Part shown: piece after piece, positions 1-64,000 of the stretch
Layout: each line of letters begins with the position of its first letter
Position numbering within the stretch: the first letter of the stretch is position 1
Assembly (NCBI RefSeq): GCF_026013545.1
Contig: NZ_JAPDOG010000017.1
Location: forward strand, 1-64,000
Source of the DNA: Defluviimonas salinarum
GTDB lineage: Bacteria; Pseudomonadota; Alphaproteobacteria; Rhodobacterales; Rhodobacteraceae
Length of the DNA stretch: 64,000 bases
Direction of reading: 5' to 3'
Translations under genes and position numbers: made by a program
The notes under the pieces: model-generated
Databases searched by the model: none
Told to the model about the DNA's origin: nothing
The model's input: the letters and a program-made list of their open reading frames with translations, nothing else

Positions 1-310
1 GGCGCTGGCTCGGCTTCAGGCGGCCGTCGGCCGCACGCCGGGCCAGCCGCCGCGCGCCGCGCAGCCGAGCCCGGCCGCCCCGCGCGCCGTTCCGGCCCAG
101 CAGCCGCAGCGGCAGGCAGAAAAGCCCCGCTTCGGGATCAACACGCTCCTGAACCGCATGGCGGGTCATAACGCCGAGCAGGCCGAGCGGACGACGCCGC
201 CCCTGCGCACACGGCCTCAGGTTTCGGCCGCCTATGACGAGGAGCCGGAGGTCGATCCGGACCAGGAGCGGATCGAGATCCCTGCGTTCCTTCGGCGGCA
301 GGCGAACTGA
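1..310 (+). CDS. ftsZ: Cell division protein FtsZ, C-terminal part (5' end outside window)
   Basis: FtsZ is the tubulin-like GTPase that forms the cytokinetic ring. Only the last 102 codons or so are present (frame starts at base 2), so the GTPase domain is missing. What is seen is a Pro/Ala/Gln-rich linker, a conserved FGINTLLNRM segment typical of long alphaproteobacterial FtsZ, and the terminal peptide RIEIPAFLRRQAN, the conserved tail that binds FtsA and other membrane tethers. A strong terminator follows, so ftsZ probably ends its transcription unit here. lpxC comes next, as in many proteobacterial division clusters. The identification rests on the linker and tail, which are distinctive. 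Confidence 0.93.
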   Translation, partial: ALARLQAAVGRTPGQPPRAAQPSPAAPRAVPAQQPQRQAEKPRFGINTLLNRMAGHNAEQAERTTPPLRTRPQVSAAYDEEPEVDPDQERIEIPAFLRRQAN

Positions 311-333
311 ACGACTCACAAATTCCTGAGAGG

Positions 334-368
334 GGGTCGGCAACCGCCGGCCCTTTTCTTTTGTTTTT
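334..368 (+). terminator. Rho-independent terminator after ftsZ
   Basis: An 8-bp stem (334-341 with 346-353, one G-T wobble) with an AACC loop is followed by an interrupted T tract, TTTTCTTTTGTTTTT. It lies 24 bases after the ftsZ stop. Confidence 0.85.
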
Positions 369-440
369 CAGCTCATTGAGGGCGGAATTTGAAGTGATTG
401 GCGGGGCTTCGCCGATGATTCGAGCCAATGTTACATTCAG

Positions 441-467
441 TTGCAAAGAGTGAGTTGAGCTTATACT
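441..467 (+). promoter_or_regulatory. Possible lpxC promoter
   Basis: TTGCAA (441-446) and TATACT (462-467) are separated by only 15 bases in the AT-richer gap between the ftsZ terminator and lpxC. The hexamers are good but the spacing is short, so this is tentative. Confidence 0.35.
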
Positions 468-522
468 CGCGCCGCATTACCTCAACGTTACCAAAAACGC
501 CGGTCTTGATGCCGGGACGAGG

Positions 523-1449
523 TTGAACGTGCAGACGACGATCCGATCCACCGCCACCTTCACGGGCCACGGCCTGCATTCGGGCCTGCGCGCTCGCATG
601 TCGGTCCATCCGGCTTCGGCCGAGTATGGAATCTGGTTCCGCCGTACCGATGTGATCGGCCGCGACGCGATGGTGCAGGCGCACTGGTCGGCGGTGTCGA
701 ACGCCAAGCTCTGCACCGTGATTTCCAATGCCGCCGGGACGAGCGTCTCGACCATTGAGCACATCATGGCCGCGCTCGCCGGATGTGGCATCCAGAACGC
801 GCTGATCGAGATCGACGGGCCGGAAGTGCCGATTCTCGACGGGTCGTCGGCGCCGTTCGTCGCCGGGATCATGGCGCGCGGCGTGCGGGTGCTCGACGCG
901 CCGCTGCGGCTCTTCGAGGTGCTGAAGCCGGTCGAGGTCCGCGAGGGCGTGGCGATGGCCCGGCTCGAGCCGGCCCCGACGCTTGAGATCGACTTCGCGA
1001 TCGACTTCGCCGACGCTGCGATCGGCCGCCAGCAGAAGCGGCTGTCGATGACCAACGGCGCCTTTCTGCGCGAACTCAGCGACAGCCGGACGTTCTGCCG
1101 TCAGGCGGATGTCGAGGCGATGCGTGCCAACGGCCTCGCGCTTGGCGGCAGCTACGAGAATGCGGTGGTGGTCGAGGGCGAGCGGGTCCTGTCGCCGGGT
1201 GGCCTGCGCCATGCCGACGAGGCGGTGCGCCACAAGATGCTCGACGCGCTCGGCGACCTTGCGCTTGCGGGGGCTCCGATCCTTGGCCGCTACACCGGCA
1301 ACCGCGCCGGTCACGCGATGACCAACCGTCTGCTCCGGGCGCTCTTCGCCGATCCAAGTGCCTACAGGGTCGTCGAATCCACCGCCGAGCAGCGCCGCCT
1401 CCTGCCCGGAGCGGGTATTGATCGCGCCGATATTTCGGCCGTCGCCTGA
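523..1449 (+). CDS. lpxC: UDP-3-O-acyl-N-acetylglucosamine deacetylase LpxC
   Basis: LpxC is the Zn-dependent deacetylase that commits UDP-GlcNAc derivatives to lipid A synthesis in the cytoplasm. The 308-residue product matches the family length. The three zinc ligands are visible: His80 in TIEHIMAAL, His237 and Asp241 in HKMLDALGD. The catalytic region His264 (RAGHAMTN) and the SRTF motif (188-191) are also present. The start is a TTG at 523. It follows a purine-rich GGGACGAGG stretch, no ATG exists in frame upstream before the stop at 451, and the N-terminus aligns with the family from there (a GTG at 529 is the alternative). The weak start fits a protein whose level is normally kept tightly limited. 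Confidence 0.95.
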   Translation: MNVQTTIRSTATFTGHGLHSGLRARMSVHPASAEYGIWFRRTDVIGRDAMVQAHWSAVSNAKLCTVISNAAGTSVSTIEHIMAALAGCGIQNALIEIDGPEVPILDGSSAPFVAGIMARGVRVLDAPLRLFEVLKPVEVREGVAMARLEPAPTLEIDFAIDFADAAIGRQQKRLSMTNGAFLRELSDSRTFCRQADVEAMRANGLALGGSYENAVVVEGERVLSPGGLRHADEAVRHKMLDALGDLALAGAPILGRYTGNRAGHAMTNRLLRALFADPSAYRVVESTAEQRRLLPGAGIDRADISAVA

Positions 1450-1475
1450 GCTGGTGCACGGGTGCGAAAGGCGTT

Positions 1476-1504
1476 TTGCGCCCCGGATTTTTCTGTGCTA
1501 GACG
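1476..1504 (+). promoter_or_regulatory. Possible bamD promoter
   Basis: TTGCGC (1476-1481), a 17-base spacer and TAGACG (1499-1504), in a GTGCTAGAC context. It sits in the 124-base gap between lpxC and bamD. The -10 match is weak. A GGGTGC/GCGCCC stem overlapping it and followed by TTTTT may also act as an lpxC terminator. Confidence 0.35.
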
Positions 1505-1573
1505 AGGCCGGTGCAGGGCCGGCAAACCGGTGGACCAGCCGGAATCGAGAAGCAGAAACGGGATAGGCAAAAC

Positions 1574-2416
1574 ATGGGGCGGGCGAGAATTACGGCAAAT
1601 CTTGTCGGCAGCCTCGCGCTGGCCGCTTTTCTGTCGGCCTGTGGCGGCGGTACGCCGACGTCGGCCGAATTCGAGAAGCTCGATGCCGAGACGATCTACA
1701 AGCTGGGCGAGTACGAACTCGCCAACAGCCGCAAGGGCGCCGATGCAGTCACCTATTTCTCCGAGGTGGAGCGGCTCTATCCCTATTCCGAGTGGGCCAA
1801 GCGGGCGCTGATCATGCAGGCCTTCGCCTATCACAAGGACCGCGACTACGAGAACAGCCGCGCTTCCGCGCAGCGCTATATCGACACCTACCCGGCCGAG
1901 GAGGACGCGGCCTACGCGAAATACCTGCTCGCGCTGTCCTACTACGACCAGATCGACGAGGTCGGCCGCGACCAGGGCCTGACCTTCCAGGCGCTGCAAG
2001 CCCTGCGTGCGGTGATCGAGGAATATCCCGACAGTGACTATGCGCGCTCGGCGATCCTCAAGTTCGACCTCGCCTTCGACCATCTCGCGGCGAAGGAGAT
2101 GGAGATCGGCCGCTACTACCTCAAGCGCAACCACTACACCGCCGCGATCAACCGGTTCCGCGTCGTGGTCGAGGACTACCAGACGACGTCGCACACGCCC
2201 GAGGCGCTGCACCGGCTGGTGGAGAGCTACCTCTCGCTCGGCCTGACCGACGAGGCGCAGACCGCGGGTGCTATCCTCGGCCACAACTTCCGCTCGACCG
2301 TCTGGTACGAGGACAGCTTCCGGCTGCTGACCGGAAAGGGCCTGCAGCCCGAGGTGAAGGGCGACGGCTGGCTCGCACAGATCTACCGGCAGATGATCCG
2401 GGGCGAATGGATGTGA
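1574..2416 (+). CDS. bamD: Outer membrane assembly lipoprotein BamD
   Basis: BamD is the essential lipoprotein of the BAM complex, which inserts beta-barrel proteins into the outer membrane. The start at ATG 1574 gives a 280-residue protein with a classic lipoprotein signal ending in the lipobox LSAC (Cys23). TPR-like repeats then run through the body: YKLGEYELANSRKGADAV, a YPYSEWAKRAL unit, YIDTYPAEEDAAYAKYLLAL, and a block around RYYLKRNHYTAAINRF typical of the family. An upstream GTG at 1511 would only add a polar stretch in front of the signal peptide and is rejected. Its place between lpxC and recN is common in alphaproteobacteria. Confidence 0.94.
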   Translation: MGRARITANLVGSLALAAFLSACGGGTPTSAEFEKLDAETIYKLGEYELANSRKGADAVTYFSEVERLYPYSEWAKRALIMQAFAYHKDRDYENSRASAQRYIDTYPAEEDAAYAKYLLALSYYDQIDEVGRDQGLTFQALQALRAVIEEYPDSDYARSAILKFDLAFDHLAAKEMEIGRYYLKRNHYTAAINRFRVVVEDYQTTSHTPEALHRLVESYLSLGLTDEAQTAGAILGHNFRSTVWYEDSFRLLTGKGLQPEVKGDGWLAQIYRQMIRGEWM

Positions 2417-2449
2417 CCGTGCGCTGAGGCGCACGCTCCGGGGGCGGGC

Positions 2450-4093
2450 ATGCTCAGATCACTGGAAATCCGTGACATGCTGATCATCGAGCGGCTGGAG
2501 CTCGGCTTCCGGCCGGGTCTCAACGTGCTCACCGGCGAGACGGGCGCGGGCAAGTCGATCCTGCTGGACTGCCTCGGTTTCGTGCTCGGCTGGCGCGGCA
2601 GGGCCGAACTGGTGCGCACGGGCGCTGCGCAAGGCGAAGTGACGGCCGTTTTCGATCTGCCTGAGGGCCACGCGGCCCGCACGATCCTGGCCGAGGCGGG
2701 GCTCGATGCCGGCGATGAGCTGATCCTGCGCCGGGTGAACGCCGCCGACGGGCGCAAGACCGCCTATGTCAACGACCGCCGGACCTCGGGCGAGGTGCTG
2801 CGGGCGCTGTCGGACACGCTGATCGAGCTTCACGGCCAGCATGACGACCGCGGGCTTTTGAACCCGCGCGGGCACCGGCAGCTTCTCGATGCATTCGCGG
2901 GTGCGGATCTCGCGCCGGCACGGCGCGCCTGGGCGGCGCGCGCGGCCGCGCGCCGGGCACTCGAGGCCGCCGAGGCCGATCTCGCCGAAATGCGCGCCGA
3001 GGAGGATTACCTGCGCCATGCTGTGGCGGAGCTGGACGCGCTCGACCCGATGCCGGGCGAGGAGGCGGAACTCGACGCAAGGCGAAGGACGATGCAAGCC
3101 GCGGCGCGGATCCGCGAGGATATCTCGCGCGCGGTCCAGGCGCTCGGGTCGGACGGCGCCGAGGGGCTGATGGCCGATGCGAGGCGCTGGCTCGATGGCG
3201 CGGCGGAGAAGGCCGAGGGTAGGCTCGACGGTGCGATCGCGGCGTTGGAGCGGGCCCTGACCGAACTCGGCGAGGCGGCGCAGGGGGCTGAGACCTGCCT
3301 TGAGGCGCTGAGCTTCGACCCGCGCGAGATCGAGGCGGTCGAGGAGCGGCTGTTCGCGATCCGCGGGCTCGCTCGCAAGCACGGGGTGCTCGCCGACGAC
3401 CTTGGCGGGTTCGCCGGGGAGCTGCGCGGCCGGCTCGCGGCCGTCGATGGCGGGGCGGAGAATATCCGCAGCCTCACCGAAGCGGTGGCGGCGGCGGATG
3501 CCACCTATGATGTTGCTGCGGCGGCGCTGAGTGATACCCGGCGAGAAGCGGCTGTGCGGCTGGATGCGGGCGTGGCGGCGGAGCTTGCGCCCTTGAAGAT
3601 GGAGCGCGCCCATTTCGCCACGGAGATCACTCCGGGCGAGGCCGGGCCGGAGGGCTGCGACCAGGTCGCCTTCACGGTCGCGACCAATCCCGGGGCGCCG
3701 GCGGGAGCGCTGAACCGGATCGCCTCAGGGGGCGAGCTCTCGCGGTTCCTTCTTGCCCTCAAGGTCGTCCTGGCGCGCGGCGGCGAGGCTCTGACGATGA
3801 TCTTCGACGAGATCGACCGCGGCGTCGGCGGCGCGACCGCCGACGCGGTGGGTCGCCGGCTCGCGCGGCTCGCCGAGACGGCGCAGATCCTCGTCGTGAC
3901 CCACAGCCCGCAGGTCGCGGCGCGCGGCGCCCATCACTGGCGGGTGGAAAAGCGCGTTGCGGCGGGGATGACGACATCGACGGTCGTGCCGCTTGCTCCG
4001 GCGGAACGGATCGGCGAACTGGCGCGGATGCTCTCGGGCGAGAATGTCACCGACGCGGCCCGCGACGCCGCGCGTGCGCTTCTGACCGGCTGA
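2450..4093 (+). CDS. recN: DNA repair protein RecN
   Basis: RecN is an SMC-like ATPase that acts on double-strand breaks before RecA loading. The 547-residue product has Walker A GETGAGKS (29-36), a QHDD segment near 130, a long Ala/Glu-rich helical coiled coil (about 155-380), the ABC signature SGGELS (426-431), Walker B MIFDEID (450-456) and the switch His485 (VTHSPQVA). All catalytic parts are intact. The gene starts 33 bases after bamD and is probably co-transcribed with it. No LexA-type operator was obvious, but the gap is very short. Confidence 0.96.
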   Translation: MLRSLEIRDMLIIERLELGFRPGLNVLTGETGAGKSILLDCLGFVLGWRGRAELVRTGAAQGEVTAVFDLPEGHAARTILAEAGLDAGDELILRRVNAADGRKTAYVNDRRTSGEVLRALSDTLIELHGQHDDRGLLNPRGHRQLLDAFAGADLAPARRAWAARAAARRALEAAEADLAEMRAEEDYLRHAVAELDALDPMPGEEAELDARRRTMQAAARIREDISRAVQALGSDGAEGLMADARRWLDGAAEKAEGRLDGAIAALERALTELGEAAQGAETCLEALSFDPREIEAVEERLFAIRGLARKHGVLADDLGGFAGELRGRLAAVDGGAENIRSLTEAVAAADATYDVAAAALSDTRREAAVRLDAGVAAELAPLKMERAHFATEITPGEAGPEGCDQVAFTVATNPGAPAGALNRIASGGELSRFLLALKVVLARGGEALTMIFDEIDRGVGGATADAVGRRLARLAETAQILVVTHSPQVAARGAHHWRVEKRVAAGMTTSTVVPLAPAERIGELARMLSGENVTDAARDAARALLTG

Positions 4094-4140
4094 GGCTCAC
4101 CGAAAGGCGGCGCCCGTTCCGGGCGCCACGAGATCTCTCG

Positions 4141-4160
4141 CCCCCTGCTTCGGCAGGGGG
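4141..4160 (+). terminator. UUCG hairpin after recN
   Basis: A perfect 8-bp stem, CCCCCTGC (4141-4148) with GCAGGGGG (4153-4160), is closed by a TTCG tetraloop. No T tract follows, so it may stabilise or block a transcript end rather than act as an intrinsic terminator. It lies in the 304-base gene-free gap between recN and proS, together with the palindrome at 4169-4248. Confidence 0.55.
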
Positions 4161-4168
4161 CTCGGATT

Positions 4169-4248
4169 TGCCTCCGGCGGGGATACTTGGGGCAAGATGA
4201 AGGCGCGGTCGCGGTTTCGCCTTGCCGGAAATATCCCCGCCGGAGGCA
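4169..4248. repeat. Intergenic palindromic repeat element
   Basis: A 17-base perfect inverted repeat, TGCCTCCGGCGGGGATA (4169-4185) with its complement at 4232-4248, flanks an inner arm pair GGCAAG (4191-4196)/CTTGCC (4221-4226). The whole can fold into one long hairpin. I recall elements with this CTCCGGCGGGGATA core as common between genes in Rhodobacteraceae. This is the only copy I saw in the window. Confidence 0.7.
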
Positions 4249-4397
4249 CCTGAGCCGACGCACGGAACGCGCGGCAGGCGAGGTGGGAACATTGGCCCGG
4301 AACGGGCCTCCGCCGGATACCGGCGTGGCCGCCCGCTTGCCTGATGCCGGTCTTTGGCATAAGCGGGGACGAACGACTTCCAAGGATCGAGACCCAG

Positions 4398-5735
4398 ATG
4401 CGTCTTTCCCGCTATTTCCTGCCCGTCCTCAAGGAAAACCCCGCCGACGCGCAGATCGTCAGCCACCGCTACATGCTGCGCGCGGGCATGATCAAGCAGC
4501 AGGCCGCCGGGATCTATTCCTGGCTGCCGATGGGCTTCCGGGTCCTCAAGCGCATCGAGGAGATCGTGCACCAGGAACAGATCCGCGCCGGCCATATCCC
4601 GATGCTGATGCCGACGCTCCAGCCCGCCGATCTCTGGCGCGAGTCCGGGCGCTACGACGATTACGGCGAGGAGATGCTGCGCATCACTGACCGCCACAAG
4701 CGCGACATGCTCTACGGGCCGACGAACGAGGAGATGATCACCGACATCTTCCGCGCCCATGTCGGCTCCTACAAGGACCTGCCGCTGACGCTCTACCACG
4801 TCCAGTGGAAGTTCCGCGACGAGATCCGCCCGCGCTTCGGCGTCATGCGCGGCCGCGAGTTCTACATGAAGGACGGCTACAATTTCGACCTGACGAAGGA
4901 AGACGCGCTGCACGCCTACAACCGCCATCTGGTCAGCTATCTGCGCACCTATGAGCGGATGGGTCTGCAGGCGATCCCGATGCGCGCCGACAGCGGGCCG
5001 ATCGGCGGCGACGACACCCATGAATTCCTCGTCCTCGCCGCGACTGGCGAAAGCGAGGTCTTCTACGACAGCGCCATCACCGACCTGAAGTTCGGTGACC
5101 GCGAGATCGACTACGACGATCACGCCGCCTGCCGCGGGGTGCTGGAGGAGTTCACCTCGCGCTATGCCCGCACCGACGAGACCCATGACGAGGCGGTGTT
5201 CAGCCAGATCCCCGAGGAGCGCCGCCGGGTGGCGCGCGGCATCGAGGTCGGCCAGATCTTCTACTTCGGCACCAAGTATTCCGAGCCGATGGGCGCCATG
5301 GTCGTCAACGACAAGGGTGAGCGGGTGCCGGTCCACATGGGCTCGCACGGGATCGGCGTGTCGCGGCTTGTCGGCGCCATCATCGAGGCATCCCACGACG
5401 AGAAGGGCATCATCTGGCCCGAGGGTGTCACGCCCTTCCACTGCGGCATCGTCAACCTCAAGCAGGGCGACGCGGCGACCGACGCGGCCTGCGCCGAGAT
5501 CTACGGCGCGCTCACCGCGAAGGGGCTCGAGCCGCTCTATGACGACCGCGACGAGCGGGCGGGCGCGAAGTTCGCGACGATGGACCTGATCGGCCTGCCG
5601 TGGCGGATCACCGTCGGCCCGCGCGGCCTCGCCGCCGGCAAGGTCGAGGTCACCTCGCGCCGCACCGGAGAGAGCGAGGAGATGAGCGTGCTCGCCGCGG
5701 TCGACCGGATCGCCGCGCTCTACAAGGGCGTCTGA
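4398..5735 (+). CDS. proS: Prolyl-tRNA synthetase (short alphaproteobacterial type)
   Basis: ProS charges tRNA-Pro with proline using ATP. The 445-residue length fits the short form that lacks the large editing insertion of the E. coli enzyme. Class II motifs are visible: motif 2 as [18 protein letters not shown] and motif 3 as [11 protein letters not shown]. An anticodon-binding domain ([12 protein letters not shown] onward, [20 protein letters not shown]) occupies the C-terminus. The start at ATG 4398 (MRLSRYFLP) matches the family N-terminus. An in-frame ATG at 4344 would add 18 unrelated residues. It follows the recN-proS gap with its two hairpins and is therefore probably a new transcription unit. 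Confidence 0.95.
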
Positions 5736-5738
5736 CCC

Positions 5739-6374
5739 GTGGCCGAGATCATGGCCTTCGGCGACAGCCTGACCTGGGGCTCGCGTCCCGATGGCCTTGG
5801 CCGTCACGCGGCGGAGGATCGCTGGCCGAACGTGCTCGCCGCCGGGCTCGAGGGTGTCAGGGTCGCCGCCGAGGGGCTGCGTGGTCGCTCCACGGCCTAC
5901 GACCGTCAGTCCGCGTCCTGCGACATGAACGGCGCGCGGATCCTGCCGGTGCTCCTGCACAGCCACGCGCCGCTCGACGCGGTCGTGGTCATGCTCGGTA
6001 GCAACGATATCTGGGAAGACCATCCGGTGTGGCGGGTGCGGGACGGGTTGATGCGGGTCGTCGAGGTGATCCAGCACCATGCCTACCGGTTGCCCGCGCC
6101 GCACCGTCCGGACGTGCTGCTCGTCGCGCCGCCGGCGATGGTCGCCTGTGCCGACCCCGACGTCACGCCCTCCAAGATCGCGGCTTCCGAGGCCTATGCC
6201 GAGGTCGTACAGCGGGTGGCCGAGGCCCATGCGCTGCCCTGGTTCGACGCGGGGACCGTGGCGCGGGCCTCGGTGCTCGATGGCGTCCATCTCGACGCCG
6301 AGGCGACGCGGGCCGTGGGGCGCGCCCTCCGTGCTCCGGTCGCGACGCTTCTCTCGGCGCGCGAAACGCGCTAG
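5739..6374 (+). CDS. SGNH/GDSL hydrolase (arylesterase-like)
   Basis: A serine esterase of the SGNH family, 211 residues. Block I FGDSLTWG carries the nucleophilic Ser, block III is MLGSNDIW, and the catalytic Asp/His pair lies in LDGVHLD near the C-terminus. No signal peptide is seen, so it is probably cytoplasmic. The closest type appears to be the lysophospholipase/arylesterase group. The substrate cannot be told from sequence. GTG 5739 begins 3 bases after proS; an ATG at 5751 just before FGDSL is an alternative start. Confidence 0.8.
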   Translation: MAEIMAFGDSLTWGSRPDGLGRHAAEDRWPNVLAAGLEGVRVAAEGLRGRSTAYDRQSASCDMNGARILPVLLHSHAPLDAVVVMLGSNDIWEDHPVWRVRDGLMRVVEVIQHHAYRLPAPHRPDVLLVAPPAMVACADPDVTPSKIAASEAYAEVVQRVAEAHALPWFDAGTVARASVLDGVHLDAEATRAVGRALRAPVATLLSARETR

Positions 6375-6402
6375 AGAGGAACCGGGGGCAGGAGGCGGAT
6401 CG

Positions 6403-6894
6403 GTGCTCAAGGTCTTGAGTTTCGCGGGCGCGCTCGCCGGCGCGGCGGCCCTGTCGCAGTTCCCCGAATTCTCGCAACAGTACCTCCAGAGGCTCGGCGG
6501 GCAGGTCGACGCCCTCGGCCAGATCACGGCGGAATTCGACGCCTCCGCCGAAAAGGCGGGGCTGAGCCGCGACGCGGCGCTGGCGTCCATGTCGGGAACC
6601 GAGTTCCTGGGTTACCGCCAGGAGGACATGCGCCGCGCCTTCGCGCGCCACGAGCGCCTGTCGTCGGACCTCGCGCTCCTGCGCGTCGCCGGGCCGTTCG
6701 AGCGGGTGCTCCTGCCGCACCGCTTCGCCGACCGCGCCCTGCTGGAGGCGACCTGGGCGGATTTCAAGCCGGCGATGCCGGTGACGACCGCCGGTCTGGC
6801 GACGGCCGGGGCGGGCTTTGCCGGAGGCTGGGCGGCGGTGGCGGGGCTCCTGTCGCTGCTCCTCTCGCCTTTCCGCCGCCGGCGCCTCGACTAG
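6403..6894 (+). CDS. DUF2937-like membrane protein
   Basis: A 163-residue protein of unknown function. It has a hydrophobic N-terminal helix (LSFAGALAGAAAL), a central helical region rich in Gln and Ala (QQYLQRLGGQVDAL), and a C-terminal hydrophobic helix (GGWAAVAGLLSLLLS) followed by basic residues RRRR. This layout resembles the DUF2937 family. The GTG start at 6403 has a good GGAGG site upstream. It follows the GDSL gene by 28 bases and converges with the next gene, leaving only 3 bases between the stops. Confidence 0.6.
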   Translation: MLKVLSFAGALAGAAALSQFPEFSQQYLQRLGGQVDALGQITAEFDASAEKAGLSRDAALASMSGTEFLGYRQEDMRRAFARHERLSSDLALLRVAGPFERVLLPHRFADRALLEATWADFKPAMPVTTAGLATAGAGFAGGWAAVAGLLSLLLSPFRRRRLD

Positions 6895-6897
6895 CGG

Positions 6898-7725
6898 TCA
6901 GTTCGCAAGCCCCGCCTCGGTGAGGTAGGTGGCCATCCCCTCGACATTCATCGGCCGCCAGTCGGCATACTGGCCCCAGCCGGAATAGGCGTCCATCGTC
7001 ACCTCGGCCTGAAGTTCGGCGACCGACTTGCCGGCCTTGAGCCCGTCGAGCACCGCTGCGCGCAGTTCCTCGATATAGACGCGGGTCGGCGCGAGATCGG
7101 CATGGGTGCCGATCCGGCCGTGACCGGGCGCGAAGGTCTCGAAATCGAGGCTCTCGGCCTTGGCGATCTGTTGGGTCCAGTCGTCGATATTGGCGCCACC
7201 GAAGGTCTGGTAGGGCAGCCGTTCCGGCGAGGAGACATCGACAATGAAGCCCACGTTCTCGGGCCGCACCACGACCGCGATCATGTCCTCGCCGTGGCCC
7301 GGGCCGAGATAGGTGAGCTCGAAGGTCTTGCCGCCAAGCTCGAAAGAATGCGTATCGGCGAAGCGTTCGGTCGGGGTGACGCCGTCGATCTCGGCGGGCG
7401 CGTTCTCATGCGCTATGACATGGGCGCCCTCGTAGACCGCCCCGCCCGAGGCGTGGTCGGCGTGGGAATGCGAATAGATCAGGTGGGTGACCGGCTGGTC
7501 GGTGACCTGGGCCAGGTTCTCCTTCAGCCAGGTCGCGGCCTCGGCGTCGATCGGGTCGACGACGACTGTGCCCTCGCCGGTCGCCACGACCAGCGAGTAA
7601 TGGAAGTTGTTCTGGAACCGGTAGACGTCGCCCGCGACGTTCTCGATCGCGCGGGTCGCTTCCTGGGCAAACGCGGATGTCGAGAGCGCGAGCGCCGCCG
7701 CGAGCGAAAGGGTGATCCGTGTCAT
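6898..7725 (-). CDS. Secreted metallo-beta-lactamase-fold hydrolase
   Basis: A 275-residue MBL-fold metallohydrolase. The start at ATG 7725 is preceded by a GGGAGG site and opens with a Sec signal peptide (SLAAALALSTSAFA, cleavage before QEATRAIEN). The zinc motif HSHADH is intact, and further metal ligands are likely in GPGHGED and APGHGRIG. The mature enzyme should be periplasmic. A lactonase- or thiolesterase-type activity is possible but the substrate cannot be assigned. It is transcribed away from lolC. Confidence 0.82.
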   Translation of the reverse strand: MTRITLSLAAALALSTSAFAQEATRAIENVAGDVYRFQNNFHYSLVVATGEGTVVVDPIDAEAATWLKENLAQVTDQPVTHLIYSHSHADHASGGAVYEGAHVIAHENAPAEIDGVTPTERFADTHSFELGGKTFELTYLGPGHGEDMIAVVVRPENVGFIVDVSSPERLPYQTFGGANIDDWTQQIAKAESLDFETFAPGHGRIGTHADLAPTRVYIEELRAAVLDGLKAGKSVAELQAEVTMDAYSGWGQYADWRPMNVEGMATYLTEAGLAN

Positions 7726-7895
7726 GTCGTCCTCCCGTTGTTCGTGCGCGCGAATGATGCGGGGCATGGGGGCAGGGGGGCAACGCGCGCGCCCATCACG
7801 TTCCGGTGAGCGGGTGCCGGGCCGGCGGGCTCCCGCGCCTTGACCCGGCGCGCCATTCGGCGCATGTGTCCGCCCGACCAGAGAGGGAGCAGACC

Positions 7896-9176
7896 TTGGC
7901 GACCGCGCCGTTTTCCGCCTTCGAATTCATGATCGCCTGGCGCTACCTGCGCGCGCGCCGCGCCGAGGGGGGGGTCAGTGTAATGACCTGGATCAGCCTC
8001 ATCGGCATCGCGCTCGGCGTGATGGCGCTGATCGTGACGTTGGCGGTCCGGGCCGGATTCCGGACCGAGTTCGTCGATACCATCCTCGGCTCGAACGCCC
8101 ATGTCGCGGTGAGTCGCGCGACCTGGGTCGACGAGAATGGCGTATCCAGCCGGGCGATCCCCGAGGCCGGGCGGCTGGCAGAGACGGTCCGCGCCATTCC
8201 CGGCGTCACCCGCGCCGCGCCCATCATCCGCGGCCAGGCGATGGCAACGCTGAACGACCGTTCCAACGTCGCCGAGGTCTATGGCATTTCGCTCGACGAC
8301 CTGAAGACGATCCCGCGGGTCGCGGGCTCGGACGAGGCGCTCGGCGATATCGAACGGTTCGGCGAGGGCATGGCGATCGGCGTCGGGATCGCCCGCGATC
8401 TCGGCGTCGGCATCGGCGACCGGGTGAAGCTCATTCAGCCGAGCGGGGCGAAGACCGCCTTCGGCACGAGCCCACGCGTCAATGCCTACGAGGTCGTCTA
8501 TATCTTCTCGGCCGGGCGCTGGGATATCGACCGCACAAGGATCTACCTGCCCTACGAGGAGGCGCAGAGCTTCTTCAACCGCGAGGCCGGGGCCGACGAG
8601 ATCGAGGTCTATGTCGCCGATCCCGAGGCGATCGACAGCTACGGCCCGGCGCTCTACGAGGCCGGCGGCGACGGCACCATCCTCTGGACCTGGCGCGATT
8701 CCTCGGGCGCATTCCTCAACGCGCTCGACATCGAGGATGACGTGATGTTCCTGATCCTCGCGCTCGTTGTGATGATCGCGGCGCTGAACATCACCTCGGG
8801 CCTCGTGATGCTGGTGAAGAACAAGGGCCGCGACATCGGCATCCTCAGGACCATGGGCCTGACCGAGGGCTCGGTGTTGCGGGTCTTCTTCCTCTGCGGC
8901 GCGTTCACCGGCGTGATCGGAACGCTGGCGGGCGTGGTCCTTGGCTGCGTCATCGCGCTCAACATCGACGCGATCATGTCGGCGATCAATTGGATGACCG
9001 GCGGCGGTGCCTGGGACCCCTCGATCCGCGGGATCTACCGGCTTCCGGCCGAGCTTCGCGCCTGGGACCTGGGGCGTGCGGTCGGGCTGTCGCTGCTGCT
9101 GTCGTTCCTTGTCACGATCTTCCCGGCGCGGCGGGCCGCGCGGATGAACCCGGTGGAGGCGCTGCGCTATGAGTGA
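7896..9176 (+). CDS. lolC: Lipoprotein-releasing ABC transporter permease LolC/LolE
   Basis: The inner-membrane permease that extracts mature lipoproteins and hands them to LolA. The TTG start at 7896 has a GGGAG site 6 bases upstream, gives 426 residues, and begins in the conserved FEFMIAWRYLRARR segment. One N-terminal membrane helix (SLIGIALGVMALIVTL) is followed by a large periplasmic domain (about 50-280) and three C-terminal helices of the FtsX type, ending with the [17 protein letters not shown] motif. Only one permease gene is present, as in most alphaproteobacteria, so it would form a homodimer. It overlaps lolD by 8 bases. Confidence 0.93.
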   Translation: MATAPFSAFEFMIAWRYLRARRAEGGVSVMTWISLIGIALGVMALIVTLAVRAGFRTEFVDTILGSNAHVAVSRATWVDENGVSSRAIPEAGRLAETVRAIPGVTRAAPIIRGQAMATLNDRSNVAEVYGISLDDLKTIPRVAGSDEALGDIERFGEGMAIGVGIARDLGVGIGDRVKLIQPSGAKTAFGTSPRVNAYEVVYIFSAGRWDIDRTRIYLPYEEAQSFFNREAGADEIEVYVADPEAIDSYGPALYEAGGDGTILWTWRDSSGAFLNALDIEDDVMFLILALVVMIAALNITSGLVMLVKNKGRDIGILRTMGLTEGSVLRVFFLCGAFTGVIGTLAGVVLGCVIALNIDAIMSAINWMTGGGAWDPSIRGIYRLPAELRAWDLGRAVGLSLLLSFLVTIFPARRAARMNPVEALRYE

Positions 9177-9846
9177 GGCGGTGCTGGCCCTCCAGGGCAT
9201 CGAGAAGACCTACCTCAAGGGCACGCCGGGCGAGGTGCGCGTTCTCAACCGGCTCGACCTGACGGTCGGGCGCGGCGAGGTCGTGGCGCTGGTGGCGCCG
9301 TCGGGGGCGGGCAAGTCGACGCTCCTGCACATCGCGGGGCTTCTCGACACCGCCGATGGCGGGACGGTGTCGATCGGCGGCAAGGTGATGACGGGGCTCT
9401 CCGACCGGGCCCGCACCGCGGCGCGGCGGCAGGACGTGGGCTTCGTCTACCAGTTCCATCACCTCCTGCCGGAATTCACCGCCGAGGAGAACATCGTCCT
9501 GCCGCAGCTCGCCAACGGCACCGCCAAGGTCGGCGCCGAGGCGCGGGCGCGCGATCTTCTGGGCCGGGTGGGGATCGCGGCGCGGGCGAAGCACCGGCCG
9601 GCCGAGCTGTCGGGCGGCGAGCAGCAGCGGGTGGCCTTCTGCCGGGCGCTCGCCAACCAGCCGAAGCTTCTTCTGGCCGACGAGCCCACCGGCAACCTCG
9701 ACCCGGCGACCGCCGATCAGGTCTTCGACACGCTGATGGAGCTCGTCCGCGAAACCGGGCTTTCGGCGGTGATCGCCACGCACAATCTGGAACTCGCCGC
9801 GCGCATGGACCGCGTGCTGCGGCTCGAGGCGGGCCACCTCGCCTGA
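9169..9846 (+). CDS. lolD: Lipoprotein-releasing system ATPase LolD
   Basis: The ATPase partner of LolC. It has 225 residues with Walker [10 protein letters not shown] (Ala in place of the usual first Gly), Q-loop [15 protein letters not shown] (a typical LolD/MacB Q-loop), signature LSGGEQQRV, Walker [12 protein letters not shown] and the switch His in ATHN. All ATPase parts are present. It overlaps the end of lolC, consistent with translational coupling. Confidence 0.94.
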
Positions 9847-9876
9847 GCGGGGCCGCCGGACAAGGGAGAACGAAAG

Positions 9877-10860
9877 ATGCCGACCATTACCATCGCCGAG
9901 ATCGAGGCGCGCACGACGGATGCGCTGGTCCGCCACGGCGCCGCCGACTGGGTCGCCGCCGAGGTTGCCCGTGCGGTCGGCCGCGCCGAGGCCACCGGCA
10001 ACGTGATCTGCGGGCTCTACTATCTCGAGAGCTATTGTCAGCAGCTCGCAAGCGGGCGCGTGAAGGGCGACGTGGAGCCGGTCGTGACGCGGCCCCGCCC
10101 CGGCGCAGTCCGGGTCGACGCGCGGTTCGGCTTTGCCCAGACCGCCTTCGCGCGGGCCTTGCCCGAGGCGCTGGAGGCGGCGCGGGACTGCGGCACCGCC
10201 TCGCTCGCGGTGGGGCATGCCCATACCTGCACCTCGCTTGGCTATTTCACCGAGCAGCTGGCGCAGTCCGGGCTGATCGCGATCGGCTTCACCAACGCCT
10301 CGCCGATCGTCGCCCCGCCGGGCGGCAAGGCTCGGGTCATCGGCACCAACCCGATCGCCTGCTCGGTTCCCGACGGGAAGGGCGGGATCGCGATGCAGTT
10401 CGACTTCTCGACCTCGGCCGTGGCGCTTGGCAAGATCACCATGGCCAAGGCGGCGGGCGAGAAGATCCCGCTCGGCTGGGCCGTCGATGCCGAGGGCAAT
10501 CCCACGACGGATCCCGCCGCGGCACTTGGCGGCGCGCTGGTTTCGGCCGGCGGTCACAAGGGCTGGGGTTTCGGGCTGATGGCGGAGATTCTGGCCGCCG
10601 GCATGACCGGCGGCGTCAACTCGGTCGATGTGAAGCCGCTGAAGGCGCCCGAGGGGCCGCCGCATGACCTCGGCCAGTTCTACCTGATGATCGACCCGGC
10701 GCTGTCGCCGGATTTCGCGGCCCGCTTCTCTCGCCTCGCCGAGGCCGTCGCCGCCGACGAGGGCGCGAGGCTGCCCGGCGCGCGGGTCAGGGGCAAGGAC
10801 AGCGCCGAGGTGCCGGAACCGCTCTGGAACCTCGTGCTCGGGCTTTGCGGTCAAAACTGA
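9877..10860 (+). CDS. Ldh-family NAD(P)-dependent oxidoreductase (malate/lactate/ureidoglycolate dehydrogenase type)
   Basis: A 327-residue member of the malate/L-lactate dehydrogenase family that is unrelated to Rossmann-fold LDH. Family features are GHAHTCTSLGYFTEQL (the conserved catalytic His region), the IGTNPIACSVP segment and the GHKGWGFGLMAEIL block. Relatives reduce 2-oxo acids or cyclic imines such as delta1-piperideine-2-carboxylate. The exact substrate is not predictable here. A GGGAGAACG site precedes ATG 9877. The stop overlaps the FNR-type box that serves the following cytochrome genes. Confidence 0.8.
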   Translation: MPTITIAEIEARTTDALVRHGAADWVAAEVARAVGRAEATGNVICGLYYLESYCQQLASGRVKGDVEPVVTRPRPGAVRVDARFGFAQTAFARALPEALEAARDCGTASLAVGHAHTCTSLGYFTEQLAQSGLIAIGFTNASPIVAPPGGKARVIGTNPIACSVPDGKGGIAMQFDFSTSAVALGKITMAKAAGEKIPLGWAVDAEGNPTTDPAAALGGALVSAGGHKGWGFGLMAEILAAGMTGGVNSVDVKPLKAPEGPPHDLGQFYLMIDPALSPDFAARFSRLAEAVAADEGARLPGARVRGKDSAEVPEPLWNLVLGLCGQN

Positions 10861-10870
10861 TCCGGATCAA
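10857..10870 (+). promoter_or_regulatory. CRP/FNR-family box upstream of the cytochrome c pair
   Basis: CTGATCCGGATCAA, one base off the FNR-type consensus TTGAT-N4-ATCAA. Its centre is 62 bases before ATG 10926. Activation at -41.5 would put the transcript start near 10905. The identical 14-mer occurs at 46720-46733. Confidence 0.65.
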
Positions 10871-10925
10871 GGCGCGGGGCGCGCGTCCGCCGTCAGGATG
10901 GGCCTGAACCAGACGGAGATTGCCG

Positions 10926-11324
10926 ATGCGCGCCCTTTCTCTCTTGATCCTTCTCGCCGCCGGTCCGGCCATGGCCGCGGACGACACCGCCCTCGGGCGC
11001 GACACCTTCCACGGCTCCTGCGCCTCGTGCCACGGTGCCGAGGCGAAAGGCGGCGGGCCGATGTCCGAGATCCTCACGGTCGAGGTGCCGGACCTCACGA
11101 CGATCGCGGCGCGCAATGGCGGTGCGTTCCCCTGGCTGAAGGTGATCCATATCGTCGATGGCCGCACCGGGCTCCGGGGGCATGGCGACCCGATGCCCGT
11201 CTTCGGCGCGGTCTTCACCGGCGACACCTCTGTTGCCGATGCGCGAGACGGCACGCCGGTCATCACCTCGGCGCGGGTGCTCGCGGTGGTCGACTACCTC
11301 GCCGCGATCCAGGCAACACCCTGA
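10926..11324 (+). CDS. Periplasmic monoheme cytochrome c
   Basis: A 132-residue class I cytochrome c. A Sec signal (LSLLILLAAGPAMA) precedes the mature protein, the heme motif is CASCH, and a downstream Met (DPMPVFG) probably gives the sixth ligand. ATG 10926 is chosen because a GGAG site lies 7 bases upstream; TTG 10920 is the alternative. It is a paralogue of the next gene: both share a DLTTIAARNGG-FP-KV block and an IDG/VDG turn. The FNR-type box upstream suggests expression under low oxygen. Confidence 0.88.
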   Translation: MRALSLLILLAAGPAMAADDTALGRDTFHGSCASCHGAEAKGGGPMSEILTVEVPDLTTIAARNGGAFPWLKVIHIVDGRTGLRGHGDPMPVFGAVFTGDTSVADARDGTPVITSARVLAVVDYLAAIQATP

Positions 11325-11383
11325 CCCGGTTGCGGCCCGCGCGCGGGCAGGGCAGAGTGGCGGGAGACGGGCAGGAGGGCAGA

Positions 11384-11785
11384 ATGATCCGGACGGCAGT
11401 GGTATTTCTCGCGGCAGGGGCCGCGCTTTCGGCTTGCGCGCCCGAGCAGCAGGTCTCGGGCCGGGCGCTGTACGGGGATTACTGCGCCGCGTGCCACGGG
11501 GCGGACGGCAAGGGCGATGGCCCGGCGGGGGAGGGGCTCGGCAAGGCCCCTGCCGACCTGACGACGATCGCAGCCCGTAACGGCGGCACCTTCCCGAAGG
11601 TGAAGGTGATGTCGGTGATCGACGGCTATACGCGGCGCGGCGACCGCTCCTCGGTGATGCCGGAGCTTGGAGTGGCCTTGCAGGAAGGCCCGCTGGTCAT
11701 GGTCGAGACCGGCGAGGGGGTGCTGACCCCGACGCCGGTGAACCTCGTCGCGCTGGCGGATTACCTCGAAAGGCTGCAAGAATAG
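11384..11785 (+). CDS. Lipoprotein cytochrome c
   Basis: A 133-residue monoheme cytochrome c. Unlike its upstream paralogue it carries a lipoprotein signal with lipobox LSAC, so it should be membrane-anchored. The heme motif is CAACH and the likely axial Met lies in SSVMPELG. The shared block PADLTTIAARNGGTFPKVKV shows that the two genes arose by duplication. A GGAGGG site precedes ATG 11384. With the preceding soluble cytochrome it could form a short soluble-to-membrane electron relay; the partner oxidase or reductase is not in the window. Confidence 0.87.
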   Translation: MIRTAVVFLAAGAALSACAPEQQVSGRALYGDYCAACHGADGKGDGPAGEGLGKAPADLTTIAARNGGTFPKVKVMSVIDGYTRRGDRSSVMPELGVALQEGPLVMVETGEGVLTPTPVNLVALADYLERLQE

Positions 11786-11816
11786 CCTCGTAGGTCGGAG
11801 GCGGCGGGAGGACAGG

Positions 11817-12428
11817 ATGCGGGCGGAACTGGCCTATTTCCCGGGATCGCCCTTCGCGCGCATGGGCCGCGTCCTGATCGCCGAATGGGCGCTCGCGGTG
11901 ACTCCGGTTGAATGGCGCTTCCCTCCGCCCGTGGAGCTCTTCGCGCTCAATCCGCTCGGCCAGGTGCCGGCGTTGCTCATGGACGATGAGGCGGTGTTTC
12001 CGACCTTCCTGATCCTCGAGCGGCTCTGGGAATTGGCCGGCTGGCCCGATGAGGGCTACCGGCCGGGTGCCGAACGGCAGATGCTCCTGACGACGTTGCA
12101 GGCGGGCGACGCGCTTGCTGCCGCGTTCTATCAGGACTGGAGCGGCTTGCGTCCGGTGGCCAGGAACCATATCGGCTTCGATCCTGCGGCGCGCAACCTC
12201 GAACGCTTCGGCCGTACGCTCGACTGGCTCGATGCGCGCGCTTCCCAAGGCTTGCTGCGGCCCGGCGTCACGCTGCCCGGCGTGGCGGCGGCCTGTCTGC
12301 TGCTCTGGTCGAAGGCGCGTGGCGGGCCGTACTGGGCCGGCCGGCCATATCTCTGGTCGATCGTCCGGGCGCTCGCGGGCCGCGACAGTTTCCTCACGAC
12401 CGTGCCGCAGCCCTGGACGCCGGGCTGA
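11817..12428 (+). CDS. Glutathione S-transferase family protein
   Basis: A 203-residue GST-like protein. The N-terminal thioredoxin-like part has the ALNPLGQVPALLMDDEAVFPTFLILERL signature (read in two parts: GQVPALLMDD with the cis-Pro, then a Thr where the usual ES motif stands). The all-helical C-terminal domain has LDWLDAR. The first residues, YFPGSPFARMGRVLIAE, resemble the glutathione site of stress-type GSTs. The substrate is unknown. It starts 31 bases after the lipoprotein cytochrome and may share its transcript. Its stop is 3 bases from the stop of the convergent next gene. Confidence 0.72.
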   Translation: MRAELAYFPGSPFARMGRVLIAEWALAVTPVEWRFPPPVELFALNPLGQVPALLMDDEAVFPTFLILERLWELAGWPDEGYRPGAERQMLLTTLQAGDALAAAFYQDWSGLRPVARNHIGFDPAARNLERFGRTLDWLDARASQGLLRPGVTLPGVAAACLLLWSKARGGPYWAGRPYLWSIVRALAGRDSFLTTVPQPWTPG

Positions 12429-12431
12429 GGA

Positions 12432-13220
12432 TCAGACCAGCGCCGCGACCGATCGGCCGAGCCGGAACGGCGCGGCGAAGGCGACGAGGCAGAGCGCGAT
12501 CACCTGCAGGGTCAGGATCTGCGAGTTTTCCTGCAGGAACTCCCATTCCGCCTTGAGTCGCCTCAGCTGGTCGATGAGCTCCTCATAAGCGCTTGCGATC
12601 ACCCGGTATTCCGCGCCGATCGTGATCAGGTCGGGATTGCCGTCGAGCGCCTTGAGCGCCGCCTGGGTGGTTTCGTCCTGGGCGGCGAAGGCGAGGAAGG
12701 TCGCGGGATCGAACTGCTCGGCCTCGGCCCGCATCGCATCCTGGCTCATGCCGACGGGGCTCTCCGCGTCGCCGGGATCGCCGAACAGGAAGCGCAGCGC
12801 CGAGAGCGGGACGGTGGTCTGGGTGACCTCGAGAAACAGCGGCAGGCCACGGTTCTCGGCGGTCGAGGCGGAGAGGAACTCGACCTTGTTGCAGAGCGCC
12901 CGGACATGGGGCTGGAACGGGCCGGGATGGCGGTCGCCCTCGCAATGCACCAGTCGGAACCGCGCCGCGTCGCGGTCGAAAGCGCGGGTCGTCGCATAGG
13001 CGATGTCGATCTGGCGGTCCAGTTTCGAACTGTCGGCGGTGTAGACCTCGGCCAGAACGGCGGCGAGCGCCCCGACGCCGCCGAGCAGGACCCAGATCAG
13101 GTCGGCGATCTTCCACGCCCGGGCCTCGGCGCCGTACCGGAAGAGCGGCAGCACCGCGGCGAGCCCGGCGCCGAAGCAGGCGAGGAGCAGGAGGAGCTGG
13201 TTGTCGATGATGAAGGACAT
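12432..13220 (-). CDS. Hypothetical membrane protein
   Basis: A 262-residue protein I do not recognise. It has two N-terminal membrane helices (QLLLLLACFGAGLAAVLPLF and IADLIWVLLGGVGALAAVLA), a soluble middle of about 165 residues containing two Cys (VHCEG and ALCNKVEF) and a helical AYEELIDQLRRLKAEWEFL stretch, and a C-terminal helix (ILTLQVIALCLVAFAAPF). The start at ATG 13220 is chosen because the in-frame extension upstream runs into a low-complexity repeat. It may be a membrane-anchored sensor or scaffold; no function can be assigned. Confidence 0.6.
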   Translation of the reverse strand: MSFIIDNQLLLLLACFGAGLAAVLPLFRYGAEARAWKIADLIWVLLGGVGALAAVLAEVYTADSSKLDRQIDIAYATTRAFDRDAARFRLVHCEGDRHPGPFQPHVRALCNKVEFLSASTAENRGLPLFLEVTQTTVPLSALRFLFGDPGDAESPVGMSQDAMRAEAEQFDPATFLAFAAQDETTQAALKALDGNPDLITIGAEYRVIASAYEELIDQLRRLKAEWEFLQENSQILTLQVIALCLVAFAAPFRLGRSVAALV

Positions 13221-13287
13221 GGTTCCCGACGTCGGTGCTGGCGATATGCGGATCGGACCGGGTCGGATCGGACGAGACCGGGCGCTT

Positions 13288-13376
13288 CCTTCCCCTCGTG
13301 GGGGAGGGAGAGGGTGAGGGGACGCCTGGTGGTTATCCCCCACCCCCATCCCCTCCCCACAAGGGGGAGGGGAGGC
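13288..13376. repeat. C/G-skewed intergenic palindromic repeat
   Basis: Blocks of CCCC/GGGG with interspersed A and T. The clearest hairpin has a 10-bp stem: TCCCCTCCCC (13349-13358) with GGGGAGGGGA (13364-13373). A second, partly symmetrical copy begins near 13291 (CCCCTCGTGGGGG). It resembles the CCCTCACCC/GGGGAGAGGG intergenic repeats common in alphaproteobacteria. It lies in the 240-base gap between the hypothetical gene and tex, where nothing else is visible, and could end tex transcription. Confidence 0.6.
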
Positions 13377-13460
13377 TCCCGAACCCGGCGTTTCGCAGTG
13401 GTTCGACCATCTTCCAAGGAAGCCTGACCGAGCCGGGGCTTGATGGCAAGCGGTGCGCCG

Positions 13461-15791
13461 TCAGCGCTTGCGCATCGCGTCGAGGAGCGCGGCGCCGAGC
13501 GCGCCGGTCGAGGCGCCTCCCGAGGGCGCGCCTTTCGGACCGGACGCCATCGGGCCTTTCGGGCCCCGCGCCGCCTGACCGCCCGGCCGCGCGTCGCGCG
13601 CGGCGCGGTCGTCGCGCGCCGAGCTGCCGCCGTCCTTGCGCATGGTCAGCCCGATGCGCTTGCGCGCCACGTCGACCTCGGTCACCCGCACCTTCACCAC
13701 GTCGCCCGCCTTCACGACCTCGTGCGGGTCCTTCACGAAGCGGTCGGCGAGCTGGCTGACATGGACGAGCCCGTCCTGATGCACGCCGATATCGACGAAG
13801 GCGCCGAAGGCGGCGACGTTCGTGACCGTGCCCTCCAGCACCATGCCGGGCTTCAGGTCCTTGATGTCCTCGACCCCCTCGGCGAAGCTCGCGGTGACGA
13901 AGCTCGGGCGCGGATCGCGGCCGGGCTTTTCCAGTTCGGCGAGGATGTCGCGCACCGTCGGCAGGCCGAACTTCCCGTCGACGAACTCCTCGGCCCGGAG
14001 CCGGCGCAGCGCCGCGGTGTCGCCCATCAGCGCCCGCAGGTCGCGGCCGCAGGCTTTCACGATGCGGCGGGCGACGTCGTAGGCCTCGGGGTGGACGGCG
14101 GAAGCGTCCAGCGGCTCGGCGCCGTCGCGGATCCTGAGAAAGCCCGCGCATTGCTCGAAGGCGCGGGGGCCGAGGCGGGTGACGTCGAGAAGGTCCTTGC
14201 GCGAGCGGAAGGCGCCCTTTGCGTCGCGATGGGCGACGATCGCCTCGGCAAGGCCGGGGCCGAGGCCGGAGACATGCGCGAGAAGCGGCGCCGAGGCGGT
14301 GTTGAGATCGACGCCGACCGCGTTCACCGCGTCCTCGACCACGGCTTCGAGCGCGCGCGAGAGCCGGTGCTGGTCGACATCGTGCTGGTACTGGCCGACG
14401 CCGATCGACTTCGGCTCGATCTTCACCAGTTCCGCGAGCGGGTCCTGCAGCCGCCGCGCGATCGAGACTGCGCCGCGCAAGGAGACGTCGAGATCGGGGA
14501 ACTCCCGCGCCGCCAGTTCGGAGGCCGAATAGACCGAGGCGCCGGCCTCGGAGACGACGACCTTGGTGGGCGTCTTCACGCCTTTCGGCAGGAGCTTCAG
14601 CGTCTCGGTCACCAGCCGCTCGGTCTCGCGGCTGGCGGTGCCGTTGCCGATGGCGATGAGCTCGACGCCGTGCTTCGCGACGAGCTGGAGGATTGCCGCT
14701 TGCGCGCCGCGCAGGTCGTTCTTTGGCTGGAACGGATAGAGCGTCTCGGTCGCGACGAGTTTGCCGGTGGCATCAACGACGGCGGCCTTGACCCCGGTGC
14801 GGATGCCGGGATCGAGGCCGAGCGTCGCGCGCGGCCCGGCCGGGGCGGCCAGGAGCAGGTCCTTGAGATTGCGGGCGAAGACCTGGATCGCCTCCTCATG
14901 GGCGCGGCCGCGCAAGGTGCCGAGAAGGTCGAGCATCATCGTCATCGAGAGCTTCACCCGCCAGGTCCAGCCCGCGACGCCGCGCAGCCATTCATCGCCC
15001 TTGCCGCTGCCGCGCGGGTCGAGTGCGGCCGCCACGATCGCCTCGGCGCGGGCCGCGCCGACCTCGGGTTCGGGGCCGATGTCGAGCGTGACGACGCCCT
15101 CGTTCGAGGCGCGCAGAAGCGCCAGCGCCCGGTGCGAGGGGATGCTAGCCCACAGCTCGCGGTGGTCGAAATAGTCGGAGAACTTGGCGCCCTTCTCCTC
15201 CTGCCCGGCGATCACCCTGGCGCTGACCACGGCCTCCTTCTGCATGAAGTCCCGGAGCCCGCCGAGAAGGCCCGCGTTTTCCGCGAGCCCCTCGGCGATG
15301 ATGTCGCGGGCGCCCGCGAGCGCGTCCTTCACCGTCGGCACCGCCTCGGTCACGAAGCCGGCGGCCAGCGCCTCGGGGTCGGCCATGCGGTCGGCGAGGA
15401 TCGCCTCGACCAGCGGCTCCAGCCCGTTTTCCCGCGCGATCATCGCCTTGGTGCGGCGCTTGGGCTTGTAGGGCAGGTAGATGTCCTCGAGCTCGGCCTT
15501 CGTTACCGCCTTGGCGATCGACAGCGCGAGGTCGTCGGTCAGCTTGTCCTGCGACCTGATCGAGTCGACGATCGCCGCGCGCCGCGCTTCCAGCTCGCGC
15601 AGGTAGGTGAGCCGGTCGGCCAGCGTCCGGAGCTGGCTGTCGTCGAGCCCGTCCGTCACCTCCTTGCGGTAGCGCGCGACGAAGGGCACGGTCGCGCCCT
15701 CGTCGAGAAGCGTCACGGCAGCGGTGACCTGTTCGGGACGGGCGCCGATCTCGGTCGCGATGGTCCCGGCGATGCGTCTTGCAGTATCCAA
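13461..15791 (-). CDS. tex: Tex-family S1 RNA-binding transcription accessory protein
   Basis: Tex is a nucleic-acid-binding protein linked to transcription and stress survival. The 776-residue product has the N-terminal helical region (LLDEGATVPFVARYRKE), the YqgF-like domain (TLGLDPGIRTGVKAAVVD), a helix-hairpin-helix section (NTASAPLLAHVSGLGPGLAE, then FRSRKDLLDVTRLGPRAFEQ) and a C-terminal S1 domain (GMVLEGTVTNVAAFGAFVDI). A basic, Gly/Ala-rich tail follows. The start is TTG 15791 (Leu-Asp-Thr-Ala-Arg), with GGAGGAG 4 bases upstream. The longer reading frame upstream has no better start. It is divergent from the 16054 operon. Confidence 0.93.
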   Translation of the reverse strand: MDTARRIAGTIATEIGARPEQVTAAVTLLDEGATVPFVARYRKEVTDGLDDSQLRTLADRLTYLRELEARRAAIVDSIRSQDKLTDDLALSIAKAVTKAELEDIYLPYKPKRRTKAMIARENGLEPLVEAILADRMADPEALAAGFVTEAVPTVKDALAGARDIIAEGLAENAGLLGGLRDFMQKEAVVSARVIAGQEEKGAKFSDYFDHRELWASIPSHRALALLRASNEGVVTLDIGPEPEVGAARAEAIVAAALDPRGSGKGDEWLRGVAGWTWRVKLSMTMMLDLLGTLRGRAHEEAIQVFARNLKDLLLAAPAGPRATLGLDPGIRTGVKAAVVDATGKLVATETLYPFQPKNDLRGAQAAILQLVAKHGVELIAIGNGTASRETERLVTETLKLLPKGVKTPTKVVVSEAGASVYSASELAAREFPDLDVSLRGAVSIARRLQDPLAELVKIEPKSIGVGQYQHDVDQHRLSRALEAVVEDAVNAVGVDLNTASAPLLAHVSGLGPGLAEAIVAHRDAKGAFRSRKDLLDVTRLGPRAFEQCAGFLRIRDGAEPLDASAVHPEAYDVARRIVKACGRDLRALMGDTAALRRLRAEEFVDGKFGLPTVRDILAELEKPGRDPRPSFVTASFAEGVEDIKDLKPGMVLEGTVTNVAAFGAFVDIGVHQDGLVHVSQLADRFVKDPHEVVKAGDVVKVRVTEVDVARKRIGLTMRKDGGSSARDDRAARDARPGGQAARGPKGPMASGPKGAPSGGASTGALGAALLDAMRKR

Positions 15792-16053
15792 GGGGCTCCT
15801 CCGGTCGGTTGGAAGAACCTTCTTAGCCACGCCGCGCGGCCGCGCCAAGGGGCGGCCCGGCCTTTGCCGCCGTAGCGCCGGAACCATGCCGGTTTCCGCC
15901 GTCCGATCCCGGTGGCGCGCACCGTCCGAAATGATTGCTTGACAGAATGCCGCAACGGCTGTTTCCTCTTAGACAAAAAAGTTGCCACAGAGAAAAGATA
16001 TCTGCGCGGCGACCTGACGCGCAGTCGTCACCGATAACCAACAGGAGAATGGA

Positions 16054-16341
16054 ATGTCTGACCTCAGTCGGAGAATTGCTGCCATGCACAGGCGCGACGT
16101 CCTCGTGGCCTGGGCCTTCGTGATCGGACTGTGGCTTGCCATCGTCTTCGTCGCCCTCGCGACGTGGTCTCTGGCGCCGAGCGGCAGCGCCCGCACGGTT
16201 CTGCTGATCGGCGGCGCGACCGTGCTCGTGTTCAACACCGCCGCGATCCTGGCGATGCTCCGGCATTACCGCGAGGACCGCGATTTCATGTATGGGCTCG
16301 ACATCAAGTTCCTCGATGCCGCCCGCGCGCTGAGGAGGTGA
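16054..16341 (+). CDS. Small membrane protein 1 of the permease operon
   Basis: A 95-residue protein with a short basic N-terminus (MSDLSRRIAAMHRRD) and two membrane helices (VLVAWAFVIGLWLAIVFVAL and VLLIGGATVLVFNTAAILAML). It ends in a charged stretch including YREDRDFMYGLDIKFLD. I do not recognise a family. It opens a run of five close genes that leads into the APC permease. ATG 16054 has a good AGGAGAATGG site. The 262 bases upstream, back to tex, contain an AT-richer stretch with TTGACA near 15940 but no convincing -10 box. Confidence 0.6.
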   Translation: MSDLSRRIAAMHRRDVLVAWAFVIGLWLAIVFVALATWSLAPSGSARTVLLIGGATVLVFNTAAILAMLRHYREDRDFMYGLDIKFLDAARALRR

Positions 16342-16346
16342 GCACC

Positions 16347-16727
16347 ATGGCCCGCTACATCCCCCCGGTTCAAAGCAAGGTCGGTCAGATCGTCGACGTG
16401 ATCGTGCTGCTCGTTCTCGCGGTCGGCGCGCTCTATATCCCGCTCTGGATGGGGCTCGCCGGCAGCAGCAAGGTGCCCGTGCCGGTCGACAACCCAACCT
16501 GGGAAAGCCTCGGCCAGAATCCGGCGATGGTCGAGAAATGGAACCAGCTCGGCTATGCCGACGCGGCCTCGGCGGCCGAGGTGATCTCGGCGCGGTTCGA
16601 CTACAGCTTCAGCCTCGGCAGCCTCGTGCTGATGATCGTGGTGATCGTCGGCTACTACGCGATCATGCTCCGCTTCTCCGAAAAGGAGTTCCGCGACGTG
16701 ATCTCCGAGAAATTCGGCGAACGCTGA
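16347..16727 (+). CDS. Small membrane protein 2 of the permease operon
   Basis: A 126-residue protein with two membrane helices: one near the N-terminus (IVDVIVLLVLAVGALYIPLWM) and one near residue 100 (LGSLVLMIVVIVGYYAIMLRF). Between them lies a periplasm-sized loop of about 55 residues (VPVPVDNPTWESLGQNP, then MVEKWNQLGYADAASA). The tail is charged (EKEFRDVISEKFGE). No family is recognised. The start at ATG 16347 follows a GAGGTGAGC site and lies 5 bases after the previous stop, so the two are surely co-transcribed. Its conserved-looking loop and position suggest an accessory subunit of the downstream permease. Confidence 0.6.
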   Translation: MARYIPPVQSKVGQIVDVIVLLVLAVGALYIPLWMGLAGSSKVPVPVDNPTWESLGQNPAMVEKWNQLGYADAASAAEVISARFDYSFSLGSLVLMIVVIVGYYAIMLRFSEKEFRDVISEKFGER

Positions 16728-16739
16728 GAGGGGGCCATC

Positions 16740-16907
16740 ATGGATATCTGGAACTTCATGGAATACGCGGCCTGGGCGCTTTCGGCGCTCTTCGGCCTCT
16801 TCATCATCATCGACTGGCTCCGGACCGACAGCACCTATTCCGAGGAGGTCCTGACCTCTTCGCGGGAAGGCGAGCTCGAGGCCCTGACCGAAGAGCATCA
16901 CATTTAG
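16740..16907 (+). CDS. Very small membrane protein 3 of the permease operon
   Basis: A 55-residue reading frame with a GAGAGGGGG site upstream. The sequence opens MDIWNFMEYAAWALSALFG, has one membrane helix (AAWALSALFGLFIIIDW) and then an acidic tail (SEEVLTSSREGELEALTEEHH). It sits 12 bases after protein 2 and 9 bases before the APC permease. Its placement, ribosome site and coherent one-helix layout make it likely to be a real gene that automatic annotation could miss because of its size. Confidence 0.6.
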   Translation: MDIWNFMEYAAWALSALFGLFIIIDWLRTDSTYSEEVLTSSREGELEALTEEHHI

Positions 16908-16916
16908 GGGGACGTC

Positions 16917-18329
16917 ATGGTTGAGACTGCAACGCAAATCCCCGCAAGCATCGACGCGAGCACACCCGAGAAGGTCGGCCTTCTGAGGGTGCTCGGCCCC
17001 GCCCATGTCTGGGCGCTTGGCGTCGGCATCGTGCTCGTCGGCGAATATATGGGCTGGAACTTCGCGGTCGGGAAGGGCGGCGCCTATGCCGCGCTGATCG
17101 CCTGCTGGTTCGCGGGCGTGCTCTACACCTGCGTCGCCATGATCGACAGCGAGGTCACCTCGACTGTCGCCGCGGCGGGCGGGCAATATACGCAAGCCAA
17201 GCATATCGTCGGGCCGCTCATGGCCTTCAACGTCGGGCTCTACCTCGTCTTCGCCTACACGATGCTCGAGGCGGCGAACGCGATCACGGTGGGCTTCCTC
17301 ATCGACACCGTGGCGGTGATGACGGGACATGACGGGCTCGACCAGCGCCCCTTCATCATCCTCGCGATCATGTTCCTTGCCTGGCTCAACTACCGCGGCG
17401 TGCTGGCGACCTTGAGCTTCAGCCTAGTGATCACCGCCATCGCCTTCTCGGCGATCATCATCCTCTTCCTCGCCACCGCGCCCTTCATGGGCGACAGCCC
17501 GCTCCGCCATGCCGAGCTGATGACCGATCTGCCCTATGGCTGGCTCGGCGTGCTCGCCTCGATGCATTTCGGACTCTGGTACTACCTCGGCATCGAGGGC
17601 ACGACCCAGGCGGCCGAGGAGGTGCGCTCGCCCGCCCGCGCGCTGCCGTTCGGCACGCTCGCGGGGATCATCACGCTCCTCATCGCGGCGACGCTGACCT
17701 GGTATGTCTGCGTCGGCCTGATGCCGTGGGAATATCTCGGCCAGGCGGGCGTTCCGCTCTTCGACGCGGCGCGGCTGTCGGGCTCGACCTTCCTGATGGT
17801 GCTCCTGGGCATCGGTACGCTCTTCGCGACGCTCGCCTCGGCCAACGGCTGCATCTGCGACGCCTCGCGCGCCTGGTTCGCGATGGGCCGCGACCACTAC
17901 CTGCCGTCGTGGTTCGGCGCGGTGCATCCGACCTACCGGACGCCCTACCGCTCGATCATCTTCCTCGTCCCGATCGCGCTGATCTTCGCGCTCGGCGCGC
18001 CGCTCGACCAGGTGATCACCTTCTCGATCCTCTCGGGGCTCCTGGAATACACGTTCATGCCGCTGAACGTGATCCTGTTCCGGCGGAAATGGCCGCTCGA
18101 GACGATCAAGCGCGGCTACGAACATCCGTTCCACCCGATCCCGGCCATCGTGCTCCTCTGCCTCTGCGGCGTGGCCTTCTTCGCGGTGTTCCTCGGCTAT
18201 GGCACCCAGCTCGTGGCGATGGTGAGCTTCTACGTCATCGTCTCGCTTTGGTTCCACTTCTGGCGCTACCGCTTCGTGAGCCGGGCGGCGCAGTTCTCCA
18301 TGCCGTGGCCGCGCCCGGCGGGATACTGA
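16917..18329 (+). CDS. APC-superfamily amine/amino-acid permease (ethanolamine-permease-like)
   Basis: A 470-residue inner-membrane transporter with about 12 helices. The first helix has the substrate-site Gly-rich pattern (VWALGVGIVLVGEYMGWNF). A conserved EEVRSPARALPFG loop follows helix 6, and ASANGCICDASRAWFAMGRD matches the EAT (ethanolamine) branch of the APC family. Amino acids or small amines are likely substrates. It is the last of four tightly spaced genes with three tiny membrane proteins, and it lies upstream of glxBCD-glnT. This points to uptake of an amine or amide that the glx/glnT enzymes assimilate. The substrate is inferred from context only. Confidence 0.82.
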   Translation: MVETATQIPASIDASTPEKVGLLRVLGPAHVWALGVGIVLVGEYMGWNFAVGKGGAYAALIACWFAGVLYTCVAMIDSEVTSTVAAAGGQYTQAKHIVGPLMAFNVGLYLVFAYTMLEAANAITVGFLIDTVAVMTGHDGLDQRPFIILAIMFLAWLNYRGVLATLSFSLVITAIAFSAIIILFLATAPFMGDSPLRHAELMTDLPYGWLGVLASMHFGLWYYLGIEGTTQAAEEVRSPARALPFGTLAGIITLLIAATLTWYVCVGLMPWEYLGQAGVPLFDAARLSGSTFLMVLLGIGTLFATLASANGCICDASRAWFAMGRDHYLPSWFGAVHPTYRTPYRSIIFLVPIALIFALGAPLDQVITFSILSGLLEYTFMPLNVILFRRKWPLETIKRGYEHPFHPIPAIVLLCLCGVAFFAVFLGYGTQLVAMVSFYVIVSLWFHFWRYRFVSRAAQFSMPWPRPAGY

Positions 18330-18337
18330 CGACAAGG

Positions 18338-18365
18338 ACCGGCCCGTCTCTGACGGCGGGCCGGT
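18338..18365 (+). terminator. Hairpin after the permease gene
   Basis: A perfect 9-bp stem, ACCGGCCCG (18338-18346) with CGGGCCGGT (18357-18365), and a 10-base loop. It lies 8 bases after the permease stop. There is no T tract, so it may attenuate or protect rather than fully terminate. Confidence 0.5.
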
Positions 18366-18384
18366 TGCAACGGGAGGGATGCCG

Positions 18385-19080
18385 ATGGAACAACTGCTGT
18401 TCGGGCTGCTCGCCGCCGCTCTCGGCGCCGCGCTCGCGGTCCAGTTGTGGCGGGGCCGTGGCGCCGGACGCCGCCGTGCCGCGACCCGCGCGCGGTTCTT
18501 CGACGCCTGCGCCGGACATCTCGGTGGCAGCCGGATCACCATCGCGCCGACCGGTTTCCCGCGTCTCGGCGGACGCTACCGGGGCCTGCCCGTCGATCTC
18601 CAGGCGGTGCCCGACACGCTCACCTTCCGCAAGCTGCCGGCGCTCTGGGTTCTGGTGACGCTGCCCGGGCCGCTGCCGGTGCGGTCGACCTTCGACCTGA
18701 TGATCCGCCCGACCGGGGTCGAGCCCTTCTCGAACTTTAACCGCCTGCCCGACCAGATCGACGCGCCCGAGGGCTTCCCGCCCGACTGCGCGGTTCGCAC
18801 CGACGCGCCCTTGGCCCTGCCGGACGAGGCGTTGCTGCGCCGCCACCTCGGGCTCTTCGCCGCCGCGCGCGTCAAGGAGCTGGTGATCTCGCCCAAGGGC
18901 CTGCGCCTCGTCTGGCTCGCCGAGGAGGCGCATCGCGGCCGCTACCTCCTCTATCGCGACGCCGAGATGGGCCAGACTCCCTTCCCGCCCGAACAGGTGA
19001 TGCCGCTGCTGGATGCGCTCATCGCGCTCAGGGCGGATATCCTGAACGCCGAACTCTCCGAAGAGCGACTGAGCGCATGA
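18385..19080 (+). CDS. Hypothetical protein with N-terminal membrane helix
   Basis: A 231-residue protein of unknown function. One N-terminal helix (LLFGLLAAALGAALAVQLW) is followed by a basic stretch (RGRGAGRRRAATRAR) and a cytoplasmic domain with no motif I recognise. The domain contains RPTGVEPFSNFNRLPDQID and RVKELVISPKGLRLVWL. ATG 18385 is preferred over ATG 18379 because GGGAGGG lies 6 bases before it. It overlaps the next gene by 4 bases (ATGA), so the pair is co-translated. Confidence 0.6.
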   Translation: MEQLLFGLLAAALGAALAVQLWRGRGAGRRRAATRARFFDACAGHLGGSRITIAPTGFPRLGGRYRGLPVDLQAVPDTLTFRKLPALWVLVTLPGPLPVRSTFDLMIRPTGVEPFSNFNRLPDQIDAPEGFPPDCAVRTDAPLALPDEALLRRHLGLFAAARVKELVISPKGLRLVWLAEEAHRGRYLLYRDAEMGQTPFPPEQVMPLLDALIALRADILNAELSEERLSA

Positions 19081-19376
19081 CCATGGCACCGCGCAGGCCC
19101 GTCAACCCCTACCTGGTGCTCGTCGCGGCGATTCTCCTGCCCGGAACCGGGCAGGTCCTGAACCGCCAGCCGGTTCGCGGGCTGATCTTCCTGTTCTTCA
19201 TGCTCCTGCTCGGCGGTTTCACGCTGAAGACCGCCGCGGCGGACGTCTCGCTCGTCGGCAAGTTCGCCGGCGGGATCTTCGTCTACGCGATGGCGGTCTT
19301 CGACGCCTACAGGCACGCGCGAATCCGCGCCGAACTCTGGCACTTTGCCACGAAAACCGGTTCCCAGAGCGCCTGA
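19077..19376 (+). CDS. Small membrane protein (TM2-like)
   Basis: A 99-residue protein with two or three membrane helices. The first contains a LLPGTGQVLNRQPVRGLIFLF turn in which the GxGQxxNxQ pattern resembles TM2-type and DUF5683-like small membrane proteins. The last helix is GGIFVYAMAVFDAYRHAR. The function is unknown. It overlaps the preceding gene by 4 bases and is followed by 148 bases of AT-richer DNA holding the putative glxB promoter. Confidence 0.6.
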   Translation: MTMAPRRPVNPYLVLVAAILLPGTGQVLNRQPVRGLIFLFFMLLLGGFTLKTAAADVSLVGKFAGGIFVYAMAVFDAYRHARIRAELWHFATKTGSQSA

Positions 19377-19466
19377 CCAGCATCGCAAACCGGCATCATC
19401 CCGCGCCGAGCCGCCCGGATTTCTGTCGAACAAACTTTCCTCTCCATAATATTTGTTTCTTCGTAG

Positions 19467-19495
19467 TTGATGTGTGTATGGAATGGTGCTAGCGT
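19467..19495 (+). promoter_or_regulatory. Putative promoter of the glxBCD-glnT operon
   Basis: TTGATG (19467-19472), a 17-base spacer and TAGCGT (19490-19495) in a GTGCTAGCG context. The region is clearly AT-richer than its surroundings. Transcription would begin about 20 bases before the glxB start. Confidence 0.45.
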
Positions 19496-19524
19496 TTTGG
19501 GGAGACGATCCAAGGGAGTCGAAG

Positions 19525-20421
19525 ATGTGCGGGATTGTGGGACTGTTTTTGAAGGACCGGTCGCTGGAGCCTCGGCTCGGGGCGCTTCTGACCGAGATGC
19601 TGGTGACGATGACGGACCGGGGTCCGGACAGCGCCGGGATCGCGATCTTCGGGTCGGATGCCGATGACGAGGGCAAGTTGACGGTGCAGTCGGCCGATCC
19701 GGCGCGCGATTTCGCCGGGCTTGCCGAGGCGCTCGGCGAGGCGGTCGGGGCGGCGGTGACGCTGGAACAGAAGGACAGCCACGCGGTCCTGCGGATGCCG
19801 CTCGGCGCGCTCGGCGCGGCGCGGGCGGCGCTTGGCGAGCTGCGCCCCGGGGTGCGGGTGATGAGTGCCGGCGACATCATCGAGATCTACAAGGAGGTCG
19901 GGCTGCCGAAGGACGTGGCGGCGCGCTTCGAGGTGTCGAAGATGAGCGGCCGCCACGGCATCGGCCACACCCGCATGGCCACCGAATCCGCGGTCACGAC
20001 GATGGGGGCGCATCCCTTCTCCACGGGGCCCGACCAGTGCCTGGTGCACAATGGGTCCCTCTCGAACCACAACGGGCTCCGGCGCGAGCTGAAGCGCGAG
20101 GGGATGCGCTTCGAGACCGAGAACGACACCGAGGTCGCGGCCGCCTATCTCAGCCACAAGCTCGACCAGGGGCTGAGCCTCGGTGCGGCGCTCGAGGCCG
20201 GGCTCGAGGATCTCGACGGGTTCTACACCTTCGTCGTCGGCACCAAGGACGGCTTCGGCGTGGTGCGCGACCCGATCGCCTGCAAGCCCGCGGTGATGGC
20301 CGAGACCGACCAGTACGTCGCCTTCGGCTCGGAATACCGGGCGCTCGTCAACCTGCCCGGCATCGAGACCGCCCGCGTCTGGGAGCCCGAGCCCGCAACC
20401 GTCTATTTCTGGAACCACTGA
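19525..20421 (+). CDS. glxB: Class II glutamine amidotransferase, GlxB/MgsA type
   Basis: A 298-residue glutaminase-type amidotransferase. The start at ATG 19525 makes Cys2 (MCGIVGLFLKD) the N-terminal nucleophile, and the family motifs TDRGPDSAGIA and HNGSLSNH are present. It corresponds to the amidotransferase part of glutamate synthase split off as a separate protein. Homologues are GlxB of Sinorhizobium and MgsA, a subunit of N-methylglutamate synthase in methylamine users. The two are close relatives and I cannot separate them without a tree. It is the first gene of a tight four-gene operon and ends 2 bases before glxC. Confidence 0.88.
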   Translation: MCGIVGLFLKDRSLEPRLGALLTEMLVTMTDRGPDSAGIAIFGSDADDEGKLTVQSADPARDFAGLAEALGEAVGAAVTLEQKDSHAVLRMPLGALGAARAALGELRPGVRVMSAGDIIEIYKEVGLPKDVAARFEVSKMSGRHGIGHTRMATESAVTTMGAHPFSTGPDQCLVHNGSLSNHNGLRRELKREGMRFETENDTEVAAAYLSHKLDQGLSLGAALEAGLEDLDGFYTFVVGTKDGFGVVRDPIACKPAVMAETDQYVAFGSEYRALVNLPGIETARVWEPEPATVYFWNH

Positions 20422-20423
20422 CC

Positions 20424-21107
20424 ATGCAGACATTCGACCTCTCCAAGAGCAGCCTGCGCGAGCTCAACGCCACGCTTCACGCCCAGAAGGCCTCGACCAA
20501 CCAGACCGCCTGGGAGATCGCCAACCCGCGCGGCCACCACGCGATCGCGGTCGGGCTCGACGCGCCGATCGAGGTCACGGTGAAGGGCTCCACGGGCTAT
20601 TACTGCGCCGGCATGAACAAGCAGGCCACCGTGGTGGTGAAGGGCTCGGCCGGGCCCGGCGTGGCCGAGAACATGATGTCGGGCACCGTCATCGTCGAGG
20701 GCGACGCGAGCCAGTATGCCGGGGCGACCGGCAATGGCGGGCTTCTCGTGATCAAGGGCAACGCCTCGTCGCGCTGCGGCATCTCGATGAAGGGCATCGA
20801 CATCGTCGTCTACGGCAATATCGGCCACATGTCGGCCTTCATGGCGCAGTCGGGCAACCTCGTCGTCCTCGGCGATGCCGGCGACGCGCTCGGGGATTCG
20901 CTCTACGAGGCGCGGCTCTTCGTGCGCGGCTCGGTCAAGAGCCTCGGCGCGGACTGCATCGAGAAGGAGATGCGGCCCGAGCATCTCGAGATCCTGCGCG
21001 AGCTCATCGAGCGCTCCGGCGCGCCGGCCAGGCCGGAAGAGTTCAAGCGCTACGGCTCGGCCCGCAGGCTCTACAACTTCCACATCGACAACGCCTCGGC
21101 GTATTGA
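20424..21107 (+). CDS. glxC: Glutamate synthase GXGXG-domain protein, GlxC/MgsB type
   Basis: A 227-residue protein corresponding to the beta-helical GXGXG domain at the C-terminus of large glutamate synthase subunits. Repeated Gly-x-Gly turns run through the middle (VKGSAGPGVAENMMSG, then EGDASQYAGATGNGGLL, then IKGNASSRCG and LGDAGDALGDS). It has no catalytic residues itself and should scaffold the complex with the amidotransferase and FMN subunits. The start at ATG 20424 is 2 bases after glxB. Confidence 0.88.
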   Translation: MQTFDLSKSSLRELNATLHAQKASTNQTAWEIANPRGHHAIAVGLDAPIEVTVKGSTGYYCAGMNKQATVVVKGSAGPGVAENMMSGTVIVEGDASQYAGATGNGGLLVIKGNASSRCGISMKGIDIVVYGNIGHMSAFMAQSGNLVVLGDAGDALGDSLYEARLFVRGSVKSLGADCIEKEMRPEHLEILRELIERSGAPARPEEFKRYGSARRLYNFHIDNASAY

Positions 21108-21111
21108 GGAG

Positions 21112-22461
21112 ATGGCCATGAAAGACGAAAAGAAGGCGGCGCAGATCCCGCAGACCACGCCGCGCCAGTCCTGGACCTTCTCCAACGAGATGAACTCCGA
21201 GATCCGCCGCGCGGCGGCGACCGGGATCTACGACATCCGCGGCGGCGGCTCGAAGCGCAAGGTGCCGCATTTTGACGACCTTCTGTTCCTCGGCGCCTCG
21301 ATCAGCCGCTACCCGCTCGAGGGCTACCGCGAGCGCTGCGACACCAAGGTCGTGCTCGGCACCCGCTTCGCCAAGAAGCCGATCGAGCTCGACATCCCGA
21401 TCACCATCGCCGGCATGTCCTTCGGCTCGCTCTCGGGCCCGGCCAAGGAGGCGCTCGGCCGCGGCGCGACGCTCGCCGGCACCTCGACCACGACCGGCGA
21501 CGGCGGCATGACCGAGGAGGAGCGCGGCCATTCCAACAAGCTCGTCTACCAGTACCTGCCCTCGCGCTACGGCATGAACCCCGACGACCTGCGCCGCGCC
21601 GACGCGATCGAGGTCGTGGTCGGCCAGGGCGCCAAGCCCGGCGGCGGCGGCATGCTGCTTGGCCAGAAGATCTCCGACCGGGTCGCCAAGATGCGCAACC
21701 TGCCGAAGGGGATCGACCAGCGCTCGGCCTGCCGGCACCCGGACTGGACCGGGCCCGACGATCTCGAGATCAAGATCCTGGAGCTGCGCGAGATCACCAA
21801 CTGGGAGAAGCCGATCTACGTCAAGATCGGCGGCGCGCGGCCCTATTACGACACCACGCTCGCGGTCAAGGCCGGCGCCGATGTCGTCGTCCTCGACGGC
21901 ATGCAGGGCGGCACCGCGGCGACCCAGGACGTGTTCATCGAGCATGTCGGCCAGCCGACGCTGGCCTGCCTGCCGCAGGCGGTGAAGGCGCTGCAGGACC
22001 TCGGCATGCACCGCAAGGTGCAGCTGATCATCTCCGGCGGCATCCGCTCGGGCGCCGATGTCGCCAAGGCGCTGGCGCTCGGCGCCGACGTCGCCTCGGT
22101 CGGCACCGCGGCGCTGATCGCGCTCGGCGACAACGATCCCCATCTCGAGGACGAATACCGCGCCCTCGGCACCACCGCCGGCGCCTATGACGACTGGCAC
22201 GAGGGCAAGTGCCCGGCCGGCATCACCACCCAGGATCCCGAGCTGATGGCCCGGCTCGACCCGATGGCGGCGGGCCGCCGGCTGGCGAATTACCTCAAGG
22301 TGATGACGCTCGAGGCGCAGACGATCGCCCGGGCCTGCGGCAAGAATCACGTCCACAACCTCGAGCCCGAGGATCTCTGCGCGCTGACGATCGAGGCCGC
22401 GGCGATGGCCGGCGTGCCCTTGACCGGCACCTCCTGGATCCCCGGCCGCGGCGGGTTCTGA
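21112..22461 (+). CDS. glxD: FMN-binding glutamate synthase-type subunit, GlxD/MgsC type
   Basis: A 449-residue protein equivalent to the FMN domain of glutamate synthase. It has the TIAGMSFGSLSGPAKEALGRG block, TTTGDGGMTEEE, a VKIGGARPYYD strand, and a glycine-rich phosphate-binding region (IISGGIRSGADVAKALALGA). With GlxB and GlxC it would move ammonia from glutamine (or a gamma-glutamylamide) to a 2-oxo acceptor. The stretch equivalent to the iron-sulphur loop (HEGKCPAGITTQDPEL) has only one Cys, so a 3Fe-4S cluster is doubtful. ATG 21112 or 21118 may be used. Confidence 0.87.
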   Translation: MAMKDEKKAAQIPQTTPRQSWTFSNEMNSEIRRAAATGIYDIRGGGSKRKVPHFDDLLFLGASISRYPLEGYRERCDTKVVLGTRFAKKPIELDIPITIAGMSFGSLSGPAKEALGRGATLAGTSTTTGDGGMTEEERGHSNKLVYQYLPSRYGMNPDDLRRADAIEVVVGQGAKPGGGGMLLGQKISDRVAKMRNLPKGIDQRSACRHPDWTGPDDLEIKILELREITNWEKPIYVKIGGARPYYDTTLAVKAGADVVVLDGMQGGTAATQDVFIEHVGQPTLACLPQAVKALQDLGMHRKVQLIISGGIRSGADVAKALALGADVASVGTAALIALGDNDPHLEDEYRALGTTAGAYDDWHEGKCPAGITTQDPELMARLDPMAAGRRLANYLKVMTLEAQTIARACGKNHVHNLEPEDLCALTIEAAAMAGVPLTGTSWIPGRGGF

Positions 22462-22561
22462 CCCGCCCCGGCCCCGGGGACCGGGACCGGGCTCACGGAC
22501 CGGGACCAGGACGATGAACGAGACAAGAACCGATACACCGACAACAGGGAGAAGTGGCACC

Positions 22562-23902
22562 ATGGCACGGGATATGGCCACAGCGACAGGGACCGGGACG
22601 CGCGACCTCGCCGAATGGGCGGCCGAGCGCGGCGTGAAGTACTTCATGGTCTCCTACACCGACCTCTTCGGCGGCCAGCGCGCCAAGCTCGCGCCTGCCG
22701 CCGCGATCAACGACATGGCCGCCGACGGCGCCGGCTTCGCCGGCTTCGCGACCTGGCTCGACCTCACCCCGGCCCATCCCGACATGCTCGCGGTGCCCGA
22801 CCCGGCCTCGGCGATCCAGCTGCCCTGGAAGCCCGAGGTCGCCTGGCTCGCCTCGAACTGCGTGATGGACGGCGCCGACCTCGCCCAGGCGCCGCGCAAC
22901 GTGCTGCGCCGCCAGATCGAGAAGGCGGCCGAGCTCGGGCTCCACGTCAAGACCGGGGTCGAGCCGGAGTTCTTCCTGCTCAGCCCCGACGGCGCCGAGC
23001 TCTCCGACGCCTATGATACCGCCGCCAAGCCCTGCTACGACCAGCAGGCGGTGATGCGGCGCTGCGACGTGATCGCCGAGATCAGCGACTGCATGCTCGG
23101 CCTCGGCTGGGAGCCCTACCAGAGCGACCACGAGGACGCCAACGGCCAGTTCGAGATGAACTGGAAGTACGACAACGTGCTCGCCACCGCCGACAAGCAC
23201 TCGTTCTTCAAGTTCATGACCCGCTCGATTGCCGAGAAGCACGGCATGCGCGCGACCTTCATGCCCAAGCCCATTGCCGGCAAGACCGGCAACGGCTGCC
23301 ACGCCCATATCTCGGTCTGGGACGGATCGGGCCGCGTCAACGCCTTCGCCGACAACTCCAAGGAACTGGGGCTTTCCGACCAGGGCCGCGCCTTCCTCGG
23401 CGGGATCATGAAGCACGCGAGCGCGCTCGCCGCGATCTGCAACCCCACCGTCAACAGCTACAAGCGCATCAACGCCCCGCGCACCATCTCGGGCGCGACC
23501 TGGGCGCCCAACTCGGTGACCTGGACCGGCAACAACCGCACCCACATGGTGCGCGTCCCCGGCCCCGGCCGCTTCGAGCTGCGCCTGCCCGACGGCGCGG
23601 TCAACCCCTACCTGCTGCAGGCCGTGATCATCGCCGCCGGGCTCTCGGGCATCCGCACCAACGCCGACCCCGGCCCGCGCCACGACATCGACATGTACAA
23701 GGACGGCCACACCGTCACCGGCGCGCCGAAACTGCCGCTGAACCTGCTCGACGCGATCCGCGCCTACGACGCGGACGAGGAACTGAAAGAGGCCATGGGA
23801 CCCGAGTTCTCCGCCGCCTTCATCAAGCTCAAGACCCAGGAATGGAACGCCTACGCCTCCCACTTCACCCAGTGGGAACGCGACAACACCCTCGACATCT
23901 GA
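22562..23902 (+). CDS. glnT: Type III glutamine synthetase-like ligase GlnT (or gamma-glutamylmethylamide synthetase)
   Basis: A 446-residue ATP-dependent ligase of the glutamine synthetase superfamily. Metal- and substrate-site motifs are present: VEPEFFLL, DHEDANGQFEMNW, NGCHAHISVWD (the conserved His) and a FELRLPDGAVNPYL segment. GlnT makes glutamine; the closely related GmaS makes gamma-glutamylmethylamide from methylamine. Its location directly behind glxBCD fits either. No N-methylglutamate dehydrogenase (mgdABCD) is in the window. ATG 22562 is preferred (GGGAGAAG upstream, and the N-terminus MARDMA is like the family). An in-frame ATG at 22514 would add 16 polar residues. Confidence 0.85.
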   Translation: MARDMATATGTGTRDLAEWAAERGVKYFMVSYTDLFGGQRAKLAPAAAINDMAADGAGFAGFATWLDLTPAHPDMLAVPDPASAIQLPWKPEVAWLASNCVMDGADLAQAPRNVLRRQIEKAAELGLHVKTGVEPEFFLLSPDGAELSDAYDTAAKPCYDQQAVMRRCDVIAEISDCMLGLGWEPYQSDHEDANGQFEMNWKYDNVLATADKHSFFKFMTRSIAEKHGMRATFMPKPIAGKTGNGCHAHISVWDGSGRVNAFADNSKELGLSDQGRAFLGGIMKHASALAAICNPTVNSYKRINAPRTISGATWAPNSVTWTGNNRTHMVRVPGPGRFELRLPDGAVNPYLLQAVIIAAGLSGIRTNADPGPRHDIDMYKDGHTVTGAPKLPLNLLDAIRAYDADEELKEAMGPEFSAAFIKLKTQEWNAYASHFTQWERDNTLDI

Positions 23903-23928
23903 ACCACCCCCTTCCCTCCCCCCAAACT

Positions 23929-23960
23929 GCCGCCGCAATCAAATGCGGCGGCCCTTTCTT
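23929..23960 (+). terminator. Rho-independent terminator of the glx-glnT operon
   Basis: A perfect 9-bp stem, GCCGCCGCA (23929-23937) with TGCGGCGGC (23944-23952), loop ATCAAA, followed by CCTTTCTT. It lies 26 bases after glnT. Confidence 0.85.
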
Positions 23961-24089
23961 GCGGGGGAAGGAAACCGCGGCGCTGCGCTGCGTCAATGTG
24001 GCCGCCCGCGGCGGGCCATAGGCTGCTATGATGACGAGACGCGCCGCGGCCTGCGGCCAGGTGCAGCGGCGGCGCGGGGAAGGGGAGCC

Positions 24090-25157
24090 ATGTCCACCCG
24101 GGCCGCGAGTTTCCGGATCGATTGCAGCGCGTGTCTCGACGCGACAGGCAAGCCGATCGGCAAGCTGCCGGATTTCGCCGAGGATGCAAACACGCTCGCC
24201 GCGCTCTACGGCGCGATGGTGCGGACCCGCGCCTTCGACGCCAAGGCCATCGCGCTGCAGCGGACCGGGCGGCTCGGCACCTACGGGTCGAGCCTCGGCC
24301 AGGAGGCGATCGGCGTCGGCGTGGCGAGCGCGATGCGCGTTGAGGACGTGCTCCTGCCGTCCTTCCGCGAGCATGGCGCGCAGCTCTGGCGCGGCGTGAC
24401 GCTGGAGGAGCTGTTCCTCTACTGGGGCGGCGACGAGCGCGGCAACGACTTCGCGGGCCCGCGCCGCGATTTCCCGGTCTGCATTCCGGTCGGGACGCAG
24501 TTTCCCCATGCCGCCGGGGTCGCACTGGCGATGGTCCAGCGCAAGGAGTCGGGCGTCGTGGTGGCGATGGGCGGCGACGGTGCCACCTCGAAGGGCGACT
24601 TCTACGAGGCGCTGAACCTTGTCGGCGCCTGGGACCTGCCGGTCGTCTTCGTGATCAGCAACAACCAGTGGGCGATCTCGGTGCGCCGAAGGGAGCAGAC
24701 CGGGGCGCAGACGCTGGCGCAGAAGGCGATCGCGGGCGGTCTGCCCGGCGCGCAGGTCGACGGCAACGACGTGATCGCGGTCCGTGCTGCGACCGAGCGC
24801 GCGCTCGCGCACGCCCGCGCCGGCGAGGGCGGAAGCCTGATCGAGTGCCTGACCTACCGGCTCGGCGACCACACCACCGCCGACGATGCCAGCCGTTACC
24901 GCGAGGATGAGGAGGTCAGCGCGCACTGGAAGGAGGAGCCGCTGGTGCGGCTCCGCAATCTTCTCGTCGCGCGCCACGGCTGGGACAAGGCGAAGGAGGA
25001 GGCGCTTCTGCGCGAGGTGCGGGCCGAGGTCGAGGCGGCGGCCGATCGCTATCTCGCCATCGAACCGGCGCCGCGCCGGGCGATGTTCGACCATCTCCAC
25101 GCAACCCTGCCGCCCGACCTCGCCGCGCTGGCCGAGGAGGCGGCGGGCGATGGCTGA
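24090..25157 (+). CDS. 2-oxoacid dehydrogenase E1 alpha subunit (pyruvate/branched-chain type)
   Basis: The thiamine-diphosphate (TPP) subunit of a 2-oxoacid dehydrogenase, 355 residues. The TPP/Mg motif is intact: GDGATSKGDFYEALNL to the SNNQWAIS segment. Substrate-side features include LPSFREHGAQLWRG and LGDHTTADDASRYR, the latter typical of branched-chain and Bacillus-type E1alpha. It should pair with the next gene as an alpha2beta2 E1. The start at ATG 24090 has GGGGAGCC upstream. The operon continues with E1beta, E2 and an amino-acid dehydrogenase, favouring branched-chain amino-acid breakdown. No E3 gene is present. Confidence 0.87.
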   Translation: MSTRAASFRIDCSACLDATGKPIGKLPDFAEDANTLAALYGAMVRTRAFDAKAIALQRTGRLGTYGSSLGQEAIGVGVASAMRVEDVLLPSFREHGAQLWRGVTLEELFLYWGGDERGNDFAGPRRDFPVCIPVGTQFPHAAGVALAMVQRKESGVVVAMGGDGATSKGDFYEALNLVGAWDLPVVFVISNNQWAISVRRREQTGAQTLAQKAIAGGLPGAQVDGNDVIAVRAATERALAHARAGEGGSLIECLTYRLGDHTTADDASRYREDEEVSAHWKEEPLVRLRNLLVARHGWDKAKEEALLREVRAEVEAAADRYLAIEPAPRRAMFDHLHATLPPDLAALAEEAAGDG

Positions 25158-26130
25158 GTTGACCATGATCGAGGCGATCCGGGCGGCGCTCTCCCATGCG
25201 CTTGAGACCGATCCCGACGTGATCCTCTTCGGCGAGGATATCGGCATCGATGGCGGCGTCTTCCGCGCCACCGACGGGCTCATGCAGCGGTTCGGCTCGG
25301 CGCGGGTGCGCGACACGCCGCTGTCGGAGACGGTGATAGCCGGCATGGCGGTGGGCGCGGCCGCGATGGGGCTGAGGCCGGTGGCCGAGATCCAGTTCTC
25401 GGGCTTCCTCTATCCGGCGCTCGACCAGCTCGTGAACCATGCGTCGCGGCTCAGGAACCGCACCCGCGGGCGGCTCACCTGCCCGATGGTGCTGCGCGCG
25501 CCCTATGGCGGCGGCATCCGCGCGCCCGAGCACCATTCGGAGAGCCCCGAGGCGATGCTCGCCCATATCCCCGGCTTGCGCGTCGTGATCCCGGGCTCGC
25601 CGGCACGGGCCTACGGGCTTCTCCTCGCGGCGATCCGCGATCCCGATCCGGTCGTGTTCCTCGAACCGAAGCGGATCTACCGCGCGGTGAGCGAGGCGGT
25701 GGAGACCGATGGCGCGGCGCTGCCGCTCGACCGGGCGTTCCTCGTTGCCGAGGGCGAGGACCTCACGCTCGTCGCCTGGGGGGCGATGCTGGCCGTGGCG
25801 GACGAGGCGGTGGCGCGACTCGCCGAGGAGGGCATCTCGGCCGAGCTCATCGACCTCGCCACGATCAAGCCCTACGACCGGGTGGCGGTGCGGGCCTCGG
25901 TCGCCAAGACCGGGCGCTGCGTGATCGTGCACGAGGCGGCGCTGACGACGGGGTTCGGCGCCGAGATCGCGGCTGACCTGGCCGAGCATTGCCTGACGCA
26001 TCTGATCGCGCCAATTCGCCGGGTCGCGGGCTACGACACGGTCATGCCCTATCTCAGGCTCGAGGCGCAGTACCTGCCGGATACCGGACGCATCCTTCGA
26101 GCCGCCCGCGAGGTGATGGAGTTCACATGA
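25150..26130 (+). CDS. 2-oxoacid dehydrogenase E1 beta subunit
   Basis: The E1 beta partner, 326 residues. The catalytic Glu that activates TPP lies in FGEDIGIDGG. Other family blocks are RVRDTPLSET, RPVAEIQFSGFLYPALDQLVNH (split over the conserved helix), PEHHSESPEAM, where HHSES replaces the QHSQS of pyruvate types, and LIDLATIKPYD. It overlaps E1alpha by 8 bases and E2 by 4 bases, so the three products are made in fixed ratio. Confidence 0.88.
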   Translation: MAELTMIEAIRAALSHALETDPDVILFGEDIGIDGGVFRATDGLMQRFGSARVRDTPLSETVIAGMAVGAAAMGLRPVAEIQFSGFLYPALDQLVNHASRLRNRTRGRLTCPMVLRAPYGGGIRAPEHHSESPEAMLAHIPGLRVVIPGSPARAYGLLLAAIRDPDPVVFLEPKRIYRAVSEAVETDGAALPLDRAFLVAEGEDLTLVAWGAMLAVADEAVARLAEEGISAELIDLATIKPYDRVAVRASVAKTGRCVIVHEAALTTGFGAEIAADLAEHCLTHLIAPIRRVAGYDTVMPYLRLEAQYLPDTGRILRAAREVMEFT

Positions 26131-27236
26131 CGACATTCAGGCTTCCCGACCTCGGAGAAGGGCTGATGGAGGCGGAGATCGTCGCCTGGCAGGTCTCGGT
26201 CGGCGATCATGTCACGACCGACCAGCCACTCCTGACGGTGGAGACCGACAAGGCGGTGGTCGAGATCCCGGCCCCCTATGCGGGCACCGTCAGGGCGCTT
26301 CTGGCCGACCCGGGCGAGGTGGTGGCCACAGGCGCGCCGCTTGTGGAGATCGACACCGGCAAGGGCGCGGACACCGGTGCCATCGTCGGCGACTTCGCGG
26401 CGCCCGAGCCGGCACGGCCTACCGCGCCGGTTCGGGTCGCGCACAAGGCGCCAGCCAGGGTTGCCGCCGCGCCGGCGGTGCGGCGGCTCGCCGAGGAGCA
26501 GGGCGTCGACCTTGCGGCGCTCAAGGGAAGCGGGCCGGGCGGGGCGATCACCTCGGCCGATGTCCGGGCGGCGACCTCGGGCCTCTCGGGCGGCGCGGAG
26601 CTTCGTGGCGTGCGCCGGGCGATGGCGCGCGCGATGGCAGCGGCGCACCGCTGCGTCGTGCCGGCGACGGTGACCGACCGCGCCGATATCCACGGCTGGC
26701 CGCCGGGCGAGCCGCCGACGCCGCGGCTCGTCCATGCCATCGTCGCCGCCTGCCGGGCCGAGCCCGCGCTCAATGCCTGGTTCGACGGGACGCGGCGGCA
26801 GCTTCACGACCATGTCGACCTCGCGGTCGCGGTGGACACGCCCGACGGGCTTTTCGCGCCGGTGCTGCGCGGCGCCGAGGCAGCGGAGAACGTCGCCGCG
26901 GAGGTCGCATCCCTTCGCCGGGCGGTGGAGGCCCGCACGCTCGCGCCCGAGGATCTCAGGGGCGGCACGATCACGCTGTCGAATTTCGGGATGATCGCGG
27001 GCGAGCATGCGGCGCTCGTGGTGACCCCGCCGCAGGTGGCGATCGTCGGCGCGGGGCGGATCGCCGAGGCGGTCGTCGCAGTCGGCGGTGCCCCGGCGGT
27101 GCGACGGCTTCTGCCGCTGTCGCTGACCTTCGATCATCGCGCCGTCACCGGCGGCGAGGCCGCGCGGTTCCTCGCCGCGCTCCGCGCCGATCTGGAGCGG
27201 CCGGCGATCAGCGGAAAGGAGGCGGGCGATGGATGA
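26127..27236 (+). CDS. Dihydrolipoamide acyltransferase E2 subunit
   Basis: The core acyltransferase of the complex, 369 residues. A single N-terminal lipoyl domain carries the lipoate Lys42 (VETDKAVVEI). A short Ala/Pro linker leads to a peripheral-subunit binding domain (PAVRRLAEEQGVDLAALKGSGP, read in two parts) and the catalytic domain. The active-site His lies in DHRAVTGG, where Thr stands at the position of the usual Asp (HRxxDG). The E2 is short, with one lipoyl domain. It overlaps E1beta and the following dehydrogenase gene. Confidence 0.88.
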   Translation: MTTFRLPDLGEGLMEAEIVAWQVSVGDHVTTDQPLLTVETDKAVVEIPAPYAGTVRALLADPGEVVATGAPLVEIDTGKGADTGAIVGDFAAPEPARPTAPVRVAHKAPARVAAAPAVRRLAEEQGVDLAALKGSGPGGAITSADVRAATSGLSGGAELRGVRRAMARAMAAAHRCVVPATVTDRADIHGWPPGEPPTPRLVHAIVAACRAEPALNAWFDGTRRQLHDHVDLAVAVDTPDGLFAPVLRGAEAAENVAAEVASLRRAVEARTLAPEDLRGGTITLSNFGMIAGEHAALVVTPPQVAIVGAGRIAEAVVAVGGAPAVRRLLPLSLTFDHRAVTGGEAARFLAALRADLERPAISGKEAGDG

Positions 27237-28335
27237 GGTGTTCGGCTTATGTGACGAGTTCGGTCCGCAGAAGGTCGTGCATGTCGACAACCCCTCGACC
27301 GGTCTCCGGGCGATCGTGGTTATCGACAGCATCGCCTGCGGCCCGGCGATCGGCGGCACGAGGATGGCGCCGGACGCGACACTCGAGGAATGCGCGCGGC
27401 TCGCCCGCGCGATGACGCTGAAGAACGCCGCAGCCGGCCTGCCGCACGGCGGCGCGAAATCGGTGATCCTCGCCGACCCCGCGATGCCCATTGCGCGCAA
27501 GCAGGCGCTGATGCGCAGCTTCGCGGTGGCCATTGCCCAGCTCTCCGACTACACGCCCGGACCCGACATGGGCACCGACGAGACCTGCATGGCCTGGGTC
27601 AAGGACGAAATCGGCCGCGCCGTCGGCCTGCCGCGGGTGCTGGGCGGCATTCCCCTCGACGAGATCGGCGCGACCGGCTTCGGGGTCGCGGTGGCCGCCG
27701 GAGTCGCGGAAGGCTTCTCAGACATCCGGCTCGACGGCGCGGCGGTGGCGATCCAGGGCTTCGGCGCGGTCGGCCGCCATGCGGCGCAGTTTCTCGCCGG
27801 GAAAGGCGCGCGCCTGGTCGCGGTGGCGGATTCGAAGGGCGCAGTCTTCGATCCCAAGGGGCTCGACCTCGCGCCGTTGAACCAACTGAAGGCAGAGGGC
27901 CGGAGTGTCGCCGAGCTGGACTCGAAACGCGCCGGCCCGGCCGAGGCGGTGATCGGCGCCGACTGTGATATCCTGATCCCGGCGGCGCGGCCCGACGTGA
28001 TCACCGAGGCCAATGCGGCGTCGGTCCGGGCTGCGGTGGTGATCGAGGGCGCCAACATACCGGCGACGGACGCGGCAGAGGCGATCCTGCACCGGCGCGG
28101 CATCCTCGTCCTGCCGGATTTCATCGCCAATGCCGGCGGGGTGATCTCGGCCGCTGTGGAACTTGCCGGCGGCTCCGAGGCACAGGCGATGGACAGCATC
28201 GCCGAGAAGATCGCGCGCAACACCCACGAGGTTCTGGAGCGCGCAGAGGCCGGCGGCCTGACCCCGCGCGCCGCCGCCCTCGCGCTGGCCGAGGCGCGCG
28301 TGATCGAGGCGATGGCGCTCCGCCGCGTCTTCTAG
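27229..28335 (+). CDS. Glu/Leu/Phe/Val-type amino-acid dehydrogenase
   Basis: An NAD(P)-dependent oxidative deaminase of 368 residues. The substrate-binding and catalytic Lys region is AAAGLPHGGAKSVI, followed by PDMGTDETCMAW. The nucleotide fold is GFGAVGRHAAQFL, and IANAGGVISAAVEL is the usual C-terminal block. The length fits leucine/valine dehydrogenase rather than the longer glutamate enzyme. Overlapping the E2 gene by 8 bases, it would supply the branched-chain 2-oxo acid that the E1-E2 complex then oxidises to an acyl-CoA. The substrate is inferred. Confidence 0.83.
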   Translation: MDEVFGLCDEFGPQKVVHVDNPSTGLRAIVVIDSIACGPAIGGTRMAPDATLEECARLARAMTLKNAAAGLPHGGAKSVILADPAMPIARKQALMRSFAVAIAQLSDYTPGPDMGTDETCMAWVKDEIGRAVGLPRVLGGIPLDEIGATGFGVAVAAGVAEGFSDIRLDGAAVAIQGFGAVGRHAAQFLAGKGARLVAVADSKGAVFDPKGLDLAPLNQLKAEGRSVAELDSKRAGPAEAVIGADCDILIPAARPDVITEANAASVRAAVVIEGANIPATDAAEAILHRRGILVLPDFIANAGGVISAAVELAGGSEAQAMDSIAEKIARNTHEVLERAEAGGLTPRAAALALAEARVIEAMALRRVF

Positions 28336-28342
28336 GCGGGCT

Positions 28343-28356
28343 TGACCGGGATCATG
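28343..28356 (+). promoter_or_regulatory. CRP/FNR-family box upstream of the Lon-like gene
   Basis: TTGACCGGGATCAT: a perfect left half (TTGAC), N4, and a right half ATCAT differing from ATCAA in the last base. Its centre is 66 bases before ATG 28416, so activation at -41.5 leaves a leader of about 25 bases. Confidence 0.6.
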
Positions 28357-28415
28357 GCGGGGGTGGGGGCGGACCGGCAGGCTTCGCTGGAGAGCGCAAA
28401 TGGGGGGCTTGAGCG

Positions 28416-30878
28416 ATGGCATTCAACCCAGCGGAAATACCGGGTCTCCCCGCCGAGGAGCTGGCCCGGCGCTGCGATCCGGCAGAGCTGCCGTTCGGCG
28501 CCACCGACGAGATCGAGGGGCTTGACCAGCTCATCGGTCAGGACCGGGCGATGGACGCGATCCGGCTTGCTGCCGAGATGCGGCATCGCGGCTTCAACCT
28601 GTTCGTGCTGGGACCGACCGGAACCGGGCGCCGTTCCGCGGTCGACCGGCTTCTTGCCGAGCAGGCGCAGAAGCTGCCGGTGCCGGACGACTGGGCTTAT
28701 GTGAACAACTTCGACGCCCCGGACAAGCCGCGCGCCCTTCGGTTGCCGCCAGGCACTGCGCAACGGCTCAGGGGCGCGATGCAGGGGCTCGTCGACGACC
28801 TCGCGATCGACATCCCGGCGCTCTTCGAGTCCGACGAATACCAGACCCAGCGCCGTGCGCTCGACGAGGAATACGGCGAGCGCCAGGAAACCGCGATGGC
28901 CGATTTCGTCGAGAAGGCGAAGGCCGAGAATGTGGCACTCCTGCGCACGCCGATGGGGTTCATGCTGGCAGCGATCCGCGACGGAAAGGTCGTCAAGACC
29001 GAGGATTACGACAAGCTGGACGAGGCCGAGCAGCAGGCGATCGACGAGAAGATCGCCCGGCTTCAGGAGGAACTTGCCAAGGTCCTGCGCGAGGCGCCGA
29101 AGCTCGACAAGGAGTTGCGCGGCAAGATCGAGATCCTGCACGCGAGCATGGCCGAACGCGCGGTCTCGGCCCGTGTCGGCGAGCTCAAGGCGGAGTTCTG
29201 CGATATCGCCGCGGCCTGCGCCTATCTCGACGACGTCCACAAGGACATGATCGCCAATGCCGAACTGTTCCTCGCCGCGCAGGCCAATGCCAAGTCCGGC
29301 CCGTTCCCCGAGGCGATCCGCAAGTACCACCGCGAGCCGCCCTTCGAACGCTATGTCGTCAACGTGATGGTGTCGCGCGACGGGCCGGAGGCAGGCGGCG
29401 CGCCGGTCGTGGCCGAGGATCTGCCGACGCTCGATCACCTCACCGGGCGGATCGAGCATGTTTCGCAGATGGGCGCGCTGATCACCAATTTCACCCTGAT
29501 CAAGCCCGGCGCGCTGCACCGCGCCAATGGCGGCTACCTTGTGCTCGACGCGCGCCGCGTGCTCACCGAGCCCTTCGCCTGGGAAGCGCTGAAACAGTGC
29601 CTCAAGAACCGCTCGATCGCGATCACCTCGATGGCCGAGCGGCTGAGCATGGTCTCCACGACCTCGCTGCAACCCGATCCGATCCCCCTCAGGGTGCGGG
29701 TCGTGCTGATCGGCGACCGGGTGCTGCATGCGCTCCTGGTGATGCTCGATCCCGATTTCGCGGACCTCTTCAAGCTGCAGGCCGATTTCGAGGAGTCGAT
29801 CGACCGGACGGGCGACACGGTCGTGCCCTTCGCCCGGCTGATCGCGGCCCATGCCGTGCGGGACGGGCTGAAGCCCTTCGCGGCGGCGGGCGTGGCGCGG
29901 ATCATCGACGAGGCGACCCGGATCGCCGACGACAGCAAGAAGCTGACCCTGCATCTCGGCGCGCTCTCCGATCTGATGCGCGAGGCCGACCACTATGCCG
30001 GCGAGGCCGGGCGCGCCCGGGTCGAGGCCGAGGACGTCGCCCGCGCCGTCCGCGAGAAGGACCGGCGCGCCTCGCGCGTGAAGGACCGGATGCAGGAGGC
30101 GGTCACGCGGGGCACGATCCTGATCGACACCGACGGCGCGAAGGCCGGGCAGGTCAACGGGCTGTCGGTCATCGGGCTCGGCGATTTCCGCTTCGGGCGG
30201 CCGTCGCGGATCACCGCGCGGTGCCGGATGGGGGCGGGCAAGCTCATCGACATCGAGCGCGAGGTGGAACTTGGCGGGCCGCTCCACTCAAAGGGCGTGC
30301 TGATCCTCGCGGGCTACCTCGCCGCCACCTACGCGCTCGACGCGCCTTTCTCGCTCCACGCGAGCCTCGTCTTCGAGCAGAGCTATGGCGGGGTGGATGG
30401 CGACAGCGCCTCCTCGGCCGAACTCTATGCGCTCCTGTCGGCACTCTCGGAGCTTCCGGTGGCACAGGGTTTCGCGGTGACGGGATCGGTGAACCAGACC
30501 GGGGACGTGCAGGCGATCGGCGGCGTCAACGAGAAGATCGAGGGCTTCTTCGAAACCTGCCTGACGCGCGGGCTGACCGTGCGGCAGGGCGTGCTGATTC
30601 CGAAATCGAACGTCGAGCACCTGATGCTGCGCGACGATGTGGTCGAGGCCGCCCGCGCGGGCAGGTTCCGGGTGATCCCGGTCGCGTCGATCGACGAGGG
30701 CATCGCGATCCTCACCGGGCGGGCGGCGGGCGCCCGGGATGCGACCGGCGCTTTCCCCGAGGACAGTGTAAACGGCCGGGTCGAGGCGCGGCTGCGCGAA
30801 TATGCCGAGGCGCGGCGGCGGTTCGGCCGCACCGGCCGCGGCGAGGAGGGCGGGGGCGGCGAGGGGGATGCGCCATGA
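28416..30878 (+). CDS. Lon-like ATP-binding protease (AAA_32/LonB-like)
   Basis: An 820-residue Lon-family protease distinct from LonA. It has an N-terminal P-loop region, a long helical insertion (about 140-300), an AAA-like segment with LHRANGGYLVLDARR, and a C-terminal Lon protease domain. The catalytic dyad is Ser664 (GGVDGDSASS) and Lys707 (GGVNEKIEG), 43 residues apart as in E. coli Lon. The P-loop reads GPTGTGRRS (66-74), with Arg where Walker A has Lys, and the Walker B Glu is Ala (LVLDA). This may be normal for the family, but ATP use should not be assumed. An FNR-type box lies upstream, and a USP-like gene overlaps its end. Confidence 0.85.
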   Translation: MAFNPAEIPGLPAEELARRCDPAELPFGATDEIEGLDQLIGQDRAMDAIRLAAEMRHRGFNLFVLGPTGTGRRSAVDRLLAEQAQKLPVPDDWAYVNNFDAPDKPRALRLPPGTAQRLRGAMQGLVDDLAIDIPALFESDEYQTQRRALDEEYGERQETAMADFVEKAKAENVALLRTPMGFMLAAIRDGKVVKTEDYDKLDEAEQQAIDEKIARLQEELAKVLREAPKLDKELRGKIEILHASMAERAVSARVGELKAEFCDIAAACAYLDDVHKDMIANAELFLAAQANAKSGPFPEAIRKYHREPPFERYVVNVMVSRDGPEAGGAPVVAEDLPTLDHLTGRIEHVSQMGALITNFTLIKPGALHRANGGYLVLDARRVLTEPFAWEALKQCLKNRSIAITSMAERLSMVSTTSLQPDPIPLRVRVVLIGDRVLHALLVMLDPDFADLFKLQADFEESIDRTGDTVVPFARLIAAHAVRDGLKPFAAAGVARIIDEATRIADDSKKLTLHLGALSDLMREADHYAGEAGRARVEAEDVARAVREKDRRASRVKDRMQEAVTRGTILIDTDGAKAGQVNGLSVIGLGDFRFGRPSRITARCRMGAGKLIDIEREVELGGPLHSKGVLILAGYLAATYALDAPFSLHASLVFEQSYGGVDGDSASSAELYALLSALSELPVAQGFAVTGSVNQTGDVQAIGGVNEKIEGFFETCLTRGLTVRQGVLIPKSNVEHLMLRDDVVEAARAGRFRVIPVASIDEGIAILTGRAAGARDATGAFPEDSVNGRVEARLREYAEARRRFGRTGRGEEGGGGEGDAP

Positions 30879-31627
30879 GCGCGGCGACCGTGACGCGGCG
30901 GCGCATCCTCATCGGCGCGGGCTCCTTCGCTGATGCCGAGACCGCCATCGCCATCGCCGAACGCATCGCCGAGGCGGTCGCCGCCGATCTCGGCGGTGTG
31001 ATGGTCGAGGAACCGGACGCGGCCGGGGTCGCCGGCCTCCACTGCCAGCGCGTCGTCACCTCCTCGGGCATGCTGATGGTCGCACCCTCCAGCGCCCAGA
31101 TGCGGATTCTCGTGGCCAGCGACGCGCGGGCGTTCCGCGCCCGCCTGGCGCGGGTGGCCGAGGCCCGCGCGCTCCACTGGAGCTTCGAGCGGCGCAGGGG
31201 CGAGCTTGTCAGTGGTCTCTGGGAGGCGGCGCGGAGCTGGGACCTGCTGCTCCTCGGCCACCGTCCGGTCCATCGCCGGCGCGGCAGCGTCGTCGCGATC
31301 CTGCCGACTGGCGCGAGCGAGAGCGACGCGCGTGCGCTGGGCGAGACGCTGGCCTCCGCGCTCGGGACCGGGATCGTGACGATGGGGCCGATGGCCGGCG
31401 CGGAGGCGGAGGCCGAGGAGGCGCTCCTGCGCCGGGTCGGCCGGACCAATGCCGCCGTGGTGATCGTGGATCTCGCGGCGGGCCCGTTTCGCGGCCCCGA
31501 CGCGCTGCGCCGGTTGCTGGACGCCGCGCGCTGCCCGGTGCTGGTGATCGGCGCCGGGAGGGCGCCGGCAACGATTGCCCATACGACTCAGATCCCGCCC
31601 GCCCCGCATGAGGACGGTTCGACCTGA
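30875..31627 (+). CDS. USP-like protein of unknown function
   Basis: A 250-residue protein made of two Rossmann-like alpha/beta halves. The first begins RRILIGAGSFADAETAIAIAERIAEAV, like the start of a universal stress protein domain (two stretches: RRILIGAGS and AIAERIAEAVAADLGG). It ends with a PVLVIGAGRAP strand. The usual USP ATP motif GxxGx9GS is not clear. It overlaps the protease gene by 4 bases (ATGA), so it is probably made together with it as an adaptor or partner. I call it USP-like only with caution. Confidence 0.5.
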   Translation: MSAATVTRRRILIGAGSFADAETAIAIAERIAEAVAADLGGVMVEEPDAAGVAGLHCQRVVTSSGMLMVAPSSAQMRILVASDARAFRARLARVAEARALHWSFERRRGELVSGLWEAARSWDLLLLGHRPVHRRRGSVVAILPTGASESDARALGETLASALGTGIVTMGPMAGAEAEAEEALLRRVGRTNAAVVIVDLAAGPFRGPDALRRLLDAARCPVLVIGAGRAPATIAHTTQIPPAPHEDGST

Positions 31628-31720
31628 GCGCGCAAGTTCGGGCAGCCTATGTCGTTCCGGGGCGGGAAGCGGTCGGAACCGGCTTGACAGCCCAGCCGGG
31701 CAAAGGGCATGACGGCTGCC

Positions 31721-31912
31721 GATGGTCCCGGCCAAGCCAAGCGCGGCCGGGTGAAAAGGGAACACGGTAAGGAAGAGCCGCAAGGGCGCCGAAGCCGTGA
31801 CTGCACCCGCAACTGTAGGCGGCGAGCGACCCCCGGATACCACTGGCCCCAAGACGGGCCGGGAAGGTGGGGCGAGCATGGACCCGCAAGTCAGGAGACC
31901 TGCCATCGACGA
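31721..31912 (+). ncRNA. Cobalamin riboswitch
   Basis: The conserved elements of the adenosylcobalamin aptamer occur in order: GTGAAAAGGGAACACGGT, GCCGTGACTGCACCCGCAAC followed by TGTAGGCGG, CCACTGG, CGGGCCGGGAAGGTGGGGCG, and the terminal box GCAAGTCAGGAGACCTGCC. It lies 170 bases before a corrinoid/iron-type importer and should repress it when cobalamin is plentiful. The 454 gene-free bases between the USP-like gene and btuF are mostly this element plus its leader. A weak promoter (TTGACA at 31684) may precede it. Confidence 0.93.
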
Positions 31913-31923
31913 ACGTAGCCAGA

Positions 31924-31940
31924 CCGGGCGGGCTGCCCGG
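31924..31940 (+). promoter_or_regulatory. Hairpin in the riboswitch expression platform
   Basis: Stem CCGGGC (31924-31929) with GCCCGG (31935-31940) and loop GGGCT. Its 3' arm overlaps GGGGAGGG (31939-31946), the ribosome site of the short leader frame at 31952. It may link cobalamin binding to translation. Confidence 0.4.
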
Positions 31941-31951
31941 GGAGGGTGTCG

Positions 31952-32065
31952 ATGACTTGTGCCGGACGCGGTCCCATGCCGGGCGCTGCCTTGGCAGGCC
32001 ATCATCCTTGCGTCGCGATGCGCGGCGCGGGGTCCTTCCCCTGTTGCCCTCCGGTCGCCACCTGA
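31952..32065 (+). CDS. Possible 37-residue leader peptide
   Basis: A short frame beginning ATGACTTGTGCC with a strong GGGGAGGG site 5-7 bases upstream and a TGA stop at 32063, 17 bases before btuF. The peptide is rich in Gly, Cys (four) and His-His (MTCAGRGPMPGAALAGHHPC at its start). It sits exactly between the riboswitch and the btuF ribosome site, so it could couple riboswitch control to btuF translation. It may also be a chance frame in GC-rich DNA. Confidence 0.3.
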   Translation: MTCAGRGPMPGAALAGHHPCVAMRGAGSFPCCPPVAT

Positions 32066-32081
32066 CCCCGAGGGAGACCCC

Positions 32082-33095
32082 ATGTTCCTGCGCACCGGCC
32101 TGACGGCCATGCTCCTGTCCTCCACCGCCGCCGTCGCGGCGGAAGGCCCCACCCAGTACCCGCTCACCATCGAGAACTGCGGCGAGACGATCAGCTTCGA
32201 CGCCGCCCCCGGCGCGGCGGTGAGCGTCGGCCAGGCCGCGACCGAGATCCTCTATTCGCTCGGCCTCGGCGCCAAGGTCGCCGGCACCTCGGTCTGGTTC
32301 TCCGAGGTCCTGCCGGAATTCGCCGACCTCAACGCCGGGATCGAGCGGCTCGCCGACAACGACCCGAGCTTCGAGAGCGTCGTCGCAAAGAAGCCGGGCC
32401 TGGTCGCGGTACAATACGAATGGCACGTCGGCCCCGAGGGCATCGTCGCCACGCGCCAGCAGTTCCACGACCTCGCGATTCCGACCTACATCCTGCCCAC
32501 CGACTGCGTCGCGAAGGACAACTCGACCGGCGCCGACGGCACCCGGCTTGCGATGTTCTCGACCGCGAGCGTGCATCAGGGCATTCGCGAACTCGCCGCG
32601 ATCTTCGACGTGACCGCGAATGGCGAGGCGCTCGTCGCCGACCTGATGGCGCGCGAGGCCGCTGCCGTCGAAAAGGCACAGGCGCTCGGCCTCAAGGACG
32701 CCTCGGCGCTCTTCTGGTTCTCCTCGACCGAACTCGCCGCCGATCCCTTCGTCGCGGGCCAGAAGGGCGCGCCGGGCTACATGATGGAGAAGCTCGGACT
32801 CAGGAACGTCGTGGAAAGCGACGAGGAGTGGCCGACCGTCGGCTGGGAGACGCTGGCCAAGGCCGACCCGACCGTGATCGTCATCGCCAGTATGGACCGC
32901 CGCCGCTTCGAGGCCGACGACGCCGAGAAGAAGCTCGAATTCCTCAAGACCGATCCGGTGGCGAGCCAGATGACGGCCGTCAAGGAAGGCCGCATCGTGG
33001 TGATGGACGCCCAGACGATGGACGCGACCATCCGCAGCGTGAGCGGCGTTGAAGAACTCGCCGACGCGCTCGAGTCCTACGGGCTCGCGCAATGA
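32082..33095 (+). CDS. btuF: Corrinoid/iron-type ABC transporter periplasmic binding protein
   Basis: A 337-residue periplasmic binding protein of the BtuF/FhuD fold. A Sec signal (TAMLLSSTAAVAAEG) leads to an N-lobe with ATEILYSLGLGAKVAGTS, typical of cluster A-II binding proteins, a long backbone helix (SVHQGIRELAAIFDV) and a C-lobe with GWETLAKADPTVIVIA. The cobalamin riboswitch upstream makes a corrinoid (or cobalt-linked) substrate most likely, but sequence alone would also allow haem or siderophores. GAGGGAGACCCC precedes ATG 32082. It overlaps the permease gene by 4 bases. Confidence 0.82.
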   Translation: MFLRTGLTAMLLSSTAAVAAEGPTQYPLTIENCGETISFDAAPGAAVSVGQAATEILYSLGLGAKVAGTSVWFSEVLPEFADLNAGIERLADNDPSFESVVAKKPGLVAVQYEWHVGPEGIVATRQQFHDLAIPTYILPTDCVAKDNSTGADGTRLAMFSTASVHQGIRELAAIFDVTANGEALVADLMAREAAAVEKAQALGLKDASALFWFSSTELAADPFVAGQKGAPGYMMEKLGLRNVVESDEEWPTVGWETLAKADPTVIVIASMDRRRFEADDAEKKLEFLKTDPVASQMTAVKEGRIVVMDAQTMDATIRSVSGVEELADALESYGLAQ

Positions 33096-34147
33096 GCCTC
33101 GCCGTCGCGGGTTCGGGCGGCGCGGGCCGCCGCATCGGTGCGTGCGGTCTGGCGCTGGCCGGGCTCGCGGCGGCGCTTCTAGCTGGCGTGGTGATCGGCG
33201 AGACGGCGCTGCCGCCTCTGACCGTCCTCCAGGTGCTGGCCAACAAGGTTCTCGGCGCCGGGTACGCGCTCTATCCGGTGGACGAGGGCATCATCTGGAA
33301 CTACCGGCTGACGCGGGCGATCGTCGCGGCGGCCTGCGGTGCCGGTCTCGCAGTGTCGGGCGTGGTTCTGCAGGCGCTTTTGCGCAACGCGCTCGCCGAT
33401 CCTTACGTGCTCGGCATCTCGGCCGGGGCCTCGACTGGGGCGGTGGCGGTGACGATCGCCGGGCTCGGCGCGGGCCTCCTGTCCCTGTCCTTCGGCGCCT
33501 TCATCGGCGCGGTCCTCGCCTTCGGCATCGTCGCGCTGCTCGCCCGCGCGGCGGGGGGCGGCGCGGGGGCGGCGGGCGCGGCGCAGATCGTGCTGGCCGG
33601 GATCGCGGGCGCGCAGCTTTTCAACGCGCTGACCGCGCTCATCATCGCCAAGTCGGCCAATTCCGACCAGGCGCGCGGCATCATGTTCTGGCTCATGGGC
33701 AGCCTCGGCGGCGTGCGCTGGCCCGATGTCTGGCTCGCGGTGCCGGTTGCGGTGGCGGGCGTCCTGATCGTGGCGCTCCATACCCGCGCGCTCGATGCCT
33801 TCGCCTTCGGCTCGGAAGCCGCCGCCTCGCTCGGCGTGCCGGTGCGGCGGGTGCAGGCGGCGCTGATCGGCTCCTCGGCCCTGATCACGGCGGTGATGGT
33901 GTCGATGGTCGGCGCGATCGGCTTCGTCGGCCTCGTCATCCCCCATGCCGCGCGCTTCCTCGTCGGGCCGCGCCACGGGCGGCTCATCCCCGCCTCGGCC
34001 TTCATGGGGGCGGTGTTCCTGATCCTCGCCGACATCCTGTCGCGCGTGGTCATTCCGGGCCAGGTTCTGCCGATCGGCGTCGTCACCGCGCTCGTCGGCG
34101 CTCCGGCCTTCGCGGCGATCCTTGTCAGGGGAGGGCGGCGGCTGTGA
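33092..34147 (+). CDS. btuC: BtuC/FecCD-type ABC permease
   Basis: A 351-residue membrane permease of the FecCD/BtuC family with about ten helices. Characteristic segments are the RLTRAIVAAACGAGLAVSG helix, the following NALADPYVLGISAGAS block, the VGAIGFVGLVIPHAARFLVG coupling region and RHGRLIPASAFMGA. It starts inside the end of btuF (ATGA overlap) and overlaps the ATPase gene by 4 bases. Confidence 0.88.
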   Translation: MSLAVAGSGGAGRRIGACGLALAGLAAALLAGVVIGETALPPLTVLQVLANKVLGAGYALYPVDEGIIWNYRLTRAIVAAACGAGLAVSGVVLQALLRNALADPYVLGISAGASTGAVAVTIAGLGAGLLSLSFGAFIGAVLAFGIVALLARAAGGGAGAAGAAQIVLAGIAGAQLFNALTALIIAKSANSDQARGIMFWLMGSLGGVRWPDVWLAVPVAVAGVLIVALHTRALDAFAFGSEAAASLGVPVRRVQAALIGSSALITAVMVSMVGAIGFVGLVIPHAARFLVGPRHGRLIPASAFMGAVFLILADILSRVVIPGQVLPIGVVTALVGAPAFAAILVRGGRRL

Positions 34148-34905
34148 TCGACGCACATGAACTGAGCTTCTCCGTCCGTAACCGTCGGCTCCTCTCCGGC
34201 GTCACGCTGGGCCTCAAACCGGGCGAGACGCTCGGTCTTGTCGGGCCGAACGGCTCGGGCAAGTCGACGCTGCTGCGTCTTCTGGCCGGGCTGACGCGGC
34301 CCGAGGCCGGCGCCGTGAGGCTCGACGGCGCGCCGCTGGCGAGCCTGCCGCGCCGCACCGTGGCGCAGCGCGTAGCCTTCGTGGCGCAGGCCGCCGAGAC
34401 CGCCGAGCGGCTGACCGGCCGCCAGGTGGTGGAGCTGGGCCGCACGCCCTGGCTCGACGCGCTGGCACCCTGGTCGGAGGCCGACGAGAGCATCGTCGAC
34501 GGCGCGCTTGCCACGGTCGAGATGCTGGATCTGGCCGAGCGGCAGTGGGGCACGCTCTCGGGCGGCGAGCGGCAGCGGCTCCACATCGCCCGCGCGCTGG
34601 CGCAGCGGCCCGATATCCTCCTCCTCGACGAGCCGACCAACCATCTCGACATCCGCCACCAGCTCGCGATCCTGCGCCTCGTGGCCGAGCTGCCGGTCAC
34701 CAGCGTCATCGCGCTCCATGACCTCAACCAGGCGCGGATCTGCGACCGGATCGCGGTTCTTCACCAAGGCCGGCTCGTGGCGCTCGGCCCCGCCGAAGAG
34801 GTGCTGACTCCTGACCGCCTGCGCGCAGTCTTCGGTGTCGCCGCGCGGGAACTAACCGATCCCGCCGATGGAAGCCGCCTTCTCCATTTCCACGCCATCG
34901 CCTGA
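34144..34905 (+). CDS. btuD: BtuD/FepC-type ABC ATPase
   Basis: The ATPase of the importer, 253 residues. Walker A GPNGSGKST, Q-loop FVAQAAETAE, signature LSGGERQR, Walker B ILLLDEPTNHLD and switch His in IALHDLNQA are all intact. The GTG start at 34144 overlaps the permease stop (GTGA). Confidence 0.9.
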   Translation: MIDAHELSFSVRNRRLLSGVTLGLKPGETLGLVGPNGSGKSTLLRLLAGLTRPEAGAVRLDGAPLASLPRRTVAQRVAFVAQAAETAERLTGRQVVELGRTPWLDALAPWSEADESIVDGALATVEMLDLAERQWGTLSGGERQRLHIARALAQRPDILLLDEPTNHLDIRHQLAILRLVAELPVTSVIALHDLNQARICDRIAVLHQGRLVALGPAEEVLTPDRLRAVFGVAARELTDPADGSRLLHFHAIA

Positions 34906-34914
34906 CCGGATCCC

Positions 34915-35709
34915 ATGACCCAGCATCCCCGGCCCATGCCCGGCCTTGCCAACCACACGCTCCGCGAGGAGATCCGCGACTACTGGTCGCGCCGGTCGGA
35001 GACCTTCGACCGCGCCTTCGGCCACCGAATCGCGCCGGGGCCCGAGGCTGCGGCCTGGGCGCAGCCAATGCGCGACCATCTCGGGCCCGAGCCGCTCAGG
35101 GTGCTGGAACTGGCCTGCGGCACCGGAGAGGTGACACGGCTCGTCCATGATCTCGGCCATGACGTTACTGCGCTCGATTTCTCCGAGGCGATGCTGGCGG
35201 TGGCCAAGGCAAAACACGTGGGCAAGGCGCGGCTGCGCTTCCTTCTCGCCGATGCCGGCCAGACGATGGAGCCGACGGCGCGCTACGACGCGGTGCTCTG
35301 CCGCCATCTGGTCTGGACCCTGACCGAGCCCGAGGCGGCCTTCACCGACTGGCACCGGGTGCTTCGGCCCGGCGGGCGGCTTCTCATCTACGACGGCGAC
35401 TGGGCGCGGCCGAAGCTCTCGGGCCGCTGGGCCGCGAAGGCACTCGCGCTCTGGGAGCGGCTCTCGCCCGATCCCGATTACGACGGCGCGCTGGGCGAGC
35501 GCCACGCTGCGATCATGGAGCGCCTGCCGTTCGGCGACGGGCTCACCGCGGCGCGGCTCGCGCCGATGCTGGGGGCGGCGGGCTTCACCGACATCCGCAC
35601 CCAGTCGCACGAGCCGATCGCCCGCGCGCAACGCCGGACGAACGGGCTGCGCAACCGGCTGCGCACCCGTGTCTACCAACGCTTCATCCTGACCGCGCGG
35701 AAGGGATGA
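34915..35709 (+). CDS. SAM-dependent methyltransferase in the cobalamin-riboswitch operon
   Basis: A 264-residue class I methyltransferase. Motif I is VLELACGTGEVTRL, the acidic residue after strand 2 lies in VTALDFSEAMLA, and the post-I region is RYDAVLCRHLVWTL with LRPGGRLLIYDGDW. It resembles the UbiE/type-11 group. It starts 9 bases after btuD, so it belongs to the riboswitch operon. It could modify a corrinoid, its lower ligand or a metallophore, but nothing in the sequence shows which. Confidence 0.8.
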   Translation: MTQHPRPMPGLANHTLREEIRDYWSRRSETFDRAFGHRIAPGPEAAAWAQPMRDHLGPEPLRVLELACGTGEVTRLVHDLGHDVTALDFSEAMLAVAKAKHVGKARLRFLLADAGQTMEPTARYDAVLCRHLVWTLTEPEAAFTDWHRVLRPGGRLLIYDGDWARPKLSGRWAAKALALWERLSPDPDYDGALGERHAAIMERLPFGDGLTAARLAPMLGAAGFTDIRTQSHEPIARAQRRTNGLRNRLRTRVYQRFILTARKG

Positions 35710-35729
35710 CAATGACCCCACCGCCGCAC

Positions 35730-35743
35730 TTGACCCTTGTCAA
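35730..35743 (+). promoter_or_regulatory. CRP/FNR-family box upstream of the phasin-like gene
   Basis: TTGACCCTTGTCAA, a perfect match to TTGAY-N4-RTCAA. Its centre is 71 bases before ATG 35808, so a class II promoter would start near 35778. Confidence 0.72.
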
Positions 35744-35807
35744 TGTCGGGCCTGCGCCTTTGGGCAAGATTACCCTCGGACAGCGCGACCCATGCAGGAG
35801 GATGAAA

Positions 35808-36245
35808 ATGGCCAAGCCCAAGCTCGACACCAACCCCGCCATGGATTTCGGTCGGCAGGCCATGGCGGCTTTCAGCCTCAATCCGCTGGCCGGACCGCCG
35901 GTGCACCAGTTCTGGGAGGTGCAGGAGAAGCTCCTCGACGAGGCCGAGGAGTTCACGCGGCTCTGGTTCGTGCGGCGGCACGCGGCGGCGCGGACGGCGA
36001 TCAAGGCGAGCAAGGAAGCGATGGAGCGCGGTGGCTCGGACCCGACCGCGGTGTTGCGTATGGTGAGCGAGTGGCAGGCCCATTCCGCCGAACGGCTCAC
36101 GGAGGACATCCGGCAATGGACCGAGCTCTGCTCGCGCTGCGCCGGACATCTCGCGCTTGGCGAGGTGGCGGCGGGCGAGGAGGCGCTGGAGAAGGCGTCC
36201 AAGGAGATCGCCAAGGCCGAGGCGAAGCACGCGACGCCGGTCTGA
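35808..36245 (+). CDS. Phasin-like protein
   Basis: A 145-residue helical, Ala/Glu-rich protein with no membrane segment (FWEVQEKLLDEAEEF, EWQAHSAERLTEDIRQWTEL, EEALEKASKEIAKAEAK). Size and composition fit phasins, which coat polyhydroxyalkanoate granules. A phasin role is plausible but only from this overall look. ATG 35808 has AGGAGG 6 bases upstream. A longer upstream frame would run through the FNR-type box and is rejected. It precedes the P-type ATPase by 132 bases that hold nothing else recognisable. Confidence 0.6.
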   Translation: MAKPKLDTNPAMDFGRQAMAAFSLNPLAGPPVHQFWEVQEKLLDEAEEFTRLWFVRRHAAARTAIKASKEAMERGGSDPTAVLRMVSEWQAHSAERLTEDIRQWTELCSRCAGHLALGEVAAGEEALEKASKEIAKAEAKHATPV

Positions 36246-36377
36246 CGGGCTTGGCAGTCGGCGGGTCGGCTGGACGAGTTACCGCGCATAGGCGGGGCTG
36301 ACCGGCCAAGTCGGACGACTTGCGCTGCCCGGTCGGGGGCTCCGGGGTGGTTCTTCACGGGATGACGGGAGCCGAGG

Positions 36378-39026
36378 ATGCCGGAACTGGCGCTGGACAA
36401 GCCATTTGCGCTCGCAGCGGACGCGGTTGCGACCGCGCTCTCCACGGATCCCGCGCAGGGCCTTTCGACCGTGGAAGCCAAGCGGCGGCAGCAGCTTTGC
36501 GGGCCGAACCGGCTGCGCAGGCGCGCCGCCAGAAGTGCGCTCTCCATTCTCCTGCACCAGTTCAGCGGGATCATCGTCTGGCTGCTTGGCGCGGCGGTGG
36601 TACTGTCGCTGATCTTGGGCGATCTCGCCGAGGCCGTCGCGATCCTCGTCGTTCTCGTGATCAATGGCGCAGTCGGCTTCTTCACCGAGCTGCGCGCGTC
36701 GCGGTCGATGGAAGCGTTGCTGCGGATCGCGGAGGTCCGGTCGCTGGTCCGTCGCGACGGGCGTGTCCGCAAGGTCGATGCCCAAGACCTCGTGCCGGGC
36801 GACATCGTGCTTCTGGAGGCGGGCGACATCGTGACCGCCGACCTGCGGCTGGTCGAGGCGTCGAACCTGCAGGTCGACGAATCCGTCCTGACCGGGGAAT
36901 CGGCTCCGGTCGAGAAGGACACGCCCCGCGTCGCCGCCGATGCGGGGATCGGCGACCGCGCCAACACGGCCTTCAGGGGCACCGCGATCACCCGGGGTGC
37001 GGGCGAGGGGATCGTGGTCGCGACCGGCATGGGCACCGAGATCGGCAGGATCAGCGATCTCGCGCAAAGCGCCGAGGGCGAGGCCTCGCCGCTGGAGCGT
37101 CGGCTCGACCGGCTCGGGCACCGGCTGGTCTGGCTGACGCTCGCGCTCGCGGTGCTGACGATCTTGGCAGGCGTGCTGCAGGGGCATGCCTTCGGCACCA
37201 TGCTGCAGACCGGCGTCGCGCTGGCGGTGGCGGCGGTGCCCGAGGGTCTGCCGGTCGTGGCGACCCTGTGCCTTGCGCGAGGGATGTGGCGGATGGCGGC
37301 GCGCAACGCCCTGATCACCCGGCTCTCGTCGGTCGAGACGCTGGGGGCGACGACGGTCGTTCTCACCGACAAGACCGGCACGCTGACGGAAAACCGGATG
37401 GCGGTGGTGCGCTACCTGCTGGCGGGCGGCGATGTGGCGTTCGAGGCGAAGGGCGAGGCCCGCGCGGGGGATGACCGTCTCGCGGCGGCGCTGCGGGTCG
37501 GGGCGCTCTGCATCAACGCCGAGCCCGGCGACGGCGCGGCGGAGGATCACGGCGGCGACCCGATGGAGATCGCGCTCCTTACCGCCGCTGAAGCGGCCGG
37601 GATCGGGCGCGGATGGTTGAAGGAGCACTATCCCCGCGTGCGGAAACACGCCTTCGATCCCGACCGCCGGATGATGGCCTCGGTCCATGCCGACGGTGCC
37701 CGCTTCCTCTACGCGGTCAAGGGAGCGCCCGAGGCGGTCCTCGAGGTCTGCGACCGCCAGCTCGGCGCGGAGGGTCCGGTCCCGCTCGACGCAAGCGGGT
37801 GCGCGGACTGGGCGCGACGGCAGTCGGAAGCCGCGCGGGAGGGGCTGCGGCTTCTGGCGCTGGCGATGAAGGAGGCGGCATCGGACGGCGATCCGCCCTA
37901 CGAGGGGCTGACGCTCGTCGGCCTCGTCTGTTTCCTCGATCCGCTCCGCGCCGATGTGCCCGAGGCGTTGCGCGCCAGTCTCGATGCCGGGGTGCGGGTG
38001 GTGATGCTGACCGGCGATCACGCCGACACGGCGGCCACGATCGCGCGGCACGCCGGGCTCGGGGAGGACGGGCTCGTCGTGATCGAGGGCCGGGACCTGC
38101 GCGGCTTCGACGCCGAGACGGCCGGGGAGGACATGCGTGAGCGGGTGCTCGCGGCCGACGTCTTCGCCCGCGTCGAGCCCGAGACCAAGCTGCGCCTCGT
38201 GTCGCTGTTCCAGAAGCACGGCCATGTCGTCGCGATGACCGGCGACGGCGTGAACGACGCTCCGGCGCTCAGGAAGGCCGATATCGGCATCGCGATGGGG
38301 CTGCGCGGCACCGAGGTTGCGCGCGAGGCGGCCGACATGGTGCTGATGGACGACGCCTTCGCGACGATCATCGCCGCGATGCGGCAGGGACGGGTGATCT
38401 TCGCGAACATCCGCCGGTTCGTCGTTTACCTGATGTCGTGCAACGTGAGCGAGGTCCTGGTCGTCGGCCTCGCCGTCGCCGCCGGCCTGCCGCCGCCGCT
38501 CCTGCCGCTGCAGATCCTGTTCCTGAACCTCGTCACGGATGTCTTTCCCGCCTTCGCGCTCGGCTTCGGGCGGGGCGGGGACCGCGTCATGCGGCGCCCG
38601 CCACGCGATCCGGGCGAGCCGATCGTCGGGCGGCCGGAGTGGATCTGGATCGGTGTTCTGGGGGGCATCATCACCGCCGCGACGCTCGCCGCCTTTGGAC
38701 TCGCGCTGTTCTGGCTCGGTCTTGACCCGCAGCGGGCGGTGACCGTCGCCTTCGTGACGCTCGCGCTCGCCCAGCTCTGGAACGTGTTCAATGTCCGGTC
38801 GGTGGGCGGGCGGCTCCTGCGGAACGACGTGACGCGGAACCCGTTTGTCTGGGCTGCGCTCGGCTTCTGCACGGTGCTGATCGCGCTGGCCCTGTGGTGG
38901 CCCGGCCTGTCCGGCATCCTCGACCTGCCGCACCCCGGCGCAGCGGGCCTGCGTCTTGCCGTCGGCCTGAGCTTCGGGCCCCTCATGGTCGGACAGCTGT
39001 TGCTGGCCCTGCGGCGGGTGGCCTGA
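36378..39026 (+). CDS. P-type cation ATPase (type II, Ca2+-like)
   Basis: An 882-residue P-type ATPase. An N-terminal actuator with TGES (172-175) is followed by the phosphorylated Asp331 (DKTGT), a nucleotide domain, and hinge motifs MLTGDH and MTGDGVNDAPAL. Ion-site residues match Ca2+ pumps: PEGLP in M4 (288-292), Asn and Glu in M5 (YLMSCNVSEVLV) and NLVTDVFPA in M6. No N-terminal metal-binding CxxC is present, arguing against Cu/Zn types. Calcium export is the best guess; manganese is possible. It shares the FNR-type box region with the phasin-like gene. Confidence 0.88.
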   Translation: MPELALDKPFALAADAVATALSTDPAQGLSTVEAKRRQQLCGPNRLRRRAARSALSILLHQFSGIIVWLLGAAVVLSLILGDLAEAVAILVVLVINGAVGFFTELRASRSMEALLRIAEVRSLVRRDGRVRKVDAQDLVPGDIVLLEAGDIVTADLRLVEASNLQVDESVLTGESAPVEKDTPRVAADAGIGDRANTAFRGTAITRGAGEGIVVATGMGTEIGRISDLAQSAEGEASPLERRLDRLGHRLVWLTLALAVLTILAGVLQGHAFGTMLQTGVALAVAAVPEGLPVVATLCLARGMWRMAARNALITRLSSVETLGATTVVLTDKTGTLTENRMAVVRYLLAGGDVAFEAKGEARAGDDRLAAALRVGALCINAEPGDGAAEDHGGDPMEIALLTAAEAAGIGRGWLKEHYPRVRKHAFDPDRRMMASVHADGARFLYAVKGAPEAVLEVCDRQLGAEGPVPLDASGCADWARRQSEAAREGLRLLALAMKEAASDGDPPYEGLTLVGLVCFLDPLRADVPEALRASLDAGVRVVMLTGDHADTAATIARHAGLGEDGLVVIEGRDLRGFDAETAGEDMRERVLAADVFARVEPETKLRLVSLFQKHGHVVAMTGDGVNDAPALRKADIGIAMGLRGTEVAREAADMVLMDDAFATIIAAMRQGRVIFANIRRFVVYLMSCNVSEVLVVGLAVAAGLPPPLLPLQILFLNLVTDVFPAFALGFGRGGDRVMRRPPRDPGEPIVGRPEWIWIGVLGGIITAATLAAFGLALFWLGLDPQRAVTVAFVTLALAQLWNVFNVRSVGGRLLRNDVTRNPFVWAALGFCTVLIALALWWPGLSGILDLPHPGAAGLRLAVGLSFGPLMVGQLLLALRRVA

Positions 39027-39085
39027 CCCGAGACGCGGGAGGGTGCAACGGACTCCGAAACGGCAGCGCCGCATCCTCCGCACGA

Positions 39086-39099
39086 CTGACGCGCGTCAA
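39086..39099 (+). promoter_or_regulatory. CRP/FNR-family box upstream of the Tat-E1 operon
   Basis: CTGACGCGCGTCAA, one base off TTGAC-N4-GTCAA and itself an almost perfect palindrome. Its centre is 100 bases before ATG 39193. It lies in the 166-base gap after the P-ATPase gene. Confidence 0.55.
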
Positions 39100-39192
39100 T
39101 GCAGCGCCGGCCGATCGGCGCCATCCTGACCCGTGATCCGAACGCGCCTGTCGCCGGAGCGACGGCGCGAGATCGGCTGTCGGGAGGACAAC

Positions 39193-40416
39193 ATGACAGA
39201 CCATCAAGGGAATCTGGTGACCTGCCCTGAAGACGAAGGGCAAGCACCGCAATCTGAAGGCCGCCGCGGCTTTCTCAAGCTCGCGGCACTGACCGGCGCG
39301 GCGGCATCGCTGTCGACGCGGCGGGCGCTCGCAAACGGCGACATCGGCTATCACGCGATGGATCTGCCGGACGACAAGCTCGTCGACATGTACCGGACGA
39401 TCCTGAGGATCCGCTGGCACGAGCGGACCCAGGCCGACCAGATGCTCGCGAACCCCGACTACCGGGGCTACAACCACTTCTATGCCGGGCAGGAGGCGGT
39501 CGCGACCGGCGTCTGCGCGGCCCTGCGCAATGACGGGCCGTTCGAGCAGATCGACCTCGTCTATTCCTCGCACCGGCCCTCTGGCCATGCCATCGCCAAG
39601 GGCGTCGACATCCCGACGATGGTGGCCGAGATGGACTTCCGCGCCACCGGCATGAACGGCGGCTACGCGGCCGAGATGCATATCTCGGACCCCTCGGTGG
39701 GCTTCATCGGCGCCGACGGGATGATCGGCCCGGCGCCGGTCATCGCCTCGGGCTCGGCCTTCGCCTTCCGGGCGCGCGGCTCGGACCAGGTGGCGGTGGT
39801 CTTTGCGGGCGACGGCAACTACGCCGCGCCGCATTTCCATTCCACGCTCAACAACGCGAAGCTTCTCGACCTGCCGCTGATCTACGTGTGCGAGAACAAC
39901 CTCTATCACCAGTACGCGCATTACTCGTACTCCTGCCCGCACAAGGACATCGCCGATGCGGCGGCGGCCTACGGCATCCCGTCGCGCACCGTCGACGGGC
40001 AGGACGTGACCCAGGTCTACAACGTTGCGAAGGAGGCGGTGGACCGCGCCCGCGCCGGCGGCGGCCCGAGCTTCATCGAGGCCAAGACCTACCGCTACTA
40101 CAACCACTGGGGCGCCCCCGGCGCCAAGGAGGGCGAGCTCGGTGCCTTCGGCTACGACCCGCTCGCCATCACCTCTTTCCGCCCCGAGCGCGAGGTCCGC
40201 GCCTGGATGCAGCGCGATCCGGTGGACATCGCGCGCAACATCCTCGTCGACTGGGGAATCCTCGAGGAACAGAAGGCGCTCGACATCGAGGCGGAGGTCA
40301 AGGCCGAGATCGCCGCGGCTTTCGAATGGGCGCTCTCGCAACCGCTCTGTACGCCCGAGGATGGTCTCAAGCACGTCTTTGCCGAAGGCACGGTGCCGGC
40401 CCGCCAATTCGGCTGA
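39193..40416 (+). CDS. Tat-signal E1alpha: TPP-dependent 2-oxoacid dehydrogenase-like subunit
   Basis: A 407-residue E1alpha-family protein with a twin-arginine export signal. The signal has the motif RRGFLK (24-29), a weakly hydrophobic core LAALTGAAASLS and a cleavage site after ALA (47). The catalytic body follows: HFYAGQEAVATGV, SSHRPSGHAIAKG, and the TPP/Mg motif AGDGNYAAPHFHS to the CENNLYHQY segment. It has the usual GDG and NN, but an unusual NYAAPHFHS where most enzymes have NxGxFHE. ATG 39193 has GGGAGG upstream; a GTG or ATG farther up would bury the signal. Known E1alpha proteins are cytoplasmic, so a Tat signal is unexpected. E1beta follows directly, without E2 or E3. Confidence 0.82.
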   Translation: MTDHQGNLVTCPEDEGQAPQSEGRRGFLKLAALTGAAASLSTRRALANGDIGYHAMDLPDDKLVDMYRTILRIRWHERTQADQMLANPDYRGYNHFYAGQEAVATGVCAALRNDGPFEQIDLVYSSHRPSGHAIAKGVDIPTMVAEMDFRATGMNGGYAAEMHISDPSVGFIGADGMIGPAPVIASGSAFAFRARGSDQVAVVFAGDGNYAAPHFHSTLNNAKLLDLPLIYVCENNLYHQYAHYSYSCPHKDIADAAAAYGIPSRTVDGQDVTQVYNVAKEAVDRARAGGGPSFIEAKTYRYYNHWGAPGAKEGELGAFGYDPLAITSFRPEREVRAWMQRDPVDIARNILVDWGILEEQKALDIEAEVKAEIAAAFEWALSQPLCTPEDGLKHVFAEGTVPARQFG

Positions 40417-40449
40417 CCCCATTGCCTTCGCGCGTGAAAGGATACGCAA

Positions 40450-41421
40450 ATGACTGAGAAAAGCTGGATGTATTCGGTCCTTGAGGCCGTGCAACACGAA
40501 ATGCGCGAGGATCCGGCGCTGACCTGGATCTTCGAGCTGACCCCGCCAGTGGCGTCGAACCCGAACATGCCGGTGATCAACCTCGAGACCGAGTTCGGCC
40601 GCAAGCGCGTGGTCAACACAGGGATCGACGAGAACTGGATGGCATCGGCGGTGCTCGGCGCCGGGCTCGCGGGCTCGCGGGCGGCGACCTACATCCCCTA
40701 TCAGGGCGCGCTGATGCCGCTCGAGGTGATCCAGAACGTCGCCGGGAAGCTTCGCCACATGACCGGCGGCAAGGCCGCGATGCCGGTGGTCTGGGTGATC
40801 GAGATGACCGGCCAGACGCCCGGCTTCGCGGGGCAGCATTCCTGCTACGAGGAGGACAGCTTCTACATGCACATCCCCGGTGTGCGGACGGTCATCCCGT
40901 CGACGCCCTATGACGCCAAGGGGATGATGCACGCCGCGCTGCGCTCCCCCGATCCGGTGGTCTATCTCTATCCCGCCGGCCTCAGGACGCTGACCGAGGA
41001 AGTGCCCGACGAGCCCTACGAGGTGCCGCTCGACAAGGCGGCGGTGCGGATTGAAGGCAGTGACCTCACCATCGTCAGCTCCGGCGGCGGCATGCCGGGG
41101 GTGCTGGAGGCTGCGGAAGTGCTGAAGGGTGAGGGCATGGGGGTCGAGGTCATTGATCTGCGGGTCTTGAAGGAGATGGACACCGAGACGCTCGTCACCT
41201 CGGTCGCTAAGACCAAGCGGCTTTTGACGGTGGACCAATCCTACTACACGCTCGCTCCGGGGGCCGAGGTCGTCGCCCGCTGCGCCGAGAACGTCGAGGG
41301 CGCTCGGTTCAAGCGGGTCGCCTTCCCCGACGCGCCGCCGCCGGCCTCGCCGGAGATGTTCCTGTGGATGCGGCCGAACGCCGAAGGCATCGCGGGGGCG
41401 GCGCGTGCGCTCGTCGGCTGA
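40450..41421 (+). CDS. E1beta partner of the Tat-signal E1alpha
   Basis: A 323-residue E1beta-family protein. The conserved blocks can be read but are divergent: WIFELTPP stands at the GED(V/I)G position (the Glu may be kept), NTGIDENWMASAVLGAGLAG matches DTPxxE-GxAxGAA, GQHSCYEEDSFYMHIPGV matches QHSQ-E, and PSTPYDAKGMMHAALRSPDP is canonical. No signal peptide is present, so if the complex is periplasmic the subunit must cross folded with E1alpha (Tat hitchhiking). It lies 33 bases after E1alpha with an ATG start. Confidence 0.82.
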   Translation: MTEKSWMYSVLEAVQHEMREDPALTWIFELTPPVASNPNMPVINLETEFGRKRVVNTGIDENWMASAVLGAGLAGSRAATYIPYQGALMPLEVIQNVAGKLRHMTGGKAAMPVVWVIEMTGQTPGFAGQHSCYEEDSFYMHIPGVRTVIPSTPYDAKGMMHAALRSPDPVVYLYPAGLRTLTEEVPDEPYEVPLDKAAVRIEGSDLTIVSSGGGMPGVLEAAEVLKGEGMGVEVIDLRVLKEMDTETLVTSVAKTKRLLTVDQSYYTLAPGAEVVARCAENVEGARFKRVAFPDAPPPASPEMFLWMRPNAEGIAGAARALVG

Positions 41422-41743
41422 CACGGCGCGCGACGGCGGCGCGGCGGTGGACCCGGTGGACGCCGCCCCGCGCTGCCAGTCCTGCGGCAATGGCCGGCTC
41501 GCGCGCGACCGGATCAAGACCGCGCTCTGGTCCGGCAGTCGGCTTGTGGTGGTCGAGGACGTGCCGGCGCTCGTCTGCGGGTACTGCGGCGAGCAGTTCT
41601 ACGAGGACGAGACGGCGATGCGGCTCGACATGCTGAAGGGGGGCGGCTTTCCCTCCGCCGAGGCGACGCGCGAGATGGTCGTGGCGGTCTTCGCCTTCGA
41701 GGCGCCCCGGCCGGACGATGGGGGCGGGGGCGATGAGCGTTAG
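41405..41743 (+). CDS. YgiT-type zinc-ribbon protein
   Basis: A 112-residue protein with two CxxC knuckles (CQSCG at 24-28 and CGYCG at 58-62) in the arrangement of YgiT/MqsA-type zinc fingers (VPALVCGYCGEQFYED). It lacks the DNA-binding HTH that follows in MqsA antitoxins, and no toxin gene is adjacent. The GTG start at 41405 overlaps the end of E1beta by 17 bases, and its end overlaps the next gene by 11 bases. It is therefore tightly tied to the E1/cytochrome genes, perhaps as an assembly factor; its role is unknown. Confidence 0.65.
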   Translation: MRSSADTARDGGAAVDPVDAAPRCQSCGNGRLARDRIKTALWSGSRLVVVEDVPALVCGYCGEQFYEDETAMRLDMLKGGGFPSAEATREMVVAVFAFEAPRPDDGGGGDER

Positions 41744-42278
41744 GAGGCTCTTGGCGGCGGTCGTGGCCGGGCTCTCCGCCGCGCCCGCGCTGGCGGACGA
41801 TTTCGCCTTCATGCCGCCCGGCGGTGGTTCGATCCTTGCCGGGTCGCTCTTGCCCGGCGACGCGACGGGCCTTGCCGAGGCGGCCGCCCGAAAGGCGAGC
41901 GCCGAGGACTGGGCCGCCTGGGCCCGCGAGCGCAATCCCGACTTGCCCGACGCCGCCATCGAGACCTTCGCGGGCTATGCCGCGCTGAACTTCCCCATGG
42001 CCGCCGAAGCGGCGCAGTCGCTCGCCGAAAGCGGAGATCCGGCACTCCTGCCGCCTGACGGCAAGGAACTGGCGATCGCCCAGTGCCAGTTCTGCCATTC
42101 GCTCTTCACCGGCTACCTGATGCAGGACCGGGACGAGACCAACTGGCGCGGCACCTTCAAGGCGCCGTTCCATGCCGAGATCCCGATGAGCGAGGTCGAA
42201 CGCGACACCTTCGCCCATTACTCCGCGATCAACATGCCGCTGAAGTTCGGGGACGTGCCGCCGGAACTCCGGTTCTGA
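41733..42278 (+). CDS. Periplasmic cytochrome c, E1-associated, copy 1
   Basis: A 181-residue secreted protein. The Sec signal (LLAAVVAGLSAAPALA) is followed by a DDFAFMPPGGGS start, an approximately 85-residue helical region, and a single haem motif CQFCH (118-122) in the C-terminal half. His147 (APFHAEIP) is conserved in the paralogue downstream and may be the sixth ligand; Met is less likely. This layout, a haem domain behind a conserved FAFxPxGG domain, is not one I recognise from standard cytochromes c. ATG 41733 overlaps the zinc-ribbon gene. Confidence 0.78.
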   Translation: MSVRRLLAAVVAGLSAAPALADDFAFMPPGGGSILAGSLLPGDATGLAEAAARKASAEDWAAWARERNPDLPDAAIETFAGYAALNFPMAAEAAQSLAESGDPALLPPDGKELAIAQCQFCHSLFTGYLMQDRDETNWRGTFKAPFHAEIPMSEVERDTFAHYSAINMPLKFGDVPPELRF

Positions 42279-42300
42279 CATCTGTGAGGGAGACGAGCCG

Positions 42301-42858
42301 ATGAGATGTTCCCACCGCCGCGCGGCCTTCCTGACTGCCCTGATCGCTGCCGTGGCGGTCGCGGCCGCCGCTCAGGACGAGGTCTTCGCCTTCATCCCCG
42401 ACGGCGGCCGGACGCTTCTGGAGACCGCGCGCGCGGAGCGGCTGCCCGAGGGGCTCGAAGGCGCCATCGCTTCGCAGGAGGGCGATGCCGAGACCTGGCG
42501 CGGGCGGCTGGAAGCGGCGCAGGCCGACGCGCCCGCGCTCGCCGCGCTCGACGCCTGGCAGACCGATACGCTGGCACATTACCTTGCCGCCAACGCGCCC
42601 CTCGCCGCGGGCGAGTTGCCACGCGACGGGCGCGACATGGCGCTGCAGCTCTGCCAGTCCTGCCACATCATCACCGTTGTCGTCACGCAGGAACGCACCC
42701 GCGAAGCCTGGCTCCGCACGATGAACTCGCCAAGCCATATCGAGATTGCAACGACGCCCGCCGAACGCGAGGCACTGGCGGATTACCTCGTGATCAACGC
42801 GGGCATACCGATCGACCAGATCCCGCCGGAACTGCGCGCTGGCGGGGCCTCCTACTGA
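42301..42858 (+). CDS. Periplasmic cytochrome c, E1-associated, copy 2
   Basis: A 185-residue paralogue of the preceding protein. It has a signal peptide (AAFLTALIAAVAVAAAAQ), an EVFAFIPDGGRTLL start, the haem motif CQSCH at the same position (118-122), a conserved His146 (SPSHIEI), and the shared ending IPPELR. The Met in copy 1 (INMPL) is replaced (INAGI), so the conserved His is the better candidate for the sixth ligand. The two may form a two-haem relay or heterodimer. It starts 22 bases after copy 1, with GAGGGAGACGAGCCG upstream. Confidence 0.78.
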   Translation: MRCSHRRAAFLTALIAAVAVAAAAQDEVFAFIPDGGRTLLETARAERLPEGLEGAIASQEGDAETWRGRLEAAQADAPALAALDAWQTDTLAHYLAANAPLAAGELPRDGRDMALQLCQSCHIITVVVTQERTREAWLRTMNSPSHIEIATTPAEREALADYLVINAGIPIDQIPPELRAGGASY

Positions 42859-42897
42859 GGCGCAGACGGGTCAGGGGGCGAGGGAGGGCGCCTTGCG

Positions 42898-44328
42898 ATG
42901 CTGTTCACCACGCTCGACTTCCTGCTCTTCCTTCCCGCCGCCGTCCTCGTCTTCTGGCTCCTGCCGGCGCGCCTGCGGCTGGCATGGCTCGTGCTGGCGA
43001 GCCTCGTCTTCTACGGCAGCTTCGGGCTCGGGAACCTGATCTATCTCTCCGCCGTCGTGATCATCGTCCTTGTTGTCGGGCGTGTGCTGCGGGCGAAGGC
43101 GCCGGGCGCGCGGCGCGCGGCGTTGTGGGTGGGCACGCTCGCCATCCTCGCGATGATGGGGCTCCTGAAGTACTACGATCCGGTCGCGGCGGGCATCGAC
43201 GGGCTGCCGGCCCTCGGCCTCACCTCGCCGGCGGGGTTCTCGTTCTACGCCTTCACCGCAATCGCGCTGATCGTCGACCGCTACCGCGATCCGGAGGCGG
43301 CGCGGGCGGACGACGCGCAGGAGGTGCTCTACCTTGCGTGGTTCCCGAAGATCCTCGCCGGCCCGATCGAGCGGATCGAGCCGTTCGTCGAGGAGCTGAA
43401 CGACAAGACGCCGCTCGGCTGGCCGCAATTCGCGGCGGGCTTGCAACTCATCCTCTGGGGCCTCGTCAAGAAGGTCGTGATCGCCGACAATCTCGCGCCC
43501 TTCGTCGACCGCACCTATGCGATCCCGGCCTACGCGGTGCCCATCGAACTCATCCTCGCAAGCTACTTCTTCGCCTTCCAGATCTACTGCGACTTCTCCG
43601 GCTATACCGACATCGCGCGCGGCACCTCGCAGCTGTTCGGCATCCGGCTCTCGGAGAACTTCCGGCGCTCCTACTTCGCGCATTCGGTGGGCGAGTTCTG
43701 GTCGCGGCGCTGGCATGTCTCGCTCGCCGACTGGTTCCGGGACTATGTCTACTTCCCGCTCGTCGGCCCCGAGCGAAAAGCCTGGCGGATGTATGCCGGG
43801 CTGATGGTCGTCTTCGTCCTGAGCGGCATCTGGCACGCCGGTCTCGGTTACGGCATCGGCTGGGGCTTCGTCGCCTGGGGGCTCCTGAACGGCGTCTATC
43901 TCTGGGGTGAGCGGGCGCTCAACCCGCTCAGGCGGCGGCTTCGCAAACGGCTTGGCGGAGGCTGGCTCGGGCGGGTGCACGAGATCGCGGCGATCCTCAC
44001 CGTCTTCCACCTCGTGCTGGTCAGCTGGGTCTTCTTCCGGGCCGGTGACCTCGGTGACGCCATGACGATCCTCACCCGGATCTGGCAGAGCCTGCCGGGG
44101 CTGCCTGCGCTCCTGACCCGCTACCCGTTCACCGGCGAACAGGCCTTCCTCGCGCTTCTCATCGCCGCGCTCCTCGTGATCGAGGCGGCGATGGAGCGGC
44201 CCGCCACCGCCGACCGCTTCGCCGCCGCGCCGGCGCTTTTGCGCTGGCCGGTCTGGCTCGCCTGCCTGTTCGCGCTGATCCTCCTCGGCCGGTGGGACAG
44301 CGAGGTCTTCGTCTACATGCAGTTCTGA
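42898..44328 (+). CDS. MBOAT-family membrane O-acyltransferase (AlgI-like)
   Basis: A 476-residue polytopic membrane enzyme of the MBOAT family, related to alginate O-acetyltransferase AlgI. Family features are FPKILAGPIERIEPF, the FQIYCDFSGYTDIARG block, SVGEFWSRRWHVSLADWFRD and the catalytic His in LSGIWHAGLG. It would move an acyl (usually acetyl) group across the membrane to a surface polysaccharide or similar acceptor. The partner transferase is probably the next gene. It starts 39 bases after the second cytochrome gene and may belong to the same transcript, although the functional link is unclear. Confidence 0.88.
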   Translation: MLFTTLDFLLFLPAAVLVFWLLPARLRLAWLVLASLVFYGSFGLGNLIYLSAVVIIVLVVGRVLRAKAPGARRAALWVGTLAILAMMGLLKYYDPVAAGIDGLPALGLTSPAGFSFYAFTAIALIVDRYRDPEAARADDAQEVLYLAWFPKILAGPIERIEPFVEELNDKTPLGWPQFAAGLQLILWGLVKKVVIADNLAPFVDRTYAIPAYAVPIELILASYFFAFQIYCDFSGYTDIARGTSQLFGIRLSENFRRSYFAHSVGEFWSRRWHVSLADWFRDYVYFPLVGPERKAWRMYAGLMVVFVLSGIWHAGLGYGIGWGFVAWGLLNGVYLWGERALNPLRRRLRKRLGGGWLGRVHEIAAILTVFHLVLVSWVFFRAGDLGDAMTILTRIWQSLPGLPALLTRYPFTGEQAFLALLIAALLVIEAAMERPATADRFAAAPALLRWPVWLACLFALILLGRWDSEVFVYMQF

Positions 44329-44339
44329 AAGGCATTGGA

Positions 44340-45302
44340 ATGCACAGCCTCAGCCGCCCGCCGCCGACCTTGCCGTGGACCCGTATCGCGGCTTTCCTCG
44401 GCCTCTTCGCCGCGATCTACGTCGCCGCCGCCGCCATCGCCGAGGTCCGCGTCGGCCGGGCCGGGCAGGGGGCGATGCAGGACCTCCTCGCCGCGAAGGG
44501 CAGCCAGGTCGACTGGATCGTCTTGGGCGCCTCGCATGCCCTGCCGCTCGCCTACGGCGGCGTTCCCGAACGGCTGGAAGCGGAGACCGGGCAGCGCATG
44601 ATGGTGCTCGCCGAGGTGGGCGCGGGGCCGCTTTACGCCGACTTCGTGCTGCGTCAGGCGCGTGTCGACATTGAGCCGAAGCATATTCTCTATGTCGCGG
44701 ACTCGTTCGCGTTCCGTTCGCCCCGCTGGAACGAGGAGCGCATCGCCGACCGCAAGCTCCTGCGCAAGACGCCTTGGCGGGCCTCCACGCTCGGCATTCT
44801 GGCCGGGTTGGCCGGGTCGGAGGGCATCGCTCCGGGCGCGCTTCTCGACTATGCTCTGGGCTTTTCGAAGCTCAACCCACCCGACCGGTTCCCGCAAGAC
44901 GACTGGCGCGGGGCGGAAAACTTCGACCGCAGCTTCCGGCCGTCGCGTCACGCCACCGGGGCGCGGATCGGCTATCTCTATCCCGAAGGCGCCGCGAAGG
45001 CGGACCCCGGCCGCTATCTCGACGCGCTGGAGGCCATGTTCGCGAGGGCCCGGGCCGAGGGTCTGAGCGTCACCGTCGTCAAGCTGCCGGTGCCGGACGC
45101 CTTCCGCGAGGCCCTGCCCGGCGAGACGGAGTTCGACGCCGCACTTGCCGCCCGCCTCGCGCCGCTCGGCATCCCGCTCCACGATCTGAGCGCGGCGCTG
45201 GCCGATCCGCGCCTCTACTTCGACACCGATCACCTCAACCGTGACGGCATTGATCTACTCTACGAACGCCATCTGGGACCGATCCTCGCGGCCGGCGGCT
45301 GA
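44340..45302 (+). CDS. SGNH/AlgX-J-like membrane-anchored acyltransferase partner
   Basis: A 320-residue protein with one N-terminal membrane helix (IAAFLGLFAAIYVAAAAIAE) and a large periplasmic domain. The Ser nucleophile is probably in VLGASHALPL, and the Asp/His pair is in YFDTDHLNRDG, as in SGNH enzymes that follow MBOAT proteins (AlgJ/AlgX, DltD-like). It would complete O-acetylation in the periplasm. It starts 11 bases after the MBOAT gene. The acceptor is unknown and no polysaccharide genes are nearby. Confidence 0.72.
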   Translation: MHSLSRPPPTLPWTRIAAFLGLFAAIYVAAAAIAEVRVGRAGQGAMQDLLAAKGSQVDWIVLGASHALPLAYGGVPERLEAETGQRMMVLAEVGAGPLYADFVLRQARVDIEPKHILYVADSFAFRSPRWNEERIADRKLLRKTPWRASTLGILAGLAGSEGIAPGALLDYALGFSKLNPPDRFPQDDWRGAENFDRSFRPSRHATGARIGYLYPEGAAKADPGRYLDALEAMFARARAEGLSVTVVKLPVPDAFREALPGETEFDAALAARLAPLGIPLHDLSAALADPRLYFDTDHLNRDGIDLLYERHLGPILAAGG

Positions 45303-45315
45303 CCGGAAGGGCGAC

Positions 45316-45329
45316 TTGATCGGTGTCAT
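45316..45329 (+). promoter_or_regulatory. Weak CRP/FNR-like site upstream of the antiporter
   Basis: TTGATCGGTGTCAT matches TTGAT-N4-RTCAA except for the last base. It is 181 bases from the antiporter start, much farther than the other boxes. The rest of this 201-base gap shows nothing clear. Confidence 0.3.
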
Positions 45330-45503
45330 GTTTCGGAACGGCGCAGCGTGTAGCCTCGGATCCCATCAGGCGATGAAGGGCAGGGCGATGGTTGCGCGGA
45401 CGGGGAGGACGGACGAAGGACCGGGCTTCCGGGTCGGGGTCTGCCCGGACCGGGCGCAGCGCATCGCGCCGGCCTTGCGGCCACGCGTGCCGGGCGTGAG
45501 CCG

Positions 45504-46670
45504 ATGACGGGCGCGGCCACGCTGATCGCGATCGGTGTCCTGTTTCTTGCCGGGATCGCCGTGGACGCCTTCGGGCGGCGGCTGCATGTGCCGCGGGTGA
45601 CGCTCCTCGTGCTTCTCGGCGTTGTCGCCGGGCCGCCGGTTCTCGACCTCTTGCCGCCGGCGCTGGCGCGGACCGACGACATGGTCGCGCCGGTCGCGCT
45701 GACGATGGTAGCTTTCCTGCTCGGCGGCCAGCTCAAGCCCTCGACCCTGAGCGAACACGGGCGCGAGATCCTGTCTTTGTCGCTGTCGGTAGTCGCGGTC
45801 TCCGCACTGGTCGTTGGTTGCGGCGTGTTCCTTGTCACCGGCGATCCGGTCCTGTCGCTCCTGCTCGCCGGTCTTTCGGCGGCGACCGATCCCGCCGCCA
45901 CGCGCGACGTGATCCGCTCGGCCGGGGCTGAGGGGCGCTTCGCCACGAACATCCTCGGCATCGTGGCGGTGGACGACGCCTGGGGCATCATCCTCTTCAG
46001 CCTGATGCTCGCGGCCGCAGGGGTCGTCGCCGGCGGCGTGGAGATCGAGCCAGTGCTCCACGGTCTGACCGAACTCGCCGGCGCCATCGCCCTCGGCCTC
46101 GCGGTCGGTCTGCCCGCCGCCTACCTCACCGGGCGCATCAAGCCCGGCGAGCCGACGCTGATGGAGGCGCTCGGCATCGTCTTTCTCTGCACCGGCCTCG
46201 CCAGGCACTTCGGGCTGCCCTACCTGCTGACCGGTGTGGTTTGCGGTCTCGTCATCGTCCATTTCGCGCGCCACCACGACCGCCCGTTTCACGAGATCGA
46301 GCGCATCGAATGGCCCTTCATGCTGCTTCTCTTCGTGATGGCGGGGGCGGCGCTCGATCCCGGCGTGCTGGCGCGGTTCGGGTTCGCCGCCCTCGCCTAT
46401 GTCGGGTTTCGCGCCCTCGCGCGGGTCCTCGGCGGTTGGGCGGGCGGAACCCTCGCACGGCTTCCGGCGCGTGAGGGGCGGCTGACGGGGCTGGCCCTCA
46501 TGCCGCAGGCCGGGGTGGCGATCGGCATGGCACTCGTGGCAGGCGAGCGGTTTCCGGCGCTCGCCGAACCAATCCTCGGCATCACCATCGCAAGCACCGT
46601 GGCCTTCGAGGTCTTCGGTCCGGTCCTGACTCAATACGCGCTCTCCGAGGCGGGCCGGGCACCTGAGTGA
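45504..46670 (+). CDS. Cation:proton antiporter (CPA family)
   Basis: A 388-residue membrane protein with about 12 helices of the Na+/H+ or K+/H+ antiporter fold. The unwound-helix motif is [12 protein letters not shown], and the ion-binding Asp pair is in [13 protein letters not shown], as in CPA1/2 members. It has no C-terminal TrkA (RCK) domain, and the protein ends soon after the last helix. Sodium or potassium specificity cannot be read. It starts inside the last bases of a spurious upstream frame. Confidence 0.83.
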
Positions 46671-46719
46671 TCGCCGGCCGCGCGGGGGCGTCGGAGTCGC
46701 AGTCCGCCACCGGCTCCGG

Positions 46720-46733
46720 CTGATCCGGATCAA
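46720..46733 (+). promoter_or_regulatory. CRP/FNR-family box upstream of the ligase-E1-E2-ACP operon
   Basis: CTGATCCGGATCAA, identical over all 14 bases to the site at 10857-10870. Its centre is 101 bases before ATG 46828, so a class II start would leave a leader of about 60 bases. Confidence 0.62.
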
Positions 46734-46827
46734 CCGGCAGGCAAGGTGGCGCGCTACCCTGACGCGGCTTCCGACCCCGGGGCATCTTTGCCCGTCGCGG
46801 GCGGGACTTCGCGAAAGGAGCGAGCCC

Positions 46828-48569
<1,742 letters not shown>

Positions 48570-48573
<4 letters not shown>

Positions 48574-50570
48574 CCGACGCCGCACTGAAGCCCCGCCTCG
48601 ACCACGGCCATGTCCGTGACCTCCTCAAGGCGATGATCCGCATCCGCCGGTTCGAGGACAAATGCGCCGAGCTTTACACGCAGGAAAAGATCCGCGGCTT
48701 TCTCCACCTCTACGACGGCGAGGAGGCGGTGGCGGCGGGCGTGATCCCGGTTCTGGCCGAAGCCGACCGGATCGTCGCCACCTACCGCGAGCACGGCCAC
48801 GCGCTGGTGCGCGGCCTGCCGATGGGTGAGGTTCTGGCCGAGATGTACGGCAAGGCCGAGGGCTCGGCCGGCGGGCGCGGCGGGTCGATGCATCTCTTCT
48901 CGGCAAGCGCGAACTTCTACGGCGGCAACGCCATCGTCGGCGGCGGGCTGCCGCTCGCGGTGGGCCTCGCGCTGGCCGACAGGATGCAGGGCGCAGACGC
49001 CGTCACCGCCTGCTTCTTCGGCGAGGGCGCGGTGGCCGAGGGCGAGTTCCACGAGGCGATGAACCTCGCCTCGCTCTGGAACCTGCCGGTGCTCTTTGTC
49101 TGCGAGAACAACGGCTACGCGATGGGCACCGCACTCGACCTTTCCGAGGCCGAGACCGACATCGCAGCCAAGGCACGCAGTTATGACGTCGTCGCCGACG
49201 TGGTCGACGGAATGGACGTCGTCGCGGTCGAGGCCGCGACCCGCCGCGCGCTCGCGCAGATGCGCGAGACCGGCGAGCCCCATTTCCTCGAATGCCGCAC
49301 CTACCGCTTCCGCGCGCATTCGATGTTCGACGCCCAGCTCTACCGCCCGAAGGAAGAGGTGGAGGACTGGCGCCGGAAAGGCCCCATCGTCCGCTTCCAG
49401 GGCTGGCTCGAGGAGAACGGCCTGATCCATGCCGAGGAGGTCGCCGCGATCACCGCCGAGCTCGATGCTGAGATCGCCGAGGCCGTCGCCTTCGCCGAGG
49501 CGGGCACGGACGAGCCGGTGGAGACGCTGACGCGCCACGTCATGGCCGAGGAGCGGCCCGCGCCGCCCGAGCCTGCCAAGCCAGAAAAGACGGTGGAGAC
49601 CACCTACCGCGAGGCGGTCAAGGCCGCCATCGCCGAGGCGATGGAGAAGGACGAGCGCGTCTTTCTCATGGGCGAGGATGTCGGCCGCTACGGCGGCTGC
49701 TACGCGGTCTCGAAGGGGCTTCTCGACCGCTTCGGCCCCGACCGCATCCGCGACACGCCGCTTTCCGAATCGGGGTTCACCGGCGCCGGGATCGGCGCGG
49801 CGATGGCGGGGATGCGGCCCATCGTCGAGGTGATGACGGTCAACTTCTCGCTGCTGGCGCTCGACCAGATCCTGAACACCGCCGCCACCTACCGGCACAT
49901 GTCGAACAACGCCTTCGGCGTGCCGGTTGTGATCCGCATGGCGACCGGCGCGGGCCGCCAGCTCGCGGCCCAGCATTCGCATTCGCTCGAAGGCTGGTAC
50001 GCGCATATCCCCGGCGTCCGCGTCCTCGCCCCGGCGACGCTCGAAGACGCGCGCGGCATGCTCTGGACCGCGCTGCAGGACCCCGACCCGGTGCTGATCT
50101 TCGAGAACGTGATGCTCTACAACATGGCCGGGGACTTGGCCCAGAACGCCGGTCCCGTCGATATCGACAAAGCGGCCGTGCGCCGCGCCGGGCGGGACAT
50201 CACGCTCGTCACCTATGGCGGCTCGCTCTGGAAGACGCTGGAGGCCGCGGCGGAGCTGGTGAAGGACGGGATCGAGGCCGAGGTGATCGACCTGCGCAGC
50301 CTCAGGCCCCTCGACTTGGAGACGGTCTTCGCCTCGGTCGCGAAGACCCACCGTGCGCTCATGGTGGACGAGGGCTGGAAGACCGGCAGCCTTGCCGCCG
50401 AGATCGGGATGCGCCTCGCCGAGGAGGCGTTCTTCGACCTCGACGCGCCCCTGGCCCGCGTCTGCAGCGCCGAGGTTCCGATCCCCTACGCCCGCCATCT
50501 CGAACAGGCGGCGATCCCGCAGGTTCCCTCCATCGTCGCGGCGGCGCGGCGGCTTTGCGGGAAGGGCTGA
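48570..50570 (+). CDS. Fused E1alpha-E1beta 2-oxoacid dehydrogenase (pyruvate/acetoin type)
   Basis: A 666-residue fusion. E1alpha occupies residues 1-326, an Ala/Pro/Glu linker about 327-342, and E1beta 343-666. The TPP/Mg motif runs from [14 protein letters not shown] to CENNGYAMG (151-181); it has GEG where most have GDG. The E1beta part keeps [12 protein letters not shown] (catalytic Glu), IRDTPLSE and [14 protein letters not shown]. Most E1alpha and E1beta proteins are separate, so the fusion is uncommon. Co-expression with E2, ACP and an AMP ligase, and an FNR-type box, suggest a low-oxygen acetyl-generating or acetyl-consuming route. There is no E3. Confidence 0.87.
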
Positions 50571-50573
50571 GGC

Positions 50574-51728
50574 ATGGGCGAGTTCCGCATGCCCTCGCTC
50601 GGCGCCGACATGGAGGCGGGAACCCTCGTCGAATGGCTGAAGGCGCCGGGAGACCGCGTCGCGCGCGGCGACATCGTCGCGGTCGTGGAGACCCAGAAGG
50701 GCGCCATCGAGATCGAGGTGTTCGAGGACGGTTTGCTGGAGCGGACTCTGGTCGGAACCGGCACGACAGTGCCCGTGGGCACGCCGCTCGCCGTGATCCG
50801 CGCCCCCGGCGAGGCCGCCGCTCCGACCCCCACGCCGGAGCCCGAAGCACCCGCGCCGGAACCCGTGCCGCGACCGGAACCCGCCGCACCGCCGCCTGCC
50901 TCCGGAGAGCGGCTCCGCATCACGCCGCTGGCGCGGCGGCTGGCCGAGAAGAAGGGTCTCGACGAGGCCCGGCTGCGCGCCATCGCGGGCACGGGACCCG
51001 AGGGGGCGATCACGCTCCGCGATCTCGAGGCACCGGGCGAAGCGCCCGCGGAACCCGCCGCGCCGATGACCGAGATGCGCGCCGCCATCGCCGCCGCGAT
51101 GGCGCGCTCGAAGCGCGAGATCCCGCATTACTACCTGGCGCAGCAGGTGGATCTGACTCCTGCCTCGGCGTTCCTCGCGGCGGCAAATGCCGACCGCGCG
51201 CCGGAAGACCGGATCCTGATGGGCGCGCTCTTTCTCCACGCGGTCACCCGCGCCGCGAGGGAGTACCCCGAGTTCAACGGCCACTTCACCGACGGCGCCT
51301 TCCACCCCTCGGCAGAGATCCATGCCGCGATGGCCGTGGCCCTGCGCGGCGGCGGGCTCGTCGCCCCCGCGATCCTCGACGCCGGCGCCTGCGATCTCGC
51401 GTCACTCATGGCGCGGATGCGCGACACGCTCGGCCGGGTCCGCACCGGCCGCTTCCGCGCCCGCGAGCTTTCGGAGGCGACGATCACCGTCACCAGCCTC
51501 GGAGAGCGGGGCGTCGACACGCTTTATGGCGTCATTCAGCCGCCGCAGGTCGCCATCGTCGGCTTCGGCACCCCCGCCGAACGCCCCGTCGTGCGTGACG
51601 GCACCATCGCCGCCGCCATGACGACGACCGTCACGCTCGCTGCCGACCACCGCGTCAGCGACGGCCATCGCGGCGCGCTCTTCCTGCGCGCCATCGACCG
51701 CAACCTGCAGGAACCGGAGGCGCCATGA
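50574..51728 (+). CDS. Dihydrolipoamide acetyltransferase-like E2
   Basis: A 384-residue E2 with one lipoyl domain (lipoate Lys42 in VVETQKGAIEI), a Pro/Glu-rich linker, a subunit-binding domain (ITPLARRLAEKKGLDEARL, near 116-152) and the catalytic domain with the active-site motif DHRVSDGHRG. The usual His and Asp are present here, unlike the E2 at 26127. It starts 3 bases after the fused E1 gene and overlaps the ACP gene by 4 bases. Confidence 0.88.
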   Translation: MGEFRMPSLGADMEAGTLVEWLKAPGDRVARGDIVAVVETQKGAIEIEVFEDGLLERTLVGTGTTVPVGTPLAVIRAPGEAAAPTPTPEPEAPAPEPVPRPEPAAPPPASGERLRITPLARRLAEKKGLDEARLRAIAGTGPEGAITLRDLEAPGEAPAEPAAPMTEMRAAIAAAMARSKREIPHYYLAQQVDLTPASAFLAAANADRAPEDRILMGALFLHAVTRAAREYPEFNGHFTDGAFHPSAEIHAAMAVALRGGGLVAPAILDAGACDLASLMARMRDTLGRVRTGRFRARELSEATITVTSLGERGVDTLYGVIQPPQVAIVGFGTPAERPVVRDGTIAAAMTTTVTLAADHRVSDGHRGALFLRAIDRNLQEPEAP

Positions 51729-52000
51729 CATCGGACCCGATCGAAGACCTCGTGCGCAAGGAGCTCGGCCGCATCGCCCCCGATGTCGACCCGGGCGAGA
51801 TCGACCGCAAGGGCGACCTGCGCGAGGAATGCGACATCGACTCGCTCGATTTCCTCAACCTCGTCACCGCGCTCGGCAAGGCGCTGTTGCTGCCGATGCC
51901 CGAGGCGGACTACCCGAAGATGCGCAGCTACGACGCGCTGGTCGCGTATCTGCGCACGTCCAGGCACGCTCCCGACAGCGACGCCAGCCCGTCATCCTGA
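51725..52000 (+). CDS. Acyl carrier protein
   Basis: A 91-residue, very acidic carrier protein. The phosphopantetheine Ser lies in DIDSLDFLNLV, the canonical DSL motif. It overlaps the E2 gene by 4 bases (ATGA). Its presence in a 2-oxoacid dehydrogenase operon is striking: the acetyl group made by E1-E2, or by the AMP ligase, might be passed to ACP instead of CoA. It is not the fatty-acid-synthesis acpP, which lies in a different neighbourhood in this group. The 94 bases to glpR contain no obvious terminator. Confidence 0.85.
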   Translation: MTSDPIEDLVRKELGRIAPDVDPGEIDRKGDLREECDIDSLDFLNLVTALGKALLLPMPEADYPKMRSYDALVAYLRTSRHAPDSDASPSS

Positions 52001-52094
52001 GCGAATCCTGATAGCCCCGCATCCGGGCGGTTGGGTTCCTTGAGTTAAGGCATGGGGCCCATGTGCGCGGCTCGCCCGGTGTCGGCCGGTACGC

Positions 52095-52856
52095 CTATCT
52101 TGCCACGACGACCCGCACGCCCCAGTCGCGGCACCGGGCCTCCAGGGTCTTCGGTAGCGGCTGATCCGTGAACACCGCATCGACCTCCGATATCGACGCG
52201 ATCCGCGCCGGTGCCGTGCGCCGGAACTTGGAATGGTCCGCCACCAGGAAAACCTTGCGCGACTGGCGCAGCAGGGTCTGGCTGACGCTGACCTCCTGGA
52301 TGTCGAAATCCAGCATGTCGCCGTCCTCATCCAGCGCGGAGCAGCCGATCACGGCAAGGTCAAACTTGAACTGGCTGACGGCCTCGGTGGTCAGCTTGCC
52401 GACGAGACCGCCATCGGCGCGGCGAAGCTGGCCACCGGTGACGATGATCTGGCAGTCGGGATTGCCGACAAGAATGGCCGGCACGTTCATGTTGTTGGTC
52501 ACCACCAGTAGGTTGCGGTGGCGGAGCAATTCATGCGCGACCGCTTCGGTGCTGGTCCCGATATTGAGAAACACGGATGCGTCCTCCGGAACCTCCACCG
52601 CGCAGGCCTTGGCGATGCGCAGCTTGGCTTCCTTGAAAAGGCCGCGCCGTTCTTCGTAGCCGATGTTCGTGACCCCGGACGGCAAGACCGCGCCGCCGTG
52701 GACACGTTCGAGCTTTCCCGCTTCCGCGAGATCGGTCAGGTCGCGCCTTATGGTCTGCAGCGTCACGTTGAAATGCTCGGCAAGCCCCTCGACGGTTACC
52801 TTCCCGTCGCGTCGTGCGATGTCGAGGATCTCGGAATGGCGAAAAGTCAGTGACAC
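52095..52856 (-). CDS. glpR: DeoR-family glycerol repressor GlpR
   Basis: A 253-residue DeoR-type regulator. The N-terminal winged helix-turn-helix is VEGLAEHFNVTLQTIRRDL with GKLERVHGGAV. The C-terminal sugar-phosphate-binding domain contains NIGTSTEAVA, VTNNMNVPAIL and VFLVADHSKF. It is divergent from glpD and should repress the glycerol operon until glycerol-3-phosphate binds. The GTG start at 52856 has GGGGGAACG upstream. Confidence 0.9.
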   Translation of the reverse strand: MSLTFRHSEILDIARRDGKVTVEGLAEHFNVTLQTIRRDLTDLAEAGKLERVHGGAVLPSGVTNIGYEERRGLFKEAKLRIAKACAVEVPEDASVFLNIGTSTEAVAHELLRHRNLLVVTNNMNVPAILVGNPDCQIIVTGGQLRRADGGLVGKLTTEAVSQFKFDLAVIGCSALDEDGDMLDFDIQEVSVSQTLLRQSRKVFLVADHSKFRRTAPARIASISEVDAVFTDQPLPKTLEARCRDWGVRVVVAR

Positions 52857-53082
52857 ACCGTTCCCCCTTTGCTCGGCTGGCGCGCCGGTCGCGAGCCCGC
52901 TTCGGGCCGAAGATACGGGAATCGGATTCGCCTGTCAAAAATGTTCGAATATGCGCGTCAACGCCTTGGTGTGCGCCTTCACCGCGCTTTTCCCCACGAG
53001 CATCTTGCCGATTACTGAGCCGATTCTTCGGATAAGATGCACGTAACGCACTGATATAGAAAAGAAAATAAACTTAAAACGC

Positions 53083-53108
53083 AAAACGAAAATATTATGT
53101 TTCGTTTT
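53083..53108. promoter_or_regulatory. Putative GlpR operator
   Basis: A perfect 9-base inverted repeat, AAAACGAAA (53083-53091) and TTTCGTTTT (53100-53108), around an 8-base AT centre. It is followed by a further ATTCGC half-site. TTCG-containing repeats are typical of GlpR/DeoR sites. The 304-base divergent region (52857-53160) is otherwise AT-rich from 53040 on and contains another TTCG site at 52945 (TGTTCGAATATGC). No clean -35/-10 pair was found. Confidence 0.55.
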
Positions 53109-53160
53109 CATTCGCTTTTGGGATAGAAGATGATCCATCCGAGTGCGGACTGCGGAGAGA

Positions 53161-54759
53161 ATGGTGGACGGCACCGAACAACAGGACATCCACGATCTGT
53201 TCGTCGTCGGCGGCGGCATCAACGGCTGTGGCATCGCCCGCGATGCGGCGGGGCGCGGATTGAAGGTGGTCCTCGCCGAGATGAATGACCTGGCGTCTGC
53301 CACCTCCAGCGCCTCGACCAAGCTCTTTCACGGCGGCCTGCGCTATCTCGAGTACTTCGAGATCCGCCTCGTGCGAGAGGCGCTGGTCGAACGCGAGGCG
53401 CTGCTCAGGGCGATGCCGCATATCAGCTGGCCAATGCGTTTCGTGCTGCCCTATTACGACGACATGCGCTTCGAGGGCGCGACACCCACATCGCGCATTC
53501 TCGGCATCGTCATGCCTTGGATGCGGGGACGCCGCCCCGCCTGGCTGATCCGTCTCGGCCTGTTCCTCTATGACAATCTCGGCGGGCGGAAGATCCTGCC
53601 GGGAACGCGCTCTCTTGATCTGGCCTCCGACCCCGCGGGCCGCCCGCTCAAGGACAAGTTCCGCAAGGCCTTCGAGTATTCCGACTGCTGGATCGAGGAT
53701 TCCCGCCTTGTCGTGCTGAACGCGCGCGATGCAGCGGCGCGTGGCGCGACGATCCTGACGCGCACCAAGGTCACGGCTGCTCGGCAGGTGCAGGGTGTCT
53801 GGGAAGTCACCGTCGCGGATGAGCAGGGCACCCGCAAGGTCCGGGCGCGGATGCTCGTCAATGCCGGCGGGCCGTGGGTCGGCGACATCATTCACGACAC
53901 GGTGGGGTTGCGCTCTGGCGAAGGCGTGCGACTGGTGCGCGGCAGCCATATCGTGACGAAACGGCTCTATGATCACGACAAGTGCTACTTCTTCCAGGGC
54001 GAGGACGGCCGGATCATCTTCGCGATCCCCTACGAGACCGATTTCACCCTGATCGGCACGACCGACGCGGAGCACCCCGATGCCTCGATCAAGCCGGTCT
54101 GCACGCCGGAGGAACAGGACTACCTCTGCGCCTTTGCGTCGAAATACTTCGAGAAGCCGGTGACGCGCTCCGACATCGTCTGGACCTACTCCGGCGTCCG
54201 GCCGCTTTACGACGACGGCGCCCAGTCAGCGACGGCGGCGACCAGGGACTATACGCTGAAGATCGACACCTCCGCCGGTGCGCCGGTGCTCAACGTCTTC
54301 GGCGGCAAGATCACCACCTACCGACGGCTCGCCGAGAGCGCGATGGACAAGATTGGCGCGGCTCTGGGCGTCGCGACGGCGGGCTGGACGGGGGGCGTGC
54401 CGTTGCCCGGGGGCGACTTCCCGGTCGGCGACGTGGCGCGGCTGATCGCGGAACTGAAGACCGCTTATCCGTTCCTGAGCGAGTTCTGGGCTCGCCGCCT
54501 CGTCCGCGCCTACGGGAGCGAGGCGCGGTCCGTGCTTGGTGACGCACAGTCGGCGGCCGACCTCGGCGAGGATTTCGGCGCGACGCTGAGCGAGCGCGAG
54601 GTCGTCTGGCTCATGGACAAGGAGTTCGCGCGCACCGCCGAGGACGTGGTCTGGCGGCGCTCGAAGCTTGGTCTTCGGCTGAGCGCCGAGCAGATCGCCG
54701 CGCTCGACACATGGATGGAGAAGGCTCGCCGCAACGCAACCTTTCACGCGGCCGAGTAG
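53161..54759 (+). CDS. glpD: Glycerol-3-phosphate dehydrogenase GlpD
   Basis: A 532-residue FAD-dependent, membrane-associated glycerol-3-phosphate dehydrogenase that feeds electrons to quinone and makes dihydroxyacetone phosphate. The FAD fold begins LFVVGGGINGCGIARDAAGRG. STKLFHGGLRYLEY is the family signature, and VNAGGPWVGD and YSGVRPLYDDG follow. ATG 53161 (with CGGAGAGA upstream) is taken as the start; the GTG at 53143 is too far up. It is the first gene of the glycerol operon and lies directly behind the GlpR operator. Confidence 0.94.
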   Translation: MVDGTEQQDIHDLFVVGGGINGCGIARDAAGRGLKVVLAEMNDLASATSSASTKLFHGGLRYLEYFEIRLVREALVEREALLRAMPHISWPMRFVLPYYDDMRFEGATPTSRILGIVMPWMRGRRPAWLIRLGLFLYDNLGGRKILPGTRSLDLASDPAGRPLKDKFRKAFEYSDCWIEDSRLVVLNARDAAARGATILTRTKVTAARQVQGVWEVTVADEQGTRKVRARMLVNAGGPWVGDIIHDTVGLRSGEGVRLVRGSHIVTKRLYDHDKCYFFQGEDGRIIFAIPYETDFTLIGTTDAEHPDASIKPVCTPEEQDYLCAFASKYFEKPVTRSDIVWTYSGVRPLYDDGAQSATAATRDYTLKIDTSAGAPVLNVFGGKITTYRRLAESAMDKIGAALGVATAGWTGGVPLPGGDFPVGDVARLIAELKTAYPFLSEFWARRLVRAYGSEARSVLGDAQSAADLGEDFGATLSEREVVWLMDKEFARTAEDVVWRRSKLGLRLSAEQIAALDTWMEKARRNATFHAAE

Positions 54760-54776
54760 GGGTTAGGGAGACAGCA

Positions 54777-55865
54777 ATGACACTGACGCTTGATGGGGTC
54801 ACCAAGGTCGTGAACGGCCAGACCCACATACACCCGACCACCCTGACCCTCCAGAACGGGACGATGAACGTTCTTCTCGGGCCGACCCTGTCGGGCAAGA
54901 CCTCGCTCATGCGGCTCATGGCCGGGCTCGACGTGCCGCAAAGCGGCCGCGTGCTGTGGAACGGGGAGGACGTGACCCGCCAGCGGGTGCAGGACCGCAA
55001 GGTGGCGATGGTCTACCAGCAATTCATCAACTACCCGTCGATGACAGTCTACGAGAACATCGCGAGCCCGATGCGGCTTTTGGGCAAGTCGAGGGACGAG
55101 ATCGACAGGGCGGTGCGCAAGTCGGCGGAGCTGATGAAGCTGACGCCGCTGCTCGACCGCAAGCCGCTGGAGCTTTCGGGCGGCCAGCAACAGCGCTGCG
55201 CGCTGGCGCGGGCGCTGGTGAAGAACGCGGGCCTCGTGCTCCTCGACGAACCGCTGGCCAACCTCGACTACAAGCTGCGCGAGGAACTGCGGGTGGAGAT
55301 CCCGAAGATCTTCGAGGAATCGGGCTCGATCTTCCTCTATGCGACAACCGAACCCGAGGAGGCGCTTCTGCTCGGCGGCAACACCGCGACGCTCTGGGAG
55401 GGCCGCGTGACGCAGTTCGGGCCTACGCCCGAGGTCTACCGCCAACCGGTCGACGCGACCACCGCGCGGGTCTTCTCGGATCCGCCGATGAACTTCATGC
55501 AAGTCTCGAAGACCGGCGGAAAGCTGATGTTCGGCGACGGCCAGTCCTCACCGCTGACGGGCAAGCTGCGCGATCTGGCCGACGGCCGCTATGTCGCGGG
55601 CTTCCGCCCGAACCATGTCGAGCTCGAAAAGCATACCGCCGACGCGATGGTCTTCACGGCAACGCTCGATGTCACCGAGATCACCGGGTCGGAGACCTAC
55701 GTCCATCTCGACCATAACGGCGTCCGCTGGGTTGGGCTCGTGCATGGGGTGCGCAACCTGCCGCTCGGCAAGGAGATCAAGGCCTATCTCGACCCGGCCC
55801 ATGTCTACATCTTCGGCGAGGACGGCGCGCTCGTCGTGCCCGCCGCCTACGCACTCGCGGCCTGA
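54777..55865 (+). CDS. glpS: Glycerol ABC transporter ATPase GlpS
   Basis: One of two ATPases of the glycerol importer, 362 residues with a C-terminal TOBE-like regulatory domain. Walker A is the unusual GPTLSGKT (35-42), the signature LSGGQQQR (133-140) is canonical, and Walker B LLDEP is intact. The switch position reads ATTEPEEA, with Thr191 where ATPases have His. Together with GlpT this makes an asymmetric pair. GlpSTPQV importers are known from Rhizobium leguminosarum. It starts 17 bases after glpD. Confidence 0.9.
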   Translation: MTLTLDGVTKVVNGQTHIHPTTLTLQNGTMNVLLGPTLSGKTSLMRLMAGLDVPQSGRVLWNGEDVTRQRVQDRKVAMVYQQFINYPSMTVYENIASPMRLLGKSRDEIDRAVRKSAELMKLTPLLDRKPLELSGGQQQRCALARALVKNAGLVLLDEPLANLDYKLREELRVEIPKIFEESGSIFLYATTEPEEALLLGGNTATLWEGRVTQFGPTPEVYRQPVDATTARVFSDPPMNFMQVSKTGGKLMFGDGQSSPLTGKLRDLADGRYVAGFRPNHVELEKHTADAMVFTATLDVTEITGSETYVHLDHNGVRWVGLVHGVRNLPLGKEIKAYLDPAHVYIFGEDGALVVPAAYALAA

Positions 55866-55877
55866 GGGGAGGCGACC

Positions 55878-56953
55878 ATGGCCAAGATCACGCTCGACAA
55901 CCTCGCGCATTCCTATCTTGCGAACCCGACATCGGAAGACGACTACGCGCTGAAGGAACTGAACCACGTCTGGAACGACGGCGAAGCCTATGCGCTCCTT
56001 GGCGCGTCCGGTTGCGGCAAGTCCACGCTGCTCAACATCATCTCGGGGCTCCTGAAACCCTCGCGCGGGCGCATCCTCTTCAACGATCAGGACGTGACGG
56101 ATGCGGCGACGGCGGAACGCAACATCGCGCAGGTGTTCCAGTTCCCGGTCGTCTACGACACGATGACCGTGCGCGACAACCTCGCCTTCCCGCTGCGCAA
56201 CCGCGGCCGCGACGAGGCCTATGTCGCCGAGCGTGTGCAGGAAATCGCCCGCATGATCGGCATGGAGGCCGAGCTCGATCGCAAGGCGCGCGGGCTCACG
56301 GCGGATGCCAAGCAGAAAATCTCGCTCGGCCGCGGCATGGTCCGCAAGGAGGTCAATGCGCTTCTCTTCGACGAGCCGCTGACGGTGATCGACCCGCACA
56401 TGAAGTGGGAGCTGCGCACCCAGCTCAAGTCGCTGCACCACGAGTTCGGCCACACGATGATCTATGTCACCCACGACCAGACCGAGGCGCTGACCTTCGC
56501 CGACAAGGTGGTGGTGATGTATGACGGCCGCGTCGTGCAGATCGGCACGCCGCAGGAGCTGTTCGAGACCCCGGCGCATACCTTCGTCGGCTATTTCATC
56601 GGCTCGCCCGGCATGAACGTGATCCCCGCGACAATCGAAGGCAACGTCGCCAACGTCAACGGCTCACGGGTGCCGCTGTCGCAGGCCTTCGGCAAGCTCG
56701 ATGGCAAGGTCGAGATCGGAGTCCGCCCGGAATACGCGACGCTCTCGGCCAGCGAGGGCCTGCCCGTCAAGGTGCGCCGCGTCGAGGACGTGGGCCGCCA
56801 CAAGATCATCCGGGCCGAGTTCTTCGGCAACGATATCAACATCATCGCCGATGAGGGCGCCGCGATCGGCGCGGACATGAACCGGGTCGTCTTCGACCCC
56901 GCCCATATCAACGTCTACGCCAATGACTGGCGCGTGGAAGGGGAGGCCGCGTG

Positions 56954-56954
<1 letters not shown>
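55878..56954 (+). CDS. glpT: Glycerol ABC transporter ATPase GlpT
   Basis: The second ATPase of the importer, 358 residues. Walker A GASGCGKST (42-50), Walker B LLFDEP (162-167) and the switch His199 (YVTHDQTEA) are canonical. The signature motif is degenerate: LTADAKQ (140-146) instead of LSGGQ. In a GlpS-GlpT dimer the GlpT Walker A would meet the good GlpS signature, while the GlpS Walker A would meet this degenerate one. So one site should be catalytic and the other degenerate. The symbol follows the glpSTPQV naming and does not mean the E. coli antiporter GlpT. Confidence 0.9.
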
Positions 56955-57825
<871 letters not shown>

Positions 57826-58677
57826 ATGGCCGACATGACGCTCAACCAGACCGCGCCGCGCGGCCTCGGCCTTCCCCGCGTGAACGGCCGGGCCGTCGTG
57901 ATGACGCTCTATCTCGTGTTCCTGCTGCTGCCGATCTACTGGCTGGTGAACATGAGCCTCAAGACGAACACGGAGATCCTGAACGTCTTCTCGCTCTGGC
58001 CGCGTAACCTTACCTTTGCGAACTACGCGAAGATCCTCACGGATTCGAGCTGGTACATGGGCTACGTCAACAGCCTGATCTATGTGGTGATGAACACCGC
58101 CATCTCGATCACGGTGGCGCTGCCGGCGGCCTACGCCTTCAGTCGCTACTCGTTCCTCGGCGACAAGCACCTGTTCTTTTGGCTGCTCACCAACCGCATG
58201 GCGCCGCCCGCCGTCTTCGCGCTGCCGTTCTTCCAGTTCTACTCGTCGGTCGGGCTCTTCGACACCCATATCGCGGTGGCGCTGGCGCACTGCCTCTTCA
58301 ATGTGCCGCTGGCGGTCTGGATCCTCGAAGGCTTCATGCGCGGCGTCCCGAAGGAGATCGACGAAACCGCCTATATCGACGGCTACAGCTTCGGGCGCTT
58401 CTTCATCCGCATCTTCACGCCGCTGATCGCCAGCGGGATCGGCGTCGCCGCCTTCTTCTGCTTCATGTTCTCCTGGGTCGAACTGCTCCTGAGCCGCACG
58501 CTGACCTCGGTGAACGCCAAGCCGATCGCCGCGACGATGACCCGCACGGTCTCGGCCTCGGGGCTCGACTGGGGGGTGCTGGCCGCGGCGGGCGTGCTGA
58601 CAATCGTTCCCGGCGCGCTCGTCATCTACTTCGTCCGCAACTACATCGCCAAGGGCTTCGCCCTCGGCCGCGTGTGA
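57826..58677 (+). CDS. glpQ: Glycerol ABC transporter permease GlpQ
   Basis: The second permease, 283 residues, MalG/UgpE type with six helices. The first helix is VVMTLYLVFLLLPIYWLVNM, and the EAA-loop region is GVPKEIDETAYIDGYSFGRF. It starts directly after the restored glpP stop and is complete, so the frameshift affects only its partner. Confidence 0.9.
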   Translation: MADMTLNQTAPRGLGLPRVNGRAVVMTLYLVFLLLPIYWLVNMSLKTNTEILNVFSLWPRNLTFANYAKILTDSSWYMGYVNSLIYVVMNTAISITVALPAAYAFSRYSFLGDKHLFFWLLTNRMAPPAVFALPFFQFYSSVGLFDTHIAVALAHCLFNVPLAVWILEGFMRGVPKEIDETAYIDGYSFGRFFIRIFTPLIASGIGVAAFFCFMFSWVELLLSRTLTSVNAKPIAATMTRTVSASGLDWGVLAAAGVLTIVPGALVIYFVRNYIAKGFALGRV

Positions 58678-58701
58678 TCCCGGGAAAGGGAGGAAAACCG
58701 C

Positions 58702-58974
58702 ATGAGCTGGATGGCTTGGACCGTACCGACCGCGATCTTCTTCGCCGTCATCGCCTGCCTTCTCGTCACCTTCACGATCCTCGCGATCAGATCTCCCGAG
58801 ACGCCGCGCGTCGGCGTGCTCCGGATCGAAACGACCCGTGGTGACCGCCTGTTCATCACGCTTCTGGGCTCGGCCTTCATCAACCTGGCCTGGCTCGGTC
58901 TTGTCAGTGCGCCGCAATGGGGCGCCCTGATCGTCTGCCTGATCTACGCCGCAGCGGTGTTCCGCTGGGTCTGA
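58702..58974 (+). CDS. DUF2160-like small membrane protein
   Basis: A 90-residue membrane protein with three helices (TAIFFAVIACLLVTFTILAI, LFITLLGSAFINLAWLGLV, ALIVCLIYAAAVF) that matches the DUF2160 type regularly found inside glpSTPQV operons. Its function is unknown; its position suggests a role in the importer. It starts 24 bases after glpQ with GGGAGGAAAACCGC upstream. Confidence 0.72.
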   Translation: MSWMAWTVPTAIFFAVIACLLVTFTILAIRSPETPRVGVLRIETTRGDRLFITLLGSAFINLAWLGLVSAPQWGALIVCLIYAAAVFRWV

Positions 58975-58997
58975 AAGGGCGCTGTCAAGGAGGTGGT

Positions 58998-59019
58998 CCG
59001 CCGGCGGGCAAACCGGCGG
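58998..59019 (+). promoter_or_regulatory. Intra-operon hairpin before glpV
   Basis: CCGCCGG (58998-59004) pairs with CCGGCGG (59013-59019) around an 8-base loop. Such stems often protect the upstream or downstream part of ABC operons and raise binding-protein expression. There is no T tract. Confidence 0.45.
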
Positions 59020-59024
59020 GCTGC

Positions 59025-59037
59025 TTGATAATATCAA
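59025..59037. promoter_or_regulatory. TTGATAATATCAA palindrome before glpV
   Basis: A perfect palindrome around a single central base, 20 bases before the glpV start. The half-sites (TTGAT/ATCAA) are those of FNR-type boxes but with 3 instead of 4 bases between them. It could instead overlap a -10 element (TGATAAT). Confidence 0.4.
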
Positions 59038-59056
59038 CGTTCTAAGGGAGGAACAC

Positions 59057-60775
59057 ATGAAATTGCCATTCAAGTCGACGACAGCGATGGGCATGGCGCT
59101 CGCGCTCCTGTCCGGTCCGGCCTTTGCCGGCATGGACGAGGCGAAGGCCTTCCTCGATGCCGAGATCGGCGACCTCTCGACGCTGAGCCGCGCGGAGCAG
59201 GAAGCCGAGATGCAGTGGCTCGTCGATGCCGCGGCGCCCTTCGCCGGCATGAGCATCAAGGTGGTGTCCGAGACGATCCCCACCCATGAATACGAATCCA
59301 AGGTTCTCGCTGCCGCCTTCACCGCGATCACCGGCATCCAGGTCACCCACGACCTGATCGGCGAGGGCGACGTCGTCGAGAAGCTGCAGACCCAGATGCA
59401 GTCGGGCGAGAACATCTACGACGCCTACGTCAACGACAGCGACCTGATCGGCACCCACTGGCGCTATCAGCAGGCACGCAGCCTGACGGACTGGATGGCG
59501 GGTGAAGGCGCCGACGTCACTTCTCCGACGCTCGACCTTGAAGATTTCATCGGGCTTCAGTTCACCACCGCGCCGGACGGCGAGCTTTACCAACTCCCCG
59601 ACCAGCAATTCGCCAATCTCTACTGGTTCCGGTACGACTGGTTCAACGACGCGAAGAACAAGGAGGACTTCAAGGCCGCATACGGCTACGACCTCGGTGT
59701 TCCGGTCAACTGGTCGGCCTACGAGGACATCGCCGAGTTCTTCACCGGCCGCGATCTCAGCCACATGGGCGTCGAGGGCGAGATCTACGGCAACATGGAT
59801 TACGGCAAGAAGGACCCGTCGCTCGGCTGGCGCTACACCGACGCCTGGATGTCGATGGCCGGTATGGGCGACAAGGGCGAGCCGAACGGCCTGCCCGTCG
59901 ACGAATGGGGTATCCGCGTGGACGAGAACTCGCGTCCCGTCGGGTCCTGCGTTGCGCGGGGCGGCGCCACCAATGACGCGGCGGCGGTCTATGCGGTCAC
60001 CAAGGCGATCGAGTGGCTACAGAAGTATACACCGCCGGCGGCGATGGGCATGACCTTCTCGGAGGCCGGCCCGATTCCAGCACAGGGCAACATCGCCCAG
60101 CAGATGTTCATGTACACCACCTTCGTGCCTTCGCTTGTCGAGGAGGGCATTCCGGTCATGAACGAAGATGGCACGCCGAAGTGGCGTCTGGCTCCGTCGC
60201 CGCATGGCGTCTACTGGTCGGAAGGCACGAAGATCGGCTACCAGGACGTCGGATCGTGGACCATTCTGAAGTCCACTCCGGACGACCGCGCCAAGGCGGC
60301 CTGGCTCTATGGACAGTTTGTCACCTCCAAGACCGTCGACGTGAAGAAGTCGCATGAGGGGCTGACCTTCATCCGAGAGTCCACGATCCAGCACCAGAGC
60401 TTCACCGACCGCGCGCCAAAGCTCGGCGGCCTGATCGAGTTCTACCGCTCGCCGGCCCGCGTGCAGTGGTCGCCGACCGGCACGAACGTGCCTGACTATC
60501 CGAAGCTGGCGCAGCTCTGGTGGCAGAACATCGGCGATGCGATGTCCGGCGCCAAGACCCCGCAGGGTGCCCTCGACGCGCTTTGCGAGGAGCAGGAGAA
60601 GGTGCTCGAGCGGCTCGAGCGTGCCGGCGTCCAGGGTGACATCGGTCCGAAGATGAACGAGCCGAAGGATCCGCAGGAATGGCTCGACGCGCCCGGCGCG
60701 CCGGTCGCCAAGATCGACGAGGATCCCACCCCGGAGACGATCGGCTATGATGAACTGATCGCCTCCTGGCAGTAA
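59057..60775 (+). CDS. glpV: Glycerol ABC transporter periplasmic binding protein GlpV
   Basis: The 572-residue periplasmic binding protein of the importer. A Sec signal (MALALLSGPAFA) precedes the mature start GMDEAKAF. The two-lobe body contains VSETIPTHEYESKVLAAAFT, typical of the large glycerol-binding proteins of this system, and a long C-terminal part (WLDAPGAPVAKIDEDPTPET). GGGAGGAAC precedes ATG 59057. It is followed by a strong hairpin and then glpK. Confidence 0.9.
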   Translation: MKLPFKSTTAMGMALALLSGPAFAGMDEAKAFLDAEIGDLSTLSRAEQEAEMQWLVDAAAPFAGMSIKVVSETIPTHEYESKVLAAAFTAITGIQVTHDLIGEGDVVEKLQTQMQSGENIYDAYVNDSDLIGTHWRYQQARSLTDWMAGEGADVTSPTLDLEDFIGLQFTTAPDGELYQLPDQQFANLYWFRYDWFNDAKNKEDFKAAYGYDLGVPVNWSAYEDIAEFFTGRDLSHMGVEGEIYGNMDYGKKDPSLGWRYTDAWMSMAGMGDKGEPNGLPVDEWGIRVDENSRPVGSCVARGGATNDAAAVYAVTKAIEWLQKYTPPAAMGMTFSEAGPIPAQGNIAQQMFMYTTFVPSLVEEGIPVMNEDGTPKWRLAPSPHGVYWSEGTKIGYQDVGSWTILKSTPDDRAKAAWLYGQFVTSKTVDVKKSHEGLTFIRESTIQHQSFTDRAPKLGGLIEFYRSPARVQWSPTGTNVPDYPKLAQLWWQNIGDAMSGAKTPQGALDALCEEQEKVLERLERAGVQGDIGPKMNEPKDPQEWLDAPGAPVAKIDEDPTPETIGYDELIASWQ

Positions 60776-60783
60776 CCTGCCCC

Positions 60784-60809
60784 TGGCCGGGGCTTTCGGG
60801 CCCCGGCCA
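60784..60809 (+). terminator. Hairpin after glpV
   Basis: A perfect 10-bp stem, TGGCCGGGGC (60784-60793) with GCCCCGGCCA (60800-60809), loop TTTCGG. There is no T tract, so it may give partial termination or protect the glpV message ahead of glpK. Confidence 0.6.
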
Positions 60810-60855
60810 TCCGGTCCTTCCAACCGGCCAGTTCACAAATTGACAGGGCGGCCCC

Positions 60856-62343
60856 ATGACCCATGTTCTCGCCATCGACCAGGGCACGACATCGAGCCGC
60901 GCCATCGTCTTCGACAGCACGATGCGCATCGTTGCGGCAGCCCAGGAAGAGTTCCCGCAGCATTTCCCGGCCAGCGGCTGGGTCGAGCATGACCCGGCGG
61001 ACCTCTGGTCGACGACCGCCGGAACCTGCCGCGCCGCCATCGAGCGGGCTGGGCTGAAGCCTTCCGACATTGCCGCCGTCGGCATCACCAACCAGCGCGA
61101 GACGACCCTTGTTTGGGACGCGAAGACCGGTCAGCCGGTTTACAACGCGATCGTCTGGCAGGACCGCCGGACGTCGGATTTCTGCAAGGAGCTGCGCGAC
61201 ACCGGCTTCGCCGAGACGATCACCGCGCGGACCGGGCTGCTGGCGGACCCGTATTTCTCCGGCACCAAGCTCAGATGGATTCTCGACCATGTCGACGGCG
61301 CGCGTGAGCGCGCGGCGCGGGGCGAGCTGAAGTTCGGTACCGTCGACTGCTTTCTGATCTGGAAGCTCACCGGCGGTGCGGTTCATGCCACCGATGCGAC
61401 CAACGCCGCGCGGACGATGCTCTACGACATCCACAAGGGCCGCTGGAGCCGCACCATCTGCGAGCGGTTCGGCATCCCGATGGCGATGCTGCCCGAGGTG
61501 CGCGACAGCGCGGCCGACTTCGGCCACACGCGCGCCGATCTTTTCGGTCGTGAATTGCCGATCCTCGGCGTGGCCGGCGACCAGCAGGCGGCGACGGTCG
61601 GACAGGCCTGCTTCGCACCCGGAATGATGAAATCGACCTACGGGACCGGGTGTTTCGCGCTTCTGAATACCGGCGCGACGCCGGTGGCCTCGAAGAACCG
61701 GCTGCTCACGACCATCGCCTACCAGCTCGACGGCAAGCCGACCTACGCGCTCGAAGGCTCGATCTTCATCGCCGGCGCGGTGGTGCAATGGCTGCGCGAC
61801 GGGCTGAAAATCATCCGCGCGGCCGCCGAGACCCAGCCCCTGGCAGAGCAGGCCGATCCGACCCAGGAGGTGATCCTCGTGCCGGCCTTCACCGGCCTCG
61901 GCGCGCCCTACTGGAACGCGGAAAGCCGCGGCGCGATCTTCGGGCTCTCACGCAATTCCGGACCGAACGAGCTTGCCCGCGCGGCGCTCGAAAGCGTCGG
62001 CTACCAGACCCGCGACCTTCTCGACGCGATGTATGCGGACTGGTCGCAGGACGGCGCCAGCAGCGTGCTGCGCGTCGATGGCGGGCTCAGCGCCTCGGAT
62101 TTCGCGATGCAGTTCCTGGCCGACATCATCGGGGCCCCGGTCGACCGGCCGCGCGTCCTCGAGACCACCGCGATGGGGGCGGCCTGGCTCGCCGGCCAGC
62201 GCGCCGGCCTCTATCCCGGGCGGGAGGAATTCGCCAAGGGCTGGGCGCTCGAGCGCCGCTTCGAACCCGCGATGGGCGACGCCACCCGCGCCGCCAAACA
62301 TGCCAACTGGAAACGCGCGGTGCAAAGCACCCTGGGGTATTGA
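60856..62343 (+). CDS. glpK: Glycerol kinase GlpK
   Basis: A FGGY-family kinase of 495 residues that phosphorylates glycerol to glycerol-3-phosphate, trapping it and making the GlpR inducer. Seen are [46 protein letters not shown] and [16 protein letters not shown] with DGGLSASDF. Its place at the end of the importer operon closes the pathway to GlpD. Confidence 0.94.
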
Positions 62344-62346
62344 CCG

Positions 62347-63504
62347 ATGGCCGATGCCCCGGCGTTCTCGATCGCCTGCCCGACCCGCATCCGCTTCGGC
62401 CCCGGCACACATCGCGAATTGCCCGCATTCCTGCCCGCCGAAGCGCGGACCATCGCCTTCGTTCAGGGGCAGGGCGGCAGTGCCGCCGAACCCGTCCTGA
62501 ATTGCCTGCGCGAACAGGGGCTTGACCCCGTGGTGCTGCGCTGCGCGGGAGAGCCCACGGTCGGCTCCGTCAACGCGGCCTGCGAGGCATTGAACGGCGC
62601 GGTGCCGGACGCGGTCGTGGCCTGCGGCGGCGGATCGGTCATCGACACCGGCAAGGTGCTTTCCTTCCTCCTCTCGCACAATCTGCGGCTCGGCGAGGAT
62701 TTCGAGACCCTCGACGCCCACCTTCTCGCGACACCGGCACGGGTGCCCTGCATCGCGTTGCCGACCACGGCCGGCACGGGCGCCGAGGTGACCGCCAACG
62801 CGGTGCTCGGTGTCCCGTCCCGCGCCGCGAAGATCAGCTTGAGAGGGCGGGCCATCACCCCCGAGGTCGCCCTCGTCGATCCGGAGCTGATGCGCTCGGC
62901 CCCGATGCCCGTCAAGCTTCACTCGGGGCTCGACGCCGTGACGCAGGTGATCGAGGCCTATGTCTCCGCTGCCCGGACCCCCTTCTCCGACGCCCTGAGC
63001 CGCCCGGCGATCGCCGCGGGGCTCGACGCCCTGCGCCGCGTGATCGAGACGGACAGCCCGCAGGCGATGTGCGACCTGTCCTGGGTCAGCCTGTCCAGCG
63101 GTCTGGCGCTCGCCAATGGCGGGCTTGGCGCCGCCCACGGTCTGGCCTCGGTTCTCGGCGCATGCAGTTCAGCCCCGCATGGAGCGCTTTGCGGACGGCT
63201 CCTGCCGCCGGTCCTGCGCCGCAATCATGCGCTCGCCGCCGTGGGTGACGATGCGCAGCGCCGGCTGTCCGAAAGTGTCGGAGAAATCTCGCGCATATTC
63301 CCGCCGCATCACGGCGCGGATCCGCTCTCGGGGCTGGAGCGGTGGATGGACATGCAGGGCCTGCCGCGTTTGGCCGACTGGTCCATCCACCGGGAGTCGC
63401 TGGGCGACCTTGCCGTTGCCGCCGTCACCGCGTCTTCCAGCCGCAAGAATCCGGTGCCATTGACGGCGAAGGATCTGGCCGAGATTCTGCAGGACGCATT
63501 CTGA
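62347..63504 (+). CDS. Iron-type (group III) alcohol dehydrogenase with altered metal site
   Basis: A 385-residue member of the iron-containing alcohol dehydrogenase family. The NAD site is VACGGGSVIDTGK (GGGS at 94-97). Three of four metal ligands are present: Asp196, His264 (AAHGLAS) and His278 (APHG). The fourth, usually His in DAxTHxxE, is Gln200 (DAVTQVIEAY). It starts 3 bases after glpK, so it belongs to the glycerol operon. It may oxidise glycerol or a related polyol or aldehyde. The Gln may alter the metal or the activity. Confidence 0.82.
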   Translation: MADAPAFSIACPTRIRFGPGTHRELPAFLPAEARTIAFVQGQGGSAAEPVLNCLREQGLDPVVLRCAGEPTVGSVNAACEALNGAVPDAVVACGGGSVIDTGKVLSFLLSHNLRLGEDFETLDAHLLATPARVPCIALPTTAGTGAEVTANAVLGVPSRAAKISLRGRAITPEVALVDPELMRSAPMPVKLHSGLDAVTQVIEAYVSAARTPFSDALSRPAIAAGLDALRRVIETDSPQAMCDLSWVSLSSGLALANGGLGAAHGLASVLGACSSAPHGALCGRLLPPVLRRNHALAAVGDDAQRRLSESVGEISRIFPPHHGADPLSGLERWMDMQGLPRLADWSIHRESLGDLAVAAVTASSSRKNPVPLTAKDLAEILQDAF

Positions 63505-63591
63505 GCCGCCTTCGAGCCTCGGCGGCGATGCTCCGCAAGAGCCGTTCACCGGGTCGCGTCGTGCGGCGGCGCGGCGCCCCGGTTTAGGGGC
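63505..63591. terminator. Hairpins in the convergent gap
   Basis: Two stems lie between the convergent genes: GCCGCC (63505-63510) with GGCGGC (63521-63526), and GCCCC (63576-63580) with GGGGC (63587-63591) around GGTTTA. Both lack T tracts, so bidirectional termination is only plausible. Confidence 0.4.
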
Positions 63592-63595
63592 CGCC

Positions 63596-64000
63596 TCAGA
63601 CCGTCGCTGTCGCGCGCATGGCGAGCCCCGCGCCGGGGCGCGCGGCGGCAAGCTCGGTGGTCCCGTCCTGCTGCCGTGCGTTTAGCGTGAAGGCCTGACC
63701 GTCGCAGATCGGGCTGAAGGCGCGGAACTCGAAGGCGCGCAAGGTCGCTCCGGTGTTCTGGCGCAGCGCGAGGTCGGCGAGCATCGTCGCGATCAGCGGG
63801 CCGTGGAGCACCAGCCCGGCATGGCCCTCGACGTTGCGGGCATAGTCGCGGTCGTAATGGATGCGGTGGCCGTTGAAAGTCAGCGCCGAGTAGCGGAAGA
63901 GCATCACCTCCGAGGCCTTGACGGTCTCCGTGACGTCCCAGCCGCCCTCGTCAACCGGCGGCACCGGCGCGGCGTCGCCCGGACGCGGGTCCTCGCGGTA
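63596..64000 (-). CDS. MaoC/FAS1-like acyl-CoA hydratase (5' end outside window)
   Basis: The C-terminal 134 codons of a hotdog-fold hydratase; the start lies beyond 64000. The frame runs open to the window edge (reading YREDPRPGDAAPV before the first internal start candidate). The segments LFRYSALTFNGHRIHYDRDYA and GLVLHGPLIATMLADL fit the mesaconyl-CoA hydratase/FAS1-like dehydratase group, whose catalytic His/Asp lie in such a RIHYD block. Mesaconyl-C4-CoA hydratase is possible but cannot be proven from this fragment. Confidence 0.72.
   Translation of the reverse strand, partial: YREDPRPGDAAPVPPVDEGGWDVTETVKASEVMLFRYSALTFNGHRIHYDRDYARNVEGHAGLVLHGPLIATMLADLALRQNTGATLRAFEFRAFSPICDGQAFTLNARQQDGTTELAAARPGAGLAMRATATV

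What the first reader, a model, noticed from the sequence alone, without database searches (positions are those of the whole stretch)
39193..42858. Tat-exported E1alpha/E1beta with two cytochromes c: a possible periplasmic 2-oxoacid (acyloin) dehydrogenase
Seen: an E1alpha-family TPP protein with a clear twin-arginine signal (RRGFLK, 24-29; AxA site at 45-47), a signal-less E1beta, a zinc-ribbon protein, and two secreted cytochromes c, all within a tight run (three overlap or nearly so) and with no E2 or E3. Known: E1 enzymes of this family are cytoplasmic and pass the acyl group to lipoate on E2. Also known: the hydroxyalkyl-TPP intermediate can be oxidised by artificial one-electron acceptors. 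Inference: here the cytochromes could replace E2/E3, so a folded alpha2beta2 E1, exported by Tat with E1beta hitchhiking, would oxidise a periplasmic 2-oxo acid, aldehyde or acyloin and deliver electrons to the respiratory chain.
Basis: partly seen in the sequence, partly recalled or inferred. Interest (0 to 1): 0.85.

Follow-up and report, generated by a model that had tools for sequence, protein, structure and literature searches.

The report
Exported pyruvate-dehydrogenase-like operon with acyl relay
A rare but strictly conserved seven-gene bacterial operon seems to place the first enzyme of the pyruvate-dehydrogenase type outside the inner membrane, next to its own cytochromes and a machine that carries acyl groups across the membrane, which would be a new way to oxidise organic acids.

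Summary
Window 39193-42858 encodes E1alpha with a Tat signal, E1beta, a YgiT-type zinc ribbon and two secreted monohaem cytochromes c. A genome scan gave 54 related loci (Alpha- and Betaproteobacteria); with the window and one same-genus copy, 56 rows. All seven genes are found in 47 of 56; in the other nine the contig ends. No E2 or E3 relative was found in the other loci (seven query proteins). The Tat motif is in 53 of 53 testable E1alpha; TPP and catalytic residues are invariant. Cytochrome 2 ends in LRAGGA[S/T]Y in 51 of 51. In the genomes sampled the cytochromes occurred only with this E1. FNR-type sites precede many operons. Best reading: a periplasmic 2-oxoacid dehydrogenase in which cytochromes take the lipoyl/E3 redox role and the MBOAT-SGNH relay handles the acyl group. 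Export and redox coupling are well supported by conservation. Acyl coupling and its direction are inferred; substrate and activity are untested.

The parts
39086..39099 (+). candidate FNR/Crp-type palindrome CTGACgcgcGTCAA, about 93 bp upstream of the E1alpha start
   Evidence: 3 mismatches to TTGAT-N4-ATCAA, not significant alone, but at about the same place as better sites in relatives; strict TTGAY-N4-RTCAA in 23 of 53 upstream regions, 0.05 expected; the window itself is not one of the 23
39193..40416 (+). E1alpha (TPP-binding 2-oxoacid dehydrogenase E1 alpha) with Tat signal; about 15-residue family insert after His305
40450..41421 (+). E1beta, no signal sequence; invariant Glu61 and His130
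41405..41743 (+). YgiT-type zinc ribbon (CxxC...CxxC), no signal; role unknown
41733..42278 (+). secreted monohaem cytochrome c1 (an in-frame ATG at 41718 is also possible); CxxCH and second His147
42301..42858 (+). secreted monohaem cytochrome c2; second His146; C-terminus LRAGGA[ST]Y, probably flexible
42898..44328 (+). MBOAT membrane acyltransferase, DltB/PatA-like, C-terminal acyl-shuttle motif FVYMQF
   Evidence: motif described in PMC12148441
44340..45302 (+). membrane-anchored SGNH acyltransferase, DltD/PatB-like (GASH block I, DTDH block V); GTG start at 44292 also possible

Best explanation
The seven-gene operon encodes a periplasmic, membrane-associated 2-oxoacid dehydrogenase. E1alpha and E1beta fold with TPP in the cytoplasm and leave together by the Tat pathway. 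In the periplasm E1 decarboxylates a 2-oxo acid (pyruvate most likely). The hydroxyalkyl-TPP intermediate is oxidised by the two dedicated c-type cytochromes, which pass the electrons to the respiratory chain at low oxygen. The acyl group left on TPP is not given to lipoate but enters the MBOAT-SGNH acyl-tyrosine/acyl-serine relay encoded next door. The conserved, probably flexible tail LRAGGA[S/T]Y of cytochrome c2 is a candidate arm reaching into the E1 channel. Shown by sequence: gene content and order, Tat motif, intact E1 active-site residues, CxxCH, FxYxxF and SGNH motifs, no E2 or E3 relative found in the other loci, co-occurrence in the genomes sampled, FNR-type sites in many loci. Inferred: export of E1beta with E1alpha, electron transfer from TPP to haem, acyl hand-over to the relay, its direction, and the substrate.
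For: All seven genes in 47 of 56 rows, the other nine cut by contig ends (order also). The same five of 61 relative genomes carry full-length E1, cytochromes and SGNH. In class samples E1 is in 2 of 385 and the cytochromes in 2 of 372, the same two genomes. Tat motif 53 of 53. E1alpha GDG...NN and His305, E1beta Glu61 and His130 invariant (alignment to solved E1 structures). Family insert beside His305 where solved E1s have a gap. FxYxxF in 46 of 47 complete MBOATs, the motif shown to carry the acyl group in PatA (PMC12148441, passages). SGNH model pLDDT 95, best PDB match DltD E 2.3e-6 and PatB E 3.3e-4, with modest TM-scores of about 0.4 to the query. Cytochrome c2 tail 51 of 51, low model confidence there. 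FNR-type sites 23 of 53 against 0.05 expected. TatC in the own genome. An acyl carrier protein near the operon in 9 rows and an acetate-CoA ligase of the window's type in 8.
Against: No activity, location or complex is measured. The MBOAT-SGNH pairs described in PMC12148441 move acyl groups outward from acyl-CoA or acyl-carrier donors to polymers, so coupling to an acyl-producing E1 has no precedent found here. Oxidising the intermediate at the cytochrome level wastes energy compared with NADH. The zinc ribbon has no place in the scheme. A function for the c2 tail is guessed from conservation alone. The c2 model has no significant match in the PDB. The FNR-type site is degenerate in the window itself (3 mismatches). 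One relative genome (G019) holds only a 34-residue E1alpha-like fragment and another (G010) a second 56-residue SGNH fragment away from the operon, probably remnants.
Confidence: 0.45

Rival explanations
1. A PoxB-like respiratory enzyme only: exported E1 oxidises pyruvate (or another 2-oxo acid, aldehyde or acyloin) to the free acid and gives electrons to the cytochromes; the MBOAT-SGNH pair acylates an envelope component independently and is merely co-expressed under low oxygen.
For: E1 plus cytochromes suffice for this; MBOAT-SGNH pairs are known envelope acylators; an acetate-CoA ligase that could recover acetate is nearby in 8 rows; FNR-type sites suit a stress regulon.
Against: In 61 relative genomes full-length SGNH of this family is found only where E1 is (five), and the seven genes keep one order, which is stronger than mere co-regulation; no further gene, polymer-synthesis or other, is conserved beside them.
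Confidence: 0.27
2. The MBOAT-SGNH pair runs outward and acylates the redox module itself, for instance the Ser/Thr or Tyr of the c2 tail, as an anchor, maturation step or swinging arm needed for E1 to react with haem.
For: The last two residues of c2 carry hydroxyls ([S/T]Y, 51 of 51); the tail has low model confidence, hence probably flexible; an acyl carrier protein that could be the donor, as DltC is in Dlt, lies nearby in 9 rows.
Against: The MBOAT-SGNH pairs described in PMC12148441 modify polymers, not proteins; 9 of 56 rows only have such an acyl carrier gene within the DNA held.
Confidence: 0.15
3. The exported E1 is a carboligase that adds an acyl unit to an envelope sugar, and the cytochromes and the acyl relay serve the same polymer modification.
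For: E1-like pairs acting as acyl-adding enzymes on sugars are known in antibiotic pathways (recalled, not looked up); the MBOAT-SGNH pair points to the envelope.
Against: A carboligase needs no electron acceptor, yet two cytochromes come with the E1; no glycosyltransferase or polymer gene is conserved nearby.
Confidence: 0.08
4. The Tat-like motif is not functional and the E1 works in the cytoplasm.
For: No localisation experiment exists; E1 enzymes of this type are cytoplasmic elsewhere (recalled).
Against: RRx[FLM][LMI] motif in 53 of 53 followed by a hydrophobic stretch, with an Ala-x-Ala in many rows; partners are secreted cytochromes; TatC is present.
Confidence: 0.04

Closest known systems
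Heterotetrameric 2-oxoacid dehydrogenase E1 (PDH, BCKDH, acetoin dehydrogenase type)
   Same: E1alpha/E1beta fold families, TPP motif, catalytic Glu and His
   Different: Tat signal, insert beside His305, own clade with 100/100 support on a long stem, no E2 or E3 relative found in the other loci, two cytochromes and an acyl relay instead
MBOAT-SGNH acyl transferases: PatAB, DltB/DltX/DltD (PMC12148441)
   Same: MBOAT with C-terminal FxYxxF, SGNH fold and motifs, adjacent genes
   Different: encoded with a TPP E1 and cytochromes, no conserved polymer genes; scores 142 bits on the DltB model, cut-off 375
Pyruvate:quinone oxidoreductase PoxB (recalled)
   Same: would oxidise a 2-oxo acid with TPP straight into the respiratory chain
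   Different: PoxB is a single FAD-containing chain of another TPP family (recalled); here E1alpha/E1beta, no FAD domain found, haem partners, exported

Membership tests
2-oxoacid dehydrogenase complex | E1alpha/E1beta folds with TPP motif and catalytic Glu/His | tested here: met
   (sequence only; catalytic roles recalled)
2-oxoacid dehydrogenase complex | lipoyl acyltransferase E2 with the E1 genes | tested here: not met
   two E2 proteins of the window (50574, 25989) find no relative in any other of the 57 sequences searched (up to 10 kb each side, some cut short); the window's own E2s belong to other E1 pairs. A very distant E2 would be missed
2-oxoacid dehydrogenase complex | E3 dihydrolipoyl dehydrogenase with the E1 genes | tested here: not met
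   five pyridine-nucleotide disulfide reductases of the own genome (of eight found) as queries, no match at E 1e-8 in the same sequences
2-oxoacid dehydrogenase complex | cytoplasmic location | tested here: inconclusive
   Tat motif 53 of 53 argues against; location itself needs an experiment
MBOAT-SGNH acyltransferase pair | MBOAT with invariant His and C-terminal FxYxxF | tested here: met
   His273, 313, 371 in 48 of 48; FxYxxF in 46 of 47 complete, L077 AIYMQF keeps the Tyr; L048, L068, L078 (cut) and L049 (interrupted) left out
MBOAT-SGNH acyltransferase pair | partner with SGNH fold and Ser/Asp-His motifs | tested here: met
   (predicted model, sequence motifs)
MBOAT-SGNH acyltransferase pair | acylates an envelope polymer | not testable with these tools
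   no polymer gene conserved nearby
Dlt D-alanylation system | DltB above curated cut-off | tested here: not met
   142 bits, cut-off 375
PoxB-type pyruvate oxidase | single chain with central FAD-binding domain | tested here: not met
   no such domain in E1alpha or E1beta at E 0.001

The most novel reading that the evidence does not exclude
A trans-membrane 2-oxoacid dehydrogenase that imports its product. Periplasmic E1 oxidises pyruvate with haem as electron acceptor, and the high-energy acyl group passes from TPP via the Tyr tail of cytochrome c2, the SGNH serine and the MBOAT tyrosine inward to CoA or an acyl carrier protein in the cytoplasm. Electrons and acyl group would then leave the same intermediate by separate protein routes, with the MBOAT-SGNH relay running opposite to the cases described in PMC12148441.
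Probability: 0.13. Interest if true: 0.95.

Novelty: categorically new. Interest (0 to 1): 0.85.

Why it matters
If the reading is right, the reductive acylation that lipoate performs in one step is split between haem and an ester relay, and central carbon oxidation happens outside the inner membrane. The operon is small, rare and clean: seven genes that occur together. It can therefore be tested directly by deletion and reconstitution in a cultured, harmless carrier.

Tried and rejected
Plasmid spread: the plasmid matches to E1alpha are all under 60% identity (166 records with a match at E 1e-40), so no close family member was seen in that collection. Distant E1 relatives: nine second-tier E1 loci (34-39% identical) were fetched with wider flanks of uneven length (6.2-16 kb in all, three cut by contig ends); none shows the zinc ribbon, the cytochromes, the MBOAT or the SGNH at E 1e-3. 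Upstream P-type ATPase and downstream Na/H antiporter: ATPase relatives (33-52% identical) in six other rows, antiporter in none, so not part of the core. Acetate-CoA ligase and acyl carrier protein: in only 8 and 9 rows, so context rather than core. Other recurring neighbours (Usp, CBS, Hsp20, BON, DUF2267 by Pfam; N-type ATPase, GroEL and Crp/Fnr regulators by eye) look like a stress island and were not tested for enrichment. Cytochrome c2 fold search gave nothing significant. Literature searches gave no report of such a system. I saw listings and abstract starts (one search lists 12 of 578 papers), and passages of two papers only (PMC12148441, PMC5398030). That is no proof of absence, since only open-licence papers are held.

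Results that sit awkwardly: a 34-residue E1alpha-like stretch (76% identical) in G019, without cytochromes or SGNH, with a weak MBOAT match overlapping it; and a 56-residue SGNH C-terminal fragment in G010 besides its full operon. Both look like remnants and were not mended or followed.

Counting notes: the 56 rows are 54 loci, the window, and L040 (G010). L043, L047 and L072 appear to be the same contigs as G018, G002 and G015 by length and coordinates. Two MAGs give more than one row (L054/L055; L082/L093/L096), so 56 rows are fewer than 56 genomes. L073's SGNH start was set too early by my script, which made its order look odd; the order is normal. L074, L094 and L096 were left out of the Tat count because the N-terminus is missing; L074 and L094 were left out of the c2 tail count because the contig ends. 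The clustering merged some overlapping ORFs, so its locus counts are approximate. The tree used 10 of the 56 rows.
Full report
OBSERVATION. E1alpha (39193-40416) matches Pfam E1_dh at E 4.5e-52 and E1beta (40450-41421) matches Transketolase_C/Transket_pyr. Both score far below the curated cut-offs of the PDH models. The zinc ribbon is a YgiT-type finger. The cytochromes match no family at E 0.001 and rest on CxxCH plus a signal-like N-terminus. Signal sequences were read by eye; no signal predictor was available.

CONSERVATION. A profile of five same-genus copies (the window and four at 71-91% identity) was scanned against genome contigs and gave 54 loci, by their record titles in Alpha- and Betaproteobacteria. 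With the window and one further copy (L040) there are 56 rows. All seven genes E1alpha, E1beta, zinc ribbon, c1, c2, MBOAT, SGNH are found in 47 of 56; in the other nine the missing genes lie beyond the contig end (positions). Median gaps are -1 to 34 bp. No eighth gene is nearly as common: the next family occurs in 14 loci (approximate clustering), and 8 rows hold a close relative of the window's acetate-CoA ligase. The scan used two short peptide patterns, so more distant members may have been missed.

CO-OCCURRENCE AND RARITY. In 61 relative genomes, full-length close E1alpha copies are in five, the cytochromes in five and the full-length SGNH in five, and these are the same five. A sixth genome (G019) has only a 34-residue E1alpha-like stretch, and G010 has an extra SGNH fragment. 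In class samples E1alpha is in 2 of 385 and the cytochromes in 2 of 372, again the same two. In a phylum sample only the window's own genome has it (1 of 398). The system is rare, and in these samples its cytochromes were not seen without the E1. The family is one clade with 100/100 support on a long stem (10 of the 56 rows were used).

E1. The motif RRx[FLM][LMI] is present in 53 of 53 E1alpha whose N-terminus is available. The TPP motif G206-D-G ... N235-N236 and His305 are invariant, as are Glu61 and His130 of E1beta, which align with solved E1 enzymes (catalytic roles recalled). After His305 the family has a conserved stretch of about 15 residues where T. thermophilus and human E1alpha have a gap. 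That loop lines the channel mouth where the lipoyl domain docks in known complexes (recalled). Two E2 proteins of the window and five E3-type reductases of its genome find no relative in any other locus. E1beta has no signal, so it must travel with E1alpha if it is exported (inference).

CYTOCHROMES. Each has one CxxCH. Both have a conserved second His (c1 His147 52 of 52; c2 His146 50 of 50, L091 left out) and no fully invariant Met in the haem half, so His/His ligation is plausible (inference). The c2 C-terminus is LRAGGA[S/T]Y in 51 of 51 sequences and ends the protein. In the model (pLDDT 89) residues 182-184 are below 50, hence probably flexible. No significant structural match was found.

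ACYL RELAY. The MBOAT scores 142 bits on the DltB model (cut-off 375). Its C-terminus is F[VI]YxxF in 46 of 47 complete sequences, and L077 keeps the Tyr. PMC12148441 (abstract and passages seen) shows that the Tyr of this motif is acetylated in PatA and argues that the acyl group goes on to the SGNH serine and then to the polymer, downhill at each step. The SGNH model (pLDDT 95) matches DltD best (E 2.3e-6) and PatB (E 3.3e-4), with modest TM-scores.

REGULATION AND CONTEXT. A strict TTGAY-N4-RTCAA palindrome lies within 400 bp upstream of the RR codons in 23 of 53 loci against 0.05 expected from first-order Markov sequences. With up to one mismatch to TTGAT-N4-ATCAA it is 20 of 53 against 0.19, with up to two 35 against 2.8, and with up to three 49 against 21.7 (simple shuffles). 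The window's own site has three mismatches. The FNR consensus and stress-protein targets of FnrL in Dinoroseobacter are in PMC5398030 (passages seen). An acyl carrier protein is found near the operon in 9 rows, including the window at 51725-51952, and an acetate-CoA ligase of the window's type in 8 rows, the window included (the other seven 63-71% identical, one of them partial; a further match, L075, is only 29% identical).

INTERPRETATION. Export of a folded E1 with dedicated cytochromes is the simplest account of the first five genes. The fixed presence of an acyl-transfer pair beside an acyl-generating enzyme suggests that the acyl group passes between them, so that the jobs of E2 and E3 are divided between the relay and the cytochromes. 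Direction is open. The pairs described in PMC12148441 run outward. Running inward would be new, but the acyl-TPP intermediate should be reactive enough to drive it (inference). A plain PoxB-like oxidase with an unrelated envelope modifier remains possible.

Noticed in passing
window 46828-51952: acetate-CoA ligase, a fused E1alpha-E1beta PDH, an E2 and a small acyl carrier protein follow one another; the carrier protein is related to one beside the seven-gene operon in other loci.
   Followed up: partly
window 23943-27236: a third E1alpha/E1beta pair with its own lipoyl E2, beside glutamine synthetase and an ELFV-type amino acid dehydrogenase.
   Followed up: no
L047, L049, L050, L057, L083: genes that by eye look like an alternative (N-type) F-ATPase operon lie within 10 kb of the E1 operon; no family search was made.
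   Followed up: no
L065:15845-16564: protein that by eye looks like a nitroreductase and whose N-terminus also looks like a Tat signal (SRRSLLLTAG); its cluster is near the operon in 8 loci.
   Followed up: no
L127:8224-8325 (G019) and L129:8125-8292 (G010): short fragments of E1alpha (34 residues, 76%) and SGNH (56 residues, 75%) away from any complete operon, probably decayed copies.
   Followed up: partly
own genome C1:427571-428449 and C52:2618-3496: two E1_dh hits with the same score on two contigs, identical rows in the tree: a duplication or an assembly artefact.
   Followed up: no
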